DNA from: Castellaniella sp. S9
GTDB lineage: Bacteria; Pseudomonadota; Gammaproteobacteria; Burkholderiales; Burkholderiaceae_B
Assembly (NCBI RefSeq): GCF_027257175.1
Contig: NZ_JAPFGD010000007.1
Coordinates: 1 to 64,000 of the forward strand
Reading direction: 5' to 3'
Length of the DNA: 64,000 bases
The first letter of the stretch is position 1, and the number at the start of each line of letters is the position of its first letter. Below, piece by piece: positions 1 through 64,000 of the stretch. Position numbers and translations under genes: made by a program. The notes beneath the pieces are model-generated. The model saw only the letters and a program-made list of their open reading frames with translations, did not search any database and had not been told where the DNA came from.

Positions 1-126
1 TCATCGGAATCGATGGTCACACCACCGGAATAGGTGGTCACGATGCCGGAATCAGGGAAAATCAGAGGGACCGGGCTGCCTGGTCACGATCACCGGAATC
101 GGTGGTCACAATCATCGGAATACGCA
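1..126. mobile_element. IS21-family-like terminal repeat region (one end, partial)
   Basis: The first 126 bases repeat a degenerate unit of roughly 20 bp of the form CCGGAATnGGTGGTCAC (copies near 5-20, 25-41 and 94-110, with partial copies between). The array stops at GGAATACGCA, so the element would end in the dinucleotide CA at 126. Several short direct repeats next to a TG...CA terminus are typical of IS21-type ends. No istA/istB gene is visible because the rest would lie left of the window. The family assignment rests on remembered end sequences and is not a search result. Confidence 0.5.
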
Positions 127-261
127 CTTGTCTATGTTTGTGATTCCCGCAGCCTGGTTTTTGCTGCAGCGGCGGCGCATCCACCGCTCTTGACTCAATT
201 CGTCATTGACACGACGTCTGTCTGGCACGAAGGTGCCACCCTTTTCACTTTGGAGAAAATT

Positions 262-654
262 ATGAACAAACTAGCCACTCTCTCAATTGCAGTAATTTTG
301 ACCTTCGGAATGGCTCCTGCAGTCTTTGCTGGCGATGGTATGAAAATGGATATGAACGCAGCTGGCGACATGAAAATGGATATGATGGGCATGGGCATGG
401 CCACACATGACACCTCAGCTTCGCATGCAGACATGGATCTAGCCGAAGGCACCGTTCGCAAAGTTGATCGGCAAACTGGAATGGTGACCCTTGAGCATGG
501 CGAACTCAAAAATGTTGGTATGCCGCCAATGACAATGGCCTACAAGACCAAGGACGCTGCGACGCTCCAGCAGGCCAAAGAAGGCGGAAAGGTGAAATTC
601 CGCCTGGAGAACATCAACGGCGCGTATGTCATCACGACGTTAAAAAATCAGTAA
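262..654 (+). CDS. Periplasmic copper-binding protein, CusF-like domain
   Basis: This is a 130-aa exported protein. It starts at the ATG at 262, preceded by GGAG, and not at the far-upstream ATG that lies inside the insertion-sequence end. Residues 1-22 form a signal peptide. Residues 23-60 are very rich in Met, His and Asp. Residues 65-130 form a CusF-type beta-barrel with the copper ligands visible as EHGEL (His) and MPPMTM (two Met); the Trp that stacks on Cu(I) in E. coli CusF is replaced by Met. CusF-like proteins bind periplasmic Cu(I)/Ag(I) and pass it to efflux pumps. No pump gene is present, so this may be the tail of a copper operon interrupted on its left by the insertion sequence. 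Family certain, partner unknown. Confidence 0.85.
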   Translation: MNKLATLSIAVILTFGMAPAVFAGDGMKMDMNAAGDMKMDMMGMGMATHDTSASHADMDLAEGTVRKVDRQTGMVTLEHGELKNVGMPPMTMAYKTKDAATLQQAKEGGKVKFRLENINGAYVITTLKNQ

Positions 655-667
655 TCTGAGAAACTTG

Positions 668-701
668 AGCACCATCCTAGACAGTAAGGGATGGTGCTTT
701 A
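668..701 (+). terminator. Hairpin terminator after the CusF-like gene
   Basis: A perfect 10-bp inverted repeat, AGCACCATCC (668-677) and GGATGGTGCT (689-698), with an 11-nt loop and a short T run. It lies between the convergent CusF-like and arsH genes and may serve both strands. Confidence 0.65.
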
Positions 702-704
702 CAG

Positions 705-1466
705 TCACTCAACCTCGCTCACTATGCCACTGACAACGACTTCCTTTTCGTGGCTCATAGCCGCCGCGATGAGCGTTGACGCCATTTTTGGGGCAGCTTC
801 CTTCCGCTCACTATACCGATCAGTCAGATAATCGGAGCGGTCCCGAACCAGCAATGTGAACTTGTACAGTTCCTCCATGACATCCACGACGCGATCATAG
901 TACGAAGACGGCTTCATTCGGCCATGCTCGTCAAACTCCTGGTAAGCCTTGGCCACCGAAGACTGATTGGGGATCGTGACCATCCGCATCCAGCGCCCGA
1001 GGATGCGTAACGCATTGACTGCATTGAAGGACTGCGAGCCGCCATTAACCTGCATAACAGCGAGCGTACGACCTTGCGTGGGACGCACGCCGCCGCTTTC
1101 CAAGGGCAGCCAGTCGATCTGATTCTTAAACACGGCAGTGAGCGTGCCATGCCGCTCGGGACTACACCAGACTTGGCCCTCAGACCATTCGGATAGCTTT
1201 CGAAGCTCAACAACCTTGGGGTGATCGGCGGATACGCTATCAACGACTGGCAAGCCGTGCGGGTCAAAAATCCGAGTTTCAGCGCCAAGATGCTGCAAAA
1301 GCCGCTCGGCTTCTAAAGTGAGCAGTCGGCTATAGGAGGTCTCCCGAAGCGACCCGTACAACAATAGAATGCGAGGGGGATGTTGGCTAGGCGCCAGTGA
1401 CTCCAGCTTACTCAAGTCAGGTGCATCCAGCACTGCAGGAACGATGTTGGGTAGTGTTTCGATCAT
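705..1466 (-). CDS. arsH: ArsH, NADPH-dependent FMN reductase / organoarsenical oxidase
   Basis: A 253-aa flavodoxin-fold protein. The FMN phosphate-binding segment [14 protein letters not shown] is near residues 34-47, followed by the ArsH signature [18 protein letters not shown]. ArsH oxidises trivalent methyl- and aryl-arsenicals to the less toxic pentavalent forms and reduces metals or quinones with NADPH. It is the last gene of the ars operon; its ATG overlaps the arsC stop by 4 bp, so the two are translationally coupled. Length and motifs are normal for the family. Confidence 0.93.
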
Positions 1467-1888
1467 TGGCTTACCCTCTGGCCTGCTGAGTCGATCACCA
1501 CTTCTCCATCCTCCTTGGAGAAGGCGCCTTGCTGGGGAGAAGGCAGAATCTCAAGCACGAGCTCTGATGGCCGGCATAGACGCACGCCAAGCTCTGTGAC
1601 GACGAACGGACGATTAATCAGGACCGGGTGAGCCAGCATGGCATCCAATAATTGATCATCGGTCAGATCGAGGTTATCCAGACCGAGCTCCGCATAAGGG
1701 GTACCTTTTTCTCGGATCGCCTGGCGCACCGATAGACCCGCCCGGCAAATCATGTCTTGCAGTTCAGCGCGTGTCGGCGGTGCGCTCAGATACTCGATCA
1801 CCTGCGGTTCTATGCCCGCATTGCAAATCATTGCCAGCGTATTGCGAGAGGTCCCGCACGCGGGGTTGTGATAGATGGTTGTAGACAT
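1463..1888 (-). CDS. arsC: Arsenate reductase, glutaredoxin-dependent ArsC
   Basis: A 141-aa protein of the E. coli plasmid R773 ArsC type. It reduces As(V) to As(III) using glutathione and glutaredoxin. The catalytic Cys is residue 11 in [11 protein letters not shown]. The motifs [11 protein letters not shown] and [16 protein letters not shown], which carry substrate-binding arginines, are present. It follows the As(III) exporter gene by 9 bp and overlaps arsH by 4 bp, so reduction, export and organoarsenical oxidation are encoded in one message. Confidence 0.95.
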
Positions 1889-1897
1889 TGTGAATCC

Positions 1898-2968
1898 TTA
1901 GCTTGCCTTTGCTTCATACCAGGGGCGTGAGCGATTAACGATGCGAACCACGACAAGCATGATAGGCACCTCGATGAGCACGCCGACCACGGTAGCGAGT
2001 GCCGCACCTGATTGGAAACCGAACAGGCTGATGGCCGTAGCCACAGCCAGTTCAAAGAAATTGCTGGCGCCGATCAGAGCCGATGGACCTGCTACACAAT
2101 GGGCTACGCCCAATCGGCGATTCAGGTAGTACGCCAGACCCGAGTTCAGCACGACCTGAATCAAGATAGGAATAGCTAGCAATAGGATAATCAGCGGTTT
2201 TTCAACGATCGCATTGCCCTGGAAGCCGAACAGCAGGACCAGCGTGACCAACAGTGCAGCGATGGAATACGGGCCCAATGCGCTGACCACACGCTGATAC
2301 GTCGCTTCTCCCCTGGAGAGCAGCAACTTACGGATCACCTGCGCGATGAATACCGGGATGATGATGTACAGCACGACCGATGTAATCAGCGTATCCCACG
2401 GCACCGAGATCGAGGAGAGCCCGAGCAATAGTGCGACGACTGGTGCGAACGCCACGATCATGATGGCATCGTTCAGTGCCACCTGGGATAGTGTGAAGTA
2501 AGGGTCACCTTTGCATAGCTGCGACCAGACAAAAACCATCGCGGTACAGGGCGCGGCTGCCAGCAGAATCAGGCCCGCCACATAGCCATCGAGTTGATCT
2601 GCGGGTAACCAGCCTGCAAACAGGTGGCGTATGAAGATCCAGGCCAAGAGCGCCATCGAAAACGGCTTCACCAGCCAATTTACGAATAGCGTCACGCCGA
2701 TGCCGCGCCAGTGGCTGGTTACCTGTCCCATGGCGGCGAAATCGATCTTGATCAGCATAGGGATGATCATGACCCAGATCAGTAGGCCCACCGGTAGATT
2801 GACTTGTGCCACCTCCACAGCCGCGATACCTTGAAATACCCCCGGCATGCCTTGGCCCAGCAAGATGCCCGCGACGATACAAAGCAGCACCCATACAGTT
2901 AGGTAGCGCTCAAAGAAGCTGATACCGCCGCCCTGCGGGAGAGCGGCTACTTGCGCGACCGAGCTCAT
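1898..2968 (-). CDS. acr3: Arsenite efflux permease Acr3
   Basis: A 356-aa inner-membrane protein with about ten hydrophobic segments. It belongs to the bile/arsenite/riboflavin transporter superfamily and not to the ArsB family. The conserved Acr3 segment AAAPCTAMVFVWSQLCKGDP carries the cysteine implicated in As(III) recognition and is followed by SQVALND. It exports arsenite using the proton-motive force. The start at 2968 gives a short cytoplasmic tail before the first helix, as usual. The 130-bp gap to arsI contains no visible gene. Confidence 0.95.
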   Translation of the reverse strand: MSSVAQVAALPQGGGISFFERYLTVWVLLCIVAGILLGQGMPGVFQGIAAVEVAQVNLPVGLLIWVMIIPMLIKIDFAAMGQVTSHWRGIGVTLFVNWLVKPFSMALLAWIFIRHLFAGWLPADQLDGYVAGLILLAAAPCTAMVFVWSQLCKGDPYFTLSQVALNDAIMIVAFAPVVALLLGLSSISVPWDTLITSVVLYIIIPVFIAQVIRKLLLSRGEATYQRVVSALGPYSIAALLVTLVLLFGFQGNAIVEKPLIILLLAIPILIQVVLNSGLAYYLNRRLGVAHCVAGPSALIGASNFFELAVATAISLFGFQSGAALATVVGVLIEVPIMLVVVRIVNRSRPWYEAKAS

Positions 2969-3098
2969 TCCTTGGACTCTGCAGTTTGTTGACTGCTAGT
3001 GATATAGGCTCGGGGGCATGTTTTGCCCAGCACATTGAAAGTTCTGTCAGACATGATCGAATAGTGTTTTGAAGTCACGAGGGTTGGCTCATTGGGTC

Positions 3099-3596
3099 CT
3101 AGCAGCAAGCTGAGCCAGGTTTACAGCACGCATTTTCTACCTTGGGCTCCATATCGAAGGAACTCGGTACTGGTGTACAGCACACGCCACCGCTGTCTGT
3201 TGCCTGGCGAGACTGGCCATAGGTCGGTGCGCTCTCCAGCGTCTGGAATGACTCCCAGGCCACGCCTTGAGGATCAACAGACCAGTACTTGTCGGACTTC
3301 GCATAGCAGCAGGTCGTATTGCTTTGCTTCTGCAGAGGGAGGCTCGCACTTACCAGGCGATCTTGCATCTCTGCCAGCTCTTCATCGGTTTCCACCTGAA
3401 TACCTAAGTGATCGACACCGAGCTTGTCTGGCGAAGTGCCTCGGACGGAGATCGCAAAACTCACCCGTGGGTCGTCAAGCGCCCATTTCGCATAGTCTGA
3501 TTTGACCGTTGTGGGTTCGGCTGCAAAGAGAGCTGAGTAGTAGCGGATGCTGGCCGACAGGTCGGCTACCGCGACATGGACATGAAAGCGCTTCAT
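3099..3596 (-). CDS. arsI: ArsI-type C-As lyase (VOC fold; cadmium-induced CadI family)
   Basis: A 165-aa glyoxalase/VOC-fold dioxygenase. His5, His63 and Glu115 sit where ArsI binds Fe(II). The vicinal Cys96-Cys97 pair in NTTCCYAKSDKYW matches the organoarsenical-binding pair of characterised ArsI enzymes, which demethylate trivalent methylarsenic and degrade aromatic arsenicals. The C-terminal tail has extra cysteine pairs (VCCTP, NACCKPGSACC) that could bind metal. Its ATG overlaps the arsR stop by 4 bp. CadI homologues of unclear function share the fold, but operon context and the CC pair favour ArsI. Confidence 0.88.
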   Translation of the reverse strand: MKRFHVHVAVADLSASIRYYSALFAAEPTTVKSDYAKWALDDPRVSFAISVRGTSPDKLGVDHLGIQVETDEELAEMQDRLVSASLPLQKQSNTTCCYAKSDKYWSVDPQGVAWESFQTLESAPTYGQSRQATDSGGVCCTPVPSSFDMEPKVENACCKPGSACC

Positions 3597-3928
3597 GATT
3601 TGGACTCCAATGAGGTGTCACAGCTGGTGATGGGCGAGCACGGATTGCCGCCGCAGCAGTTTTCCGTGAGGTAACCAAGCAAATCGTTCATCGTCTCGTA
3701 GCGTGCTGAATAAATAATCGACCGCCCATCCTGACGACTGGCGAGCAATCCTGCCCGGTGTAGCTCTTTCAGATGAAAAGACAACGATGAGGCAGGTATC
3801 TCCATCAATTCCGCGATGCGCCCTGCAGGCAGGCCTTTTGGCCCGGCTTGCACCAAGAGGCGATAGACCGACAAGCGAATCGAGTGAGCCAGGGCGGCAA
3901 GCGCCTCAAGAACTGAATTTGTTTCCAT
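3593..3928 (-). CDS. arsR: ArsR/SmtB-family arsenic-responsive repressor
   Basis: A 111-aa winged-helix repressor. I start it at the ATG at 3928 (METNSVLEALA); the upstream in-frame ATG would fall inside the promoter. The recognition helix region is IPASSLSFHLKELHRAGLL (about residues 44-62). The C-terminus has Cys91, Cys92, Cys97 and Cys103 (NCCGGNPC), resembling the C-terminal As(III) site of the Acidithiobacillus ferrooxidans type and not the alpha-3 CxC site of R773. It should repress its own operon until As(III) binds. Confidence 0.92.
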   Translation of the reverse strand: METNSVLEALAALAHSIRLSVYRLLVQAGPKGLPAGRIAELMEIPASSLSFHLKELHRAGLLASRQDGRSIIYSARYETMNDLLGYLTENCCGGNPCSPITSCDTSLESKS

Positions 3929-3934
3929 ATTTCT

Positions 3935-3963
3935 ACTATAGTCGAACAATAGAGCGCTTGCAA
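3935..3963 (-). promoter_or_regulatory. ars operon promoter and ArsR operator
   Basis: On the minus strand a -35 TTGCAA (3958-3963) and a -10 TATAGT (3935-3940) are separated by exactly 17 bp. An imperfect inverted repeat, CTATTGTTCGACTATAG (3936-3952), covers the spacer and -10 box, where a bound ArsR would block polymerase. The ATG follows 6 bp after the -10, so the message would be leaderless or nearly so. Confidence 0.6.
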
Positions 3964-4128
3964 CCAATTTATGGAGCTTTGGTCAGAAGTATCTAGCTCA
4001 GGGGCTCAGCAGCAATTTTTCTCGAAAATATTCCGATATTTCCACTGAACCGGTCGAGTAGATGCTGTAAGTTGTGCGCCATCCCATGCTGCAAAGGGAT
4101 GACGCCTCTTTCGCCTATACGAGCCTAG

Positions 4129-4461
4129 CTATTTAGACGTAGACGAGGACGGTGCTTCAAGTTTATCGGCATATTTCATCATAATCTCGCCCATGGAGCG
4201 CATCATCTCGCCATGCATCTGCATCATGACTTTTCCGTTGGGCCCTCCTTCCGCACCCATCATCGGACAACCGCCCATCATTCCCATCATGCCACCACGC
4301 ATCATATGGCCCATTCTGGGCGTATTGCCATCCTGCATCATCCCTGATGCATTGGGCATGGTCGCGGTGCTATCACCGCTAGGTGTCGCTGCAAAGGCTA
4401 CGTTCCCCATACCCAACAAAAGAACAGTAAAAGATGTAATAAGCAATCTCGTCGTATTCAT
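4129..4461 (-). CDS. Small exported Met-rich protein, putative copper-related
   Basis: A 110-aa protein with a clear signal peptide (residues 1-24, cleavage after VAFAA). The middle is packed with methionine: GHMMRGGMMGMMGG followed by CPMMG, and later MMQMHGEMMRSMGEIMMKY. About a fifth of the mature protein is Met. Met-rich periplasmic tails and small proteins commonly bind Cu(I) or Ag(I). It lies between the arsenic operon and another small exported protein on the same strand. No specific family is recognised; a role in copper tolerance is inferred from composition and neighbours. Confidence 0.7.
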   Translation of the reverse strand: MNTTRLLITSFTVLLLGMGNVAFAATPSGDSTATMPNASGMMQDGNTPRMGHMMRGGMMGMMGGCPMMGAEGGPNGKVMMQMHGEMMRSMGEIMMKYADKLEAPSSSTSK

Positions 4462-4534
4462 GTATATCTCCTAGATTCAATTAACTCCACGCGCGGCCCT
4501 GCGGATTACGCAGGCGCCAATTCGGAAAAACTCG

Positions 4535-4903
4535 TTAAATAAATATTCTGTGCGTACGCGGTGGCGGAGGCATAACATCTGGAAGAAACTGATCGGGAAG
4601 AGAATTGCTGGGCACAGCATAAGCCATCGAAACAGCTATAGCTGCCAATTGAGGTTTGTCAGGTAGTACAGCCACCATGCATGACAATGACATGCATGCC
4701 CCGCTGTGAAACCCCGGCAGGGCCGTGGCAATAGGCATTTGCCCATTATGCAAGTTTTCATGAACATCTCGACCGACTACTACCTGAGCCTCTGTAGACA
4801 TTGCCATCATCGGCATATCAGGGCATGCAGTCGCCTGTGCGATGGATCCGAATAGAGATATCCACGCGATCAAAATGCACACAAAAGCTTTGCTCCAGAT
4901 CAT
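4535..4903 (-). CDS. Small exported protein, possibly CopL/DUF2946-like
   Basis: A 122-aa protein with an N-terminal signal or anchor (residues 1-25). Met, His and Cys are scattered (ACPDMPMMAMS, HENLHNGQM, FHSGACMSLSCM), and the C-terminus is VMPPPPRTHRIF. The layout, with an N-terminal hydrophobic stretch, a Cys/His middle and a Pro-Arg-rich end, recalls short metal-associated proteins of the DUF2946/CopL type found beside copper genes. The match is weak. It probably shares a transcript with the Met-rich protein 73 bp downstream. Confidence 0.55.
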   Translation of the reverse strand: MIWSKAFVCILIAWISLFGSIAQATACPDMPMMAMSTEAQVVVGRDVHENLHNGQMPIATALPGFHSGACMSLSCMVAVLPDKPQLAAIAVSMAYAVPSNSLPDQFLPDVMPPPPRTHRIFI

Positions 4904-5112
4904 TCGATTAGTATAGGCTCCTGGCCGACATACTACATAGCCAGTCCATTAGGAGCCTTCGCCTTATTGCCAAAGCTATCTTTTTCATTTGACACTTTCT
5001 TTTATAAAAGTCGTGCTATCCAAACGCCGGAAAGGCCCTAAGCAGCCAGATTGCAAAACGCACCTTTTGCCTTTGGTTTCCTATGTGCATGTTTCGTCGG
5101 TGGCGTGAGCCA

Positions 5113-5964
5113 TCAAGGCTCGTCACCAGGCGTCCACAGGCCAAGCCACTCCCGCACCTCCTGGTGATGTAGCACCAGCAAGCAGCTACCCGGCTTTCTA
5201 GCGTAGGCACCCCGATCGATGTACAGATGAGACTCATGCAGCACCATATGTTTCAACGGCGTATGCCCCGCATAGGTAAGCGCGAGCCCAGAATGCCATG
5301 GCTTGTGGCTAATCGTTAGTTTCCCATACGGGGTAGTTATCTCGGATGTCTCACGCGACTTAACCTCTCGAATCAGCCGCCTTCCCCAGGCGAGCGGCTC
5401 GATCATCGTCGCGAGTATTTCATCATTGATCATCGCATCGGTCAGCACCTGTTTTAGTGACCTACTCTCCTGGCCTTTGAGCCAAGCACTGACTTCATTT
5501 ACGTGCCCAGTCATCAGCTCTGCATGCGCGACATGAAATCGCGCCGTGCCCTCGCCCACCGTGATGACGTAGGGAAGTTTCGCTGCCCTAGGCACCAAAT
5601 CCTCCCAGAGCTCATCCTGATCGAACTTATTCAGATCCAATACCCAGCGCCCTCCGTTGCCAAAGAACAGATCTGCAGTTCTCCCATAGGCATAAGGGGT
5701 AGCCGGGTCGGCATAATCGATGAGCATGTCCTCGTGATTGCCTCGCACCGCATGAAACCACGGCTCACGCAACAGCCGCAGGCAACCCATAGAGTCTGGC
5801 CCACGATCTGCCAAATCCCCCACAGAAAATACTCGATCCCGAGCGGTGTCGAACCCAATTCGATCCAATTGCGCCTGAAACAGATCCAGGCACCCGTGTA
5901 GATCCCCGACTACGAAGTCGCGGCCAGACAAATTCTCAGAAAAGCGTTGATGTAAGACTTGCAT
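5113..5964 (-). CDS. Calcineurin-like metallophosphoesterase (PrpA/ApaH type)
   Basis: A 283-aa metal-dependent phosphatase. The metal-binding motifs are in order: GDLHG (residues 20-24), GDLADRGPDS (about 49-58), GNHED (about 75-79), and a late histidine in YAGHTPL (about 238-244). This pattern belongs to the bacterial Ser/Thr phosphatase and Ap4A-hydrolase group; at 283 aa it is longer than PrpA and near ApaH. The substrate cannot be read from sequence. It is the last gene of a three-gene minus-strand operon after the Lon-like ATPase (56-bp gap), which suggests a shared function. Confidence 0.82.
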   Translation of the reverse strand: MQVLHQRFSENLSGRDFVVGDLHGCLDLFQAQLDRIGFDTARDRVFSVGDLADRGPDSMGCLRLLREPWFHAVRGNHEDMLIDYADPATPYAYGRTADLFFGNGGRWVLDLNKFDQDELWEDLVPRAAKLPYVITVGEGTARFHVAHAELMTGHVNEVSAWLKGQESRSLKQVLTDAMINDEILATMIEPLAWGRRLIREVKSRETSEITTPYGKLTISHKPWHSGLALTYAGHTPLKHMVLHESHLYIDRGAYARKPGSCLLVLHHQEVREWLGLWTPGDEP

Positions 5965-6020
5965 AATGACTCGATTGTTTGAGTGCCCCGACCGGCCAAT
6001 AACTGGCAGGCCGAGGCGGA

Positions 6021-7775
6021 TTAATGCAGCGTGTAGACAGCGCCATTTGCCTCATCCCCGAAGAGATCAAGCAACGCACGGCGAAGCTCGCGCGGGGCAA
6101 GGCCGCGCAACAGTGCGGTCTGATGTGGAGTGACCATCAAAGTGCCTTCAGGCAGTCCCCAGCTACGTGCCAGGTCAGCAAGCAAACCCTGCACGATGCT
6201 CTCCGTGTGCTCTGGCCCAGGGGGTGGAAAATACACCGGACGCAGACGTGAGAGCAGCGGTTCTGGAACCTTTGCGAGCGAGTTACTTGTGGCGATGTAT
6301 AGACAGTACGAAAGATCACATTCGGCCATGAGATAGATGTCCTGGTACCGTTTGGCATTGCCTGGCTCAAGCAGATCAAGCAGCGCCTCCTGGGGATCAC
6401 CGCCATTACTGTGACCACCACGCGCCTTATCGATCTCATCGAGCACAAATAAAGGGTTGGCGACGCGGGCTTGCTGGATGAATTCCAGCATCCGAGAGGG
6501 GCGATTACTTGCCCAGCCCCGCGCCACCCCCTTCAAGACCTTGACGTCGGCCATGCCCGCAAGATTGATGACCGTATTGGGCGTACCCAGCAGGTCACTG
6601 AGGCGCTGCGCAAAGCGCGTCTTGCCCGTGCCCGGCAGTCCCGCCAGTAAGATAGGAGACAAGCCTAGGCGCACTGCTCCGTGACGCCGCCGAGCAAGCA
6701 GATCGCTCATCACGGTACCAATTGCCTCAATGGCCCAGGGAAACTCTACCTCCAGAGCACGACGGATTGCCTCCAACCCCGTGAGGTCAGGCAAAGAAGT
6801 GAGTGCTACCGGTCGCCGCAATACTTCATAGCGCTTCAGATAGTCCTTTTCCGAGCGATCAGAGGTGTCCGGGATTTCGCCACGGATCACAATAATCTGA
6901 CCACCCTCAGAGACAAGTGAATCAACAGCTACAGGAGCCCTCACATAGTCGCCTCGCCCCTGCTCCAGGTCATCCAAGCGCATGAAGACGGCCAACTGCT
7001 GCTCGACGAGAGCCATACGGTACGCTTGCGGATCCAGAACGTGCTCGGGCGCAGCGACAATCAGGCGGTTCCACAGCGGTTTGAGCCAGGCAAGCGCTGC
7101 ACGACGTTGTGGCAACGGCGAAACTCCAGTGAGTCTTTGTTGCTGAGGTAGCAGTGTCAGGTAATTCACCACGCAGGCTAGCGCACAGCCAAACGCCTCG
7201 GTCCCCCATCCAGTAAAGTCGCGCTGCACATGACGCAAGGCAACGCGCGCACCCATGCACCAAGCCTCGCAAATTCTATCGCTTGGGCTGGGTGCCGAAG
7301 CTTCTGGTTTCGAGTCCCACACGAGCCTGGGCAGTGGGTCCTTCTCTAGGCTAAATTCGACGCTCTGGTTAGCCTCAGCCAAGAGAACGTTGGCGTAGGC
7401 AAGCCCACCGATCACACTACCCAACTGGCGCGCCAGGCGAAACCATTCGATGGGATGGCTTACGCCACGTGCGTACAAATCAACTTTAGAGTGGCGCGAC
7501 AATACGAAATGCCCGAGCACCACCGCTGCATTAGCTCGGAGGTGGCGTGACAGCTTCTGGTTGGACACTTCCTCAAGGCTCCCCCTGATACGTACCAAAC
7601 CTCTTGAGCACGGCCCCTCGCGCAAGTACAAAAGCGTGAATAAATCATCGCCAAAAAAATTATTCATCGGTGCCTCAGGCGCTTGGGCGATCCGTGCCTC
7701 ATCGCCCAGCACTTGCTTGCAAGCTTCGTCGTCCAGACATTCAGACAAGGCCTCGGCAAAATCTTTCTGTTCCAT
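6021..7775 (-). CDS. AAA+ ATPase with Lon-type ATPase module and no protease domain
   Basis: A 584-aa protein. The N-terminal 300 or so residues are not recognised. The C-terminal third is a Lon-like AAA+ module: Walker A GLPGTGKT at residues 379-386, the Lon-style loop NLAGMADVKVLKGVARGW, Walker B LFVLDEIDK (about 442-450), a segment ALLDLLEPGNAKRYQD that parallels Lon's ALLEVLDPEQN region, sensor 1 ATSN, arginine finger SRLRP and sensor 2 APRELRRAL. The protein stops there, so Lon's Ser-Lys protease domain is absent and it should act as a remodelling ATPase. It sits between a small cysteine protein and a phosphoesterase near the end of a mobile element. Confidence 0.85.
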   Translation of the reverse strand: MEQKDFAEALSECLDDEACKQVLGDEARIAQAPEAPMNNFFGDDLFTLLYLREGPCSRGLVRIRGSLEEVSNQKLSRHLRANAAVVLGHFVLSRHSKVDLYARGVSHPIEWFRLARQLGSVIGGLAYANVLLAEANQSVEFSLEKDPLPRLVWDSKPEASAPSPSDRICEAWCMGARVALRHVQRDFTGWGTEAFGCALACVVNYLTLLPQQQRLTGVSPLPQRRAALAWLKPLWNRLIVAAPEHVLDPQAYRMALVEQQLAVFMRLDDLEQGRGDYVRAPVAVDSLVSEGGQIIVIRGEIPDTSDRSEKDYLKRYEVLRRPVALTSLPDLTGLEAIRRALEVEFPWAIEAIGTVMSDLLARRRHGAVRLGLSPILLAGLPGTGKTRFAQRLSDLLGTPNTVINLAGMADVKVLKGVARGWASNRPSRMLEFIQQARVANPLFVLDEIDKARGGHSNGGDPQEALLDLLEPGNAKRYQDIYLMAECDLSYCLYIATSNSLAKVPEPLLSRLRPVYFPPPGPEHTESIVQGLLADLARSWGLPEGTLMVTPHQTALLRGLAPRELRRALLDLFGDEANGAVYTLH

Positions 7776-7805
7776 GATGTTTCTTCCTATTCTTATATTT
7801 AGTCT

Positions 7806-8195
7806 TCAAGGGTCAGTCGCACTACACGCGGCGCATAACGTGACAAACCAGCCACCGCCAGTGCGATGCTCACCTGGACACCCACACCGCTCACAGATAT
7901 GAGTGCTTGCAGCCTCAGCCAGCGCCACTGCCTCCCGGATTACGCCCGAGATCGAGGCATCAGCCCCCTTCAACTCGTAATAAAACCGCAGGGCGCCAAA
8001 CTTCTCTTTGACCTGTACAACTTGCATGCGAGCGCTCTGGGTCTCGCACAGGATTGAATCGATACGGGCACACAGTATGGCCACCAGTTCGCTCCAGCCA
8101 TCGCTCACCTCAAAGCCCCAGGGCAAGGGGCCGCGCGGAAAGAGTTTCGGATAAAGGTTGGGCAAAGCATCCAGACGAGCACGGGCCTCGGACAT
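7806..8195 (-). CDS. Small protein with C-terminal zinc-ribbon-like cysteines, unknown function
   Basis: A 129-aa protein. I use the ATG at 8195 (MSEARARLDAL); the longer frame begins at a TTG. Residues 55-95 contain VKEKFGALRFYYELKGAD, a conserved-looking stretch I cannot assign. The C-terminus has ICERCGCPGEH and LCAACSA, two CxxC pairs that could form one zinc ribbon. It is first in an operon with the Lon-like ATPase (30-bp gap) and the phosphoesterase. A role as adaptor or substrate recognition factor for the ATPase is only a guess. Confidence 0.7.
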   Translation of the reverse strand: MSEARARLDALPNLYPKLFPRGPLPWGFEVSDGWSELVAILCARIDSILCETQSARMQVVQVKEKFGALRFYYELKGADASISGVIREAVALAEAASTHICERCGCPGEHRTGGGWFVTLCAACSATDP

Positions 8196-8913
8196 GATGT
8201 GTCTCCGATACAAATGGGTGGCAAATAGGCGGAAATCGTGGCTGACGACCGATACTGCAACCTGTGTCAAGATGACGGGGCTGCCTACGGGCGGTCAGTC
8301 AGTTAGCGTATGTTGGGCGGTATGGATGACATGAGGGGGGCTCCAATTAGTCTTGTAATCTTGGCGGAGCCCATAAAAGCAACAAGCCCCGCAATAGTGG
8401 CGGGGCTTGTGGATGACGGCATTAAAGCGTCACAACATCATGTCCCCGCACACACGGCCGTAAACGGTCGATATGACAGCGATCGTCATCGTCCAATTCT
8501 TCGGTGTGTAGCATTCGTAGCGGTTCATGATGGGTCTCAGTCGTTGTTTGAGAGACGGGAGCGGCAAGTCGAAACGTTGCCCCTTAGTAATAGCCTATCA
8601 AATATGCATGGACTTATGCAAGTTAAATGGTCATACCGAGCAAATAAAGGAAGCGGTACGTCGCAAAAACCACACTCCTAAATGCCTGGATGCCCCTGCA
8701 AAACCTCCACACCTAGCGCATAAGTCAGATACTGTGCTTCTAGAACATCACTCAAGCTTAGTACAGAGCATCCTCACAGCCACAGATATCTATGGAGACG
8801 CTGACAATTCTGTACGAAGCAATAGGACTGATTGACAATCCGTAATCAAATTTTTTCAGCATCTACAAAATAATCAAAATTAAAACAACTTATACGCTTG
8901 TAAGACGGAATTA
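8196..8913. other. Non-coding stretch between the AAA operon and the transposon end
   Basis: About 700 bp without a convincing gene. The open frames at 8310-8681 and 8527-8835 (+) have no recognisable motif, no good ribosome site and uneven composition. The stretch holds a strong hairpin (8382-8410), and a TTGACA hexamer on the minus strand (8265-8270) that could belong to the promoter of the AAA operon, although I see no good -10 at 17 bp. From about 8560 rightward the DNA becomes AT-rich toward the transposon end. Confidence 0.6.
8382..8410 (-). terminator. Strong hairpin, possible minus-strand terminator
   Basis: A perfect 11-bp inverted repeat, ACAAGCCCCGC and GCGGGGCTTGT, with a 7-nt loop. 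Read on the minus strand it is followed by TTGCTTTTA, a weak U tract, so it may end a transcript entering from the glmS side before the AAA operon. No plus-strand U tract follows. Confidence 0.5.
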
Positions 8914-8983
8914 ACAGACGATAGAAGGAAATAGCAATCGACGGACTTTATTTCCTACCGACAGACTTTATTTCCTCCCTTCA
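8914..8983 (-). mobile_element. Tn7-like transposon right end with TnsB-like binding repeats
   Basis: Read on the minus strand away from glmS, the DNA begins TGAAGGGAGGAAATAAAGTC at 8983. A second copy of GGAAATAAAGTC follows exactly 20 bp later (8944-8955), with a degenerate third copy near 8914-8930. The 20-base terminus aligns without gaps to the Tn7 right end (TGTGGGCGGACAATAAAGTC), sharing the AATAAAGTC core of the TnsB sites. The tight 20-bp spacing matches the overlapping sites of a right end. The tip is TGA and not TGT. The position 23 bp after the glmS stop is the expected one. Confidence 0.78.
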
Positions 8984-9045
8984 TGCGTTGAGTGCCGTCC
9001 GGCGGCCTATTCCACCGTCACGCTCTTGGCCAGATTGCGCGGCTT
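8984..9045 (-). other. attTn7 target site (glmS 3' end plus insertion point)
   Basis: The last codons of glmS ([10 protein letters not shown]) form the conserved sequence that TnsD-type proteins read in other bacteria. The insertion point lies 23 bp past the stop codon (9007-9009). Positions 8984-8988 (TGCGT) would be one copy of a 5-bp target duplication; the partner copy would lie beyond the left edge. Confidence 0.7.
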
Positions 9046-10839
9046 GTCCACATCCGTGCCGCGGGCGCAGGCCGTGTGATAGGCCAGCAATTGCAGCGGC
9101 ACGGTATGCAGGATCGGCGACAGGCGCCCGTAGTGCTCGGGCATGCGGATGACGTGCATGCCCTCGGCGCTGGCGATGTGGGAATCCGCGTCGGCGAATA
9201 CGTACAGTTCGCCGCCGCGCGCACGGACCTCCTGCATATTGGATTTCAGCTTTTCCAGCAGTTCGTCATGCGGCGCGATGGTGATCACCGGCATGGCGTC
9301 GGTCACCAGGGCCAAGGGGCCGTGCTTCAGTTCGCCGGCGGGATAGGCCTCGGCGTGGATGTAGCTGATTTCCTTCAGTTTCAGCGCACCCTCGAGGGCG
9401 ATGGGGTAATGCATGCCGCGCCCGAGGAACAAGGCGTGTTCCTTGCTGGCGAAACGTTCGGCCCAGGCCATGATCTGGGGTTCCAGGGCCAGGACCGCGG
9501 AAATCGCCGCCGGCAGGTGCCGTAGGGACTTGATGGCCTGCGCCTCGGCGGCGTCATCCAGGCGGCCGCGCGTCTGGGCCAGCGCCAGCGTCAACAGGTA
9601 TAGGGCGGTCAACTGGGTGGTAAAGGCCTTGGTCGAGGCAACGCCGATCTCGACGCCCGCGCGGGTGATGAAGGCCAGCCGGCATTCCCGCACCATGGCG
9701 CTGGTGGCGACGTTGCAAATGGTCAGGCTGTGCGCCATGCCCAATTCCCGGGCGTGCTTCAGCGCCGCCAGGGTGTCGGCGGTCTCGCCCGACTGCGAGA
9801 TCGTCACGACCAGGGTGCGTGGATCGGACACGCTGGTGCGATAGCGGTACTCGCTGGCGATCTCGACGTTGACCGGCACGCCCGCCACCGACTCGATCCA
9901 ATAGCGCGCCGTCAGGCCCGCGTAATAGCTGGTCCCGCAGGCCAGGATGAGGACCCGGTCGATGGCCTGGAAGACCTCATGGGCGCCGTCGCCGAACAGT
10001 TCCGGCATGATCGAGTCGATGTCCTGCAGGGTGTCGCCCACGGCGCGCGGCTGCTCGAAGATTTCCTTTTGCATGAAATGCCGGTAGGGGCCCAGTTCCG
10101 CCTCGCCGGTGTGCGCCTGCACAGTGTGGACAGTCCGCTCGACGGGACGGCCCTGGCCATCGCTGACCCAGACCCGCGCGAGTTGCAGGTCGACGACGTC
10201 GCCGTCCTCCAGATACATGATCTGGTCGGTGGTGCCCGCCAGCGCCAGCGCGTCGGAGGCCAGGTAATTGCCGGCGGCGCCGCGCCCCACCACCAAGGGC
10301 GAGCCCTGCCGCGCGCCGACCACGCGGTGGGGTTCCTCGGCGCAGAACACGGCGATGGCATAGGCGCCTTCCAGCCGGCGCGTGGCCTGCTGCACGGCGG
10401 CGAACAGATCCCCATCGTACAGGTGGTCGACCAGGTGGGCGATGACCTCGGTGTCGGTCTGGCTCTCGAACACATAACCGGCCGACTGCAATTCCGCCCG
10501 CAGGGTGTCGTGGTTCTCGATGATGCCGTTGTGCACCAGTGCAATGCGCGCCGCGCCTTGGGTGGATCCCGAAAAATGAGGATGGGCGTTGTGCGTCACG
10601 GGCGCGCCATGCGTCGCCCAGCGGGTATGCGCAATGCCGGTCAGGCCTTGCAACCCGTCCCGGTCCGCCTCGGCGATGAGCTCGGCCACGCGCTGCGTGC
10701 TGCGCACGCGCCGCAGGCCGGTGCCGGTATGCACCGCGACCCCGCAGGAGTCATATCCCCGGTACTCGAGACGCCTGAGGCCCTCGAGCAGGATGGGAAC
10801 GATATTGTCTTGCGCCACAGCGCCTACGATGCCGCACAT
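9007..10839 (-). CDS. glmS: Glutamine--fructose-6-phosphate aminotransferase (isomerising)
   Basis: A full-length 610-aa GlmS that makes glucosamine-6-phosphate for peptidoglycan and lipid A. The N-terminal glutaminase begins MCGIVGAVA with catalytic Cys2, followed by the Ntn features [10 protein letters not shown] and RWATHG. Two SIS domains follow, with the signatures [10 protein letters not shown] and SQSGETADT in the first and [20 protein letters not shown] in the second. The C-terminal lysine is in [12 protein letters not shown]. Its 3' end is the Tn7 attachment site described separately. Confidence 0.98.
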
Positions 10840-10890
10840 GGATGCCTCTGCCGGGTCAATGGATGATGAGGGCCATTGTCGTTGAACTTC

Positions 10891-10967
10891 TATGAAATTA
10901 GATTTCCTATTTCTCTATTTTATGAAATTAATGGACTCATATAAGTCATAATGAAATTTAATTTCAT
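10891..10967. promoter_or_regulatory. Periodic ATGAAATT operator array between glmS and an Lrp-type gene
   Basis: Three copies of ATGAAATT begin at 10892, 10922 and 10951, about 30 bp apart (three helical turns). The last is one arm of a perfect 17-bp palindrome, ATGAAATTTAATTTCAT (10951-10967). The whole 150-bp divergent region is AT-rich inside GC-rich DNA. Regularly phased palindromic sites are what an octameric Lrp/AsnC protein wraps, so this is the likely autoregulatory region of the adjacent regulator. Confidence 0.6.
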
Positions 10968-11018
10968 ATACAATTTATCCATGAATAAAGCATTCAATTC
11001 TGTTTCATCTCCCCAGGA

Positions 11019-11519
11019 ATGTTTCATTCCGAAAACCAGACCATGCCGTCACCCGACCTGAACCTCGACGATCTCGATTTGCGCATCCTGGACCAGCTGC
11101 AACGCGACTGCAGTCTCAGCAACCAGGCGCTGGCCCAGCGCGTCCACGCCTCGCCGCCCACCTGCCTGCGCCGCGTGCGCCGCCTGGTGGAAAGCGGCGT
11201 GATCGAGCGGCAGGTCGCGATCCTGAATCCCGCCGCCTTGGGCGTAGGGCTGACGGCCATCATCGAGATCACCCTGGACACCCAGGCCGCCGAGGACCTG
11301 GATGCCTTCGAGGCGCGCATCGTCGCCGATCCGGCCATCGGCCAATGCTACCGGGTCAGCAGCGGTCCCGACTTCATCCTGGTGGCCCAGGTGGCGGACA
11401 TGGATGCCTACCAGGCGCTCGCGCGGCGGGCCTTCACGGGCGATGCCCGGGTGCGCAACGTACGCAGCTTCTTTGCCACAGCGCGGGGCAAATTCGACAC
11501 TCGCTATCCAATTTCTTGA
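11019..11519 (+). CDS. Lrp/AsnC-family transcriptional regulator
   Basis: A 166-aa protein, or 158 aa if the ATG at 11043 is used; neither start has a well-spaced ribosome site. The N-terminal helix-turn-helix is DLRILDQLQRDCSLSNQALA and then RVHASPPTCLRRVRRL. The C-terminal RAM (effector-binding) domain includes YRVSSGPDFILVAQVADMD and ends FDTRYPIS. Such proteins sense amino acids and control their transport or metabolism. It is divergent from glmS; the phased ATGAAATT boxes upstream suggest autoregulation. The ligand is not predictable. Confidence 0.9.
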   Translation: MFHSENQTMPSPDLNLDDLDLRILDQLQRDCSLSNQALAQRVHASPPTCLRRVRRLVESGVIERQVAILNPAALGVGLTAIIEITLDTQAAEDLDAFEARIVADPAIGQCYRVSSGPDFILVAQVADMDAYQALARRAFTGDARVRNVRSFFATARGKFDTRYPIS

Positions 11520-11816
11520 AACCTCGGGTTATCCCTGGGTTATACTGCCGGGGCTGCAAGACTCTTGCGGCGGCATCCGGGTGCCGGGATCGGCCCCCTA
11601 CGCAGCACCGTCGGCGCATACGCAACACGCCGATTCCCCATGCCGCCCATCATCGCTTCCTGACCCCCTGGCCTTTGTGTCGCGCCCGCATCCCTCGATG
11701 CGCTGCGCTATGAGTAGGTTGATCCGGTCGGCACGATGCTCCATCAACCTGCTCGAGGCGACCCTTCCCTATCCCTCGCGCATGCCTGCCATCGCTTGCA
11801 TGGCATGAGGATCTGT

Positions 11817-13361
11817 ATGTCTTTTGAAACACTGGGCCTAGGCCCCTCCCTGCTGTCCGCCCTGCGCGCGGAAGGCTTCGACACGCCCACGTCCGTGCAG
11901 GCGGCCGCCATTCCGCAGGCCCTCGCCGGCCGCGACCTGATGGTGTCCTCGCAAACGGGCAGCGGCAAGACCGCCGCCTTCATGCTGCCGGCCCTCGAGC
12001 GCCTGTCGCACCGTCCCGCCCAGGGTGGGCGCGGCGTGCAGGTGTTGGTCCTGACGCCGACGCGCGAGCTGGCGATGCAGGTCGCCGACGCCACGGCCAG
12101 CTATGGCCGCCACCTCGAGGGCCTGCGTGTGACCACCGTGGTGGGCGGCATGCCCTACGGCCCGCAGATCAAGGCGCTGGGCCGCCGCGTGGACGTGCTG
12201 GTGGCCACGCCGGGCCGCCTGATCGACCATCTGCAGGCCAAGCGCGTCAACCTGTCGACCGTCCATACCCTGATCCTGGACGAGGCCGACCGGATGCTGG
12301 ACATGGGCTTCATCGAGGACATCGAGGCCATCGTCGCGCGCATCGGCGCCGAGCGCCAGACCCTGCTGTTCTCGGCCACCCTGGACGGCACCGTGGCCAA
12401 GCTGGCCGCCGGCATGATGCGCGATCCCCAGCGCATCGAGATCTCGCACGCACACCAGCGGCACGCCAACATCACCCAGCACCTGCTGTATGCCGACGAC
12501 AAGGCGCACAAGCTGCGCCTGCTGGACCACTTGCTGCGCGACACTGAACTGGACCAGGCCATTGTCTTTACCTCGACCAAGCGCGGCGCCGACGACCTGG
12601 CCGACCACCTGAGTGAAAACGGTTTCGCCGCCGCCGCCCTGCACGGCGACATGAACCAGCGCCAGCGCACGCGCACCCTCGGCATGCTGCAGAAAGGCCG
12701 GGTGCGGGTGCTGGTGGCCACGGACGTCGCCGCACGCGGCATCGACGTGCAGACCATCAGCCACGCCTTCAATTACGACCTGCCCATGCAGGCCGAGGAC
12801 TATGTCCACCGCATCGGCCGCACCGGACGCGCCGGGCGCGACGGCCAGGCCATCACCCTCGCCGTGCATGCGGAGCGCCACAAGGTGCGCCGCATCGAGC
12901 ATTTCATCGGCCAGTCCATCCCCATGGAGACCATTCCCGGCCTGGAACCCGTCCGCAGCGTGCGGCCGACCTACCGGGACAAGCCGCGCGGGGCGCGCCC
13001 ACAGGGCGGCAAGCCCTGGCACAAGGGGGGCGGACAATCGGCCAACGGTGCGGCGCGTGCGCGCAAACCCTGGCACAAGGAAGGCACCGCCGCCGCCGGC
13101 TCGGATCATGCCCGCAAGCCCTGGCAGCAGGACGCGCCCGCCGGCGCCCGCGTGGACCGCGCCGAGCGCCCGGCCAGGCCGGACTATGCGGCGCGCCCGG
13201 GGCGCTCCGCACGCGGCGAGCATGCCGAGCGCACGCGTACCGATCGCCCGGCTTTTGCCGCGCGCACCGACAAGGCCGGCAAGGTCGGCGCCAAGTCCGC
13301 CTTCAAGCGCGAGGCGCGCCGCAACGACACCAAGCCCGCGCAGCGCCCCCGCTTCGCCTGA
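11817..13361 (+). CDS. rhlE: DEAD-box ATP-dependent RNA helicase, RhlE type
   Basis: A 514-aa helicase. I choose the ATG at 11817 (MSFETLGLGPSLL), preceded by GAGGA; the open frame extends further upstream without support. Motifs in order: Q motif with FDTPTSVQAAAIPQAL, motif I SQTGSGKTAA, Ia PTRELA, II DEAD, III SAT, then GDMNQRQRTRTL, DVAARGID and HRIGRTGRAGRDG. After about residue 380 there is a long basic tail with repeated KPWHK and RPARPD-like segments, a low-complexity RNA-binding extension typical of betaproteobacterial RhlE. It is expected to act in rRNA maturation or RNA decay. Confidence 0.93.
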   Translation: MSFETLGLGPSLLSALRAEGFDTPTSVQAAAIPQALAGRDLMVSSQTGSGKTAAFMLPALERLSHRPAQGGRGVQVLVLTPTRELAMQVADATASYGRHLEGLRVTTVVGGMPYGPQIKALGRRVDVLVATPGRLIDHLQAKRVNLSTVHTLILDEADRMLDMGFIEDIEAIVARIGAERQTLLFSATLDGTVAKLAAGMMRDPQRIEISHAHQRHANITQHLLYADDKAHKLRLLDHLLRDTELDQAIVFTSTKRGADDLADHLSENGFAAAALHGDMNQRQRTRTLGMLQKGRVRVLVATDVAARGIDVQTISHAFNYDLPMQAEDYVHRIGRTGRAGRDGQAITLAVHAERHKVRRIEHFIGQSIPMETIPGLEPVRSVRPTYRDKPRGARPQGGKPWHKGGGQSANGAARARKPWHKEGTAAAGSDHARKPWQQDAPAGARVDRAERPARPDYAARPGRSARGEHAERTRTDRPAFAARTDKAGKVGAKSAFKREARRNDTKPAQRPRFA

Positions 13362-13394
13362 CCGGCACGGCCGGGGCCTGATATCCTGTCGCGC

Positions 13395-14573
13395 ATGGAT
13401 TTGCCCACCGTCGCCATCCCATCCGGCCTGCCGGTCCCCGGCGGGGACGCGCACGCCCACGGCCTGCGCGTACAAGCCATACTGCGCGAACGCATCCAGG
13501 CCGCCGGCGGCTGGCTGCCCTTCGAGGACTGGATGCAGGCGGCGCTCTATGCCCCGGGCCTGGGATACTACAGCGCGGGCAGCGGCAAGTTCGGCGGCCC
13601 GGGCGATTTCATCACCGCCCCCGAGGCCGGACACCTGTTCGGCCAGGCGCTGGCCCGGCAGGTGGCGCAGGTCCTCCAGGCCTCAGGCAGCACGGAGGTC
13701 CTGGAGTTCGGCGCGGGCTCCGGCGCCCTGGCGGAAACCCTCATTCCCGCCCTGCACGACCTGGGCCAGTCCGTGAACTATCGCATCATCGAACTCTCCG
13801 CGGATCTGCGCGCGCGCCAGGCCGGACGGCTGGCGCACTGGGGGGATGCCGTGCAATGGCTGGATGCCCTGCCCGAGGATTTCAGCGGTTGCGTGATCGC
13901 CAACGAGGTCCTGGATGCCATGCCGGCGGCGCTGCTGCGCTGGAACGCCGAGGGCGCCGTCGAGGTCCTGGGCGTGGCCCTGGACGGCCAGCCCGACGCG
14001 CCCTGCCCGTTTCGCTGGGCGGTGCGCCCGGCCCCGGCCGAGCTGGCCGGCAGCCTCGCTGAACGCATGCCGCCCCTGCCGGGCTATCGCACCGAGCTCA
14101 ACCGGCAGGCCGAGGCCTGGGTGCGACACATGGGCCGGTGGCTGGCACGCGGCGCGGCGCTGCTGATCGACTACGGATTTCCGCAGGCCGAGTTCTACCA
14201 TCCCCAGCGCGCCCAGGGCACCTTGATGTGCCATTTCCGCCATCACGCGCACGATCAGGCGCTGATCCTCGCCGGACTGCAGGACATCACCACCCACGTG
14301 GATTTCACCGCCATGGCCGATGCCGCGCTGGCGGGCGGCCTGGACGTGCTGGGCTATGCGTCGCAGGCGCGCTTTCTGATGAACGCGGGCCTGGCCGGGC
14401 TGATCCAGGCACCGGGCGAGGACCCCGCGGCGCGGGCCCGCCTGCTGGCCGAGGTCAACACCTTGACGTCCGAGGCCGAGATGGGCGAGCTGTTCAAGGT
14501 CCTGGCCGTGGGCCGCGGCCTGGACGAGCCCCTGCTGGGCTTTGTGCGCGGGGATCGGCGCGACCGCCTGTAG
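13395..14573 (+). CDS. Class I SAM-dependent methyltransferase, MidA/NDUFAF7 family
   Basis: A 392-aa protein with the family signatures FEDWMQAALYAPGLGYYS (about residues 43-60), FGGPGDFITAPE, the SAM-binding loop EVLEFGAGSGALAETL (about 100-115) and VIANEVLDAMP. The eukaryotic homologue NDUFAF7 methylates an arginine of complex I; the bacterial substrate is not established. It follows rhlE by 33 bp on the same strand. Length is normal. Confidence 0.9.
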   Translation: MDLPTVAIPSGLPVPGGDAHAHGLRVQAILRERIQAAGGWLPFEDWMQAALYAPGLGYYSAGSGKFGGPGDFITAPEAGHLFGQALARQVAQVLQASGSTEVLEFGAGSGALAETLIPALHDLGQSVNYRIIELSADLRARQAGRLAHWGDAVQWLDALPEDFSGCVIANEVLDAMPAALLRWNAEGAVEVLGVALDGQPDAPCPFRWAVRPAPAELAGSLAERMPPLPGYRTELNRQAEAWVRHMGRWLARGAALLIDYGFPQAEFYHPQRAQGTLMCHFRHHAHDQALILAGLQDITTHVDFTAMADAALAGGLDVLGYASQARFLMNAGLAGLIQAPGEDPAARARLLAEVNTLTSEAEMGELFKVLAVGRGLDEPLLGFVRGDRRDRL

Positions 14574-14606
14574 GTCCGTCAGCGCAGCGGCGCACCCAAC
14601 GACGCG

Positions 14607-15119
14607 CTATTCGGCCGCCGGCAGGATGACCAGGGGATCGCCTTGCGAGGTCACGCCGGATGTGCCCGGCGACGGCAGGGCTTCTGTTTGCCCCTGGCCG
14701 TTGAGCTTGCGCGCGTCGCGGGCGGCCTTGCCGGCCGTCACGCGGATCGAGATCGCGCGGCTGCGCTCGCCCTGCGTCACGAAGACGTTCAGGTAGTGCA
14801 CGCCGTCGGTGACCGCCTCGACGGTCGGCGCATCGGTCGCCACGCCTTGCAGGTCGCTACGCAGCTGCACCGTCGCCGGCGAATGCAGCAACAGGCCTTC
14901 CTCGGGACGGTATTCGACGCTCAGCACGCTGTCGGGCCTGCCGGCGAACCGCAGGTCCAGGCGCGTCTGGACGCCGACGGACAAGGGCACCTCATCGGCC
15001 CGCTGCACCGACACCGCCGCGCCGGGCTTGGGGGTGATGGCGTGGGCATGGCCGCCGCCGTGGCTGACGCCCGTCAGCGCGAACAGGGCGATACCGATCG
15101 CCAGATGCTGGAGTTTCAT
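14607..15119 (-). CDS. Small exported protein, partner of HEWGH lipoprotein, copy A
   Basis: A 170-aa protein. I start it at the ATG at 15119 (MKLQHLAIGI), which has GAGGA upstream and gives the same length as its paralogue at 16918; an ATG at 15134 overlapping the upstream stop is also possible. Residues 1-22 form a signal peptide, then a His/Gly patch GGGHAHA. The rest looks like one beta-sandwich domain. It ends with GTSGVTSQGDPLVILPAAE. It is about 90% identical by eye to copy B. No family recognised. It always follows a zincin lipoprotein gene here, so the two probably work together at the envelope. Confidence 0.8.
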   Translation of the reverse strand: MKLQHLAIGIALFALTGVSHGGGHAHAITPKPGAAVSVQRADEVPLSVGVQTRLDLRFAGRPDSVLSVEYRPEEGLLLHSPATVQLRSDLQGVATDAPTVEAVTDGVHYLNVFVTQGERSRAISIRVTAGKAARDARKLNGQGQTEALPSPGTSGVTSQGDPLVILPAAE

Positions 15120-15130
15120 GGCGAAGGTCC

Positions 15131-16882
15131 TCATGGTTTTTTGGTCAGGGTGACAGTCTGGCAGTATGCCGTTCCATCATTGCGCTGATCGATCACCGCC
15201 ATAGTGTAAATGCCGGCGTCCAGGCTCACATCCACCGTGCCGCCATAGCCCCCCGCCCTCGGCCCCTCGAACTCCAGTTCAAGCTTCGATACACCACGGG
15301 AAGACAGATACAGTCCGGCCTGTTCGTCTTCTTTCAGATCCGGCGGAGCCGGCGCGACTGGATCCGGGTAGAAGGTCAGCGTATAGTCGCCCGCGTCTGC
15401 CTCATCGATCGTCACGCGCCGGAACTGATACCGGCCCAGCTTGTTGTAATCCTGTTCAAGCAGATACGTGCCGCAGATTCTCTCGCCCGCAGCCAGCGGG
15501 AAATCCTTATAAACCGGCACGACGAAATCCTTGCCATCGGCGGCAAGAGACCCCGGATAGGTCTGTTCGTCACCCCAGATATCAAGTTTGGCCCCATTGA
15601 CCATGCCGATATTGGCCAGCAAGGTGTCGGTCAGGCCTTGCCCTGCCCCATCCACGACCCCACGCAGGTAGGTGGCGAACGAGAACAGACTGGTATAGGC
15701 CGGGGTGTCCTTTTGCGGCCCGACCATCGTCTCGTAGATCGCGCCGAAGCCGATCGACGGCGCCTTGTACATCTGGTAGAGCATATGCTGCACCGAGGCC
15801 TCGTTGAACCAGCCAGGCGGGTCAGCAGGGTCGGCGGGGGTGTTCAGGTCCATGACGACGCCGCCCTTGCTTTGCTGAGGCCCCTGGGTATCGGCATAGA
15901 TCGGATCGTCGCGCACCATGCCGGCCAGGGCATTGCCCCAGCCCTCGCCGAACGACACCCGCATGTCAAGAAGATCCCCGCCGCCATGCGACCCGCCGAC
16001 ACTATCGGAACGAGAGAATTTCGCCTCGAAATAGTGCCCCCATTCGTGCACGACCACCGCCGTATCGTATTCGTCGGTGTCGGAATCCTCTTTTCCGAGG
16101 ATGTAGAGCCCCGGATGGTCGGTGCCCGGCTGCCAGTGGCTGGTGCCGATCTCGCCGATGGCCTTGTCGCCATTGGCCGATCGGTTGTGAATGCTCCAGT
16201 AGGTGTTCATGGGCGCAAAGACCGCGTCCTGGTCGACGGCCAGAACCTTTTGCATGCCCGTGAAAATCTGGTCCAGGATGGCGAAGGGCGCGGCGGAACG
16301 CGGGTTGCCATACCCGGCGCCCGTCCATCCCGAGGCCGCATGCAGGTCGCGCGACAGATGCGCAACGCCGGTGTTGAATGCCTCGCCTTGCACCGCATAG
16401 ATGGACGCCGCCTTGTCGGCATAGCCGGGCGAGGTGTTGTCGCGTATGGTGAAATCCCAACTGGCGCCCTCGCCGGGCGCCTGGAACAGACGGGCGACCG
16501 CGCGCAGGCGGACCTGGGTGTTCTTGGGCACGGTGAGGACGTAGCGACCGTCGGCATCGGTGGCGCCCGAGGCCAGCTCCCGGCCATCGTCGTCAATCGC
16601 GGCCACCTGCACGCCGCGCGCCGGGCGGGCGACGGTCTCCGCATAATCCAGATAAGCAACATACGGGGTGACGGACGCGGCCACTGGCACGGAATCATAA
16701 GTCACCCGGCCGCTGAGCTGCACATTGGGGCCGAACACCGTGCCGCCGGAACCACCGGAGCCGTCGCAGCCGGCCAGCAGCACCGTCAAGGCAAGAGCCA
16801 TGCAAACCATCCAGCGGAATCCAGACGGCGAGTGGGTCCGGTCGGTCGCAAGGCCGAGGGGCATATCGTCTTTGAAGGTCAT
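15131..16882 (-). CDS. Lipoprotein with M36-like HEWGH zinc peptidase signature, copy A
   Basis: A 583-aa protein with lipobox TVLLAGC (Cys39), then a Gly/Ser linker and a carboxypeptidase-regulatory-like beta domain (SGRVTYDSVPV, SGATDADGRYVLTVPKN). The middle carries VVVHEWGHYFEAKF, an HExxH zinc motif, and FGEGWGNALAGM about 29 residues later, whose Glu can be the third ligand as in M36/gluzincin peptidases. A beta-rich C-terminus follows. Substrate unknown. It is the second lipoprotein of a tandem duplication; the downstream small exported gene is nearly contiguous. Confidence 0.8.
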   Translation of the reverse strand: MTFKDDMPLGLATDRTHSPSGFRWMVCMALALTVLLAGCDGSGGSGGTVFGPNVQLSGRVTYDSVPVAASVTPYVAYLDYAETVARPARGVQVAAIDDDGRELASGATDADGRYVLTVPKNTQVRLRAVARLFQAPGEGASWDFTIRDNTSPGYADKAASIYAVQGEAFNTGVAHLSRDLHAASGWTGAGYGNPRSAAPFAILDQIFTGMQKVLAVDQDAVFAPMNTYWSIHNRSANGDKAIGEIGTSHWQPGTDHPGLYILGKEDSDTDEYDTAVVVHEWGHYFEAKFSRSDSVGGSHGGGDLLDMRVSFGEGWGNALAGMVRDDPIYADTQGPQQSKGGVVMDLNTPADPADPPGWFNEASVQHMLYQMYKAPSIGFGAIYETMVGPQKDTPAYTSLFSFATYLRGVVDGAGQGLTDTLLANIGMVNGAKLDIWGDEQTYPGSLAADGKDFVVPVYKDFPLAAGERICGTYLLEQDYNKLGRYQFRRVTIDEADAGDYTLTFYPDPVAPAPPDLKEDEQAGLYLSSRGVSKLELEFEGPRAGGYGGTVDVSLDAGIYTMAVIDQRNDGTAYCQTVTLTKKP

Positions 16883-16917
16883 GGCTTTTAGGAATGGGGT
16901 TTGGTGCGAAGAATCAA

Positions 16918-17430
16918 TTACTCGGCCGCCGGCAGGATGATCAAGGGTTCGCCTTGCGAGGTCACGCCGGATGTGCCCGGCGACGGCAGGGCTTCTGTTT
17001 GGCCCTGGCCGTCGGGCTTGCGCGCGTCGCGGGCGGCCTTGCCGGCCGTCACACGGATCGAGATCGCCCGGCTGCGGGCGCCTTCCGTCACGAAGACGTT
17101 CAGGTAGTGGACGCCGTCGGTGACGGCCTCGACGGTCGGCGCATCGGTCGCCGCGCCCCGCAGGTCGCTGCGCAGCTGCACCGTCGCCGGCGAATGCAGC
17201 ACCAGGCCGTCCTCGGGACGGTACTCGATGCTCAACACGCTGTCGGGTCTGCCGGTGAACCGCAAGTCCAGGCGCGTCTGGACGCCGATGGACAAGGGCA
17301 CTTCATCGGCCCGTTGCACCGCCACCGCCGCGCCGGGCTTGGGGGTGACGGCGTGAGTGTGGCCGGCGCCGTGGCTGACGCCCGTCAGTGCAAACAGGGC
17401 GATGCCGATCGCCAGGAGTTGGAGTTTCAT
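16918..17430 (-). CDS. Small exported protein, partner of HEWGH lipoprotein, copy B
   Basis: A 170-aa protein with signal peptide MKLQLLAIGIALFALTGVSH and a GAGHTHA patch after it. It is nearly identical to copy A across its length, including the end GTSGVTSQGEPLIILPAAE. The ATG at 17430 has AAGGGG upstream with good spacing. It lies 10 bp after the copy B lipoprotein gene and 35 bp before copy A, giving the order lipoprotein-B, small-B, lipoprotein-A, small-A in one operon. Function unknown. Confidence 0.8.
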   Translation of the reverse strand: MKLQLLAIGIALFALTGVSHGAGHTHAVTPKPGAAVAVQRADEVPLSIGVQTRLDLRFTGRPDSVLSIEYRPEDGLVLHSPATVQLRSDLRGAATDAPTVEAVTDGVHYLNVFVTEGARSRAISIRVTAGKAARDARKPDGQGQTEALPSPGTSGVTSQGEPLIILPAAE

Positions 17431-17440
17431 GGCGATCCCC

Positions 17441-19156
17441 TTATTGATCTACGCGGATGGTCCGGCATTCTTTCGCCGGGTCCCCCTGCACCCACACCGC
17501 ATAAACCCCCGCCGCCAGGGTGTCCGTGGCCGTGCTGTTCTCTTTCAAAGCACCAGCGTACTCACCATTGAGATACAAGGCCGCCCAGCTCTCGGTGCCT
17601 GGACCCGAGAACGTCAAGGTGTAATCGCCATCGGCGGGAATCACCATTCGCAGGTACCGGTAATTGCCCAGTTTGGCGCTGTCCTGAGTGCCAAAGCCAT
17701 CCGTTCCGCAGACCGCGACGTCGCCCGCGTCGACCACCAGATCCGTATAGATCGGCAAAACGATCGTTTCGTAGCCCACTGGCAAGGACTTGGGATCAAC
17801 AGGATAGGTCTGATTGGCGCCCCAGATATCGAGGTCGACGCCATTGACCGTATAGATCTCGCCCAGCAGAAAATCGATCACGCCTCTGGACACCCCATTG
17901 GCCGCCTCGCGCAAATAGGTGGCGAACGAAAACAGGCTGGTAAAGGCCGGGGTGTTCTTTTGCGGCCCGACCATCACCTCGTAGATCGGCCCGAAGCCGA
18001 TCGACGGCGACTTGTACATCTGGTAGAGCACGTGCTGCACCGAAGCCTCATTGAACCAGCCGCGCGGCTCATCGGCGGGGATCGTGTCCAGGTTCATGAC
18101 CACGCCCGGAACGCTTTGCCGCAGACCCATGGTATCGGCATAGACTGGATCGTCTCGCACCATGCCGGCCAGGGCATTGCCCCACCCTTCGCCGAAGGCC
18201 AGGCGCATGTCCAGCCGATCCCCGCCGGTATGATCGCCTCCCCGGCTGTCGGAGCGCGACAGTCTGGATTCGAAGTAGTGCCCCCACTCGTGCACGATCA
18301 CCGCCGTGTCGTATTCATCGGTGTCGACGTCCTCTTTCCCGAGGATGTAGAGTCCCGGCTGATCGGCGCCGGACCACCAGTGGCTGGTGCTGATCTCGCC
18401 CCGGGATTTGTCGCCGCCGTTCGGGCGATTGGCCACGCTCCAATAGGTATTCATGGGCGCAAAGACCGCATCCTCGTCCACGGCCAGGACTTTCTGCATG
18501 GCCGAGAAAATCTGATCCAGAATGGCAAAGGGCGCGGCCGAGCGCTGGTTGCCGTATCCGGCGCCGGTCCAGCCGGAGGCCGCATGCAGATTGCGCGTCA
18601 GATGCGTGGCGCCGGTGTTGAACGCCTCGCCCTGCACCGCATAGATCGACGCCTGGCCGTCGACATAACCCGGCGAGGTGTTGTCGCGTATGGAAAAGTC
18701 CCAGCTGGCGCCCTCGCCGGGCGCCTGGAACAGGCGCGCGGTCGCCCGCAGGCGGACCTGCATGTTCTTGGGCACGGTGAGGACGTAACGGCCATCGGCA
18801 TCGGCATCATCCGAGGCCAGTTCCCGGCCATCGTCGGCAATGGCGGCGATCTGCACACCCCGCGCCGGACTGGCGATGGTGCCGGCATAGTTCAGATAGG
18901 CGCCCCGTGGAGCGACGGAGGCGACCAGCGGCACGAAATCGTAGGTCACCTGGCCGCTGATCTGCACATTCGGTCCGGGCGCCTCGCCCCCGGAACCGCC
19001 CGAGCCATCGCAGCCGACCAGCAGCACCGACACGGCAAGGGCCATGAACGTCATCAGGCGCGCGCGGGGTCGCAGGCGCATCGGCCCCCCGGCCGGCACG
19101 GCTCGCATGCATTGAATTGTCAGGGGGCGTCGTTGAAACCAGCGTCCTCTTCGCAA
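17441..19156 (-). CDS. Lipoprotein with M36-like HEWGH zinc peptidase signature, copy B
   Basis: A 571-aa paralogue of the 15131 gene. A TTG start at 19156 has GGAGG 5 bp upstream; an ATG at 19108 is an alternative without a ribosome site. The lipobox is SVLLVGC. The zinc motif VIVHEWGHYFESRL and downstream FGEGWGNALAGM are kept, as are the beta N-domain and the AFTSLFSFATYLREA region. The C-terminal 100 residues differ most from copy A, suggesting divergence of a binding domain while the catalytic core stays fixed. First gene of the four-gene operon. Confidence 0.78.
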   Translation of the reverse strand: MRRGRWFQRRPLTIQCMRAVPAGGPMRLRPRARLMTFMALAVSVLLVGCDGSGGSGGEAPGPNVQISGQVTYDFVPLVASVAPRGAYLNYAGTIASPARGVQIAAIADDGRELASDDADADGRYVLTVPKNMQVRLRATARLFQAPGEGASWDFSIRDNTSPGYVDGQASIYAVQGEAFNTGATHLTRNLHAASGWTGAGYGNQRSAAPFAILDQIFSAMQKVLAVDEDAVFAPMNTYWSVANRPNGGDKSRGEISTSHWWSGADQPGLYILGKEDVDTDEYDTAVIVHEWGHYFESRLSRSDSRGGDHTGGDRLDMRLAFGEGWGNALAGMVRDDPVYADTMGLRQSVPGVVMNLDTIPADEPRGWFNEASVQHVLYQMYKSPSIGFGPIYEVMVGPQKNTPAFTSLFSFATYLREAANGVSRGVIDFLLGEIYTVNGVDLDIWGANQTYPVDPKSLPVGYETIVLPIYTDLVVDAGDVAVCGTDGFGTQDSAKLGNYRYLRMVIPADGDYTLTFSGPGTESWAALYLNGEYAGALKENSTATDTLAAGVYAVWVQGDPAKECRTIRVDQ

Positions 19157-19170
19157 GCGAGCCTCCGCAC

Positions 19171-19237
19171 AATGAAAATATAAGTATCAAATGAAATATT
19201 AAGTATCTTTTGTACTTAAATTGAACGTGGCGGTCAA
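19171..19237 (-). promoter_or_regulatory. Promoter of the HEWGH lipoprotein operon with a tandem repeat
   Basis: On the minus strand, TTGACC (19232-19237) and TACAAA (19209-19214) are 17 bp apart. Just downstream lie two near-identical 18-mers, GATACTTAATATTTCATT (19190-19207) and GATACTTATATTTTCATT (19171-19188), placed where a repressor would cover the transcription start. The repeat contains an ATGAAA-like core reminiscent of the boxes upstream of the Lrp-type gene. Confidence 0.5.
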
Positions 19238-19288
19238 CGACTGATGGTATCTGCGTCCGATTCGCCACAATCGCCGGAAGCGCGGCAA

Positions 19289-20389
19289 TCAGGCCTCGAG
19301 CGCCTCCAGAGCACGCAGCCGCGCCGCCCGCAGGCCCGCGCGGATGCGCCCCGCATCGCCGCCGGCGGCGCGCGCGATCGCCCCTGCATCGACGGCGCGC
19401 GCCGCCTCGATGCGTTGCGCCCAGGCGGCTTGGTCGACGTCCGCGCGCACGCAGGATGCCGCCTCGAGCAGCGCCCGGCAGCGGTCCGGCCGCCGCCAGG
19501 CATCGCAGGATTCCAGCAGGTCCAGGTGGGCCTCGGCGCCGACGGCGCCATCCCCGAGGCGCTCCAGCACCCCGGGCAGCAGGCGCGCCAGGTCACGGCA
19601 GGCGGTGGGCGCCCGCAAGGCGTCCTGCAGGCTCGCCGACGAGGCACGGCACAGCAGGGCATAGCGCTGGGCCAGGTCCAGCCCGCGGCGCGCGGACTCG
19701 CGCAGGCCCGCAGCCACCGTCTCGTCCCACCGCAACCCCGGCGCCACGCGCGGCAAGGCGCCGCATTCGGCCAGCACCTCGATCATCCGTCCGGGATGGC
19801 CGGTGGACAGGCCCTTGGCCAATTCCTGCCAGACGCGCTCGGGCACCAAGGCGTCGACCTCGCCGCTGTCCACCAGGGCGCGACACAGGGCCAGGGTTTC
19901 GGGTGCGATCGAGAATTCGTGGAACCGCGCCGCAAAACGCGCCAGGCGCAGCAGCCGCACTGGATCCTCGATGAATGCGGGGCCCGTGTGGCGCAATACC
20001 CGCGCCCGCAGGTCGGCCACGCCGCCCAGGGGATCGATCAGCGCGCCGTCGGGCGCGCGCGCGATCGCGTTCACCGTCAGGTCGCGGCGCCGCAGATCCT
20101 CATCGAGGGTGACCTCGCGCCCGGCATGGAACACGAAGCCCTTGTAGCCACGCCCCGACTTGCGCTCGGTGCGCGCAAGCGCGTATTCCTCGTGCGTGCG
20201 CGGATGCAGGAACACGGGGAAGTCGCCGCCAACGGGCGTAAAGCCGCGCGCCGCCATGATCTCGGGCGTGGCGCCGACCACTACCCAGTCGCGATCCCCC
20301 GCCGGCAAGCCCAGCAGGGCGTCGCGCACGGCGCCGCCCACGACATAGACCTCCAGCCCCTCGACGGCAGGGTCGCCGCAAGGACTCAT
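19289..20389 (-). CDS. cca: CCA-adding tRNA nucleotidyltransferase
   Basis: A 366-aa class II nucleotidyltransferase that builds or repairs the 3' CCA of tRNAs. Signatures: [20 protein letters not shown] (residues 14-33) with the catalytic acidic pair in GDRDW, then [11 protein letters not shown] and [16 protein letters not shown], the template region for nucleotide choice. The C-terminal HD phosphohydrolase domain of E. coli Cca is absent, which is common in this lineage. The ATG overlaps the slt stop by 4 bp. Confidence 0.93.
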
Positions 20390-22512
20390 GGCAAGGCGGT
20401 GCGGGCCGCGCCCGAGGGGCTGATCGTGCCCAGGCGCTCTTTGAGCGACTGGGGCTGCCCCGAGAACAAGGCGGCATAGTAGACCGCGTTCGACATGACG
20501 TGCTTGACGTACAGGCGCGTTTCAGTGAATGGAATGGTCTCGGCAAAGATCGCGCCCTCGACCGGCGCCTGCAGGCGTGCGCGCCAGCGCTTGGACCGCC
20601 CCGGGCCGGCGTTGTAACCCGCCGTCGCCAGGACCTCGGAGCCGTCCAGGTCGCGCAGCACCATATCCAGGTACCGGGTGCCCAATATGGTGTTGACGTC
20701 GAATTCATTGACCCGGCTGGGCTTGAAATCCTTCATGCCGATCTTGCGGGCCACCCAGCGCGCGGTCGCGGGCATGAGCTGCATCAGGCCCGATGCGCCG
20801 ACCCGCGAACGCGCATCGGTGATAAAGCGGGATTCCTGCCGGATCAGGCCATAGACCCAGGCCGGATCCAGGTCGACCTCGCGCGCCTTGGCGGCCACCT
20901 GGCCTTCGAACGGCGCAATGAAGCGCTGGCTGAAATCGACCTCGTTGCGCGTCTGCAGGGAGGTATTCACGACGCGATCGTAGATGTGCTCCTCGCGGGC
21001 GAGTTCGGCCGCCGCCCGCAACTGCAGGTCGTCCATCCCGCGCAGGGCGAAATTCCATTCCGGCACCGCCTCGCGCCGCCATCCCAGGTCGAACAGCGCG
21101 ATCGCGCGTTCCAGGCCCGGGTTCGCGCGCGCCTGCTGGACGAGCGCGGCATCCACCGGCACGGGCTGGGCCGGCATATAGGGCGGCCGTCCCAGTTCCT
21201 CGTTGGCCAGCTGGCCGTAGAAGCTGAGATCCGTGGCGATGGATTCGAAATACTGCCGTGCGGCCTTCTGGTTGCCCTGGGCCGCCAATGCACGCCCGTA
21301 CCAATAGCGCCAAACCGGTTCGTCGGCCTGGCGTGCGGACATCTTGCGGATTGCCGTGGCGACCCGCCCCCAATTGATCCGCGCCTCGCGCAGCTCGGCC
21401 CGGACCTCCCAGGCGTGGTTGTAGTCGGTCATGGGAACGAAGCCGGACTTGCGGTACCAGCGCGCCGCATCGGGCTCGACGTTCAGTGCGGCCACCAGCC
21501 CGAACTGGCCCCAGACCCATTCCAGATCCGCCTTGGGCACGAAGCCCGCCCAGCGGCCCTCGACATCGCGCGCGGCCGCCGCCCGGTCGTCCTCGCGCGC
21601 CAGCCGGGACAGCGCGATGGCCGTCAGTTCGGTCTGGATCCGGGTGCGCGGCTTGGACTGGTTCTGGAGCCACTTGCGGGGATTTTTCATCAGCGCGGCG
21701 TACTGGACCATGGCCGGCGTATCGAAGACGATGGCCGCCACCCGGCGCGCATGGGCCTCCTTGCCGGTCTCGAGCGTATCGCGCAGCAGCGTCGCCAGCT
21801 GGTTGCGGCTGAGCACGTGGTCCTCGACGACCTGGTCGAGCATGTCCCAGCAATCGCTGTTGGGCCGATAGACCTCGAGGACCTCCGCGGCACGCGCCTT
21901 GCGCCCGCTCATGTGGCCGGCCAGCAACTGCGCACACTCGAGACTCGTGCTGCCGACGATCACCGGCCCGACGCGCAGCGCCCCGCCGTAGTCGCCCGCC
22001 CGCACGGCGGCCAGGATCCAGTCGCCCTTGATCCTGTCGGCCAGATAGGCGTCGGTATTGTCGGCGAGGAACTGCCCGACCTCGGCGTCCGGGACGGGCG
22101 TGGTGCGATCGGACAGCTTGTGGCGCAGAAGCCAGTAGCGCGGATACAGGCCCAGCACCGGATCGGCCGCCGCCAGCGGCGCCAGGCGGGCGACCTCGTC
22201 CCAGCGCCGCTTTTGCATGGCCTCGTAGGCATCGACGACCGCCTGGCGTGCCGCCGCGGGCACGACCGGCGGCACGTAGGGCGCGGCCGCGCGCGCCGGC
22301 GCCGGCAGCGAGGGACTGGCCTGGATGGCCTGGCCGGCCGGCAAGGCGCCCACTGTGGCCAGCGTAGGGGGCGGCACCGTCGGCGCCTCGGCGCCCGCGC
22401 AGCCCGCCAGGCCCAGTGCAAAGACCGCGCCCGCCGCCGTGCCGCGCCAGCGGCCGGCCCCAAGGGCGGTGCATCCCGGGTTTTTCTGATACCTTAGAAG
22501 GCTTGACAACAT
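20386..22512 (-). CDS. slt: Soluble lytic murein transglycosylase (Slt70 type), probable lipoprotein
   Basis: A 708-aa protein from the ATG at 22512; a longer frame reaches 22554 but would run into the divergent gene. A possible lipobox ALGLAGC ends at Cys38. A long alpha-superhelical U-domain follows. The C-terminal catalytic domain has GLIRQESRF (catalytic Glu), [17 protein letters not shown] and AGYNAGPGR. It cleaves peptidoglycan between MurNAc and GlcNAc, forming 1,6-anhydro ends. Only about 26 bp separate it from the divergent 5-FCL gene. Confidence 0.92.
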
Positions 22513-22538
22513 ATCGCCTGCAACCCCGCTACTACGCC

Positions 22539-23168
22539 ATGAACGACAACGCACAGGATAACGCAGTCCCCTTGCGGATGCGACTCAAGCAGCGCCGCGC
22601 GCAACAGGCTGCCGGCGATCGAGACCGCGGCGCCCTGCTGATACGCGGGCGCCTCTACACCTGGCTGGCGACCAACCGCAGCCGCCTGCTCGAATCGGGC
22701 CGCCCCGACGCCCAGTGCATCGCCGCCTTCTGGTCCATGGCCGACGAACCCGCCTTGCAGCCCCTGCTGCGCCAGTGGGCGCAGGACGAGACCCTGACGG
22801 TCTCGCTGCCGGTCGTCACCGCGCCCGGCGCGCGGCTGCAATTCCGCACCTGGACGCCGGACACGCCCATGAGGCCGGGCGCCTACGGCATCCTGGAGCC
22901 CGAAGGCCCGCAGGCCCCGCCGCCCGACGTCGTCCTGGTCCCCACCCTGGGCTTCACCCGGCAGGGCGACCGCCTGGGATATGGCGGCGGATACTATGAT
23001 CGCACCCTGGCCGCCCTCAAGGCCTCGGGCCATCCGTTCACGACCCTGGGCATCGCCTGGGCCTGCGGGGATCTCAGCGGCGAGGACTACTCGCCCGCCG
23101 TCCACGACGTGCGCCTGGACGGCGTCCTCACCGACAAGGGGTGGGCCCTGCCGGCGCCCGAGCTTTAG
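22539..23168 (+). CDS. 5-formyltetrahydrofolate cyclo-ligase
   Basis: A 209-aa enzyme starting at MNDNAQDNAV (22539). It converts 5-formyl-THF to 5,10-methenyl-THF with ATP. The family motif GFTRQGDRLGYGGGYYDRTL (residues about 140-160) is intact, with ALLIRGRLYTWLA and AFWSMADEP earlier. Placement beside metF fits folate one-carbon metabolism. The short region shared with the divergent slt start must hold both promoters. Confidence 0.92.
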   Translation: MNDNAQDNAVPLRMRLKQRRAQQAAGDRDRGALLIRGRLYTWLATNRSRLLESGRPDAQCIAAFWSMADEPALQPLLRQWAQDETLTVSLPVVTAPGARLQFRTWTPDTPMRPGAYGILEPEGPQAPPPDVVLVPTLGFTRQGDRLGYGGGYYDRTLAALKASGHPFTTLGIAWACGDLSGEDYSPAVHDVRLDGVLTDKGWALPAPEL

Positions 23169-23185
23169 GGCCTGTTCACCCTAAT

Positions 23186-24034
23186 TCAGGAGCCGCCCTC
23201 GAGATTGGCGCAGATCGCCATCACCGCATCGGCGTTGTTCAGGGTGTAGAAATGCGCCCCCGGCGCGCCGCCCTCGAGCAGGCGCGCCACCATGCGGGAT
23301 ACGACCTCGGTGCCGAAAGCCCGGATCGAGGCCTTGTCGTCGCCGAAATCCGCCAGGCGCAGGCGCAGCCAGCGCGGGATCTCGGCGCCGCACATGTTCG
23401 AAAAACGGGCAAGCTGCGTATAGTTGGTGATCGGCATGATGCCCGGCACGATCGGGATGTCGACGCCGCGCGCGCGCGCGCGGTCGACGAAGTCGAAATA
23501 CGCGTCCGGATTGAAGAAATACTGGGTGATCGCACTGTCGGCGCCTTCCGAGACTTTGGCGACGAAATGGTCCAGATCCTCGCGCGCGCCGAGGGCCTGC
23601 GGATGCATTTCAGGATAGGCGGCCACCTCGATGTGGAAGGCGTCGCCGTACTCGGACCGCACGAAGCGCACGAGGTCGCTGGCATAATGCAGTTCGCCCG
23701 TGTCGCCGCCCATGCCCGAGGGCAGGTCGCCGCGCAGGGCCACCAGGCGGCGTACGCCGCGCGCCCGATAGGCGTCCAGGATGCTGCGCAATTGCGCGCG
23801 CGTCGAGCCGATGCATGATAGATGGGGCGCCACGTCGGCGCCCAGGTTCTGCATCAGCTGCACCGTATCGACGGTGCCTTCACGGGTGGAGCCGCCCGCG
23901 CCGAAAGTCACGCTGACGTAGCCGGGGCGCAAGGCCATCAGGCGCTTGGCCGAGCGCACGAGCCGCTCCTGGGCCGCGATGTCGCGCGGCGGGAAATACT
24001 CCAGGCTGAAGATCGACGGTGATGCGGCGCTCAT
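23186..24034 (-). CDS. metF: Methylenetetrahydrofolate reductase
   Basis: A 282-aa flavoenzyme from MSAASPSIFSLEYFPPRD (24034). It reduces 5,10-methylene-THF to 5-methyl-THF for methionine synthesis. Signatures: FSLEYFPPR, SVTFGAGGSTREGT, LVALRGDLPSG, and FFNPDAYFDFVDRARARGVD with the following PGIMPI. Its ATG overlaps the stop of the upstream membrane-protein gene by 4 bp, so it is translationally coupled and falls under the SAH riboswitch of ahcY. Confidence 0.95.
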   Translation of the reverse strand: MSAASPSIFSLEYFPPRDIAAQERLVRSAKRLMALRPGYVSVTFGAGGSTREGTVDTVQLMQNLGADVAPHLSCIGSTRAQLRSILDAYRARGVRRLVALRGDLPSGMGGDTGELHYASDLVRFVRSEYGDAFHIEVAAYPEMHPQALGAREDLDHFVAKVSEGADSAITQYFFNPDAYFDFVDRARARGVDIPIVPGIMPITNYTQLARFSNMCGAEIPRWLRLRLADFGDDKASIRAFGTEVVSRMVARLLEGGAPGAHFYTLNNADAVMAICANLEGGS

Positions 24035-24369
24035 GCGAGCAGCAGGCTCGCCAAGGCCCCCGACACAATGCTGTACACCAGGGCGCCCAGCAGCGCCCAC
24101 CAGAACCCATCCACCTGGAAGCCCTTGAGGATGGAGCCGGCGAACCAGAACACCAGGGCGTTCAGGACCAGCAGGAACAAGCCCAGGGTCACCACCGTGA
24201 TCGGCAAGGTGAGCAGGATCAGCACCGGCTTGACCAGCGTATTGAGCAGGCCGAGCACCAGCGCGGCGATCAGCGCCGAGCCGAAGGACGCAACGGTGAT
24301 CCCGGGGAGGATGTAGGCCACGACCAGCAGGGCCACGGCGTTCAGGATCCAGACGAGCAATAGAGTCAT
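24031..24369 (-). CDS. Four-helix membrane protein of phage holin superfamily IV (PF04020-like)
   Basis: A 112-aa protein that is almost all membrane: four hydrophobic segments with the conserved LLNTLVKPVLILLTLPITVV (about residues 42-61) and LNALVFWFAGSI. The family is widespread, formally named after holins but of unknown function. It sits between ahcY and metF, and this position is conserved in related bacteria as I recall. A transport or regulatory link to the methyl cycle is speculation. Confidence 0.85.
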   Translation of the reverse strand: MTLLLVWILNAVALLVVAYILPGITVASFGSALIAALVLGLLNTLVKPVLILLTLPITVVTLGLFLLVLNALVFWFAGSILKGFQVDGFWWALLGALVYSIVSGALASLLLA

Positions 24370-24407
24370 GATGGGCTCCGGTGGAAGGCGCGCCGCGCGC
24401 GCCGGAA

Positions 24408-25808
24408 TCAGTAGCGGTAGTGCTCGGGCTTGTACGGGCCGTCGACCTTGACGTTGATGTAGTCGGCCTGCTTCTGGCTCAGCGTGGTCAGCCGTGCGCC
24501 GAGCTTCGTCAGGTGCAGGCGGGCGACTTTTTCGTCCAGATGCTTGGGCAGCACGTAGACCTGGCCCTGCTGGTAGTGTTCACCACGCGTGAAGAGCTCG
24601 ATCTGGGCGATGGTCTGGTTGGTGAACGAGGCCGACATGACGAAGGACGGGTGCCCCGTGGCGCAGCCCAGGTTCACCAGACGGCCCTTGGCCAGCAGGA
24701 TGATGCGCCGGCCATCGGGGAAGATGATGTGGTCGACCTGGGGCTTGATTTCCTCCCATTGCAGGTCCTCGACCGAGGCGACGTCGATCTCGCTGTCGAA
24801 ATGGCCGATGTTGCAGACGATGGCCTGGTCCTTCATGCGATAGAGGTGGTCGCGGTTGATGACGTGGTAGTTGCCCGTGGCGGTGACGAAGATATCGGCC
24901 TGCTCGACGACCTCGTCCAGATCGACGACGCGATAGCCCTCCATCGAGGCCTGCAGGGCGCAGATCGGATCGACCTCGGTCACCCAGACCTGCGCGCGCA
25001 GGGCCGCCAGCGCCTGTGCGCAGCCCTTGCCCACGTCGCCGAAGCCGCAGACCACGGCGATCTTGCCCGCCACCATGACGTCGGTGGCGCGCTTGATGCC
25101 GTCGACCAGCGATTCGCGGCAGCCATAGAGGTTGTCGAATTTGGACTTGGTGACCGAGTCGTTGACGTTGATCGCGGCGACCTGGAGCTCGCCGCGCTGC
25201 GACATCTGGTAGAGGCGGTGGACGCCGGTGGTGGTTTCCTCGGTGACCCCCTTGATCTGGGCCAGGCGCGTGGAATACCAGGACGGGTCGCGGGCCAGAC
25301 GGTCGCGGATGGCGGCATAGAGCACGCGTTCCTCCTCGTTGTCCGGATTGGCGATCACCGCGGGATCGGATTCGGCGCGCGCACCCAGGTGCAGCAGCAG
25401 CGTGGCGTCGCCGCCGTCGTCGAGGATCATGTTGGCCTGCTCGCCGGGCCAATCGAAAATGCGGTGCGTGTACTGCCAATAGTCCTCGAGCGATTCGCCC
25501 TTGACGGCGAAGACCGGCGTGCCGCCGGCGGCAATGGCGGCGGCGGCGTGGTCCTGGGTCGAGAAAATGTTGCACGAGGCCCAGCGGACCTCCGCGCCCA
25601 GTGCCTTCAGGGTCTCGATCAGCACCGCCGTCTGGATGGTCATGTGCAGGCTGCCCGCGATGCGCGCGCCCTTGAGGGGCTGTGCGGCGGCGAATTCCTC
25701 GCGCGTGGCCATCAGGCCGGGCATTTCGGTTTCGGCGATGGCGATTTCGCGGCGGCCCCAGTCGGCCAGGGCGATGTCGGCGATAACGTAGTCGTGTGCA
25801 GTGCTCAT
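24408..25808 (-). CDS. ahcY: S-adenosylhomocysteine hydrolase
   Basis: A 466-aa NAD-dependent enzyme from [20 protein letters not shown] (25808). It splits SAH into adenosine and homocysteine, removing product inhibition of methyltransferases. Signatures: [35 protein letters not shown], the NAD-binding [18 protein letters not shown], and the C-terminal [12 protein letters not shown] with the Lys and Tyr that close the NAD site. The insertion near residues 160-200 makes it the long bacterial form. An SAH riboswitch precedes it. Confidence 0.97.
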
Positions 25809-25874
25809 GATAGTCCTGTAGAGCCTGCGCCGGCGATGGGAAAGCGGCAGCCCATCGGACCCGCGCGAGGCGGC

Positions 25875-25966
25875 GATGGGCGCCGTTTGAAAACGAGATC
25901 CCGAGCCTGGCGGCGCGCGGGATCCGTCGGATCCGGTCGTCGCGCCGCTGCAGCGCCCCTCGGGCA
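25875..25966 (-). ncRNA. SAH riboswitch in the ahcY leader
   Basis: On the minus strand, GCCCGAGGGGCGCTGCAGC begins at 25965. The pairing strand CCAGGCTCGGG (25900-25910) closes the main helix (CCCGAG with CTCGGG), and AACGGCGCCCA (25878-25888) can form the pseudoknot with GGGCGC. These are the conserved blocks of the SAH-binding riboswitch, which turns on ahcY when S-adenosylhomocysteine accumulates. The variable arm between them (25911-25940) is GC-rich and self-complementary. It begins right at the expected transcription start. Confidence 0.88.
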
Positions 25967-25973
25967 AGTGGGG

Positions 25974-26004
25974 ATTATAGCGTGGGTGCGGGGCCAGCGT
26001 TCAA
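25974..26004 (-). promoter_or_regulatory. Promoter of the ahcY-metF operon
   Basis: A perfect -10 TATAAT (25974-25979) on the minus strand lies about 8 bp before the riboswitch. A -35-like TTGAAC (25999-26004) is 19 bp upstream and overlaps the last codon of the cytochrome b fusion gene. Transcription would start near 25967. Confidence 0.7.
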
Positions 26005-27929
26005 GAGGTGGCGGGCCCGCTGGGCGCCTGGGCCGCCGTCAGGAACGCATCGGAAAAACAGGCGTTCTCGTCGAGCCCCTGGGCGATGAAGGCCGGCGCC
26101 GCCGCCTCGACCATCCTGACCGAGCCGCACAAATAGACCTCGTAGCCGCGCAGGTCCGCGACATCGGCCAGCATGGCCTCGTGCACCAGGCCGGTGCGGC
26201 CCGTCCAGCCGTCGCCGTCGGCGGGCTCGGAGAGCACCGGCACCACGGTGAAGTTGCCATGCTCGCGCTGCCATTGTTCGCAAAGATCCAGCATGTACAG
26301 GTCGGCGCGCCGGCGCACGCCCCAGTACAGGCGCATGGGACGCTGCACGCCGCGCGCGAACGCGTCCTCGACGATGCTCTTGACCGGTGCGAAGCCCGTG
26401 GCGCCCGCCACGAACAGGATGGGCTGGGGACTGTCGCGCAGCGTGAACTGGCCCAGCGGCCCCTCGAAGCGCACGACATCGCCGATCCGCATGCCCTGGA
26501 ACACATGGGTCGTGAAGCGCCCTCCCGGCACCAGGCGGACATGCAATTCGATCAGCCCGTCGCCGCCGGGCCGGCTGGCATACGAGAATGCACGCCGCTG
26601 GCCGTCGTCCAACACGATGTTGATGTACTGACCGGCCTTGAACTCCAGGGCTGCGCGGTCGGACGGTTGCAGGGCCAGGAACATCACGTCGTCGGACAGC
26701 GGCTCGAGGCGCGCCACGGTGGCGGTGTATTCCCGCACGGCCAGGGCGGGCCCGCCGGCGAAACCCTCGACCTCGACGACCATGTCGCCGCGCGGCAAGG
26801 CGCAGCACATCAGGGCCATGCCCCGGGCCTTCTGGGCATCCGTCAGCGCGCCGGGGCTGTAAGGACGGTGATCGTAAGACCCCTGCTGGACGGTGCAGAT
26901 GCACAGGCCGCAGGCACCGTTGCGGCATTCGAACGGCAGCGCCAGCCCCTCGCGCAGGCCGGCGTCGAGGATGGTCTCGCCTTCGCGCGCCTGGACCTGG
27001 GCGCTGGTACCGGGTTCGCCGTGGATCATGATCCCCGCCAAGCGCTGCTCGCCCCGACGGAATCGGGGCGGCCACCAGGGCAGCAGCGCAAGCAGCATGG
27101 AGGCGCCCAGCACCAAGGTCCACACCCAGCCCAACGGCCATTGCGTCAGCAGCGGAAAGATCCCCATGTAGAACCAGTCGAGCTCGATCCGGGAGACCGC
27201 CCGGGATAATTCGCTGACGCCGCCCTGGCTGTGCACCGGCGCCACCAGCGACAGCACCACCAGCGTCGCGAGCAGGCCCGCCACGATGGGGCGCGGCGGG
27301 ATCGTGCGCGCCTTGGGCACGCGCTGCGCATGGATGGCCATGACCATCAGCACCACCAGCGGCAGGCCCACGTGCATGAAGGACAGCAGGGAAAAGAAGC
27401 GGTTGCCGACATGTTCGGTGTAGAGGAAATTGCGCATCAGCGCGCCGTCGAAGATCGGCAGCCAGTCGAGCCATTCGAACGTCGCCACGGTGACGTATTG
27501 CGCCAGCTGGTCCCAGGGCAGCATGTAGCCATTGATGCCGGTGGCGTAGACCATCCAGATCAGCATGACCCCCGTCAGCCACGAGAACCAGCGGAACCCG
27601 CGAAACCGGTCGAGGGCGAAATAACGCAGCATGTGCAGCGCCATGGTCAGCACCATCGCGTCCGAGGCATAGCGGTGGAGGCTGCGCATGATGCCGCCCA
27701 GCCACCACTGCGTGGTGCTGAGCGAGACCACCGAATCGTACGCGTCGGTGATCCCGGTCTCGAAGAATATATAAAGGTACAGGCCGCTGCCGCCGATCAC
27801 CCAGAACAGGAAGAAGGAGATCGCCCCCAGGTGATAGAAGGGATTGATGCGATCGCCGAATGCGGCGTTGAACATCGCCTCGACCCGCAGGAAACACCAC
27901 TGCAACAGGCCTTGAAGTCTCTTGATCAT
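26001..27929 (-). CDS. Cytochrome b / 2Fe-2S ferredoxin / FAD-NAD(P)H reductase triple fusion
   Basis: A 642-aa protein with three modules. Residues 1-205 are a bc1/b6-type cytochrome b with both heme-ligand pairs: His85 and His99, His186 and His200, each 14 apart, plus GYMLPWDQ. Residues 215-285 add about two more helices. Residues 303-390 are a plant-type 2Fe-2S domain (Cys335, Cys340, Cys343, Cys375 or 376). Residues 398-642 are a flavin reductase: RAFSYAS for FAD, AGATGFAPVKSI for NAD(P), and the C-terminal YLCGSVRMVEAA. The last two modules resemble oxygenase reductases such as BenC. It should pass electrons from NAD(P)H through FAD and Fe-S into membrane hemes. Last gene of the heme-copper cluster. 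Confidence 0.88.
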   Translation of the reverse strand: MIKRLQGLLQWCFLRVEAMFNAAFGDRINPFYHLGAISFFLFWVIGGSGLYLYIFFETGITDAYDSVVSLSTTQWWLGGIMRSLHRYASDAMVLTMALHMLRYFALDRFRGFRWFSWLTGVMLIWMVYATGINGYMLPWDQLAQYVTVATFEWLDWLPIFDGALMRNFLYTEHVGNRFFSLLSFMHVGLPLVVLMVMAIHAQRVPKARTIPPRPIVAGLLATLVVLSLVAPVHSQGGVSELSRAVSRIELDWFYMGIFPLLTQWPLGWVWTLVLGASMLLALLPWWPPRFRRGEQRLAGIMIHGEPGTSAQVQAREGETILDAGLREGLALPFECRNGACGLCICTVQQGSYDHRPYSPGALTDAQKARGMALMCCALPRGDMVVEVEGFAGGPALAVREYTATVARLEPLSDDVMFLALQPSDRAALEFKAGQYINIVLDDGQRRAFSYASRPGGDGLIELHVRLVPGGRFTTHVFQGMRIGDVVRFEGPLGQFTLRDSPQPILFVAGATGFAPVKSIVEDAFARGVQRPMRLYWGVRRRADLYMLDLCEQWQREHGNFTVVPVLSEPADGDGWTGRTGLVHEAMLADVADLRGYEVYLCGSVRMVEAAAPAFIAQGLDENACFSDAFLTAAQAPSGPATS

Positions 27930-27939
27930 TGGATTCCCT

Positions 27940-29367
27940 TCAGCGCGCCACCGGCCGGCGAACGGCGCGGATCGCCACCACCACGAACAGCAGGCCGCCG
28001 ACGATGGCGATCAAGCCGCCCAGGCCCATCATGCCCATGCCGATCACCTCGCCGGTGCTGCGCAACACCTGTTCGGCGCCCGCCACCTTGCGCTGCACCC
28101 CGTAGCCGCCCGACCACACCAAGCCGATGATGTGGATCAGTTGCCCGATGCCGTATAGCCACGGCTGCCAGGTGGCCAAGCGGCCCTGTGGCGCCTCGTA
28201 GCCCAGCACGGGCAGGATGCGATAGACCATCCCCATGAGCGCCAGCGTCACACCGACGATGCAGCCGTGGTAATGCGCCGGAATGCGGACATTGCTGCCG
28301 TCGATGAAAATGCCGATCAGCCCGCCCGCGGCGAACACCAGCACCGACGCCAGCAGCGCCGCACGCAGCGGGCGCAGCGTGGCGTCGGCCGGCCGAAGAG
28401 CGACGACGCCCCAGACCGCCGCCAGGCCGACAGGCAGGATGGCTGGGCCGCCTCCCAGGCGCATGGCCCAGGTCAGCAGATTGCGGTGCTCTACAGAAGC
28501 GACCTCGTGCGCGAGATAGGCGTACGGGGTGACGAAGACACCCGCCAGGGCGAGGGAAAACAGCAGGATCACGACGCGCGGCGTGAGCATCGACCGCGCC
28601 CCGCAGGCGCTGGCCAGCCATAGCCAGCACACCAGCATCAGCAAAGTCCAGGTGAACTGCAGGGCGTGCCCGCCGCCCCAGAACAGGATCTCGTAGTAGG
28701 CCTTGCCGTGCAGGGCGGTGGGCAGCACCGCCCAGGACCAGGCGAAGCTGAGCACGCCGACGGCGGCCGCCACGGCGGCCGCGCCGAGGCCGAAGTGCAG
28801 GGCGCCGCGCCCGTCGTACCGCAGCCCCAGGCGCGGCGCGGCCAGCAGGCTGCGCAGCACCAGCAGCGCCGCGCCGCAACCGAACATCACCAGCCCCGCG
28901 AGGAACAGGGTCGAATCGAGCACCGGGATGTAGTTGGCCATGATGGCCTCGCCGGGGTCCAGGAAAGGGGCCAGCGCCATGACGAGCGTGCCGGCCGCCG
29001 TGACCCACAAGCCCGACCACGCCATCCATTGCATGCGCCGGGAGCCGTACAGGCTCCAGAGCAGGCCGGCCATCGCCACGAACCAGACGAGTACCGACAG
29101 GTCCACGTGCAGCACCAGCGAAACCCGGAAAAAATCGGCGGACGGCAGCCACTGGTTGACGAAGGGCGTACGCGACGCCACCAGCAGCATCGAAAAAAGG
29201 CCCGAGCCGATCAGCGCGGCCAGCCCCAGCCCCAGCCAGCCGCGCCCCAGCGCCAGGCGCGCGTCCCGGACAATGTCCAATTGATAGTCCGCGCCCAGGC
29301 ACGCCGGCGGCGGGGCCATGGGCACGCCACCGCGCAGGCCCGGCACATGGGAAGGATTTGCACTCAT
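27940..29367 (-). CDS. Heme-copper oxidase subunit I-like membrane protein with incomplete CuB site
   Basis: A 475-aa protein with about twelve helices and the skeleton of a heme-copper subunit I. His87 (LVLHVDLSVLVWF) and the pair His365/His367 (RIPAHYHGCIVG) would bind the two hemes. His234 (FWGGGHALQF) fits the first CuB ligand, but the expected His-His pair of the next helix appears as His294-Arg295 (VEHRNLLTW). No crosslinking tyrosine is seen. It could be a distant NO-reductase-like paralogue or a non-catalytic electron-carrying subunit. It overlaps the upstream gene by 4 bp and the fusion gene follows after 10 bp. Confidence 0.78.
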   Translation of the reverse strand: MSANPSHVPGLRGGVPMAPPPACLGADYQLDIVRDARLALGRGWLGLGLAALIGSGLFSMLLVASRTPFVNQWLPSADFFRVSLVLHVDLSVLVWFVAMAGLLWSLYGSRRMQWMAWSGLWVTAAGTLVMALAPFLDPGEAIMANYIPVLDSTLFLAGLVMFGCGAALLVLRSLLAAPRLGLRYDGRGALHFGLGAAAVAAAVGVLSFAWSWAVLPTALHGKAYYEILFWGGGHALQFTWTLLMLVCWLWLASACGARSMLTPRVVILLFSLALAGVFVTPYAYLAHEVASVEHRNLLTWAMRLGGGPAILPVGLAAVWGVVALRPADATLRPLRAALLASVLVFAAGGLIGIFIDGSNVRIPAHYHGCIVGVTLALMGMVYRILPVLGYEAPQGRLATWQPWLYGIGQLIHIIGLVWSGGYGVQRKVAGAEQVLRSTGEVIGMGMMGLGGLIAIVGGLLFVVVAIRAVRRPVAR

Positions 29368-29867
29368 TGCAGGACGATGCCTCCCTGATCAGCGTTGAAA
29401 TCGATCACCATCACCTGCGCCGGCGCCAGCGTGATCGTGTCCTCGCGTTGGTGGGTGTACCCCTCGGCGGACTGCTTGTCCTTGAAGCGCACGGCGATGC
29501 GGTGCTGGCCCGCCGGGACGTCCAGCCGCCGATACATGGTGGAAGCGCCGTCGCGCGACAGCCCCGACGGCGCCGCCACATGGCTGAGCACCGTCCGGCC
29601 GTCCAGATCCACCTCGATGCTGACCGGCGAGCGCTCGCGCTCGCACTTGGTGGCCTTGCGCATGTTGGGCGCCAGTTTGGCCAGCTCCTCGGCGGTATAC
29701 GGGCGGCAGTCGGCCAGCCGCGCCCCGTGGTGGATGAAGCTGACCTTGATCTGCGCCATGTCGGGCGGCAGGGGATGGTATGCGGGCCAGCGCGAAAACA
29801 CGCCGATCGCCACCGCGAAGCAGCCATACAGCAGGGCCTGGCCCGCCCAATCGAATACGCGCCTCAT
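29364..29867 (-). CDS. Membrane-anchored periplasmic protein of the heme-copper cluster, unknown
   Basis: A 168-aa protein. I use the ATG at 29867 (MRRVFDWAGQALL); the longer frame has atypical Arg/Pro-rich content. One N-terminal helix (residues 9-25) is followed by a soluble domain with ADCRPYTAEELAKLAPNM, KCERERSPVSIEVDLDG and RRLDVPAGQHRIAVRFKD, which looks like a beta-sandwich. Its position after SCO1 matches the unnamed orf1 of norSY-senC-orf1 clusters. No function can be assigned from sequence. Confidence 0.75.
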   Translation of the reverse strand: MRRVFDWAGQALLYGCFAVAIGVFSRWPAYHPLPPDMAQIKVSFIHHGARLADCRPYTAEELAKLAPNMRKATKCERERSPVSIEVDLDGRTVLSHVAAPSGLSRDGASTMYRRLDVPAGQHRIAVRFKDKQSAEGYTHQREDTITLAPAQVMVIDFNADQGGIVLQ

Positions 29868-29961
29868 CAGGGGCTCCTTGGGAACGGGGGCGCGGCGCGC
29901 CGGACGCATCGTGACTGGGATGCAAGGGGCGCGCCCCGGCAGCCTGTCGGTCGGATCGGCG

Positions 29962-30831
29962 TCAAGCGGTGCTGCGCCCCCTCTTTTTGTGCGCGCCTCG
30001 CCGGCTCGCACGCCATTCATTGATGAAGAAAATCATCATCAGAACGAAGAAGGTCGCACCTCCCGCGATCTGGATCGGCAAGGTGTAGTCGACCCGATAC
30101 GCGCCGGTCTCGGGGTCGACCACCGTGCACATGATGCGGACGCGATCCATGAGGTTGTCGAGCAGCGTGTTCGACGGATTCAGGGGCATCCCGGCCAGCA
30201 GCATCTTCAGGGGTTCGCCCAATGCGCCGGCCGCGACGTCCTCGCCATAGATCTGATGCACGATGCGGCCCTCGGCATCCAGGACCGAGACCTGCAGCAC
30301 ATGGTCGAAGCCCGCCGGCGTCGCGGCATAGGCGAAGCCGAAATCCGCCGTGAGATCGGGGACGATGGCGGCGGGTGGGCTGAGGAATTCCCAGTTGGGC
30401 GCGGTGATGCCGTACTGGGTGGCGAACGCCTTGAGGGCCTGCGGCGAGTCGGCGGGCTGGTTGAAGCCGATGCTGACGATGTTGAACTGGTTGACGCCCA
30501 GGCTTTTCTGCAGGCCCTTGACGGCCTCTTGCAACGAGCGGGTGGTGGCGGGACACACCCGGAAGCAGCCGGTGTAGATGAAGCTGACCAGCAGGGGCTT
30601 GCCGCGGAAGGACGCCAGGGACACCGGGCTGCCCCCGCGGTCGACCAGGATATGGTCGCCGATCCGGCGCCCGAGCGCAGCCTGGCTGAGGGCGAGGGCA
30701 TGGTCCGCATCCAGGCCCGACGCCCCGGCCGCCTCGGTGCGAGCGGGGGACGGCGCGGCAAGCAGCGCCAATCCCAGGCCGCAGGCCGCGGCGCCACGCC
30801 AAAGACGGGAAAACAACATCAAACCGGACAC
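29962..30831 (-). CDS. SCO1/SenC copper chaperone
   Basis: A 289-aa protein from a GTG at 30831 with AGGA upstream; an ATG at 30819 is an alternative. It has a signal sequence, a thioredoxin-fold SCO domain with TGCFRVCP (Cys89 and Cys93, CxxxC) and the third copper ligand His176 (GFDHVLQVSV), and an unusual C-terminal helix (about residues 250-272). SCO proteins load copper into the CuA centre of subunit II. Its place directly after subunits II and I supports delivery to the CuA site seen there. Confidence 0.9.
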   Translation of the reverse strand: MSGLMLFSRLWRGAAACGLGLALLAAPSPARTEAAGASGLDADHALALSQAALGRRIGDHILVDRGGSPVSLASFRGKPLLVSFIYTGCFRVCPATTRSLQEAVKGLQKSLGVNQFNIVSIGFNQPADSPQALKAFATQYGITAPNWEFLSPPAAIVPDLTADFGFAYAATPAGFDHVLQVSVLDAEGRIVHQIYGEDVAAGALGEPLKMLLAGMPLNPSNTLLDNLMDRVRIMCTVVDPETGAYRVDYTLPIQIAGGATFFVLMMIFFINEWRASRRGAHKKRGRSTA

Positions 30832-30855
30832 CTCGTTCCTAGAACCCCGGCCTCG

Positions 30856-32556
30856 TCAACTGAGGCCCCAGAGCTGGCTGAGGTACTTCCAGTTGACGAA
30901 GTAGTACAGCACGAAGGCCAGCAGAAAGACCATGGCCAGCACGAAGGTGCCGGGTGCCACGAAGCCCGCGGAGCCGTAGGTCTGGACCGCCGCCGTCGGC
31001 GCCGCGCGCTGGACGGGCGTGAAGGTGTTGCTGACCACGCCGGTGTCGAGCTTTTTGCCCCAGAGCAGCGAGCCCAGCACGAGGTAGACGAACAGCGCGC
31101 CGCCGATGATGGCCACGACGCCGCCGATGCCCACCAGCCCCATCATCAGGTAGGCGGCGCCCGGCCACTCGTAGGCCAGGGCATGGCCGCTGAAGGCCAT
31201 GTCCCAATGGCGGCGGGACACGCCCAGCGTACCGGCGCCCATCATCACCAGGCAGAAGAAGTACATCGCGAAGCCGAAGAAATAGGGCTGGATGCGCGCC
31301 AGGTTAGGCGAGATGATCTCGCGCCGGAACAGCACCGGGATGAGGAAATAGGTGAGGCCCATGAAGGTCAGGGTGGACCCGATGACGACGGTGGCGTGGA
31401 AATGCCCCGGCACGTAGATGGTATTGTGGATCAGCAGGTTGAGCTGCTCGGTGCCCATCATCACGCCGGAGATGCCGCCCAGGAAACCGAAGCCGACCAG
31501 CGAGATGAACACGCTGGAGAATACGGGATTGCCCCAGGGCGCCTTGCGCAGCCACTCGAACAGGCCCTTGTTGAAGCCCCGCGCACGCTGCGCGACCTCC
31601 ATGGCGCCGGGAATCGACAAGGCATGGATCATCGAGGCCAGCACGGCGAAATACATGAAGTAGCTGGTGTTGACGATCTTCCATTCGGTGCTGACGCCCG
31701 GGTCGGCCAGGATGTGGTGGGCGCTGGCCAGTTGCAGGAACAGGATGTAGAGCAGGAAGGCGCCGCGGCTGACGCGCTCGGACATGGGCTTGGCGCCGAA
31801 GGCGATGGCCGCCACGGCATACCAGATCGAGATATGGGTCGCCACGTTGATCTGCTGGGACGAATGGCCCAGCGCCCACCAGATCACGCGGTACACCAGC
31901 GGATCGACGTTCTGCAGGAGCCCGATGGACATGAAGAAGGTGGGGATCAGGATGATCGCGCCCGACAGCAGGGTGAAGACCGCGATGATCCCCGCCGTGA
32001 TGGCGCCGAAGGTCACCAGCGGCACCGAGCCCTCGTAGGTCTTTTCGCGCTTGGCGACGACCAGCGTGCCGAAGAACACGCCGCAGGCGATCAGGGCGCC
32101 GACGGCGAACACGATCAGGCCCAGGTAGAACGACCAATGCGCCATCATCGGCACGTACGAGGTCATCATGACGCTGGAGTCGCCCCGGAAGACCGCGATG
32201 TTGTTGACCACGGCGCCGACCAGCATGAGCGCATAGCCCGCCCAGGCGATCCGTGGCGTGGCGATCCGGCAGCGCAGCAGGGAGGACGCGGCGAAGTACA
32301 GAACCGCGACCTCGAAAAAGATCATCCAGTAGATCAGCATGTCCAGGCCGTGCGCCGTGAGCACCATGTAGAAGGTGTCGGCGGGCAGCCAGTGCACGGC
32401 GGGCCAGCGCGTCAGCACGACGCCGATGGCCAGCAGTCCGCCGACCATCAGCGCGACGATGGCGGTGACGGCGTTGATCTTGATGAGTTTTTCAGCCTGG
32501 TCCTCGAACTGCAGCCCCGAGCGCGGGCACGTACGATAAGTGGTGTTGACGGCCAT
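30856..32556 (-). CDS. Heme-copper oxidoreductase subunit I lacking the active-site tyrosine (NO reductase-like)
   Basis: A 566-aa, twelve-helix catalytic subunit. Heme ligands: His69 (LTAHGLDMLIYW), His385 and His387 (VPGHFHATVV). CuB ligands: His231 (WWALGHSSQQIN), His280 and His281 (SAHHILADP). Oxygen reductases read GHPEVY at the first CuB ligand, with a Tyr crosslinked to His; here the segment is GHSSQQ, so Gln235 replaces that Tyr and the Glu is gone too. Loss of this tyrosine is a hallmark of nitric oxide reductases of this superfamily. The CuA-type partner and SCO1 neighbour resemble NorY of norSY-senC-orf1. An alternative is a quinol- or cytochrome-fed oxidase with atypical chemistry. 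Confidence 0.85.
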   Translation of the reverse strand: MAVNTTYRTCPRSGLQFEDQAEKLIKINAVTAIVALMVGGLLAIGVVLTRWPAVHWLPADTFYMVLTAHGLDMLIYWMIFFEVAVLYFAASSLLRCRIATPRIAWAGYALMLVGAVVNNIAVFRGDSSVMMTSYVPMMAHWSFYLGLIVFAVGALIACGVFFGTLVVAKREKTYEGSVPLVTFGAITAGIIAVFTLLSGAIILIPTFFMSIGLLQNVDPLVYRVIWWALGHSSQQINVATHISIWYAVAAIAFGAKPMSERVSRGAFLLYILFLQLASAHHILADPGVSTEWKIVNTSYFMYFAVLASMIHALSIPGAMEVAQRARGFNKGLFEWLRKAPWGNPVFSSVFISLVGFGFLGGISGVMMGTEQLNLLIHNTIYVPGHFHATVVIGSTLTFMGLTYFLIPVLFRREIISPNLARIQPYFFGFAMYFFCLVMMGAGTLGVSRRHWDMAFSGHALAYEWPGAAYLMMGLVGIGGVVAIIGGALFVYLVLGSLLWGKKLDTGVVSNTFTPVQRAAPTAAVQTYGSAGFVAPGTFVLAMVFLLAFVLYYFVNWKYLSQLWGLS

Positions 32557-32569
32557 GTCGGTCCTCGCT

Positions 32570-33109
32570 TTACTTGACGTACAGGCGGCTCACCATTTCA
32601 TGGTGGCCGATGCCGCAATACTCGTTGCACACAATGGAAAAGACGCCGGACTCGTTGGGCGTGACCTTGATCACGTGCTCGTAGCCCGGCACCACCTGGA
32701 TGTTGATGTTGGTGGGCTGCAGCGAGAAGCCATGGTTGTAGTCCATGGCGGTCAGGTGCAGCTTGTAGGTCTTGCCCTTTTCCAGTTCGAGGATGGGCCA
32801 CCAGCTCCAGAGGCGGGCGATCAGATAGATGTCGGCCCCCTCGGGCGGCGCCACCACGGGGATTTTCTGGTCGGTCTCGGTGCGCACCGTCCATTTATCC
32901 ACGAAGGCCTGCGTCTGGGCCATGAACTGCGCCGGGTTGGTCTTGTAGGTTTCGGTGGCGAGGTTCTGTTTGCCGTAGACGTGCCAGAGCACCATCATGA
33001 AGAACATGATCATGCACCACACGAAGGAAATGATGATCCAGGTGGCTTCGAGGCGGTCGAGGGGGTGCTTCCACCACAGCCGCTCTGAGGGGGGCAGTAT
33101 TGCGCTCAT
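32570..33109 (-). CDS. Heme-copper oxidoreductase subunit II with intact CuA site
   Basis: A 179-aa protein with one N-terminal helix (residues 22-44) and a periplasmic cupredoxin domain. All CuA ligands are visible: His126 (DYNHGF), Cys161, Glu163, Cys165, His169 and Met172 in CNEYCGIGHHEM. There is no fused cytochrome c. The WSWWPILELEKG segment lies in the place of the aromatic electron-entry patch. It should receive electrons from a soluble cytochrome c or cupredoxin. It is 13 bp upstream of subunit I and resembles NorS. Confidence 0.9.
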   Translation of the reverse strand: MSAILPPSERLWWKHPLDRLEATWIIISFVWCMIMFFMMVLWHVYGKQNLATETYKTNPAQFMAQTQAFVDKWTVRTETDQKIPVVAPPEGADIYLIARLWSWWPILELEKGKTYKLHLTAMDYNHGFSLQPTNINIQVVPGYEHVIKVTPNESGVFSIVCNEYCGIGHHEMVSRLYVK

Positions 33110-33121
33110 GGGTCGGCTTCC

Positions 33122-33280
33122 TTATTTGGCCGCGGGGATGGTCAGGATGTCGATGAAGCCCCAGAGGTTGTAGACCACCATGGGAATCATCACGCCCAGA
33201 AAAAGCAGCAGAAACGGGCTGTCCAGCAGCTGCTGGATCAGGGGAACCTTCTCGTCCTCGTCGTCGTCATGGTGGCCCAT
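33122..33280 (-). CDS. Small single-helix subunit of the heme-copper complex
   Basis: A 52-aa protein from the ATG at 33280, which has GAGGAG upstream. The N-terminus is acidic and His-containing (MGHHDDDEDEK), then one transmembrane helix (FLLLFLGVMIPMVVYNLWGF) and a short tail. It is 12 bp upstream of the CuA subunit and first in the operon. Small one-helix subunits are common in heme-copper complexes; that role is inferred from position only. Confidence 0.7.
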   Translation of the reverse strand: MGHHDDDEDEKVPLIQQLLDSPFLLLFLGVMIPMVVYNLWGFIDILTIPAAK

Positions 33281-33388
33281 GGTGGTCTCCTCGAAATGCC
33301 CTGGGTTGCTCTTGGACACGGGATGGAAACCCGGTGCATGCCTGTTTCAGGGGTGATGTGATTGTCCGGGGCGCCAAGGGCCAATGCC

Positions 33389-33402
33389 ATGATTTGCATC
33401 AA
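33389..33402 (-). promoter_or_regulatory. FNR/DNR-type box for the heme-copper cluster and heme A synthase
   Basis: The minus strand reads TTGATGCAAATCAT, nine of ten bases of the TTGAT-N4-ATCAA consensus. A class II arrangement puts a -10-like GACAAT at 33361-33366 and a start near 33354, about 75 bp before the 52-aa gene. The divergent heme A synthase gene begins 123 bp to the other side and may share the site. Confidence 0.65.
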
Positions 33403-33524
33403 TTCTGGGAATTCGCCGCCAGGTTTCGCGCCAGTAAACGGCCGAACCCGGGCGGAAAGCTGTCAAAATGACACGCCCCCACGCCCCGCGGCCGGGGCTC
33501 CCCCCGTCGCCCCAGGAGCCGACC

Positions 33525-34496
33525 ATGAACGCCCATGTCCCCGTTTCATACCCGGCAGCGCCTCGCATAGCGCGGCGGCGCGCATGGCTGCGCGGCATGG
33601 CCTGGTTCTGCGCGGCGTTGGTGCTGTCGATCATCGGCCTCAGCGCCCACATGCGCCTGAGCCGCGTCGACCCAGCTTGTCAGCCCTGGCCTCAATGCCA
33701 GCAGGCGCAGGCGCTGGACGCGGATGCGCCCGGTGCGCCACCGGCCGCGCGCGCCGCGCACCGGATGGCTGCCTCCGCAGCCCTGCTGCTGGTGCTGGCC
33801 ATGCTGGCCGTCGCCTTGGGGCCGCGTCCCATCCTGTGGCCGGAGGGCCGCATGGCCCTGGGCCTGCTGGGGCTGGCGTTGTTCCTCGCGGTGCTCGGGA
33901 TGGCGGCCGGCGCCTCCGCGCTGCCGGCGGTGACGCTGGGCAACCTGCTGGGAGGATTCGCGATGTTCGCCCTCAGTGTGCGGCTGGCCACTCGAAGGAC
34001 CCGCGTGGGCCACGGCCGCCTTGCGGCAACGGCGCCACACGGGTTTCGCCTCGCGCTGCTGTTGGCGCTGGTCCAGGTGGCCCTGGGTGGGCTGGTGAGT
34101 GCGGGTCAGGCGGGCCTGAGCTGCCCGGCTTTCGGCGCCTGCGACCTGGGTGCGGGCGGCTGGCAGGCGTTCAATCCGTGGATCGAACCGGCTGCGGGAA
34201 CGCCGCCCACCCACGCGGGCGGGGCGTGGTTGCACATGACGCACCGCGGCGTCGGACTGGCACTGGCGGTGATGCTGGCGATGCTGTCATGGCGGGCGTG
34301 GCGCCGCGGGGCACGCGCCTTCGCCGCCGTCCTTGCCGGCCTGCCCGTAGCGCTGGTGACGCTGGGCCTGGCCCTCGTGGCGCTGGGGCTGCCGCTGGCG
34401 CTGGTCCTGGCGCACAATCTGTGCGCGGCGCTGCTGCTCGCCCTGCTGGCGAGCGCCCCGGACTGTTATTCGCCCGTGCCGGATGCCGGACCGTGA
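33525..34496 (+). CDS. ctaA: Heme A synthase family protein (CtaA/COX15)
   Basis: A 323-aa protein from the ATG at 33525 (MNAHVPVSYPAA), preceded by CAGGAG. Eight helices in two four-helix repeats are visible. Heme-binding histidines appear in IIGLSAHMRL (His where the canonical form has Arg-Leu-Thr), AARAAHRMAAS, WLHMTHRGVGL and VLAHNLCAALLL. An extracellular loop with CPAFGACD holds the family's cysteine pair. It hydroxylates heme O to heme A, so the divergent oxidoreductase may use an A-type heme. The sequence departs from standard CtaA and may do a related job. Confidence 0.78.
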   Translation: MNAHVPVSYPAAPRIARRRAWLRGMAWFCAALVLSIIGLSAHMRLSRVDPACQPWPQCQQAQALDADAPGAPPAARAAHRMAASAALLLVLAMLAVALGPRPILWPEGRMALGLLGLALFLAVLGMAAGASALPAVTLGNLLGGFAMFALSVRLATRRTRVGHGRLAATAPHGFRLALLLALVQVALGGLVSAGQAGLSCPAFGACDLGAGGWQAFNPWIEPAAGTPPTHAGGAWLHMTHRGVGLALAVMLAMLSWRAWRRGARAFAAVLAGLPVALVTLGLALVALGLPLALVLAHNLCAALLLALLASAPDCYSPVPDAGP

Positions 34497-34858
34497 CGCC
34501 CCGTGGCGGGGCGCCTGCGGGGAAAACCCTGGCTGCGGATACGGTCCCAGACTTCGCGTTTTTCGGCCTCGTCCATGAAGACCCAGTTGGCGACCTCGAA
34601 GACGGTGCGCCCGCAGCCGCGGCAAACGTCGTCGTACAAAGTCGAGCACAGGGCCACGCAAGGTGAATCGGTGGGGTTCAGCGAGCGGGCGTCAGCCTGG
34701 GCGTCTGCGGCCGAGCCCACGGGCAGGCGGGGCGCCGCATCCGCGCCCCCGGCGGCGCAGGCACACTCCGCAGAGGACAGGGTTTCGTCGCGCCGGCCGC
34801 GCACCGGGCCGGCACCGTCCGTCGGCGACGGTGTGCTGGGACCGGTACGTTCGTTCAT
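34466..34858 (-). CDS. DUF1289-family small cysteine protein
   Basis: A 130-aa protein with an N-terminal Pro/Ala-rich stretch and a C-terminal DUF1289 domain: DSPCVALCSTLYDDVCRGCG, followed by RTVFEVANWVFMDEAEKREV. The four cysteines probably bind a metal. Function of the family is not known to me. It begins 8 bp after the metK stop and its 3' end overlaps the convergent ctaA gene by 31 bp. Confidence 0.82.
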   Translation of the reverse strand: MNERTGPSTPSPTDGAGPVRGRRDETLSSAECACAAGGADAAPRLPVGSAADAQADARSLNPTDSPCVALCSTLYDDVCRGCGRTVFEVANWVFMDEAEKREVWDRIRSQGFPRRRPATGRHGPASGTGE

Positions 34859-34866
34859 GTCTTTCC

Positions 34867-36030
<1,164 letters not shown>

Positions 36031-36180
36031 AGCGATGCGTCCTTAGGTTGTGCCGGCGCATGCGCCGGGACGAGGTTGAACGAAACGCGTTGCACCTCAT
36101 ACCAAGGAGTCGGGGCGCGACGCTTTAGCGGTTTTTTGACGGCCCCGGAAGGGCCGGTATCGCTCCGCAAGTTGTCGGTT
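36031..36180 (-). promoter_or_regulatory. Structured leader of metK, unassigned
   Basis: Read on the minus strand, the leader has a hairpin CGGCCC/GGGCCG (36140-36156), then GAGGT...ACCTC with internal AACG/CGTT pairing (about 36071-36097), then a perfect 16-bp palindrome CCGGCGCATGCGCCGG (36053-36068) about 15 bp before the ribosome site. No U tract follows any stem. I do not recognise a known SAM or SAH riboswitch here. Confidence 0.4.
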
Positions 36181-36290
36181 AACTCAGCGATGGAACGGAT
36201 TTTAAGCGAAAATAGCCCCTCATCGCAGAATTCTTCGCTTTCATCAGGGATATTGGGGCGGGCGCGCCCCGCCCAGGAGTCGCTCCGTTC

Positions 36291-37142
36291 ATGCTGTCGT
36301 TTTTCGTCAGGCTGCTGGCCGCGCTGCCCCTCGGGATGCTACAGGCCATCGGCCGCGCGCTGGGCCTGCTCGTCTATGCGTTTCCCGGCCGCTACCGCCG
36401 GCGCCTGAGGAACAACGCCCGCCAGGCGGGCTATGCCGATGCGGCTTTCACCCGCCGGGCCGCAGCCGAATCCGGCGCCATGGTCCTCGAGATTCCAAAA
36501 GTCTGGTGGCGCACCCGCGAATGCCTGGCCATCACGGGCAGCGGCGAAGAAGCCATCGTGCGCGCCGCGCTGGCCGAAGGCCGGGGGATCATCTACCTCA
36601 CCCCTCACCTGGGCTGCTTTGAAATCACCGCGCGCCACCTCACGCAATACGGTCCCCTGACCGTGATGTACCGCCCGTCGCGCAGCCCGCTACTGGATCC
36701 GATCGTGGAGTCCGCACGCGACATGCACAACCTGCGGGCGGTGCCGGCCAACCGCCACGGGGTGCGCGAGTTCGTGCGCGCGCTGCGGCGCGGCGAGGCG
36801 GTCGGCATGCTGCCCGACCAGGTGCCGCGCGAGGGCGACGGCGTCTGGCTGCCGGTCTTCGGCCGCCCCGCCCTGACGATGACGCTGGCCGCACGCCTGG
36901 CCCTGCAAACCGGCGTCGCCGTGATCCTGACGGCCGGCGAGCGCCTGCCCGGCGCACGCGGCTGGCGCATGCACTACCTGCGGCTGCCGGAACCGCTGGC
37001 CGACACGCCGGAGGCGGTCGCCGCCGCAATCAACCAGGCAATGGAAACCTTGATCCGCCGGTTTCCCGAGCAATACCTGTGGAGCTACAACCGCTACAAG
37101 CAGCCGGAGGATGCGCCGCCCATCCCCGGGGAGTCCGCATGA
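36291..37142 (+). CDS. Lipid A lauroyl/myristoyl acyltransferase, copy 1 (LpxL/HtrB family)
   Basis: A 283-aa inner-membrane acyltransferase with an N-terminal hydrophobic anchor. The catalytic HX4E motif is LTPHLGCFE (about residues 103-111). MYRPSRSPLLD, HGVREFVRALRRGEAVGMLP and DQVPREGDG are further family blocks, and the C-terminus has YLWSYNRYK. It transfers an acyl chain to the Kdo-lipid A precursor. The next gene overlaps by 4 bp and encodes a paralogue, so the two probably add different secondary chains. Confidence 0.9.
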   Translation: MLSFFVRLLAALPLGMLQAIGRALGLLVYAFPGRYRRRLRNNARQAGYADAAFTRRAAAESGAMVLEIPKVWWRTRECLAITGSGEEAIVRAALAEGRGIIYLTPHLGCFEITARHLTQYGPLTVMYRPSRSPLLDPIVESARDMHNLRAVPANRHGVREFVRALRRGEAVGMLPDQVPREGDGVWLPVFGRPALTMTLAARLALQTGVAVILTAGERLPGARGWRMHYLRLPEPLADTPEAVAAAINQAMETLIRRFPEQYLWSYNRYKQPEDAPPIPGESA

Positions 37143-38029
37143 GCCTCGACAAGAAGCCTCTGCTGCGGGCGGTGCTGGGCCATTTCGGCCGCTGCTCCAC
37201 GCCTGCGCGCCTGCGCTGGGGCCGGGTCCTGGGTCGGATCACGCCCCTGCTGTTGCGCTCGCGCACGCACATCGTGCGCACCAACCTGCGCCTCTGCTTT
37301 CCCGACATGGATGCCGCCACGCGCGAGGCGCTGCTGCGGCGTCACTTCCGCCTGCTGGCCCAGTCATTCGTCGACCGGGGTTTGTGCTGGTTCGGCACGC
37401 CCGAGCGCATCCTGGACACCATCGAGCTGCAGGGCGAGGCGCACCTGAGCACCTTGCTCGACCAGGGCCGGCCCATCCTGATGTTCGCGCCCCACTTCAT
37501 CGCACTGGACGCCGCCGCGACCCGCCTGACCCTGTTCCTGAAGGAATCGGCCACGCTGTACACGCAGCAGAGCGACCACGACGTCGACGAGATCGTGCGT
37601 CAGGGCCGGGGGCGCTTCCACCAGGTGCATCTGGTCAGCCGCCGCGACGGCGTGCGCGGGCTGATCCGGCATCTGCGCAAGGGGATCCCGGTCTATTACC
37701 TGCCCGATATGGATTTCGGCCGCCAAGGCAGTGCGTTCGTCCCATTCTTCGGCATCCCGGCGGCCACCCTGCTGTCGGCCGCGCAGATCGCCCAGGCCCG
37801 GGATGCGGCGGTGGTGCCGGTCATCAGCCGGCTGGATGCGGCCACGGGGCGCTACCGGGTCGAGGTCGGCGCACCGCTGGAGGCGTTCCCCGGGGACGAC
37901 GATCCGGCGGCGGCCACCGCGCGCCTGAATCGCCTGATCGAGGCCGAGGTCCGCCGCGATCCGGCCCAATACTACTGGGTCCACCGGCGCTTCAAGACCC
38001 GTCCCGAGGGCGAGCCCGGCGTCTACTGA
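37139..38029 (+). CDS. Lipid A secondary acyltransferase, copy 2 (LpxL/LpxM-like)
   Basis: A 296-aa paralogue starting at MSLDKKPLLRAVLGHF (37139), with an ATGA overlap to copy 1. The catalytic motif is FAPHFIALD (HX4D), the variant used in many LpxL-type enzymes. Further blocks: SRRDGVRGLIRHLRKGIPVY and LPDMDFGRQGSAFVPFFG. The end is QYYWVHRRFKTRPEGEPG, as in LpxL/LpxP. Which chain each copy adds cannot be told from sequence. Confidence 0.9.
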   Translation: MSLDKKPLLRAVLGHFGRCSTPARLRWGRVLGRITPLLLRSRTHIVRTNLRLCFPDMDAATREALLRRHFRLLAQSFVDRGLCWFGTPERILDTIELQGEAHLSTLLDQGRPILMFAPHFIALDAAATRLTLFLKESATLYTQQSDHDVDEIVRQGRGRFHQVHLVSRRDGVRGLIRHLRKGIPVYYLPDMDFGRQGSAFVPFFGIPAATLLSAAQIAQARDAAVVPVISRLDAATGRYRVEVGAPLEAFPGDDDPAAATARLNRLIEAEVRRDPAQYYWVHRRFKTRPEGEPGVY

Positions 38030-38113
38030 ACCGCGGCCGGGCATGCGGACCGTTCCTGCCCGGACCGCCGCCGCGGTCTGGTTCGGCGGCGCGCTTTGCA
38101 GGATAATCCCGGG

Positions 38114-39004
38114 ATGATCTGGAACTTCACCAAGATGCATGGCGCCGGCAATGATTTCATCATGCTCGACGGCGTGCGCCAGCCCATCCACATGACGCCC
38201 GAGCGGGCCCGGGCGCTGGCCGATCGCCATTTCGGCATCGGCGCGGACCAGATCCTGCTGGTCGAGGAGCCCTTGCACCCCGAGGCCGATTTCCGCTATC
38301 GCATCTTCAACGCCGACGGCGGCGAGGTCGAGCACTGCGGCAACGGCGCACGCTGTTTCGTGCGTTTCGTCCACGAGCAAGGCCTCTCGCACCGCAATCC
38401 CCTGCGCGCCGAGATCTGCACCGGCCTGATCGTGCTGACCGAGACGGACGACGGCGAGGTGACGGTCGACATGGGCCAGACCCGCTTCGAACCCGCCGAC
38501 CTGAATTTCGACGCCGACGGGCTGGCCACGCAAGCCTGCGCGGACGACACGCTCTACCGATTGGACGTGCCCGGCCACGAGGGTCCGCTGCTGTGGTCGC
38601 TGGTGGCGATCTCGAATCCGCACGCCGTGCTCCAGGTCGAGGACGTGGAGCACTATCCGGTCGATGTCGTCGGCCCGGCCATCGCGACGCATCCGCGTTT
38701 CGGGCAAGGGGTGAACGTCGGCTTCATGCAGGTCCAGGGGCCGGGCCACATCCGCCTGCGCGTCCACGAGCGCGGCGCGGGCGAAACCCTGGCTTGCGGT
38801 ACCGGCGCCTGTGCCGCGGCTGTGGCGGGCATGCGCCGCGGCCTGCTGGCGAACCCGGTGCGGGTCGATACACACGGCGGCACGCTGCACATCGATTGGG
38901 AGGACGGGCGCCTGCGCATGCGCGGCCCGGCCGCCACTGTCTTCAACGGCCAGGTCGACATCGACGCCCTGACCGCAACTTTCAGGGAATCCACCAGGAT
39001 ATGA
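38114..39004 (+). CDS. dapF: Diaminopimelate epimerase
   Basis: A 296-aa enzyme from the ATG at 38114 (MIWNFTKMHGAGNDF). It converts LL- to meso-diaminopimelate for lysine and peptidoglycan. The two catalytic cysteines are in EHCGNGARCF (about residues 72-81) and ETLACGTGACAAAVAG (about 221-236). The stop overlaps the next gene's ATG by 4 bp. Normal length. Confidence 0.96.
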   Translation: MIWNFTKMHGAGNDFIMLDGVRQPIHMTPERARALADRHFGIGADQILLVEEPLHPEADFRYRIFNADGGEVEHCGNGARCFVRFVHEQGLSHRNPLRAEICTGLIVLTETDDGEVTVDMGQTRFEPADLNFDADGLATQACADDTLYRLDVPGHEGPLLWSLVAISNPHAVLQVEDVEHYPVDVVGPAIATHPRFGQGVNVGFMQVQGPGHIRLRVHERGAGETLACGTGACAAAVAGMRRGLLANPVRVDTHGGTLHIDWEDGRLRMRGPAATVFNGQVDIDALTATFRESTRI

Positions 39005-39681
39005 CTCAAGACGCGCTGACCGCCCAGGCTATCGCCGAATACCTCAGCACCCGCCCGGACTTCTTCGAACAGCACGCCGATCTGTTCGCCAACCTGAACG
39101 TGCCGCACCCGCATCAGGCGCGCGCGATTTCGCTGGGCGAGCGCCAGATCCTCACGCTGCGCGACCGGGCCAAGGCGCAGGAACGCCGCCTCGCCCAACT
39201 GCTGTACAACGCCGGCGGCAACGAACGCATCAATCAAGCCATCATGCAATGGTGCGCGCGGATGCTGGCCGAACCCGACTCCGCGCAGATTCCGGCCCAC
39301 ATCATCCGCAGCCTGGGCGACCTGTTCGACCTGTCCGCCCTGGCCTTGCGCGTGTGGGACCTGCCGGCGCTGGCCGACAGCGAATTCGCACAGGACGTCA
39401 CCCCCGGCATCCGCGAGTATGCCGCCGCGCTCGAGGTCCCGTACTGCGGGCCGCTGGCCGGACAAGAGGCCGCGGCCTGGCTGGCATCGCCTCCCGCATC
39501 GGTGGCCATCATGGCGTTGCGTCCGCTGGCCGGACAAGCCCCCGTCGGCCTGCTGGTGCTGGGCTCGGACGACCCCGAACGCTTCACCGAGGACATGGGC
39601 ACCGCATTCCTCGAGGTCATCGCCCTGCTGGCAGGCGCGGCGCTGGGCAGGCTGGCCGACCCCGCGCCCGCCGCCGCCTGA
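39001..39681 (+). CDS. DUF484 family protein
   Basis: A 226-aa protein of the DUF484/YigA family: an N-terminal helical part with AIAEYLSTRPDFFEQHADLF and SLGERQILTLRDRAKAQERR, then a GAF-like domain with ALRPLAGQAPVGLLVLGSDD followed by PERFTEDMGTAFLEVIA. It regularly lies between dapF and xerC in proteobacteria, as here. Biochemical function is not established; a regulatory or sensory role is assumed from the GAF-like fold. Confidence 0.88.
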   Translation: MTQDALTAQAIAEYLSTRPDFFEQHADLFANLNVPHPHQARAISLGERQILTLRDRAKAQERRLAQLLYNAGGNERINQAIMQWCARMLAEPDSAQIPAHIIRSLGDLFDLSALALRVWDLPALADSEFAQDVTPGIREYAAALEVPYCGPLAGQEAAAWLASPPASVAIMALRPLAGQAPVGLLVLGSDDPERFTEDMGTAFLEVIALLAGAALGRLADPAPAAA

Positions 39682-39741
39682 GGCGCCGGCGGTGGCCCCT
39701 CGCGGCATGTCCCCCCAGTACGCAGTCCAGAGGCCGTATCC

Positions 39742-40707
39742 ATGACACCCACCACCGGCGACACACAATCGATCGAGGCATGGCTGGCCGCACTGGGCGA
39801 ACAACAGCGCTATGCGGCGCACACCATCGCCAGTTATCGGCGGGACCTGGCGGCCCTACGGCGCTGCCATCCGGAGCTGGCGCTGGACAGCCTGACGGAA
39901 TCGCACATCCGCCAGGCGCTCGCCCGCCTGCACGCCCAGGGTCTGAAGCCTCGCAGCCTGGCGCGCGCACTGGCGGCGTGGCGCGGCTATTTCGAATGGC
40001 GGGCCCCGGCCGCCGGGCTCGAGCACAACCCCGCGCATGGCGTGCGTGCGCCCAAGATCCCGCGCACACTGCCCAAGGCCTTGTCGGTGGACCATGCCCA
40101 GGCCCTGCTCGACCGCAACGGCCTGCCGCCGGCCGAGTCGGCCGTCGAACGGCGCGACCTGGCGATGTTCGAGGTCCTGTATTCCAGCGGACTGCGCCTG
40201 GCCGAACTGGTCGGGCTGGATCACGTGCCCACGCGCGAGGATGGCTATGCCTCGCACAGCTGGATCCAGCTTGACGAGGGCGAGGCCGTGGTCCGCGGCA
40301 AGGGCGGCAAGACACGCATCGTCCCCCTGGGCGGCCGGGCCATCGAGGCGCTGCGCGCATGGATGGCCGTACGCGCGACGCTGCTGCCCGCCCACGCCGA
40401 TGCGGCCACCCGCGCGGCGCTGTTCCTGGGCGCCCGCGGCGCGCGCATCAGCCCGCGGGTGGTCCAGCTGCAACTGGACCGGCTGGCCCGACGCGTGGGC
40501 TTGCCGCTGCATGTGCATCCGCACAGCCTGCGCCACAGCTTTGCCAGCCACCTGCTGCAGTCGGCCCAGGACCTGCGCGCCGTCCAGGAACTGCTGGGGC
40601 ACGCCAATATCTCGACTACGCAGATCTACACGCGCCTGGATTTCCAGCATCTGGCGGCCAGCTACGACCAGGCGCATCCGCGGGCGCACCGGAAATCGCG
40701 CGATTAG
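39742..40707 (+). CDS. xerC: Tyrosine recombinase XerC
   Basis: A 321-aa integrase-family recombinase that resolves chromosome dimers at dif with XerD. The N-terminal SAM-like DNA-binding domain includes YAAHTIASYRRDLAALRR. Catalytic residues: Arg in LYSSGLRLAELVGL, Lys in VRGKGGKTRIVP, HPHSLRHSFASHLL (His, Arg), LGHANISTTQIYTRLDF (His and nucleophile Tyr). Slightly longer than E. coli XerC because of an insertion after ELVGLDH. The dapF-DUF484-xerC order identifies it as the housekeeping recombinase. Confidence 0.94.
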   Translation: MTPTTGDTQSIEAWLAALGEQQRYAAHTIASYRRDLAALRRCHPELALDSLTESHIRQALARLHAQGLKPRSLARALAAWRGYFEWRAPAAGLEHNPAHGVRAPKIPRTLPKALSVDHAQALLDRNGLPPAESAVERRDLAMFEVLYSSGLRLAELVGLDHVPTREDGYASHSWIQLDEGEAVVRGKGGKTRIVPLGGRAIEALRAWMAVRATLLPAHADAATRAALFLGARGARISPRVVQLQLDRLARRVGLPLHVHPHSLRHSFASHLLQSAQDLRAVQELLGHANISTTQIYTRLDFQHLAASYDQAHPRAHRKSRD

Positions 40708-40785
40708 GGCTCCGCCGAACAAATCATGGGACGGGCAGACACCGTGGAGCATGCGGAGGCGCCGTAAATCGATGCGCTACCGGTG

Positions 40786-41802
40786 TCATCCCCTCATGGC
40801 TTCCAGGATCAGCCGCGCATTCCAGCGGAACATCCCCAGGTAGGTGCCGGCGGGCGCGCCGGGCGCATCCAATGTGTCGGAATACAGCGTGCCGCCGATC
40901 CGGGCGCCGGTTTCCTGGGTGATGCGCCGCATCAGTGTCGGATTCACCGCCTTTTCAAGGAACATCGCCCGGATACCACGGTCGCGGATCTGGTCGATGA
41001 TCCGCGCGAGGGCGCCCGCCGCGGGCTCGGCCTCGCTGGACAGGCCTAGCACCGAGACGATCCGGATGCCGTAGGCCTGGCCCAGGTAGCCGAATGCATC
41101 GTGCGTCGTCATCATGACGCGCCGCGCCGGGGGCACGGCCTCCAAGTCGTTGCGCCAGGCCCGATCCTCGTCCTGCAGGCGCAGGGCATAGGCGTCGGCA
41201 CGCCGGCGATACTCATCGGCATGCGCCGGATCCGCGGCGGCCAGGCCGCGCGCGATGTTGCGCACATAGATTACGCCATTGGACAGGTCCTGCCAGGCGT
41301 GCGGGTCGACGTCGCCCGCATGGCCGTGGCCATGGGGTTCGTGGTCGTGGGTTTCATGCCCATGCGCCTCCAAGGCCTGTTCCTCGTCGCCGAGGACGCG
41401 CGGCCGCACGCCGTCCGAGGCCACGACGTCCAGGCCCTTGAAGCCCGCGGCATCCAGCAGGCGCGGCAGCCAGCCTTCGAATCCCAGGCCGTTGCGCACC
41501 AGAACCTGCGCAGCCCCCAATGCGCGCGCATCGCGAGGCGTGGGTTCGAAGGCATGGGCATCGCCATTGGGACCGACAATGGCCTGGATGTCGATGCGAT
41601 CCCCGCCCACCTCGCGAACCATATCCGCCAGGATCGAGAACGTGGCCACCACCCGGATGCGGTCCGAGGGCGCCTGCGCATGCGCCCTCGGCAGCATCGC
41701 ACCGCAGAGGACGAGCACGGCGGCGGCGGACCAGGCCGACAGGCTGCGCGCCGGCCGGCGACGCATGGACGCGGCGCCTGCCTGGAGAATGGTATTCCGC
41801 AT
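40786..41802 (-). CDS. znuA: Zinc ABC transporter substrate-binding protein (ZnuA-like)
   Basis: A 338-aa periplasmic cluster A-I binding protein with an N-terminal signal. Metal ligands are expected at GDAHAFEPTP, DPHAWQDLSN, THDAFGYLG and LYSDTLD. A His-rich loop (EAHGHETHDHEPHGHGHAG, about residues 147-165) lies between the first two, as in ZnuA proteins. It is last in the minus-strand operon with the permease (3 bp away) and ATPase. A manganese carrier would look similar, but the His loop and the upstream Zur box favour zinc. Confidence 0.9.
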   Translation of the reverse strand: MRNTILQAGAASMRRRPARSLSAWSAAAVLVLCGAMLPRAHAQAPSDRIRVVATFSILADMVREVGGDRIDIQAIVGPNGDAHAFEPTPRDARALGAAQVLVRNGLGFEGWLPRLLDAAGFKGLDVVASDGVRPRVLGDEEQALEAHGHETHDHEPHGHGHAGDVDPHAWQDLSNGVIYVRNIARGLAAADPAHADEYRRRADAYALRLQDEDRAWRNDLEAVPPARRVMMTTHDAFGYLGQAYGIRIVSVLGLSSEAEPAAGALARIIDQIRDRGIRAMFLEKAVNPTLMRRITQETGARIGGTLYSDTLDAPGAPAGTYLGMFRWNARLILEAMRG

Positions 41803-41805
41803 GGA

Positions 41806-42705
41806 TCAGGACCCCATGGATTCGAGCAGACGGGCACGACGCTGGCGCGATTGCCGCACGAGCTGCAGTATCCCGCCGTGCGGCCCGATGGCCACCGAGA
41901 CGAAATACAGGAGCCCGGCCGCCAGGATGATGGCCGGTGAGGCAGGCACGTCCTGGTAATAAGACACCAGCAGCCCCGCATACGAGGACGCCGCGCCCAG
42001 GGCGGCGGCCAGGATCATCTGCGAGCCGACCGAGCGGACCCAGAAGCGGGCGGCCGTGGCGGGCAGCATCATGATGCCGACCACCATCAGCGTCCCCAGG
42101 ACCTGGAAGCCGGCCACCAGGTTCAGCACCAGCAGCAGCAGGAAGGCCATGTGGGCCCAGGCGCCGGCACCGCCCTCGGCCCGCAGGAACAAAGGATCCA
42201 GGCACTCGATGACCAACACCCTGAACAGGGCGGCCAGCGCCAGCAGGGTCACACTGCTGACCGCCGTCACCAGCAGGAGGGCGGCGTCGTTCAGGCCCAG
42301 CACCGTGCCGAACAACACGTGAATCAGATCCATATTGGTGCCGCGCAGCGACACCAGCAGAACGCCCAGCCCCAGCGACACCAGGTAGAACGCCGCAAAG
42401 CTCGCGTCCTCCCGCAAGGGCGTCAGACGCGACACCAGGCCCGCCAGCAGGGCGACCACGACGCCGGTGACCAGGCCACCCAACGTCATCGCCGACAAGG
42501 ACAGGCCGGCCGTCAGGAAGCCGACCGCGACGCCCGGCAGGATGGCATGGGCCATCGCGTCGCCCATCAGGCTCAGGCGACGCAGCACCAGGAATACACC
42601 CAGCGGGCCCGCGGCAAAGGACAGCGCCCAGGCACCCGCCAGCGCGCGGCGCATGAAACCGTAGTCGATGAACGGCTGCGTCAGCAGCTCCAGCCAGAGA
42701 TTCAT
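41806..42705 (-). CDS. znuB: Zinc ABC transporter permease (ZnuB-like)
   Basis: A 299-aa inner-membrane permease from MNLWLELLTQPFIDYGFMRR (42705). Eight or nine helices. Family motifs include LRRLSLMGDAMAHAILPGVA (about residues 38-57), the ATPase-coupling segment. The ATG overlaps the ATPase stop by 4 bp. It forms the metal channel in the complex with the znuA- and znuC-like products. Confidence 0.92.
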   Translation of the reverse strand: MNLWLELLTQPFIDYGFMRRALAGAWALSFAAGPLGVFLVLRRLSLMGDAMAHAILPGVAVGFLTAGLSLSAMTLGGLVTGVVVALLAGLVSRLTPLREDASFAAFYLVSLGLGVLLVSLRGTNMDLIHVLFGTVLGLNDAALLLVTAVSSVTLLALAALFRVLVIECLDPLFLRAEGGAGAWAHMAFLLLLVLNLVAGFQVLGTLMVVGIMMLPATAARFWVRSVGSQMILAAALGAASSYAGLLVSYYQDVPASPAIILAAGLLYFVSVAIGPHGGILQLVRQSRQRRARLLESMGS

Positions 42706-43424
42706 GTCAGCGCCCCTGCGCACAGGTGGCGGGCAAGGTGCAGGTTGGCGGGACTGAGGACCTGCTCCGTCGCCCCCCATTCCACCACTTGCCCGGCCAG
42801 CAGCAGGGTCTGGGGAAAATAGGCGCGCACGATGTCCAGGTCGTGCAGCACGGCGATCACGGTGCGCCCCTCGGCATGCCAGGCATGCAACAGGTCCAGC
42901 AGATCCTCGGTGGTGGCCCGATCCACCGCGGAAAACGGTTCGTCGAGCAAGATCACCCGGGCATCGCGCAGCATGAGCCGCGCAAACAGGGCACGCTGCA
43001 ACTGGCCGCCGGACAGGGTGTCCACCGGCCGGCGGCCCAGGCCCGCCAGGCCCACCACGCGCAGCGCATCCTCGACCCCCTCGAGGCCGGCCTCGTCCAG
43101 GCCGCGCCAGGCGCCCACGCGGTGCCAGGCCCCCAGGGCCACCAGGTCGAAGGTGCTGATGGGAAAGGCGAGATCGAGTTCGGCGGATTGCGGCAGGCAG
43201 GCCAGGCTGCGGGCCAGACCCGCGCCCACGTGGATGCGCCCGCGCAGCGGATTCAGGCGGCCTGCGATTCCCTTGACCAGGGTGGACTTCCCGGCCCCGT
43301 TGGGGCCCACGATGGCGGTCAGCGAACCCTGCTCGAAGGCGCCGCTGGCATCGCGCACCGCGACGCGGTCGCGCCAGCCCAGCCACACGCGCTGCAATTC
43401 GATCGCCGGCTGCCCTACCACCAT
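42702..43424 (-). CDS. znuC: Zinc ABC transporter ATP-binding protein (ZnuC-like)
   Basis: A 240-aa ATPase starting at MVVGQPAIELQRVW (43424); the frame extends upstream to 43577 with no family content. Walker A VGPNGAGKSTLVKG, Q-loop SLACLPQSAELD, signature LSGGQLQRALFARLM, Walker B VILLDEPFSAVD and switch His in AVLHDLDIVR. First gene of the transporter operon, 174 bp after the Zur-type palindrome. Confidence 0.92.
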   Translation of the reverse strand: MVVGQPAIELQRVWLGWRDRVAVRDASGAFEQGSLTAIVGPNGAGKSTLVKGIAGRLNPLRGRIHVGAGLARSLACLPQSAELDLAFPISTFDLVALGAWHRVGAWRGLDEAGLEGVEDALRVVGLAGLGRRPVDTLSGGQLQRALFARLMLRDARVILLDEPFSAVDRATTEDLLDLLHAWHAEGRTVIAVLHDLDIVRAYFPQTLLLAGQVVEWGATEQVLSPANLHLARHLCAGALT

Positions 43425-43597
43425 TGCATCGCCCAGCCGGTCAGGATCCACAGGAAGACTGCGGCAATCGACGCGCGCAGCATGCGCCGGCCGGCGGAGA
43501 GCAGCAGCACCGAGCCGCGATAGCGGCGCGGCCGCTGGAATAAGGACAATCTGGGCATGATGGGATGGGCAAGGCACCGGATCGGTGCGGCGAACTT

Positions 43598-43615
43598 GTT
43601 ATGTTATAACATAAC
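43598..43615. promoter_or_regulatory. Zur box
   Basis: A perfect 18-bp palindrome, GTTATGTTATAACATAAC. It matches the proteobacterial Zur consensus built on ATGTTATA-TATAACAT. It lies between znuC (−) and the CobW-type GTPase (+, 237 bp away), so zinc limitation should induce the transporter and perhaps the GTPase. Confidence 0.82.
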
Positions 43616-43851
43616 CATAAGACCGAGTTGCGCGCCGTCTGCGCCAGCCGCCAGGCGACCGGCCACCCCTGAACCCGCTGCCGGCCCGGGTAGGGTACGA
43701 TGGATCATGGATGCGACCCTCACGTTTGCCCTAAAGCATGGGCTGTGATGTAATCGCTTGTTGATTTGATTGCGCGAGGCCTTACCAGCGGCTGGTTGGC
43801 GTACCCTGGCAGAGCTTTGGATGGATGCCTTGCGCGGCCTGCGAGGCACCT

Positions 43852-44958
43852 ATGAAAGCTGCGACAGAACTGGACACCATGATTCCCGTGACCGTGCTTA
43901 CGGGATTCCTCGGCGCGGGCAAGACCACCTTGCTGCGCCGCATCCTGACTGAATACCACGGCCAGCGCATCGCGGTCATCGAAAACGAGTTCGGCCCCGA
44001 GAACATCGACAACGACCTGCTCGTGCAGGACAGTGACGAGCAGATCGTCGAATTGAGCAACGGCTGCGTCTGCTGCACCGTGCGCGGCGACCTGATCCGC
44101 ACGCTCAACGACCTGGCGGCCCGCCGCGCGGACGGCGGCCTGGCCTTCGACCGGGTCATCATCGAAACGACCGGCATGGCCAACCCCGGCCCCGTGTGCC
44201 AGACGTTCTTCATGGACGACGACATCGCCGATACCTATCGGCTCGATGCGGTCATCACCGTCGTGGACGCCAAGCACGGCATGGCCACCCTCGACCGCCA
44301 GGAGGAATCCCAGCGCCAGGTCGGCTTTGCCGATCGCCTCCTGATTTCAAAAAAGGACCTGGTCAACGACGCCGACTACCAGGCATTGCGCGCGCGACTG
44401 GTGCGCATCAACCCGCGCGCCTCGATCACGCCGGTGCATTTCGGCGAAACCGACATCGAGGCCCTCCTCGAGGTCAGCGGCTTCGATCTCGATGCGATCC
44501 TGAACATCGATCCCGAATTCCTCGAGTCCGAAGACCACGATCATCACGATCACGCGCATCATGGCCACCACCATGACCACGGCCATGATCATGATCACGA
44601 CGAGGACGGCCACGCCTGCGGTCCCGGATGCGGCCACGATCACCATCACGCGCACCACGACGACGAAATCGGCGCCTTCGTCTTCCGCTCGAACAAGGCC
44701 TTCGACCCCGAGCGCCTCGAGGAATTCCTCGGCGGCATCGTCCAGGTCTACGGCCCCGACCTGCTGCGCTACAAAGGCATCCTCTACCTCAAGGGGATCA
44801 ATCGCCGCATGCTGTTCCAAGGCGTCCACATGATGATGGGCGCCGAACCCGGCAAACCCTGGCTTGCCAGTGAAAAGCCCAATACCCGCATGGTCTTCAT
44901 CGGCCGTAAACTTCCCCAGGACATCTTCACCCAGGGGCTCGAGCAATGCCTGGCCTGA
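43852..44958 (+). CDS. CobW/COG0523 family GTPase, putative zinc metallochaperone
   Basis: A 368-aa G3E GTPase from the ATG at 43852, which has GAGG 5 bp upstream; an ATG at 43879 also fits. P-loop [16 protein letters not shown], the CxCC metal-binding motif [18 protein letters not shown] for guanine recognition, and a long His/Asp stretch (44535-44670) including [20 protein letters not shown] and [14 protein letters not shown]. Such ZigA-like proteins insert zinc into clients during starvation. It shares the Zur-box intergenic region with the zinc importer, supporting zinc and not cobalt. Confidence 0.88.
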
Positions 44959-45037
44959 TCCCGCACTATGCGCCGCACCGGCAAGGCGGCAGCGGGTGAA
45001 CGCCATCCGGCACGATAATCAGAGTAGAGGAAACACC

Positions 45038-45478
45038 ATGGCTAGCAAATCCAGCACGAAATCCCAGGTCCGCCTGCTGACGGAAAAGGAACTGTTGGCG
45101 ATGCCGGAAAAGGACTACATGAACGATGCACAGCTCGCGTTCTTCCGCGACCGCCTGCACCGCCTCGAACACGAAATCCTCACGAACGCCGGCGCCACCA
45201 CGGAAAACCTGCGCGAGACCCAATACGTCCCCGACCCGGCCGATCGCGCCACCATCGAAGAAGAACACGCGCTCGAGCTGCGTACCCGCGACCGCGAGCG
45301 CAAGCTGCTGAAAAAGGTCCAGCAGTCCATCGCCCGGATCGATGCCGGCGAATACGGCTGGTGCGAGGAAACCGGCGAGCCCATCGGCATCGCCCGCCTG
45401 CTGGCCCGCCCCACCGCCACCCTGTCGCTCGAGGCGCAGGAGCGCCGCGAAATGCGCCAGAAGCTCTACGGCGACTAA
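45038..45478 (+). CDS. dksA: RNA polymerase-binding stringent factor DksA, one-cysteine type
   Basis: A 146-aa protein from MASKSSTKSQ (45038) with AGAGG upstream. The coiled coil carries the tip motif DPADRA (residues 66-71). The classical four-cysteine zinc finger is reduced to one Cys109 (YGWCEETGEPIG), and the second pair is replaced by TLSLEAQE. This degenerate form is typical of beta- and alphaproteobacterial DksA and should not need zinc. It works with ppGpp on rRNA and amino acid promoters. It follows the zinc GTPase gene by 79 bp. Confidence 0.93.
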   Translation: MASKSSTKSQVRLLTEKELLAMPEKDYMNDAQLAFFRDRLHRLEHEILTNAGATTENLRETQYVPDPADRATIEEEHALELRTRDRERKLLKKVQQSIARIDAGEYGWCEETGEPIGIARLLARPTATLSLEAQERREMRQKLYGD

Positions 45479-45589
45479 GTCCGGCACTCGCAGGACCCCA
45501 CGGCCCCGCCCGATCAGACCCCGGCGGGGCGCCGTGCCTTGAATCCGGCTGTCCCGCCCCCATATGAACGGCTCACAGCAAGGATTCCC

Positions 45590-46123
45590 ATGGAACAATT
45601 TCACGCCACCACCATCGTCTGCGTCCGCCGCGGAGAGGACGTCGCGCTGGGCGGCGACGGCCAGGTCACGCTCGGCAACATCGTCATCAAGGGCACGGCG
45701 CGCAAGATCCGCCGCCTCTACCACGACCGCGTCCTGGCGGGTTTCGCCGGCGCCACGGCCGACGCCTTCACCCTGCAGGAGCGCTTCGAGGCCAAGCTGG
45801 AAAAACACCAGGGCCACCTGATGCGCGCGGCCGTCGAGCTGACCCGCGACTGGCGCACCGACCGCATCCTGCGCCGGCTCGAGGCCATGCTCATCGTGGC
45901 TGACCGCGAGCACACCCTGATCCTGTCGGGCAACGGCGACGTCCTCGAGCCCGAACACGGCCTGGCCGCCATCGGATCGGGCGGCGCCTACGCACAGTCC
46001 GCGGCCCGCGCGCTGCTCGAGAACACCGACCTGCCGCCCGCCGAGGTCGTCAAGAAGTCCCTCGAGATCGCGGGCGAACTCTGCATCTACACCAACCAGA
46101 ACCACATCGTCGAAACACTTTAG
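45590..46123 (+). CDS. hslV: ATP-dependent protease proteolytic subunit HslV
   Basis: A 177-aa Ntn hydrolase from the ATG at 45590. The chain begins [14 protein letters not shown], so a six-residue propeptide must be removed to expose the catalytic Thr; this short leader is usual in betaproteobacteria. [10 protein letters not shown] and [13 protein letters not shown] are further family motifs. It forms the HslVU protease with the next gene, which starts 11 bp downstream. Confidence 0.96.
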
Positions 46124-46134
46124 GCCCGTCCATC

Positions 46135-47466
46135 ATGTCCGCCTCCACCATGACCCCCAAAGAAATCGTCTCGGAACTGGACAAGCACATCGTGGGCCAG
46201 GACCGCGCCAAACGCTCCGTCGCCGTAGCGCTGCGCAACCGCTGGCGCCGACAGCAGGTGCCCGAACCCCTGCGCCACGAGATCGTGCCCAAGAACATCC
46301 TGATGATAGGCCCGACCGGCGTGGGCAAAACGGAAATCGCCCGCCGCCTCGCGCGGCTGGCCAATGCGCCCTTCGTCAAGATCGAGGCCACCAAGTTCAC
46401 CGAGGTCGGCTACGTCGGCCGCGACGTCGACACCATCGTGCGCGACCTGGTCGAGGTCGCCGTCAAGCAAACCCGCGAGACCGAGATGCGGCGGGTGCGC
46501 GCCCAGGCCGAGGACGCCGCCGAGGACCGCATCCTCGACGCCCTGCTGCCGCCGCCGCGCAACGCGCGCGGCGAGCCCGAACGCGACGAGAACAATACCC
46601 GCCAGATCTTCCGCAAGCGCCTGCGCGAGGGCCGTCTGGACGACACCGAGATCGAGGTCGAGGTCGCCCAGGCCGCGCCTCAGATGGAAATCATGGCGCC
46701 CCCGGGCATGGAGGAAATGACCGAGCAGCTGCGCGGCATGTTCGCCGGCCTGTCGCAGGGCAAGACCAAGACCCGCAAGCTCACGGTCAAGGAGGCCTTT
46801 CGCCTGATCATCGAAGAGGAGGCGGGCCGCCGCATCAACGAGGAAGAACTGCGCGGCCGCGCGGTCTCGCTGGCCGAGCAGCACGGCATCGTGTTCCTCG
46901 ACGAGATCGACAAGATCGCCGCGCGCCAGGAGCAAGGCGGCGCGGACGTCTCGCGCCAGGGCGTCCAGCGCGACCTGCTGCCGCTGGTCGAGGGCACGAC
47001 GGTCAACACCAAGTACGGCATGGTGCGCACCGACCACATCCTGTTCATCGCCTCGGGCGCGTTCCACCTGTCCCGCCCCTCGGACCTGATCCCAGAACTG
47101 CAGGGCCGCTTTCCCATCCGCGTGGAACTCGACTCACTGACGGCCGAGGACTTCGTGCGCATCCTGGATGCGACCGACGCATCGCTGACCAAGCAATACC
47201 ACGCACTGCTGGCCACCGAGGACATCGAGCTGGACTTCACCGAGGCGGGCATTCGGCGCCTGGCCGAAATCGCCTTCGACGTCAACGAGCGCACCGAGAA
47301 CATCGGCGCCCGCCGCCTGTACACGGTGATGGAGAAACTGTTGGAGGACCTGTCCTTCGAGGCTGCCAATCCGGGCGCCGACAAGGTCGTGATCGATGCG
47401 GCCTACGTCAACGACAAGCTCGAGGCCACGGCGGGCAGCCAGGACCTGGCGCGCTACGTGCTGTAG
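46135..47466 (+). CDS. hslU: HslU, AAA+ unfoldase of the HslVU protease
   Basis: A 443-aa ClpX-like ATPase. Walker [16 protein letters not shown] (about residues 60-74), the pore loop [13 protein letters not shown], the insertion (I) domain (about 110-240) with Met/Glu-rich segments, Walker B VFLDEIDK, sensor 2 [13 protein letters not shown] and the HslV-activating C-terminus QDLARYVL. Standard length and gene order. Confidence 0.97.
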
Positions 47467-47484
47467 CCGGGACCCGCGCAAGGC

Positions 47485-47790
47485 TTATTTGGACAGCTTG
47501 GTGACCACGTACTTGCCATCCTGGCGGGTGGCGGTGAACTTGACCGTGTCGCCGACCTGGATTCCCGCCAGCAAGGCCGGATCGATCCGGTAGACCAGCG
47601 TCATCGCCGGCAGGTCCAGCGCGCTGATGGCGCCGTGCTTGATGGCGATCCGGCCCTGCGCGGCATCCACGCGCCGGACCTCGCCGCTGGCCTGGGCCTC
47701 CTGCGCCTGGGCCGGCACGGCAACCACGGCAACCGCAGCCAGGGCGGCAAGCGCCACGGCGCCTGATCGCGAAAACATCGTTCCAGGCAT
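47485..47790 (-). CDS. Periplasmic CusF-like copper-binding protein
   Basis: A 101-aa exported protein with a signal peptide ending near VPAQAQ. The CusF-type barrel has IKHGAISALDLPAMTLVY: the His and the first Met ligand are kept, but the stacking Trp is Leu and the second Met is Leu. Copper binding is therefore likely weaker than in CusF. It is convergent with hslU (18-bp gap) and not in a copper operon. It could serve the copper enzymes encoded elsewhere in the window, but nothing in the sequence shows it. Confidence 0.85.
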   Translation of the reverse strand: MPGTMFSRSGAVALAALAAVAVVAVPAQAQEAQASGEVRRVDAAQGRIAIKHGAISALDLPAMTLVYRIDPALLAGIQVGDTVKFTATRQDGKYVVTKLSK

Positions 47791-47852
47791 ACGCTAAACT
47801 CCTTTTCCGTATCCCGTTTCAACACCCCAATATAACGCCAAAAGGAAGCACC

Positions 47853-48359
47853 TTGCCCGATCCCGTCCCCGGTTATATTCTGCGGCCCGCCATCGAAACC
47901 GACATCCCCGGCATCCTCGCGCTGATGCGCGAGATGGCGGAATTCGAACGGCTCACCGGGATCTTCAAGGCCACCGGGGACAGCCTGCGCGCGAGCTTCT
48001 TCGGCCCGACGCCGGCGGCCCACTGCCTGGTCATCGTGCCCGAGGACGACGATCGGACGCCGATCGCCTACATCATGTGGTTCCATAACTATTCCAGCTT
48101 CCTGGACAAGCGCGGCCTGTACCTCGAAGACGTGTACATTAGCCCTGCGCACCGGGGACGCGGCCTGGGCGGCTGGGTCCTTCGGCACCTGGCGCGCCTG
48201 GCGGTGGACCTGGACTGCGGACGCTTCGAATGGGTGGTCCTGGACTGGAACCGGAACGCCATCGAATTCTACGAGCACCATGGCGCCGAGGTCCTGCACG
48301 ACTGGCGCGTGGTGCGCGTGACCGGCGACGCGCTGCGGCGCCTGGCGCAGACTCCCTGA
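47853..48359 (+). CDS. GNAT family N-acetyltransferase
   Basis: A 168-aa acetyltransferase starting at a TTG (LPDPVPGYILRPA), preceded by AAGGA. The acetyl-CoA binding motif is VYISPAHRGRGLGGWVLRHL (about residues 91-110), and FEWVVLDWNRNAIEFYEHHG is the typical fourth-strand and last-helix segment. It resembles diamine acetyltransferases (LEDVYISP.RGRG with WNR-A). The substrate is unknown. The next gene follows after 26 bp. Confidence 0.85.
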   Translation: MPDPVPGYILRPAIETDIPGILALMREMAEFERLTGIFKATGDSLRASFFGPTPAAHCLVIVPEDDDRTPIAYIMWFHNYSSFLDKRGLYLEDVYISPAHRGRGLGGWVLRHLARLAVDLDCGRFEWVVLDWNRNAIEFYEHHGAEVLHDWRVVRVTGDALRRLAQTP

Positions 48360-48385
48360 CATTCCGACCGAACGCGAGGGCAATC

Positions 48386-48946
48386 ATGTCCATCCGGCTT
48401 TCCATCATCAGCACCCGCACCGGCGACGACGGCACCACCGGACTGGGCGACGGGACGCGCCTGCCCAAGGACGCGCCGCGCATCGCCGCCCTGGGCGACG
48501 TCGACGAACTCAACAGCATGATCGGCCTGTGGCGCACCGAGGCCCTGCCGCCCGACGTAGCCGCGCTGCTCGGGCGCATCCAGAACGAGCTGTTCGACCT
48601 GGGCGGCGAGCTCTGCATCCCCGGCCACGCCGCCGTGACCGAGGCCCACGTGGCGCGCCTGGACGAGGCCCTGGCGCATTACAACGCCGGGCTGGGTCGC
48701 CTGCAGGAATTCATCCTGCCCGGCGGCTGTCGGGCCGCCGCGCTGGCCCACATGGCGCGTACGCTCGCCCGGCGGGCCGAGCGCGCCGTGGTGGCGCTGG
48801 ACCGCGAGGAGGCCGTCAATCCCCCGGTGCGCCAGTACCTGAACCGCCTCTCGGACCTGTGCTTCGTGCTGGCGCGCACACTGAACCGCGCCGCCGGCGT
48901 GCCCGATGTCTGCTGGACGGGACCTCAGCACGCCTCAGGGGCGTAA
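48386..48946 (+). CDS. Cob(I)alamin adenosyltransferase, PduO type
   Basis: A 186-aa four-helix-bundle enzyme from MSIRLSIISTRTGDDG (48386). The ATP site STRTGDDGTTGLGDGTRLPK (residues 9-28) and the C-terminal REEAVNPPVRQYLNRLSDLC with FVLAR are intact. It makes adenosylcobalamin from cob(I)alamin and ATP. No other B12 genes are in the window. Confidence 0.93.
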   Translation: MSIRLSIISTRTGDDGTTGLGDGTRLPKDAPRIAALGDVDELNSMIGLWRTEALPPDVAALLGRIQNELFDLGGELCIPGHAAVTEAHVARLDEALAHYNAGLGRLQEFILPGGCRAAALAHMARTLARRAERAVVALDREEAVNPPVRQYLNRLSDLCFVLARTLNRAAGVPDVCWTGPQHASGA

Positions 48947-48983
48947 ACCGCCCCACCGCCAAGCCGATCCGGCGCCGGCGGCC

Positions 48984-49511
48984 TCAGCGCGCGTCGGCCG
49001 AGTGGACATCCAGGGCCTCGAGGAAGCGCGACACCATGTTGTAGGTGGCGATGGTCGCGGTCAGCTCGACCAGGCCGCGCTCATCGAAATGCGGCCGCAG
49101 GGCATCGAACACCGCATCCTCGACCTGCACCGACAAGGTCATCGCATCGGTGTAGGCAAGGACGGCGCGCTCGCGGGCATCGAACACGCCCTCGGGCAGG
49201 GCGCGTTCACGCAAGGCGTCCAGCTGCGCCTGGGCCAGGCCTGCGCGCCGCGCGATCGGCGCATGCTGGTCGGCCTCGTAGGGCGCCCGGTTGAGGTGGG
49301 CGATGCGCATGATGACCAGTTCGCGGATCGCGCCGTCCAGCCCGGTCTGCTGGCGGATGCGGGTCAGGTGCGCCAGCCACCCTTCGGCCACCGGCGGGCT
49401 GTGCAACAGCATCTGGTACAGGTGCAGCACGCTGCCGCGTTCGGCGACGATGCGCTCGACCAGCGCCTGGGTCGAGCCGTCCGCCAGGTCCGCATATCCG
49501 ATTCTTGCCAT
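48984..49511 (-). CDS. Carboxymuconolactone decarboxylase (AhpD-like) family protein
   Basis: A 175-aa helical protein of the CMD family: REL-VIMRIAHLNRAPYEADQH is the active-site region. The CxxC pair of AhpD-type peroxidases is absent (YEADQH instead of CxxCxxxH), so it is not a thiol peroxidase. The catalytic role is unknown. It lies 20 bp downstream of an aminotransferase gene on the same strand, suggesting a shared catabolic pathway. Confidence 0.8.
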   Translation of the reverse strand: MARIGYADLADGSTQALVERIVAERGSVLHLYQMLLHSPPVAEGWLAHLTRIRQQTGLDGAIRELVIMRIAHLNRAPYEADQHAPIARRAGLAQAQLDALRERALPEGVFDARERAVLAYTDAMTLSVQVEDAVFDALRPHFDERGLVELTATIATYNMVSRFLEALDVHSADAR

Positions 49512-49531
49512 GGGTATCGTCCTTTGCCGGG

Positions 49532-50857
49532 TCAGGCGGGCAGCACGTCGCGCACGCTGCGCGCCAGGCGCTCGACGATCTCGTCGATGTCGGCGGCGGT
49601 GCTGATGAAGGGCGGCGCCAGCAGCACATGGTCGCCATGCACGCCGTCGATGGTCCCGCCCATCGGATAGACCATGAGCCCATTGGCCATGGCTTGGCGC
49701 TTGAGCTGGGCGTGGGTCTTGCGGGCGGGGTCCAGCACCGATTTATCGGCCTTGTCCCGCACGAACTCGACGCCGGTGAACAGGCCACGGCCGCGGATGT
49801 CGCCGACGTTGGGGTGATCGCCCAGGGCCTCGCGCAAACGGGCGCGCAATTGCTCGCCGCGGGCACGCACATTGTCCAGCAGGCCATCGCGCTCGATCAC
49901 GCGCTGCACCGCGAGGGCGCCGGCGCAGGCGGTGGCGTGGCCCATATAAGTGTGCCCGTGCTGGAAAAAGCCGCTGCCGCCGACGATGGTGTCATAGATC
50001 CGGCGGCTGGCCAGCATGGCGCCGATGGGCTGATAGCCCGCCCCCAGCCCCTTGGCGATCACCAGGATGTCGGGGGCCACACCGTCCTCGGCGCAGGCGA
50101 ACAGGTGGCCGGTGCGGCCCATGCCGGCCATCACCTCGTCGAGGATCAACAGTACGCCATGGCGGTCGCAGACCTCGCGGATGCGCTGCAGGTAGGTGCG
50201 CACCGGCGGCAGCACGCCGGCCGTCGCGCCCACCACGGTCTCGGCGACGAAGGCCGCGACGTTTTCCGCGCCGATCTCGAGGATTTTTTGCTCGAGTTCT
50301 TGCGCCAGCCGTGCGGCGTATTGCTCCTCGGTCTCGTCGGCGCGCTGGTCGCGATAGGCATAGCAGGGCGAGACGTGATGGGCGGGGACCAGCAGGGGCA
50401 GGAAAGGTGCGCGCCGCCAGGCATTGCCGCCGATCGCCAGCGCCCCCAGGGTGTTGCCGTGGTAGCTCTGGCGCCGGGCGATGAACTGGCTGCGGGAATC
50501 CTCGCCGCGTTCGACGAAATACTGGCGCGCCAGTTTCAGCGCCGCCTCCACGGCCTCGGAGCCGCCGGATACGAAATAGACGTGGTCCAGGTCCCCGGGC
50601 GCGCGGGCGGCCAGGAAGTCGGCCAAATCCTCGCAAGCCTGCGTGGTGAAGAATGAAGAATGGGCGTAGGCCAGTTCGTCGAGCTGCGCCTTGATGGCCG
50701 CGATCACGTCGGGGTGGCCATGCCCCAGGCAGGACACGGCCGCGCCGCCGGAGGCGTCAATGTACTCGCGACCGTCCTCATCGAACAGGGAAACCCCCTG
50801 TCCGCGTACGGCGCGTTTCAGCGTATGCTGGGGGTTGCGATGAAAGACATGGGTCAT
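49532..50857 (-). CDS. Class III pyridoxal-phosphate aminotransferase
   Basis: A 441-aa aminotransferase of the omega-amino-acid/acetylornithine group. Landmarks: the N-terminal substrate segment GGAAVSCLGHGHP, PLP phosphate loop SGGSEAVEAALKLARQYF, LILDEVMAGMGRTG with the PLP-pyridine Asp, Schiff-base Lys in VIAKGLGAGYQPIGAML, and GHTYMGHATACAGALAV. The substrate is not predictable. It is divergent from an RpiR-type regulator whose own promoter shares the 125-bp intergenic region. Confidence 0.92.
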   Translation of the reverse strand: MTHVFHRNPQHTLKRAVRGQGVSLFDEDGREYIDASGGAAVSCLGHGHPDVIAAIKAQLDELAYAHSSFFTTQACEDLADFLAARAPGDLDHVYFVSGGSEAVEAALKLARQYFVERGEDSRSQFIARRQSYHGNTLGALAIGGNAWRRAPFLPLLVPAHHVSPCYAYRDQRADETEEQYAARLAQELEQKILEIGAENVAAFVAETVVGATAGVLPPVRTYLQRIREVCDRHGVLLILDEVMAGMGRTGHLFACAEDGVAPDILVIAKGLGAGYQPIGAMLASRRIYDTIVGGSGFFQHGHTYMGHATACAGALAVQRVIERDGLLDNVRARGEQLRARLREALGDHPNVGDIRGRGLFTGVEFVRDKADKSVLDPARKTHAQLKRQAMANGLMVYPMGGTIDGVHGDHVLLAPPFISTAADIDEIVERLARSVRDVLPA

Positions 50858-50982
50858 GGCGGGGGTCCCAGGCGTCCTCGGCCGATCGTCGCGGCACGCC
50901 GTTTATTCAACAAGTGTTTCGTGTATCATAATACTTGGAACAAATAAATCAATCCCCCCGAGGCTTTTCCCGACCGACCGTC

Positions 50983-51849
50983 ATGCAAGCGCCACAGTCC
51001 CTGGAAGCCCTGGTCCAACACATCCAGTCCTGCTACAAGGACTTGAGCCCGCAGTTCCAGATCGCCGCGCGCTATCTGATCGACCATCCGACCCAAGTGT
51101 CGATCCTGTCGATGCGCAAGATCTCGGCCTTGGCCGGCGTACAGCCGGCCACGCTCGTGCGGCTCGCCCAGCACTTGGGCTATGCCGGCTGGGAGCCCCT
51201 GAAATCGGTCTTCAACCGGCAACTGCGCATGGTGCCCGGCGGCTACGCCGACCGCGCCCAGGCGCTGGTCGCCGACCACCCGTCCGAGTCCGCCGACTGG
51301 ATCCGCGGCACCCAGGCGCAATCGGCCAACCTGCTGGCGCTGGGCGCGGCCAACGCGCGGGCGATGCCCGAGGCGGTCGAACGCTTGCACCGGGCGCGGC
51401 GGCTGCACATCGCGGGGTTTCGTTCGTCGCATCCCGCGGCCTTCAGCCTCAAGTACCTCTGCAGCCTGTTCCGTCCCGACGTCTACCTGCTGGACAACAC
51501 CGCCGGCACGCTCGACCAGGACCTGCGCCACCTGGGCCCCGAAGACACCATTGTCCTCATCAGCTTCGCGCCCTACTCGCGCGAAGTCCGCCAGATCACC
51601 GAGGCCGCGCGCCGGCAAAGCTGTCCCATCATCGCCCTGTGCGACAGCAAGCTCGCGCCGGTGGCCATCGAGGCCGCATGCGTACTGACGTTCACGACGC
51701 ACAGCGGTTCCTTCTTTCCGTCCACCGTGGCCGCACAGGGTCTGGTCGAGGTGCTGGCCCAGCAACTGCTCGTGCGCGCCGGCGCGCGAGCCGTGCAAGG
51801 CCTGGCGCACGCCGAGGCGCAACTGCACGACAGCGGCGCCTACCTCTGA
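50983..51849 (+). CDS. MurR/RpiR-family transcriptional regulator
   Basis: A 288-aa regulator from the ATG at 50983 (MQAPQSLEALVQHI); a frame upstream to 50935 crosses the promoter. The N-terminal helix-turn-helix is VSILSMRKISALAGVQPATL with VRLAQHLGYAG. The C-terminal SIS domain (about residues 125-265) has HIAGFRSSHPAAFSLKYLC and VLISFAPYSREVRQITEAA. SIS domains usually sense sugar phosphates, yet members control amino acid use too. Upstream, GTATCATAATAC (50922-50933) is a partial palindrome and a -10-like site. Confidence 0.9.
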   Translation: MQAPQSLEALVQHIQSCYKDLSPQFQIAARYLIDHPTQVSILSMRKISALAGVQPATLVRLAQHLGYAGWEPLKSVFNRQLRMVPGGYADRAQALVADHPSESADWIRGTQAQSANLLALGAANARAMPEAVERLHRARRLHIAGFRSSHPAAFSLKYLCSLFRPDVYLLDNTAGTLDQDLRHLGPEDTIVLISFAPYSREVRQITEAARRQSCPIIALCDSKLAPVAIEAACVLTFTTHSGSFFPSTVAAQGLVEVLAQQLLVRAGARAVQGLAHAEAQLHDSGAYL

Positions 51850-51894
51850 GGCGGCGCGGCATGGCGGCATCGTTTCCACACCAGGAGAATCACC

Positions 51895-52896
51895 GTGCTG
51901 GCATGGCTGCGCGCTGAAGGATCCCATCGCGACATCGGGCTGGCGCTGGGGCGCTGGGGGGCCGAGGCCTGCCACGGCCATCTGCTGCGCTCGTCCGCAT
52001 GGGCCGGCGTACAGCGCTGGCGCGGCAGCGCCGAGGCTGCGGCCATGCGCGCGCATGTCGAACAGGCCTTTCCGTGGATCATGGACGAGCTCTCGGGCCT
52101 GGCCGAAGGGCTGGGACTACCGCTAGAGGACGTCTTTCTGTGGAATTGCCGAGGCGACCTGTGGGCGATGGCGCCCGACGGCTGCACCACCGTGCTGGCC
52201 GCCGCGCGCCTGTCGCACAACGAGGACGGCGATCCGGGCTTCGCCGGCCGCTGCGGCCTGGTCGACCTGCGGCCGCCCGATGGCCCGGCCTTCGTATCCT
52301 TCGTCTACCCGGGGTCCATCCCGGGCCACACCTTTGCCGTCAACGACGCCGGTCTGGCCATGACCGTCAACAACATCCGGGCGCGCCGTGCCCCGCCCGG
52401 CATGCCGCGCATGGTGCTGACGCGGGCCGTACTGACGCTGGGCACGCCCACGGACGCCGTGGCGCTGCTGCGCGCCCACCCGCGCGCCGGCGCCTTCCAC
52501 CTGGGCATCGGCACGGCCGGCGGGGACGCCACGTACAGCGTGGAATTCTCATCTGAAACAGTGTCCGCCGAACGCGTGGCCGCCGGCAGGCGGGTCCACG
52601 CCAACCATGCCATCCACGCCCTGCAGGCCGGCCTGTCCCAGGTCGTCACGGCCTCGTCGCGGCACCGGCAGGCGCGCGGCGACGCCCTGTTGGCACAAGG
52701 GACCGAAGCCCTCGACATCCTGGCCGATCAAGGCGATGCGGCCGAGCCCATCTACCGGAACTCGGCCGCCGATACGGATGACGAGAACACCATGGCCACC
52801 GCGGACATCGACCTCGGCGGGCCGCTGGCCGCATGGACGGTGCAGGCCCCCCCGGGCGACATCCGGTTCCGCTTCGAGGGGATCCGCCGGCTGTGA
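51895..52896 (+). CDS. C45 family autoproteolytic acyltransferase/hydrolase
   Basis: A 333-aa Ntn hydrolase starting at a GTG (51895) with CAGGAG upstream. FLWNCRGDLWAMAPDGCTTV places the nucleophile Cys, exposed by self-cleavage, in DGCTTV near residue 100. GHTFAVNDAGLAMTVNNIRA is the typical following strand region. The family includes penicillin N-acyltransferase, but bacterial members are generally amidases or acylases of unknown substrate. It follows the RpiR regulator by 45 bp and is opposite to the aminotransferase. Confidence 0.85.
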   Translation: MLAWLRAEGSHRDIGLALGRWGAEACHGHLLRSSAWAGVQRWRGSAEAAAMRAHVEQAFPWIMDELSGLAEGLGLPLEDVFLWNCRGDLWAMAPDGCTTVLAAARLSHNEDGDPGFAGRCGLVDLRPPDGPAFVSFVYPGSIPGHTFAVNDAGLAMTVNNIRARRAPPGMPRMVLTRAVLTLGTPTDAVALLRAHPRAGAFHLGIGTAGGDATYSVEFSSETVSAERVAAGRRVHANHAIHALQAGLSQVVTASSRHRQARGDALLAQGTEALDILADQGDAAEPIYRNSAADTDDENTMATADIDLGGPLAAWTVQAPPGDIRFRFEGIRRL

Positions 52897-53217
52897 TCAG
52901 CGCACCCGGCTGACCATGTATTCGACGGCCGCGCGCAGGGCGGCGTCGTCGGCCTTGGTGCCGCCGCGCGCCGGCATGGCGCCCCTGCCGTTGATGGCCA
53001 CGGCCATCATCTCGTCCATGCCACGCGCGATGATGGGTTCCCACGCCTTTTTATTGCCGAGCTTGGGGGCGTTGGCCGCGCCTGTGCTGTGGCAGGCCAC
53101 ACACGAGGATTTATAGAGCTTTTCACCCGAGGGGTTGACCTTGCCGCCATCGGCGGCCATCGAGGCGAAAGGCGCGAGGGCCAGTGCGAGGGCTGCGATA
53201 CCGAGAGTCTTGAACAT
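52897..53217 (-). CDS. Class I c-type cytochrome, probable NirK electron donor
   Basis: A 106-aa exported cytochrome from MFKTLGIAALALA (53217). A signal peptide ends near SMAAD. The heme site is CVACH (residues 39-43 or so), and the distal Met is in GRGAMPARGG. The overall pattern is c5-like. It is 50 bp downstream of nirK on the same strand, so it is a natural electron donor to the nitrite reductase, and could also feed the CuA subunit. Its stop is immediately next to the stop of the convergent C45 gene. Confidence 0.9.
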   Translation of the reverse strand: MFKTLGIAALALALAPFASMAADGGKVNPSGEKLYKSSCVACHSTGAANAPKLGNKKAWEPIIARGMDEMMAVAINGRGAMPARGGTKADDAALRAAVEYMVSRVR

Positions 53218-53267
53218 GAGGGTCTCCTGAGAGGCATGGCCCAAGGCCATGCCCGTTGTTTCATGGG

Positions 53268-54356
53268 TTATTTGGCGGTGACTGGCCGGGGCGCGGCCAC
53301 CTGCTTCATCAGGTCGTCGTTCCACTTGCCGTCCACCTTGACGTGGCCGGCAGCGCCCAGCTCGAAAGCCTCGATCAGGTTGTGATTGACGTAGGCGTAG
53401 ACCCCGGGCTGCTTGAAGGTGTAGAACGCCGCACCCGCCGAACCGCCGCGGATGAACCAGGTCTCGAGGTCTTTCTCGGGCGCATTAGCGAACTTGCCGG
53501 TTTCCCAGACCCAGTCGCCGTGGCCGCCGATCAGGTGGGGGCGGGTGTCGCGATTGGCCGAGGCGTGGATGAACAGGACGCTTTCGCCGACCTTGGCGGT
53601 CATGGCGCCGTCGCCGGTCAGGGCGCCGACCTTGCCGTTGAACACCACGTGGGTCGGGATCAGGCCGCGCATGACCTCGACCGTATCGCCGTAGCTCTCG
53701 AGCGCAGTGTCATATTCCTTGTAATTGCCGTCCTCGTCCTTGGGGATGTACAAGTCGAACTCGCCGATGGTGTAGGCCCTGTCGTAGTGCAGCGCATTGC
53801 CTGCGGCGTCCTTGAGGCCGTCGCGCGGCAGCACCATGATGGTGCCGCTCATGCCGGACACCACGTGCCAGGGCACCATGCCCTCGGGCGCGCAGTGGTA
53901 GATGAAGACGCCCGAGCGGTCGGCCTTGAAGCGCAGCACGGCTTCCTCGCCCGGCTTGACGATCGTCAGGCTGGCGCCGCCCAGCGCACCGGTGGCGGCG
54001 TGGAAGTCGATGTTGTGCTCGAGCGCGTTGGTGTCCGGATTGACCAGCGTCAGCTCGACGTAGTCGCCCTCGTGGACGACCATGGTCGGTCCGGGCATCG
54101 AGCCGTTGAAGGTCATCGCCTGCAGGGTCGTGCCGTTTTCCTCGTCGATGACGACCTTTTTCTCCTCGATCACCATCCGGAACTGGATCACCCGCGGGGC
54201 CGCCTTGGTGGCCTGCTCGTGCGCATGCACCAGCGGGGGCGCGACCAGCTCGACCTTGACGTGCTCGAGCTTGTCCACCGGATCGGCGAGGGCTGTCCCA
54301 CCCGCAAGAACGGAAGCCAGGGCGGTGGCGGCCATGCACAGACGAAAAACCTTCAT
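53268..54356 (-). CDS. nirK: Copper-containing nitrite reductase NirK (class I)
   Basis: A 362-aa periplasmic enzyme with a signal peptide ([20 protein letters not shown]). Type 1 copper: His of LEHNIDFH, Cys of [12 protein letters not shown], the second His there, and Met of VSGMSG. Type 2 copper: the second His in NIDFH, the His before the Cys, and His of [10 protein letters not shown]. The catalytic Asp and His are in HNIDFH and [14 protein letters not shown]. It reduces nitrite to NO. The [11 protein letters not shown] motif marks the class I form. Box elements upstream indicate nitrogen-oxide control. Confidence 0.97.
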
Positions 54357-54424
54357 GTTGAACTCCCTGATTTGTTGTGTCTTATTCGACGGTTCCATCG
54401 TGCCATGATCAGGGTTAACACTAG

Positions 54425-54438
54425 TTGCACTAGATCAA
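54425..54438 (-). promoter_or_regulatory. DNR/NnrR-type box upstream of nirK
   Basis: The minus strand reads TTGATCTAGTGCAA: TTG-N8-CAA, with TTGAT on one side and GCAA on the other. Its centre is 75 bp before the nirK start codon, consistent with a class II site if transcription starts near 54390, although no strong -10 is evident. Confidence 0.65.
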
Positions 54439-54475
54439 ACGATTCCAGGTATCAGCCCGCCAAAACACCGGGTGT

Positions 54476-54489
54476 TTGATCTGGCGCAA
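54476..54489. promoter_or_regulatory. Second DNR/NnrR-type box near nirK
   Basis: TTGATCTGGCGCAA, again TTG-N8-CAA, centred 51 bp from the first box and just past the nirV stop codon. It may assist nirK activation or bind a second dimer. Confidence 0.5.
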
Positions 54490-54494
54490 ACGAT

Positions 54495-55334
54495 TCAGCC
54501 GTCGCGCACCAGGCGAAAGCCCAGATTGCTGGGCGGCAGGCCGATGGAGCAGGCACCGTTGCGCGGATCGCGGATGAAATCCGGCATGGCGGCGACGTGC
54601 GCACCGGCAAGAATGCGCACGCTGCAGTTCTCGCGCGGCGGCAGCGGCACGGTGCCGACCGTGTGGCTGGCGAAACACGTATTGGTCCATTCCCAGACGT
54701 TCCCGCCGACGTCCCACAACCCCAGGCTGTTCGTGCCGAAATGGCCGAACGGCTGGGCCGGCTTGATGCGCCCGCGGCCGCGGGCCGTACTGCGCTCGTA
54801 CTCGGCCAGCCAGCGCACCGCGGGATCATCGGGATCGGAGGGCAGCGGCCCCTCCATGCGATAACGGTCGGCGGCGGCGCGCACCCATTCGGCATAGTCG
54901 GGCAGGCGCCAGGCCCGGCCGGTGGTGGCCGACAGCCACTCGGCATAGGCCGTGGCGTCGTTCCAGCTCACGCCCACGGCGGGCTTGTCGCCGGCCTGGA
55001 GGTTGCGGAACGCCTTGTCCAGGCGCTTGCAGGCGCCGGCCTGCACGCAGCGCGCATATTCGGCCTGGCTGACCTGGCGGCTCATGATGAACCGCCCTGG
55101 CTGGGTCATGGCCTCGATGACCGGAGGATCGACCGGCATGCCTCGGTCCAGGAACTCGCCGGGCACCTGCAGCGGGAACGTACCGCCCGGGATAGGGATC
55201 AGGCGCAATTCCGCCGGGGCGGCCGGCGGCGCAAGGGTGGCCGCCGCAGGCACCATCTGGGACATCGCCACGGCGGCAAGGCCGGCCGCCGCGCAGCCAC
55301 CGAGCAATCCTCGCGTGCGTTTCAAGGTTTTCAT
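54495..55334 (-). CDS. nirV: NirV, formylglycine-generating-enzyme-like protein
   Basis: A 279-aa exported protein with an N-terminal signal (residues 1-32) and a SUMF1/FGE domain: RFIMSRQVSQAEYARCVQAG, AVGVSWNDATAYAEWLSATT, RLPDYAEW, FGTNSLGLWDVGGNVWEWTN and the C-terminal SNLGFRLVRDG. In denitrifiers nirV regularly accompanies nirK, but its function is unknown. Here it lies upstream of nirK on the same strand with its own TTG-N8-CAA box. I do not see the paired active-site cysteines of true formylglycine enzymes with certainty. Confidence 0.88.
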   Translation of the reverse strand: MKTLKRTRGLLGGCAAAGLAAVAMSQMVPAAATLAPPAAPAELRLIPIPGGTFPLQVPGEFLDRGMPVDPPVIEAMTQPGRFIMSRQVSQAEYARCVQAGACKRLDKAFRNLQAGDKPAVGVSWNDATAYAEWLSATTGRAWRLPDYAEWVRAAADRYRMEGPLPSDPDDPAVRWLAEYERSTARGRGRIKPAQPFGHFGTNSLGLWDVGGNVWEWTNTCFASHTVGTVPLPPRENCSVRILAGAHVAAMPDFIRDPRNGACSIGLPPSNLGFRLVRDG

Positions 55335-55388
55335 GGAGCGGTCCTTTGTCGTACCCCTCCATTGAACGTGCTTTCGCGCACGGTCGCC

Positions 55389-55402
55389 TTGTGCTAGCGC
55401 AA
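55389..55402 (-). promoter_or_regulatory. DNR/NnrR-type box upstream of nirV
   Basis: The minus strand reads TTGCGCTAGCACAA, a TTG-N8-CAA palindrome around CTAG, centred 61 bp before the nirV start. Its core matches the nirK box, so both genes probably answer to the same NO-sensing regulator. Confidence 0.55.
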
Positions 55403-55443
55403 ACGCAGGCCGGATCGATCCGCGCCCCGCCCCTGTTGCGGGT

Positions 55444-55609
55444 CTAGTGTCCTGTCTGGCTAATTTCGATCCTTACCTTCGGCGCCTGGGCTCGCCATGC
55501 TGCGTTGCAAATCCTCGCGATAGCACCGGCTATCGCTGCGGTTTGCGCCTTGCCTGACAAGCCCATGCATCCGAATTTGAGTGACCAAATTAGCCAGACA
55601 GGACACTAG
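55444..55609. mobile_element. MITE-like element, 166 bp, perfect 23-bp terminal inverted repeats
   Basis: Both ends carry the same 23-bp inverted repeat (55444-55466 and 55587-55609), beginning CTAGTGTCCTGTC. Inside is a further hairpin with GATAGC/GGCTATC (about 55519-55533) and no coding capacity. If TA is the target duplication the element is TA-GTGTCC...GGACAC-TA, which would fit mobilisation by an IS630/Tc1-type transposase. It sits between nirV and an enoyl-CoA hydratase gene, and its right end supplies the hydratase stop codon. Confidence 0.78.
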
Positions 55610-56424
55610 CGGCCGCGCCAGTGCGGCGGCCGTTTTTCGATGAAGGCGTCGATGCCCTCGCCGACGTCATCGGCCATCATGTTCTCGGCCATGACGTCGG
55701 CGGCGTAGTCGTAGGCCTGTGCCAGATCCATGCCCAGCTGGCGCTGCACCATGGACTTGCCGATGCGCACCGCCAGCGGGCTCTTGGCCCGGATCGCGTC
55801 GACCAGGCCCTCGACGGCGGCATCCAGTTCGTCGTCGGGCACCACGTGGTTCACCAGGCCGTAGGCCCGGGCCTGCTCGGCGCTGATGAAGCGGCCCGTC
55901 ACCAGCATCTCGAAGGCGTTCTTCAGGGGCACGTTGCGCGTCAGGGCCACAGCCGGCGTCGAGCAGAACAATCCGACATTGATGCCCGACACGGCGAAAC
56001 GCGCGCCGGCCGAAGCCACGGCGAGGTCGCAGCTGGCCACGAGCTGGCAGCCGGCCGCGGTGGCCGTGCCGTGAACCCGCGCGATGACCGGCACCGGGCA
56101 GCGCACGATGGATTGCATCACGCCGCCGCAACGGCCGAACAGCGACAGGTAGTAGTCACGGTCGCCGGCATGGGCGCGCATCTGCTTGAGGTCGTGCCCC
56201 GCACAGAACGCGCGGCCGCGCGCCGCCACCACCACGGCCCGCAAATCCTCGTCGCGCGTGCAGTCGTCGAACGCCGCCTGCAGGGCCTCCAGGACGTCCT
56301 CGGACAGGGCATTGAACTGTTCGGGGCGGTTCAGCGTGAGGGTCAACACCCCTGCATGGCGATCCACCAGCACGGGATCCCGCCCCTCGTCCGGCGGCGC
56401 GGCGCCTTCCATCGCTTGATTCAT
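55606..56424 (-). CDS. Enoyl-CoA hydratase/isomerase family protein
   Basis: A 272-aa crotonase-fold protein starting at MNQAMEGAAPP (56424). The oxyanion-hole blocks are GRAFCAGHDLKQMRA (about residues 80-94) and the segment ARVHGTATAAGCQLVASCD (about 125-143). The catalytic Glu of hydratases is not evident (GLFCSTPAVALTRNV), so it may be an isomerase or hydrolase type. It ends KRPPHWRGR and its TAG stop lies inside the last four bases of the MITE-like element. Confidence 0.9.
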   Translation of the reverse strand: MNQAMEGAAPPDEGRDPVLVDRHAGVLTLTLNRPEQFNALSEDVLEALQAAFDDCTRDEDLRAVVVAARGRAFCAGHDLKQMRAHAGDRDYYLSLFGRCGGVMQSIVRCPVPVIARVHGTATAAGCQLVASCDLAVASAGARFAVSGINVGLFCSTPAVALTRNVPLKNAFEMLVTGRFISAEQARAYGLVNHVVPDDELDAAVEGLVDAIRAKSPLAVRIGKSMVQRQLGMDLAQAYDYAADVMAENMMADDVGEGIDAFIEKRPPHWRGR

Positions 56425-56482
56425 GCCTTTGGCTCCTTGTCTCGTGGCGGCGGGTCGCACACCCGCCTCGTACACAAGGGTA

Positions 56483-57145
56483 TCAGGCCTCGGCCTGAAT
56501 GTGTTCCCAGGCCCTCTGAAACCCCTCCGCCAGGCGGTCGCCGACCACGGCCGGATCGGCCGCAACCCCGCAGGCCGCCATGTCCACCGTCCGCAATCCC
56601 TCGTAGCCGCAGGGATTGATGCCCAGAAACGGCCGCAGGTCCATCGCCACGTTCAAGGCCACGCCATGGTAGGCGCAACCGTTGCGCACCTTGATGCCCA
56701 GGGCAGCGATCTTGGCGAGGTCAGGGCCCGCCGGCTCGAGCAGGGCCTGCGGGGGCACGTAGATGCCCGGCGCCCCTGCCTTGCGGCAGGCGGATACGCC
56801 ATACGTCTCGAGGAGATCGAGCACGACGTCCTCGAGCAGCGCCACGAATTCCTTGACGAACACATGCCGCCTGCGCAGGTCGACCAAGGTGTACAGAACG
56901 ACCTGCCCGGGACCATGATAGGTGACCTGGCCGCCGCGATTGCAACGCACGACCGGGATGCCGCCGGGGTTGAGCACGTGTTCCGGCCGGCCGGCCTGCC
57001 CCAGGGTATAGACCGGCGCGTGCTCGACCACCCAGACTTCGTCCGGCGTGTCCGGCCCGCGCGATTCGGTGAAATCCTGCATGGCCTGCCAGACGGGCTG
57101 GTAGTCCGCCGGGCGCGGCAGGCGGCGTATCCGCAGGGTCGACAT
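56483..57145 (-). CDS. lipB: Octanoyl-[ACP]:protein octanoyltransferase
   Basis: A 220-aa LipB that moves the octanoyl chain from ACP to lipoyl domains. Signatures: [40 protein letters not shown] and the catalytic Cys/Lys region GAPGIYV...[17 protein letters not shown]. It follows the DUF493 gene by 11 bp. The lipoyl synthase gene lipA, commonly adjacent, is not present in this window. Confidence 0.95.
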
Positions 57146-57156
57146 CCGGGCCGCCC

Positions 57157-57432
57157 TCAGAGCACCACGGACACCATCTCGTGCCCGTGCAGCGCGCGAT
57201 AGAGCGCATCGAGCTGCTCGCGCGATTCGACTCGCACGGTCAGGGTCAGGCCGACGTAATTGCCGCGGCCGCTGGGACGGACCTCGATGGTGCCGGGGTC
57301 GAAGGCCGGATCGAAAGTCTGCACCACCTCGGTCATGACGCGCGCGAAGTCCTCATGGGCGCGTCCCATGACCTTGATGGGAAAGTCGCAGGGATAGACG
57401 ATGAGGGATTCTTCGGGCGGAATCGGTTTCAT
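57157..57432 (-). CDS. DUF493 (YbeD-like) protein
   Basis: A 91-aa ACT-like small protein: [20 protein letters not shown] at the N-terminus and [20 protein letters not shown] followed by [10 protein letters not shown]. It is regularly found between a D-amino acid aminotransferase gene and lipB, as here. A regulatory, ligand-binding role is suspected from the fold. The ATG overlaps the preceding stop by 4 bp. Confidence 0.9.
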
Positions 57433-58292
57433 AGCGCGGCGATCGCCTCGTCGTAGGCGGCGCGCAGCGCGCGATAGACGGGCCCGGGCTGTCCCGTGCC
57501 GACGGGACGTCCATCGTGCGACAGGATGGGCACGATTTCCTTGGTGGCCGACGTCAGCATGAGCTCGTCTGCACCCGCCACCTCGTCGCGGGAAATCGGC
57601 CGGGATTCGAAGGGAATGCCGCGCGCCTGGGCGAGTTCCTCGAGCAGGCCGTAGCGTATGCCCTCGAGGATATGGTGGTCGCGGACCGGCGCCAGCAGCA
57701 TCCCCTGGCGCACCACCCAGACGTTGGCCGACGAGGCCTCGCTGAGCAGCCCGTCGCGGAACTGGATCACGTCATCGACGCCCGCCTCGACGGCAGCTTG
57801 CTTGGCCAGGACATTGCCCAGCAGGGACACGGACTTGATGTCGCAGCGATGCCAGCGGATGTCAGCCAGGCTGATGGTGCGCAAGCCGGTCTCGCGAACC
57901 TCGCCGACGCGCGCGAACGGCGCCACCATGCAGAAGATCGTCGGCCGCACGCCCGCCGGGAAAGGGTGGTCGCGCTTGGCCACGCCTCGGGTCACCTGCA
58001 GGTAGAGCATGACGTCGCGGCCGCGGCTTTCGCGCGCCAGCATGTCGAGGATCAGGCGCTCCCATTGGTCGCGGGACCAGCCGGTCTCCAGGCCGATGGT
58101 GTCCAGGCTGCGCAGCAGGCGGGATACGTGGCCTTCCATGCGAAAAGGCTTGCCCCGATAGGCCGGCACCACCTCATAGATGCCGTCGCCGAAAATAAAG
58201 CCTCGGTCGAGCACGGATATGTGGGCGTCCCCCAGGCGGACGTACTCGCCGTTCAAATATACGATGCTGTCGTTGTCGACGTCCGGAATCAT
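57429..58292 (-). CDS. dat: D-amino-acid aminotransferase (class IV PLP enzyme)
   Basis: A 287-aa enzyme beginning with YLNGEYVRLGDAHISVLDRG (about residues 12-31), then FGDGIYEVVPAYRG and the PLP lysine in DIKSVSLLGNVLAKQAAVEA. EASSANVWVV and TSATKEIVPI are additional class IV blocks. It interconverts D-alanine and D-glutamate for the cell wall; branched-chain enzymes of the same fold cannot be wholly excluded. Placement beside dacA supports the wall role. Confidence 0.88.
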   Translation of the reverse strand: MIPDVDNDSIVYLNGEYVRLGDAHISVLDRGFIFGDGIYEVVPAYRGKPFRMEGHVSRLLRSLDTIGLETGWSRDQWERLILDMLARESRGRDVMLYLQVTRGVAKRDHPFPAGVRPTIFCMVAPFARVGEVRETGLRTISLADIRWHRCDIKSVSLLGNVLAKQAAVEAGVDDVIQFRDGLLSEASSANVWVVRQGMLLAPVRDHHILEGIRYGLLEELAQARGIPFESRPISRDEVAGADELMLTSATKEIVPILSHDGRPVGTGQPGPVYRALRAAYDEAIAAL

Positions 58293-58322
58293 GGCTGGAG
58301 CCTCATGAGGGTTGGATAAAGA

Positions 58323-59546
58323 TCACTGGAACAGCAGACGCACCTTGTCGACCAGCCGCCCGAAGAAACCGGCCTCGGGAACCGCCGCCTCGACCTGCAG
58401 GGGGACGGTCTTCAGGACCACGTCGCCCAGCGACACCCGCAGGCTGCCCATCTGGTCGCCCTTGGCCAGCGGCGCAAGCAGGGGTTGGGCGTACTGGGCG
58501 ACCGACTGGATGTCGTCGGCGCGCCCGCGCGGCACGGTCACCCACAGCGCGCCCTGCACCCCGAGCCCGACCGTATCGGCCTCGCCCTCCCAGACGCGCG
58601 CCTGCACGGCCGCCTGCCCGGGGGCCAGCAGCCGCACGGTATCGAAATTCTTGAAGCTCCAGTTCAGCAGCTTGAGGCTGTTCTCGGTGCGCGCGGCATC
58701 GCTGGCCGCCCCCACCACCACAGCCACGACCCGGCGGCCGTCGCGCAGCGCGGTCGACACCAGGCAATAACCGGCCGACTGGGTATGGCCGGTCTTCAGG
58801 CCGTCGACGGTGGCGTCGGCCCACAATAGACGGTTGCGGTTGCTTTGCTTGATCTTGTTGTACGTGAACTCGCGCTGGCTGTAATAGTGCATGTACTGGG
58901 GAAAGCGATTCACCAGTGCCCGGGCCAGATTCGCCAGGTCCTCGACCGTCGTCATGTGATCGGGGTCGGGCAGACCGGTGGAATTGGTGAAATGCGTGTG
59001 CGTCAGGCCCATGCTGGCGGCCTGCTCGTTCATCATGGCGGCGAAGGCCGATTCGCTGCCGGCAACCGCCTCGGCCAGCGCCACGGTGGCGTCGTTGCCC
59101 GATTGCACGATCAGGCCTTGCAGCAGCTCGTCGACGCTGACCTCGGTATTCGGGTCGATGAACATCCGCGACCCTTCGGTGCGCCAGGCCTTTTCCGAGA
59201 CGTGCACCTTCTGGTCCAGTGCCAGGCGGCCGCTTTCCAGGGCGTCGAAGATCACGTAGGCCGACATGAGCTTGGTGAGCGAGGCGGGCTCGACCGGCTC
59301 TTGAGGATTCTGGGTCGCGATCACCTGTCCGCTGGTGGCATCCAGCGTCATCCAGGCCTTGGCGCCGAGCGTGGGCGCCGGAATGTTGGAGAGTTCGCTG
59401 ATCATGGCCACCGTCCCGGTCGCGGCGGGCGCCGCGTCCGCTCCCTGGGCCGGCGCCAGCGCGGGCGCGAACAAGGCGCATGCGACCGCGAGACGCGCGA
59501 AGGGGTGGCGGAACGTCGGCAGGAACGAAGGCATGGTCATGGGCAT
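58323..59546 (-). CDS. dacA: D-alanyl-D-alanine carboxypeptidase (PBP5/6 type)
   Basis: A 407-aa penicillin-binding protein from MPMTMPSFLP (59546) with a signal peptide ending near APAQG. Active site SxxK in EPASLTKLMSAYVIF, SxN in VQSGNDATVALAE and KTG in DGLKTGHTQSAGYC. The C-terminal DUF domain and an amphipathic tail (FFGRLVDKVRLLFQ) fit membrane attachment. It trims pentapeptides on peptidoglycan. First gene of the dacA-dat-DUF493-lipB string. Confidence 0.95.
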   Translation of the reverse strand: MPMTMPSFLPTFRHPFARLAVACALFAPALAPAQGADAAPAATGTVAMISELSNIPAPTLGAKAWMTLDATSGQVIATQNPQEPVEPASLTKLMSAYVIFDALESGRLALDQKVHVSEKAWRTEGSRMFIDPNTEVSVDELLQGLIVQSGNDATVALAEAVAGSESAFAAMMNEQAASMGLTHTHFTNSTGLPDPDHMTTVEDLANLARALVNRFPQYMHYYSQREFTYNKIKQSNRNRLLWADATVDGLKTGHTQSAGYCLVSTALRDGRRVVAVVVGAASDAARTENSLKLLNWSFKNFDTVRLLAPGQAAVQARVWEGEADTVGLGVQGALWVTVPRGRADDIQSVAQYAQPLLAPLAKGDQMGSLRVSLGDVVLKTVPLQVEAAVPEAGFFGRLVDKVRLLFQ

Positions 59547-59734
59547 GGGGCGGGACCTTGGGGTCGGATGGAGAAACACCGGCCATTATAGGCAGTGGCA
59601 TTCCGGACCCGGCGGGAGGACGGGCCGCGAAATCGAGACAAAAAGCAAGCAACTGCAACGGAAACCACCGTCGAGCCCCGAATGATGCCACGGTCGTCGC
59701 GGACCCGCCGGCGAGCGGGCGCCGGCAGTGCGGC

Positions 59735-60394
59735 TCATGCACGCCCCCCGGCCAGGCTGTTCAGCGAGGACTCCATGATGTCCCGCAGGATCAGGAGCTT
59801 GCCATGAAAGAAATGGCCGGCATCGGGCACCACCGTCACCGGCAGTTGCCGGGCCCTGGCGAAATCCATGGCCTCGGCCAACGGCACGACCTCGTCGAGT
59901 TCGCCATGCACCAGCAAGGTATCGCCGGGCACCTCGACCGGACGGAAACGGAAGCGTTCGACCGCGCAGCCGATCAGGATCAAACGATCGGGCAGAGGCA
60001 TCCCGCGATCCGCAAGCTCGGCATACAATTGGGCCGCGACCGCCGTCCCGAAGGAGAATCCGGCCAACACCCAACGGCCGCCGGCGGCCTGGGCATGGGC
60101 CTGGGCAAACTGCTCGACCAGCATGCGCATGTCGGTGGTCTCGCCTTCGGCACGGTCGAAGGAGCCCTCCGAGGCCCCGACCCCACGGAAATCGGGCCGC
60201 AGCGCCGCCAGCCCGTGCTGCACACAGGCACGGGCCACGGTGGTGACGATCTTGTTGTCACGCGCACCGCCATGCAGTGGATGAGGATGCAGGACCAGGG
60301 CCCAGCCCGACGGCGCATCGCCCGGCAGGTCCAGCACGCAGTCGATGGCGCCGGCTGCGCCCTGGAATGTCGCTTTCTGGGTACGCAACAACAT
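59735..60394 (-). CDS. Alpha/beta hydrolase family protein
   Basis: A 219-aa protein with ALVLHPHPLHGGARDNKIVT (oxyanion region), LRPDFRGVGASEGSFD, nucleophile elbow AGFSFGTAVA, LLVHGELDEVVPLA with the Asp, and DAGHFFHGKL with the His. It belongs to the group related to dienelactone hydrolases and to the DUF-like hydrolase of betaproteobacteria. The substrate is unknown. Divergent from birA by 73 bp. Confidence 0.88.
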   Translation of the reverse strand: MLLRTQKATFQGAAGAIDCVLDLPGDAPSGWALVLHPHPLHGGARDNKIVTTVARACVQHGLAALRPDFRGVGASEGSFDRAEGETTDMRMLVEQFAQAHAQAAGGRWVLAGFSFGTAVAAQLYAELADRGMPLPDRLILIGCAVERFRFRPVEVPGDTLLVHGELDEVVPLAEAMDFARARQLPVTVVPDAGHFFHGKLLILRDIMESSLNSLAGGRA

Positions 60395-60467
60395 TTTGAC
60401 GAGAATCCTTTACACCGACCGGCATACGATACACAGACCGTCCCATTCTAATATGACAGGCGACCGG

Positions 60468-61331
60468 ATGGACCATGAAGATTCCGAATTCCTGCCCGCG
60501 CCCGGCGATCTGGCCGAGGCACTGCGGGCGGCGCTGCCCAGCGCCTGGCGCATCGACTGGGTCGAACGCACCGGGTCCACCAATGCCGACCTGCTGACGC
60601 GCGCGCGCGGGGGCAGTGGCGTGCCTGCAAGGCCCTGGCTGCTGGGCAGCCACCTGCAGGAGCAGGGACGCGGCCGGGCCGGGCGCACCTGGCAGAACCG
60701 GCGGGGCGCCAACCTGATGTTTTCCTGCGCCTTCGACGTCTTCCTGCAGGCCCGGCAACTACCCACTCTGGCGCCGCTGATCGGCACCGCCTCGTGCGAG
60801 ACGCTGCGTGGCCTGCTCGGCCCGGACACCCGCAAGCGCCTGCTGATGAAATGGCCCAACGACCTGTTGTGGGAACAGGGAAAACTGGCGGGCGTGCTGA
60901 TCGAGACCACCCGGGCGGGCACAGCCACCGCGCCCGACCATTTCATCGTCATCATCGGGCTGGGCCTGAACCTGCGCGATGCACGCGCCCTGAGCCGATC
61001 GCTGGACCGCCAGGTCTCGGACTGGGCGGGCATCGCCGCGGCCGATGCCCGCGCGGCCGGGATCGATGTGGCGACGCTGGTGGCACGCCTGGCACGCGCG
61101 TGGTATGACAGCCTGAACCGCGCGACTGCGCACGGATTCGATGACCTGCCGGCGCGCTATGCCAAGGTCGACGCCCTGGAAGGGCAACACCTGGACGTGC
61201 TGGACGACGGACGCCTGCTGCACACCGGCATCGCCTGCGGCATCGACGCGCAGGGACGCCTGCTGCTGCGCAACGCCCATGGCCAGATTGCCGTGTCGGT
61301 GGGCGAGATCTCGGTCAGGACCCGCCCATGA
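60468..61331 (+). CDS. birA: Biotin--[acetyl-CoA carboxylase] ligase
   Basis: A 287-aa enzyme from MDHEDSEFLPAPGDL (60468), with AGG at 8-10 bp upstream. Biotin-binding GSTNADLLTRA and EQGRGRAGRTWQ, then MKWPNDLLW and GVLIETTR. The N-terminal DNA-binding domain of E. coli BirA is absent, so it is the ligase-only form. It activates biotin carboxyl carrier protein. The stop overlaps the next gene by 4 bp. Confidence 0.95.
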   Translation: MDHEDSEFLPAPGDLAEALRAALPSAWRIDWVERTGSTNADLLTRARGGSGVPARPWLLGSHLQEQGRGRAGRTWQNRRGANLMFSCAFDVFLQARQLPTLAPLIGTASCETLRGLLGPDTRKRLLMKWPNDLLWEQGKLAGVLIETTRAGTATAPDHFIVIIGLGLNLRDARALSRSLDRQVSDWAGIAAADARAAGIDVATLVARLARAWYDSLNRATAHGFDDLPARYAKVDALEGQHLDVLDDGRLLHTGIACGIDAQGRLLLRNAHGQIAVSVGEISVRTRP

Positions 61332-62197
61332 TCGATCCGTCCTCCACGATCCTGCTGATCGACGCCGGCAATACGCGCGCCAAGTTCGGCTGGGTCGAGC
61401 TGGGCGACGGCACGCGCGAGAGCCGGGCCCATGCCCTGGATTACGGCCATATCGACAGCCTGGGGCCACGGCTGGACACCCTGGGCGTGCGGCCGCGGCG
61501 CATCCTGGCCACCAATGTGGCGGGGCCCGGCGTCGGCCGGGATCTGGAGGCCGCCTGCCAGCAGCACTTCGGCCTGCCGGTGCAGTGGCTCGACGGCCGC
61601 CATGGCCGGGATCTGCTGCACAATCGCTACCGGGATGCCGGCCAACTGGGGGCGGACCGCTGGATCGGCCTGCTCGGCCTGCTGAACCGGGTCCGCAAAC
61701 GGCCCGATTGGAATCGAGGCGCCCCCATGCTGCTGGCCACGTTCGGCACCGCCACCACGCTGGACACCCTGCTCTTGCGCACCGAGGACGGCATGCAGCG
61801 GGCGCACTTCCTGGGCGGGCTGATCCTCCCCGGTCCGGTGCTGATGGCCCGCGCGCTGGCCGACCACACCGCCCATCTGCCCTTTGCGGAAGGCGAGCCC
61901 ACCGACTATCCCGTCGACACCCACGACGCCATCAGCAGCGGCATCGCCGCCGCACAGGCGGGCGCCCTGCTGCGCCAGTGGCGCAACGGCTTGCAGGCCG
62001 CGGCCGGACAGGCGACCCAGGTCTTCGTCAGCGGCGGAGGCTGGCCGCTGGTGCAACCCGAGGTCGAACACGCCCTGGCGCGCGCGCAGGACGACCTGGG
62101 CCTGCGGCCTCTGGCGGCCGTGCACCTGGCCAATCCGGTGCTCGACGGCCTGGCGTACCTGGCCCGCCAGCCGGGGGCGGGCGGGCCGGCCGACTGA
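61328..62197 (+). CDS. coaX: Type III pantothenate kinase
   Basis: A 289-aa ASKHA-fold kinase that phosphorylates pantothenate, the first step to CoA. Motifs: [17 protein letters not shown] (phosphate binding), [26 protein letters not shown] and [15 protein letters not shown]. The ATG overlaps birA by 4 bp. The birA-coaX pairing is typical of this family of bacteria. Confidence 0.95.
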
Positions 62198-62232
62198 TAT
62201 ACTGGGACGCTTTCCGCAATCATCCCGGATCC

Positions 62233-62409
62233 ATGCACCTGCTCCTGACGCTCGCCATCCTGGTCAATATCGCGCTCTTTGCCTTTGGCCAGGGTTTCTT
62301 TGGCACGCCACCGGTCGAGCAGGGCCGCGATCCCCGCCCGCTTTCGCAGCGCAACCAGGCCGCCGTGACCCTAGGCCCTCCCATCGCGGCACAGGCCGCC
62401 CAGCCATGA
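62233..62409 (+). CDS. Small membrane protein, truncated SPOR-protein-like N-terminus
   Basis: A 58-aa protein: one N-terminal helix ([20 protein letters not shown]) and a short hydrophilic tail [18 protein letters not shown]. In related genomes the gene after coaX often encodes a longer protein with the same start and a C-terminal SPOR domain; here it ends before any such domain. Its stop overlaps the galU ATG by 4 bp. A real, shortened gene or a remnant kept for translational coupling are both possible. Confidence 0.65.
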
Positions 62410-63245
62410 AACCCATCCGCAAAGCCGTATTTCCCGTCGCCGGCCTGGGAACGCGTTTCCTGCCCGCCACCAAGGCGATGCCCAAGGAAATGCTGCCCAT
62501 CGTCGACAAGCCCCTCATCCAGTATGCCGTCGAGGAAGCCCTGGCCGCCGGCATCACCGAGCTGATCTTCATCACCGGCCGCAACAAGCGCGCCATCGAG
62601 GACCACTTCGACCGCGCGCCGGAACTCGAGGCGGAGCTCGAGGCCAAGGGCAAGCAGCCCCTCCTGGACATGGTGCGCAATGTCATCCCGTCGCACGTGA
62701 ACTGCATCTACACCCGCCAGGCCGCCCCGCTGGGCCTGGGGCATGCCGTATTGTGCGCCGCGCCCATCATCGGCGACGAGCCCTTTGCGGTGCTGCTGGC
62801 CGATGACTTGCTGGATGCGCCGACCTCGGTGACGCGTCAACTGGTGGACGCCGCCCATCGCCATGACGGCAGCATCCTCGCGATCCAGACCATCGCGCCC
62901 GAGGACAGCCGCAAATACGGGATCATCGCCGGCACGGCCATCGACGAGCGCAACACGCGCGTCACGCGCATCGTGGAAAAGCCCGCCCCCGAAGAGGCCC
63001 CGTCCAATCAGGCGGTCGTGGGCCGATACATCTTCGAGCCCGAGATCTTCGATCATCTGCGCCGCACCCGCGCCGGCGTCGGCCGCGAAATCCAGCTCAC
63101 CGACGCGATCGCCGCCATGCTGGACTCGCGCGCCGTCTATGGCCACGCCTACGTGGGCGAGCGCTACGACTGCGGCAACAAGGAAGGATTCTTCAAGGCG
63201 ACCACCGCGTTGGGTCGCAAGTACCATGGGCTGATGCCGGACTAG
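62406..63245 (+). CDS. galU: UTP--glucose-1-phosphate uridylyltransferase
   Basis: A 279-aa nucleotidyltransferase from [20 protein letters not shown] (62406). The signature [19 protein letters not shown], followed by [22 protein letters not shown] and the C-terminal YDCGNKEGF confirm GalU. It makes UDP-glucose for exopolysaccharide and LPS core. Full length. Confidence 0.96.
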
Positions 63246-63282
63246 GCCCATCCGGGACGCGCCACGGCCGCGCGCCATGCCC

Positions 63283-64000
63283 TCAAGGCCCCAGCACGTC
63301 CTCCAGGCCGTTGACCACCCGGGCGACCGCGCCCGCATGCTGGCGCACCCAGTGGCTGCCGGCGTCCCCCATGCGGGCCAGGCAGCGGGCATCCTCCAGC
63401 CAATGCAGCGCGCGCTGCACCGCCTGGTCCGCACCGTCGACGCGCTCGATCGCGCCCGCCGCCAGCGCATCGGCGACCGCCTGCTCGAAATTGGCCGTAT
63501 GGGGGCCCACCAGCACGGGCCGCCCGAGCGCGCTGGCTTCGATGAAGTTCTGCCCGCCCAAGGGCGCAAAGCTGCCGCCGACGATCGCCACCTGGCAGGC
63601 CGCGTAATACCAGGCCATCTCGCCCAAAGTGTCGCCCAGGATCACCGGGACATCCCGGCAGGCCTGCACGGCGGAGGTGCCGCCGTCGCCCAGTTCGATC
63701 AGCTCGGACCGCCGCACGAACGGCAGGCCGGCCTGCCGCAAGCCCTCCGCCGCCTCCTCGAAACGCGCCGGGTGGCGGGGGATCAGATAGAACAGCGCCT
63801 GTTCGCCCGGCTCGGCCCCCGATTGGCGCGCGCGTTCGATCTGGTGGCGCACGGCCTGGATGAATAGCGCGTCCTCACCCTCGCGCGTACTGGCGATGGC
63901 CACCGCCTTGCGACCCAGGCGCGCGGCGAAGGCGCGGCCGCGGGCGACGCGCTCGCCATCCAGGCGCAGGTCGAACTTGAAGTTGCCCGAGACGCGCACG
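63283..64000 (-). CDS. waaA: 3-deoxy-D-manno-octulosonic-acid transferase, C-terminal part (window edge)
   Basis: At least 239 residues of the C-terminal half of WaaA/KdtA; the N-terminus is beyond position 64000. Visible blocks: SGNFKFDL, FYLIPRHPARFEE, VILGDTLGEMAWYYAACQVA, and VGGSFAPLGGQNFIEASALG. It attaches Kdo to lipid A precursor, linking with the two acyltransferases at 36-38 kb. The frame is open to the window edge. Confidence 0.9.
   Translation of the reverse strand, partial: VRVSGNFKFDLRLDGERVARGRAFAARLGRKAVAIASTREGEDALFIQAVRHQIERARQSGAEPGEQALFYLIPRHPARFEEAAEGLRQAGLPFVRRSELIELGDGGTSAVQACRDVPVILGDTLGEMAWYYAACQVAIVGGSFAPLGGQNFIEASALGRPVLVGPHTANFEQAVADALAAGAIERVDGADQAVQRALHWLEDARCLARMGDAGSHWVRQHAGAVARVVNGLEDVLGP

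Follow-up and report, generated by a model that had tools for sequence, protein, structure and literature searches.

How does a heme-copper enzyme receive its electrons when the last gene of its operon encodes a membrane cytochrome b joined to an NAD(P)H-type reductase? The question is raised by a locus of Castellaniella sp. S9, a member of the order Burkholderiales, which was analysed in a window of 64,000 nucleotides (positions 1 to 64,000 of contig NZ_JAPFGD010000007.1). The original prediction, made from the DNA letters, described a single polypeptide composed of a bis-heme cytochrome b, a 2Fe-2S domain and an FAD/NAD(P) reductase, set it apart from the bc1 complex, and proposed that it could pass electrons from NAD(P)H or quinol to a membrane NO or O2 reductase. 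As far as the literature was surveyed, the electron source of proteobacterial eNOR-type NO reductases is not settled. Here, the architecture of the fusion, its genomic setting and its distribution are considered together, along with the roles that they suggest. The features under discussion are collected in Table 1, and genomes and loci are denoted by G and L numbers.

Table 1. Coordinates of the fusion gene, its domains and its neighbours in the window
Feature	Position	Strand	Description or basis
Cytochrome b - 2Fe-2S - FAD/NAD(P) reductase fusion	26001..27929	-	642 aa, ATG start
Cytochrome b part, residues 1-290, six membrane helices	27060..27929	-	PF00033, alignments, AlphaFold model, charge bias
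Plant-type 2Fe-2S domain, residues 307-379 (C335, C340, C343, C375)	26793..27011	-	PF00111, invariant cysteines
FAD-binding domain, residues 404-495	26445..26720	-	PF00970
NAD(P)-binding domain, residues 506-610, GATGFAP motif	26100..26414	-	PF00175
Second COX1-family protein cox1L, 475 aa, no HH pair for CuB	27940..29367	-	PF00115
218-aa protein, no family match, N-terminal hydrophobic stretch, C105 and C126 conserved	29364..30020	-	
SCO1/SenC copper chaperone, CxxxC and His conserved	29962..30831	-	PF02630
Heme-copper subunit I, eNOR type, GHSSQQ, Q235	30856..32556	-	PF00115, ba3-oxidase alignment
Subunit II, complete CuA ligands H126, C161, E163, C165, H169, M172	32570..33109	-	PF00116, ba3 subunit II match
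Small one-helix ORF, 52 aa	33122..33280	-	Translation
Fnr/Anr/Dnr-type box, one mismatch to TTGATNNNNATCAA	33389..33402	.	
Heme A synthase COX15/CtaA, divergent from operon	33468..34496	+	PF02628
Copper nitrite reductase NirK, 26 kb off, outside operon	53268..54398	-	TIGR02376, multicopper oxidase domains

Architecture and integrity of the fusion

From the N- to the C-terminus, Pfam models recognise Cytochrome_B (residues 26-201), Fer2 (307-379), FAD_binding_6 (404-495) and NAD_binding_1 (506-610), all above their curated cut-offs. This order and the invariant ligands agree with the predicted domain make-up. The histidines of the cytochrome b part (H85, H99, H186 and H200) are kept in 19 of 19 aligned cytochrome b domains and in all 46 fusions of an alignment composed of the window and 45 named loci, in which the four 2Fe-2S cysteines (C335, C340, C343 and C375) are likewise invariant (46/46). 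By analogy with bc1, we take the heme of H85 and H186 to lie on the periplasmic side and that of H99 and H200 on the cytoplasmic side. An AlphaFold model generated from the 46-sequence alignment consists of six long membrane helices followed by the reductase (mean pLDDT 81.1, pTM 0.60), and the predicted loops contain 15 Lys and Arg residues on the cytoplasmic (N) side and four on the periplasmic (P) side. On the strength of this charge bias and the six-helix model, the reductase domain should lie on the cytoplasmic side of the membrane. By sequence, the closest solved structure to the membrane part is cytochrome b6, and those closest to the tail are the P450 reductase GcoB and benzoate dioxygenase reductase.

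The cytochrome b part also carries two Qo-like motifs, LPWD (137-140) and LDWF (250-253). The cytochrome b of the host bc1 complex aligns with it through the Qo region, placing LPWG opposite LPWD and PVWY opposite LDWF; the latter occupies the position of the canonical PEWY-type motif. D140, D251 and W252 are invariant in both cytochrome b alignments, including both of the tail types described below. Membership of a bc1 complex was considered and rejected. The host has a separate operon for Rieske protein, cytochrome b and cytochrome c1 elsewhere in its genome, and no relative of the host Rieske or c1 protein, nor any Rieske motif, was found in 130 loci when its own bc1 served as the control. 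The fusion was thus rightly distinguished from bc1 at the outset.

A joint between unrelated domains may also stem from assembly error or a shifted reading frame. A search of genome contigs returned at least 575 relatives of the cytochrome b, the best 80 of which are the named loci referred to throughout. A single uninterrupted ORF with Fer2 and FAD motifs is present in 76 of these best 80 of at least 575, one of the 76 being cut by a contig end and another starting at one, and the strict NAD pattern is also matched by 70 of the 76. Two of the 80 end after the cytochrome b (L131, L144) and two shift frame within the reductase (L174, L181). Among 61 genomes searched, the fusion recurs in the same-genus genome G001 at 87% identity, and at full length with 54-58% identity in G003, G030, G045 and G057. 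The named loci that read through and the full-length relatives in five genomes rule out an assembly or frameshift artefact. A 92-row tree gathers the NAD(P)H-type cytochrome b sequences into one clade (SH-aLRT 100; 42 fused rows and one copy cut by a contig end), and in a tree of the reductases the 20 fused members form one branch (SH-aLRT 87) beside 27 standalone reductases. A single fusion event is the simplest reading of this one clade and one branch; the cytochrome b probably acquired its NAD(P)H tail once.

The operon and its heme-copper enzyme

The fusion closes a tight operon that encodes a heme-copper enzyme with a CuA site, which bears out the membership of a heme-copper cluster entertained in the original prediction. 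Along the minus strand, the operon is composed of the 52-aa ORF, CuA subunit II, subunit I, SCO, the 218-aa protein, cox1L and the fusion, with intergenic gaps of 10-24 bases or overlaps. Gene order is much alike in sets of 41 and 81 stretches, wherever the contig is long enough, and in four of the 41 (G211, G384, G301 and G136) the fusion is divergent from the operon. Across the aligned loci, subunit II retains its CuA ligands and SCO its CxxxC. The 52-aa ORF resembles the small subunit IIa of B-family enzymes; comparable small ORFs stand ahead of cox2 in G001 and on plasmids of Thermus and Thermomicrobium, and a regular expression matched a small ORF at this place in 8 of 96 clusters.

Of the 91 loci in which cox2, cox1 and cytochrome b are all present, 87 contain cox1L and 88 the 218-aa two-Cys protein. 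The two-Cys protein is sometimes present twice. In cox1L, H87, H234, H365, H367 and H412 are conserved at 99-100% (108 rows), and the protein possesses heme-type histidines, a GGGHxxQ motif and the extra H412. The HH pair of CuB is absent, so cox1L is unlikely to be a second active enzyme.

Subunit I aligns with ba3 oxidase (E 1e-48), and its six metal-ligand histidines (H69, H231, H280, H281, H385 and H387) are conserved at 99-100%. Q235 is situated opposite the cross-linked Tyr of ba3, and Gln occupies this site in 100% of 98 aligned rows. A GH..QQ-type motif is found in 97 of 106 subunit I ORFs, with the remaining nine partial or missed by the pattern, and the adjoining subunit II (32570-33109) is a cupredoxin with all CuA ligands conserved. 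According to PMC8756737 (Table A4 among its data), the active-site residue is Gln in eNOR, Asn in sNOR, Asp in gNOR and Tyr in the oxygen reductases, and the same source reports putative eNOR in betaproteobacteria. Because Gln replaces the cross-linked Tyr, the published hallmark of eNOR, the enzyme of the cluster is read as an eNOR, for which NO would be the substrate. The prospect of an NO or O2 reductase as the partner is accordingly narrowed toward NO. An ordinary O2 reductase is disfavoured by the same Gln, as well as by the Fnr-type boxes and the company of nir genes described next. The SCO gene had also brought to mind the sNOR of ammonia oxidisers (NorSY-SenC-orf1), a candidate rejected on the Asn of sNOR in that same source, where subunit I here has Gln.

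Association with denitrification genes

The box upstream of the operon differs at one position from TTGATNNNNATCAA, the Fnr/Anr/Dnr consensus. With at most one mismatch allowed, such a box lies upstream of subunit II in 38 of 91 clusters, at least three genomes being counted twice among them; 15 boxes are perfect, and random windows drawn from the same loci yield 4.0%. Cytochrome d1-like (d1-domain) ORFs are found in 38, NirJ-like ORFs in 22 and Crp-family ORFs in 33 of the 130 fetched loci. At the level of genomes, d1 genes are present in 33 of 36 cytochrome-b-positive and 6 of 36 negative genomes (Fisher p 8e-11), and d1 or NirK in 35 of 36 and 18 of 36, respectively (Fisher p 6e-6); both tests ignore kinship, and the negatives were hand-picked from other genera and are unmatched by phylogeny. 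NirK above cut-off is itself commoner in the negatives (13 of 36 versus 2 of 36). Together, the Fnr-type boxes, the company of nirS or nirK and the neighbouring heme d1 genes point to a tie between the cluster and denitrification.

The nirK gene of the window (TIGR02376 match above cut-off at G000:C31:53289-54266) is found at 52897-55334 with a cytochrome c gene and an FGE-domain gene, the latter presumably NirV-like. Fnr-like boxes with two mismatches each lie upstream of it at 54425 and 54476.

Co-occurrence with eNOR

Among 399 genomes of the order, the cytochrome b is found in 36 and an orthologous subunit I in 35, all of them among the 36; three weaker subunit-I matches at 25-29% are left out of this count. 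The exception, G186, carries the cytochrome b gene on a 4-kb contig in an assembly of 580 contigs. In further subunit-I-positive genomes from samples of the class and phylum, the cytochrome b is present in 52 of 54, with G688 and G804 having subunit I and no cytochrome b that could be found. The overall figure is thus 87 of 89 subunit-I-positive genomes (35/35 in the order and 52/54 beyond). Viewed from the cytochrome b, subunit I lies within the fetched stretch in 65 of the 80 named loci, the best 80 of at least 575; for the other 15 it is elsewhere in the genome in 12 and was not found in three. When sought beside heme-copper clusters, relatives of the fusion are as a rule not apart from them, with one orphan copy, in G508.

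In an Accumulibacter MAG (L189:3976-6523), two cytochrome b genes appear, by eye, beside an ABC-type ATPase and a permease-like gene, and subunit I is located at another place in the genome.

Relatives of eNOR with 47-48% identity are also present on Thermus and Thermomicrobium plasmids, where no cytochrome b was found in the eNOR stretches (19 kb read). These stretches indicate that eNOR does not need the cytochrome b. On the Thermus plasmid (L190:8983-11685), the eNOR-like gene adjoins an Rrf2 regulator and a DUF542 protein, neighbours that fit an NO-linked role.

Two types of cytochrome b tail

The cytochrome b is found with an alternative tail composed of two 4Fe-4S motifs and an FlpD domain (e.g. 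L043:4636-6189 and L109:9001-10581). FlpD provides a link to flavin-based bifurcation in methanogens. Within the order, 27 genomes possess both tail types, with one copy truncated at a contig end in two of them, and four have the NAD(P)H type alone (G000, G001, G057 and G134). The NAD(P)H type is missing from G046, G297, G326, G355 and G414, the tails of the last two being unseen or unrecognised.

Beyond the order, a full-length NAD(P)H fusion occurs among the 54 further genomes in G508 only. This copy (L192:9086-11083) lies on the same contig as the eNOR cluster at a distance of 1.9 Mb, or of 0.9 Mb in the other direction if the contig is circular, and that cluster carries its own cytochrome b-FlpD. 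The remaining copies are encoded by ORFs mostly of 505-700 aa, with identity over the cytochrome b alone, which fits the FlpD type, and the FlpD tail was read directly in G508, G581, G582, G865, G927 and one Defluviimonas plasmid. Outside the order, therefore, the cytochrome b seems mostly to bear the 4Fe-4S/FlpD tail. Two FlpD-type copies stand in tandem in G865 and G927. Given its absence from the Thermus and Thermomicrobium stretches, and an NAD(P)H tail that was seen beyond the order in G508 only, acquisition of the cytochrome b seems to have taken place within Pseudomonadota, with the NAD(P)H tail as a later swap or duplicate.

Proposed role and alternatives

The interpretation toward which we lean is that the fusion serves an eNOR-type NO reductase system as its electron port on the cytoplasmic side, carrying electrons from NAD(P)H to eNOR either directly or via quinone. 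NAD(P)H would reduce the FAD and the FAD the 2Fe-2S cluster, from which electrons would pass over the two b hemes and so arrive at the periplasmic face of the membrane. At that face, eNOR might be reached by contact with the CuA subunit or cox1L, or via quinone at the Qo-like site, and NO would be converted to N2O without need for bc1 and cytochrome c. Flavohemoglobin and NorVW, which remove NO in the cytoplasm with NADH, provide an analogy for such a route. We infer the direction of electron flow, the immediate acceptor and the coenzyme, be it NADH or NADPH; the reductase and the two heme pairs make up an unbroken route that starts at NAD(P)H and ends on the periplasmic side, where the acceptor would be. 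Possible partners on that side would be eNOR by contact, a quinone or a periplasmic carrier, and the strict link of the cytochrome b with eNOR favours contact or a dedicated quinone step.

The domain order, the ligands and the predicted cytoplasmic topology of the reductase argue for an electron port, as do the co-occurrence with eNOR, the Gln mark of subunit I, the Fnr-type boxes and the nir/d1 context. Against this, the CuA of eNOR could be fed by a periplasmic cytochrome c or cupredoxin, and the host possesses bc1; electrons flowing outward from the cytoplasm would also spend membrane potential. The link is further loosened by the Thermus and Thermomicrobium stretches and by G688 and G804, all without the cytochrome b, by the distance of the G508 fusion from the eNOR cluster and by the three of 80 named genomes without subunit I. 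NirK alone is commoner among the negatives, and the eNOR clusters of genomes beyond the order appear for the most part to rely on the other tail. The Qo-like motifs equally fit a quinone partner. Indeed, with LPWD and LDWF aligned to the Qo regions of the host bc1 cytochrome b, the fusion could be an NAD(P)H:quinone reductase that reduces ubiquinone at the Qo-like site and feeds the quinone pool. eNOR would then be fed later via bc1 and cytochrome c, both the presence of bc1 in the host and the G508 copy away from heme-copper genes would be accommodated, and the place of the gene in the operon would reflect shared regulation. NqrF, a subunit of an NADH:quinone reductase, is among the matches of the reductase domain as well. 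An NADH:quinone reductase of general use would, however, be expected in genomes without eNOR, whereas eNOR subunit I is present in 30 of the 31 NAD(P)H-type genomes of the order (a number that includes G344, whose copy is cut by a contig end and was placed by the tree), the exception being the fragmented G186. We consider this role unlikely.

The cost in membrane potential would vanish if electrons ran the other way, since quinol oxidation would build the potential rather than spend it. Quinol would be oxidised at the Qo-like site and its two electrons parted, one going to the high-potential eNOR side and the other over the b hemes to the cytoplasmic tail. The fusion would then be a Rieske-free relative of bc1 bifurcation, with NAD(P)H as its product here and, where the tail is FlpD, a reduced iron-sulfur or flavin carrier. 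The Qo-like motifs, with D140, D251 and W252 invariant in both tail types, and the connection of FlpD with flavin-based bifurcation are consistent with this direction. It is nonetheless improbable, as none of the 130 loci read holds a relative of the host Rieske or c1 protein, the reductase is of the NAD(P)H-oxidising oxygenase type, and the potentials are unfavourable: with ubiquinone, the second electron would lack the strength to reduce NAD+ short of a very strong pull on the first. The specific form in which a Rieske-free, bc1-like quinol site splits quinol between eNOR and the b hemes, and thence to NAD(P)H or a low-potential carrier, has a slimmer chance still. The neighbouring SCO, with its intact CxxxC, and the protein with two conserved Cys suggest another occupation, namely that the fusion reduces periplasmic Cu(II), or the cysteines of SCO or of the 218-aa protein, during the building of CuA, much as MsrQ with Fre serves MsrP; its NAD domain does resemble the flavin reductase Fre of E. 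coli (1qfj, E 1.1e-33). Assembly of CuA enzymes does not usually call for a reductase of this kind, no fusion is found in the Thermus and Thermomicrobium stretches, and two different tails and duplicated copies suit an electron donor better than an assembly factor, all of which makes a function in assembly improbable.

Returning to the electron port, a candidate entry point for eNOR electrons can now be named, in two cytoplasm-facing versions that span the 87 of 89 subunit-I-positive genomes. Should the electrons indeed come from NAD(P)H, this would constitute a membrane route bypassing bc1 and cytochrome c, with bearing on N2O formation by denitrifiers and on NO defence. Should they run in the opposite direction, a new kind of bifurcation would be at hand, and a Rieske-free quinol split, if true, would mean that NO respiration drives the making of reductant.

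Comparison with known systems

The membrane part shares with the cytochrome b of bc1 and b6f complexes a bis-heme four-helix core with two His pairs, along with cd and ef loops that contain Qo-like motifs. It differs in having six helices and a reductase tail, and in the lack of Rieske or c1 relatives in its loci; relative to the host bc1, PVWY is exchanged for LDWF and LPWG for LPWD. The tail has the Fer2 - FAD - NAD order of BenC, GcoB and the standalone Burkholderiales-type reductases, and all domains and motifs of the oxygenase-type (BenC class) reductases are present, namely plant-type 2Fe-2S, FAD and NAD. Identity is 35% to GcoB, 30% to benzoate reductase and 39-50% to the best standalone relatives, and the BenC equivalog model scores 225.9 bits against a cut-off of 430. 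Unlike these proteins, the reductase of the fusion sits behind a membrane cytochrome b and forms a branch of its own (SH-aLRT 87).

A path from NAD(P)H through FAD (and 2Fe-2S) into the membrane is also a feature of NqrF of Na+-NQR and of NOX/SpNOX. NqrF is not known to contain a heme cytochrome b, and the nqrF model reaches 106.3 bits, short of its cut-off of 295. NOX is built on a ferric-reductase membrane domain and is not known to carry a 2Fe-2S cluster; in the Pfam search, the membrane part was matched by Cytochrome_B models alone and not by a ferric-reductase-like domain. The 50 best Foldseek hits include reductase relatives, NqrF among them, with SpNOX matching weakly over the full length.

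RME88945.1, listed in an appendix table of PMC8756737 as cytochrome b6 - DMSOR-beta-like - FlpD, would seem to represent the same cytochrome b with its alternative tail. In that table, the protein appears as a domain list by accession only, with no tie there to eNOR electron transfer. In the literature surveyed, which did not extend to Murali et al. (2024), a paper that may mention the cytochrome b, no description of the fusion beside eNOR was recognised. In common with eNOR, a B-family-like heme-copper NO reductase described in PMC8756737, the cluster has a CuA subunit II and a subunit I that retains all six metal-ligand histidines and carries Gln in place of Tyr. Its extra components are cox1L, the two-Cys protein and a cytochrome b whose tail is of the NAD(P)H or FlpD type.
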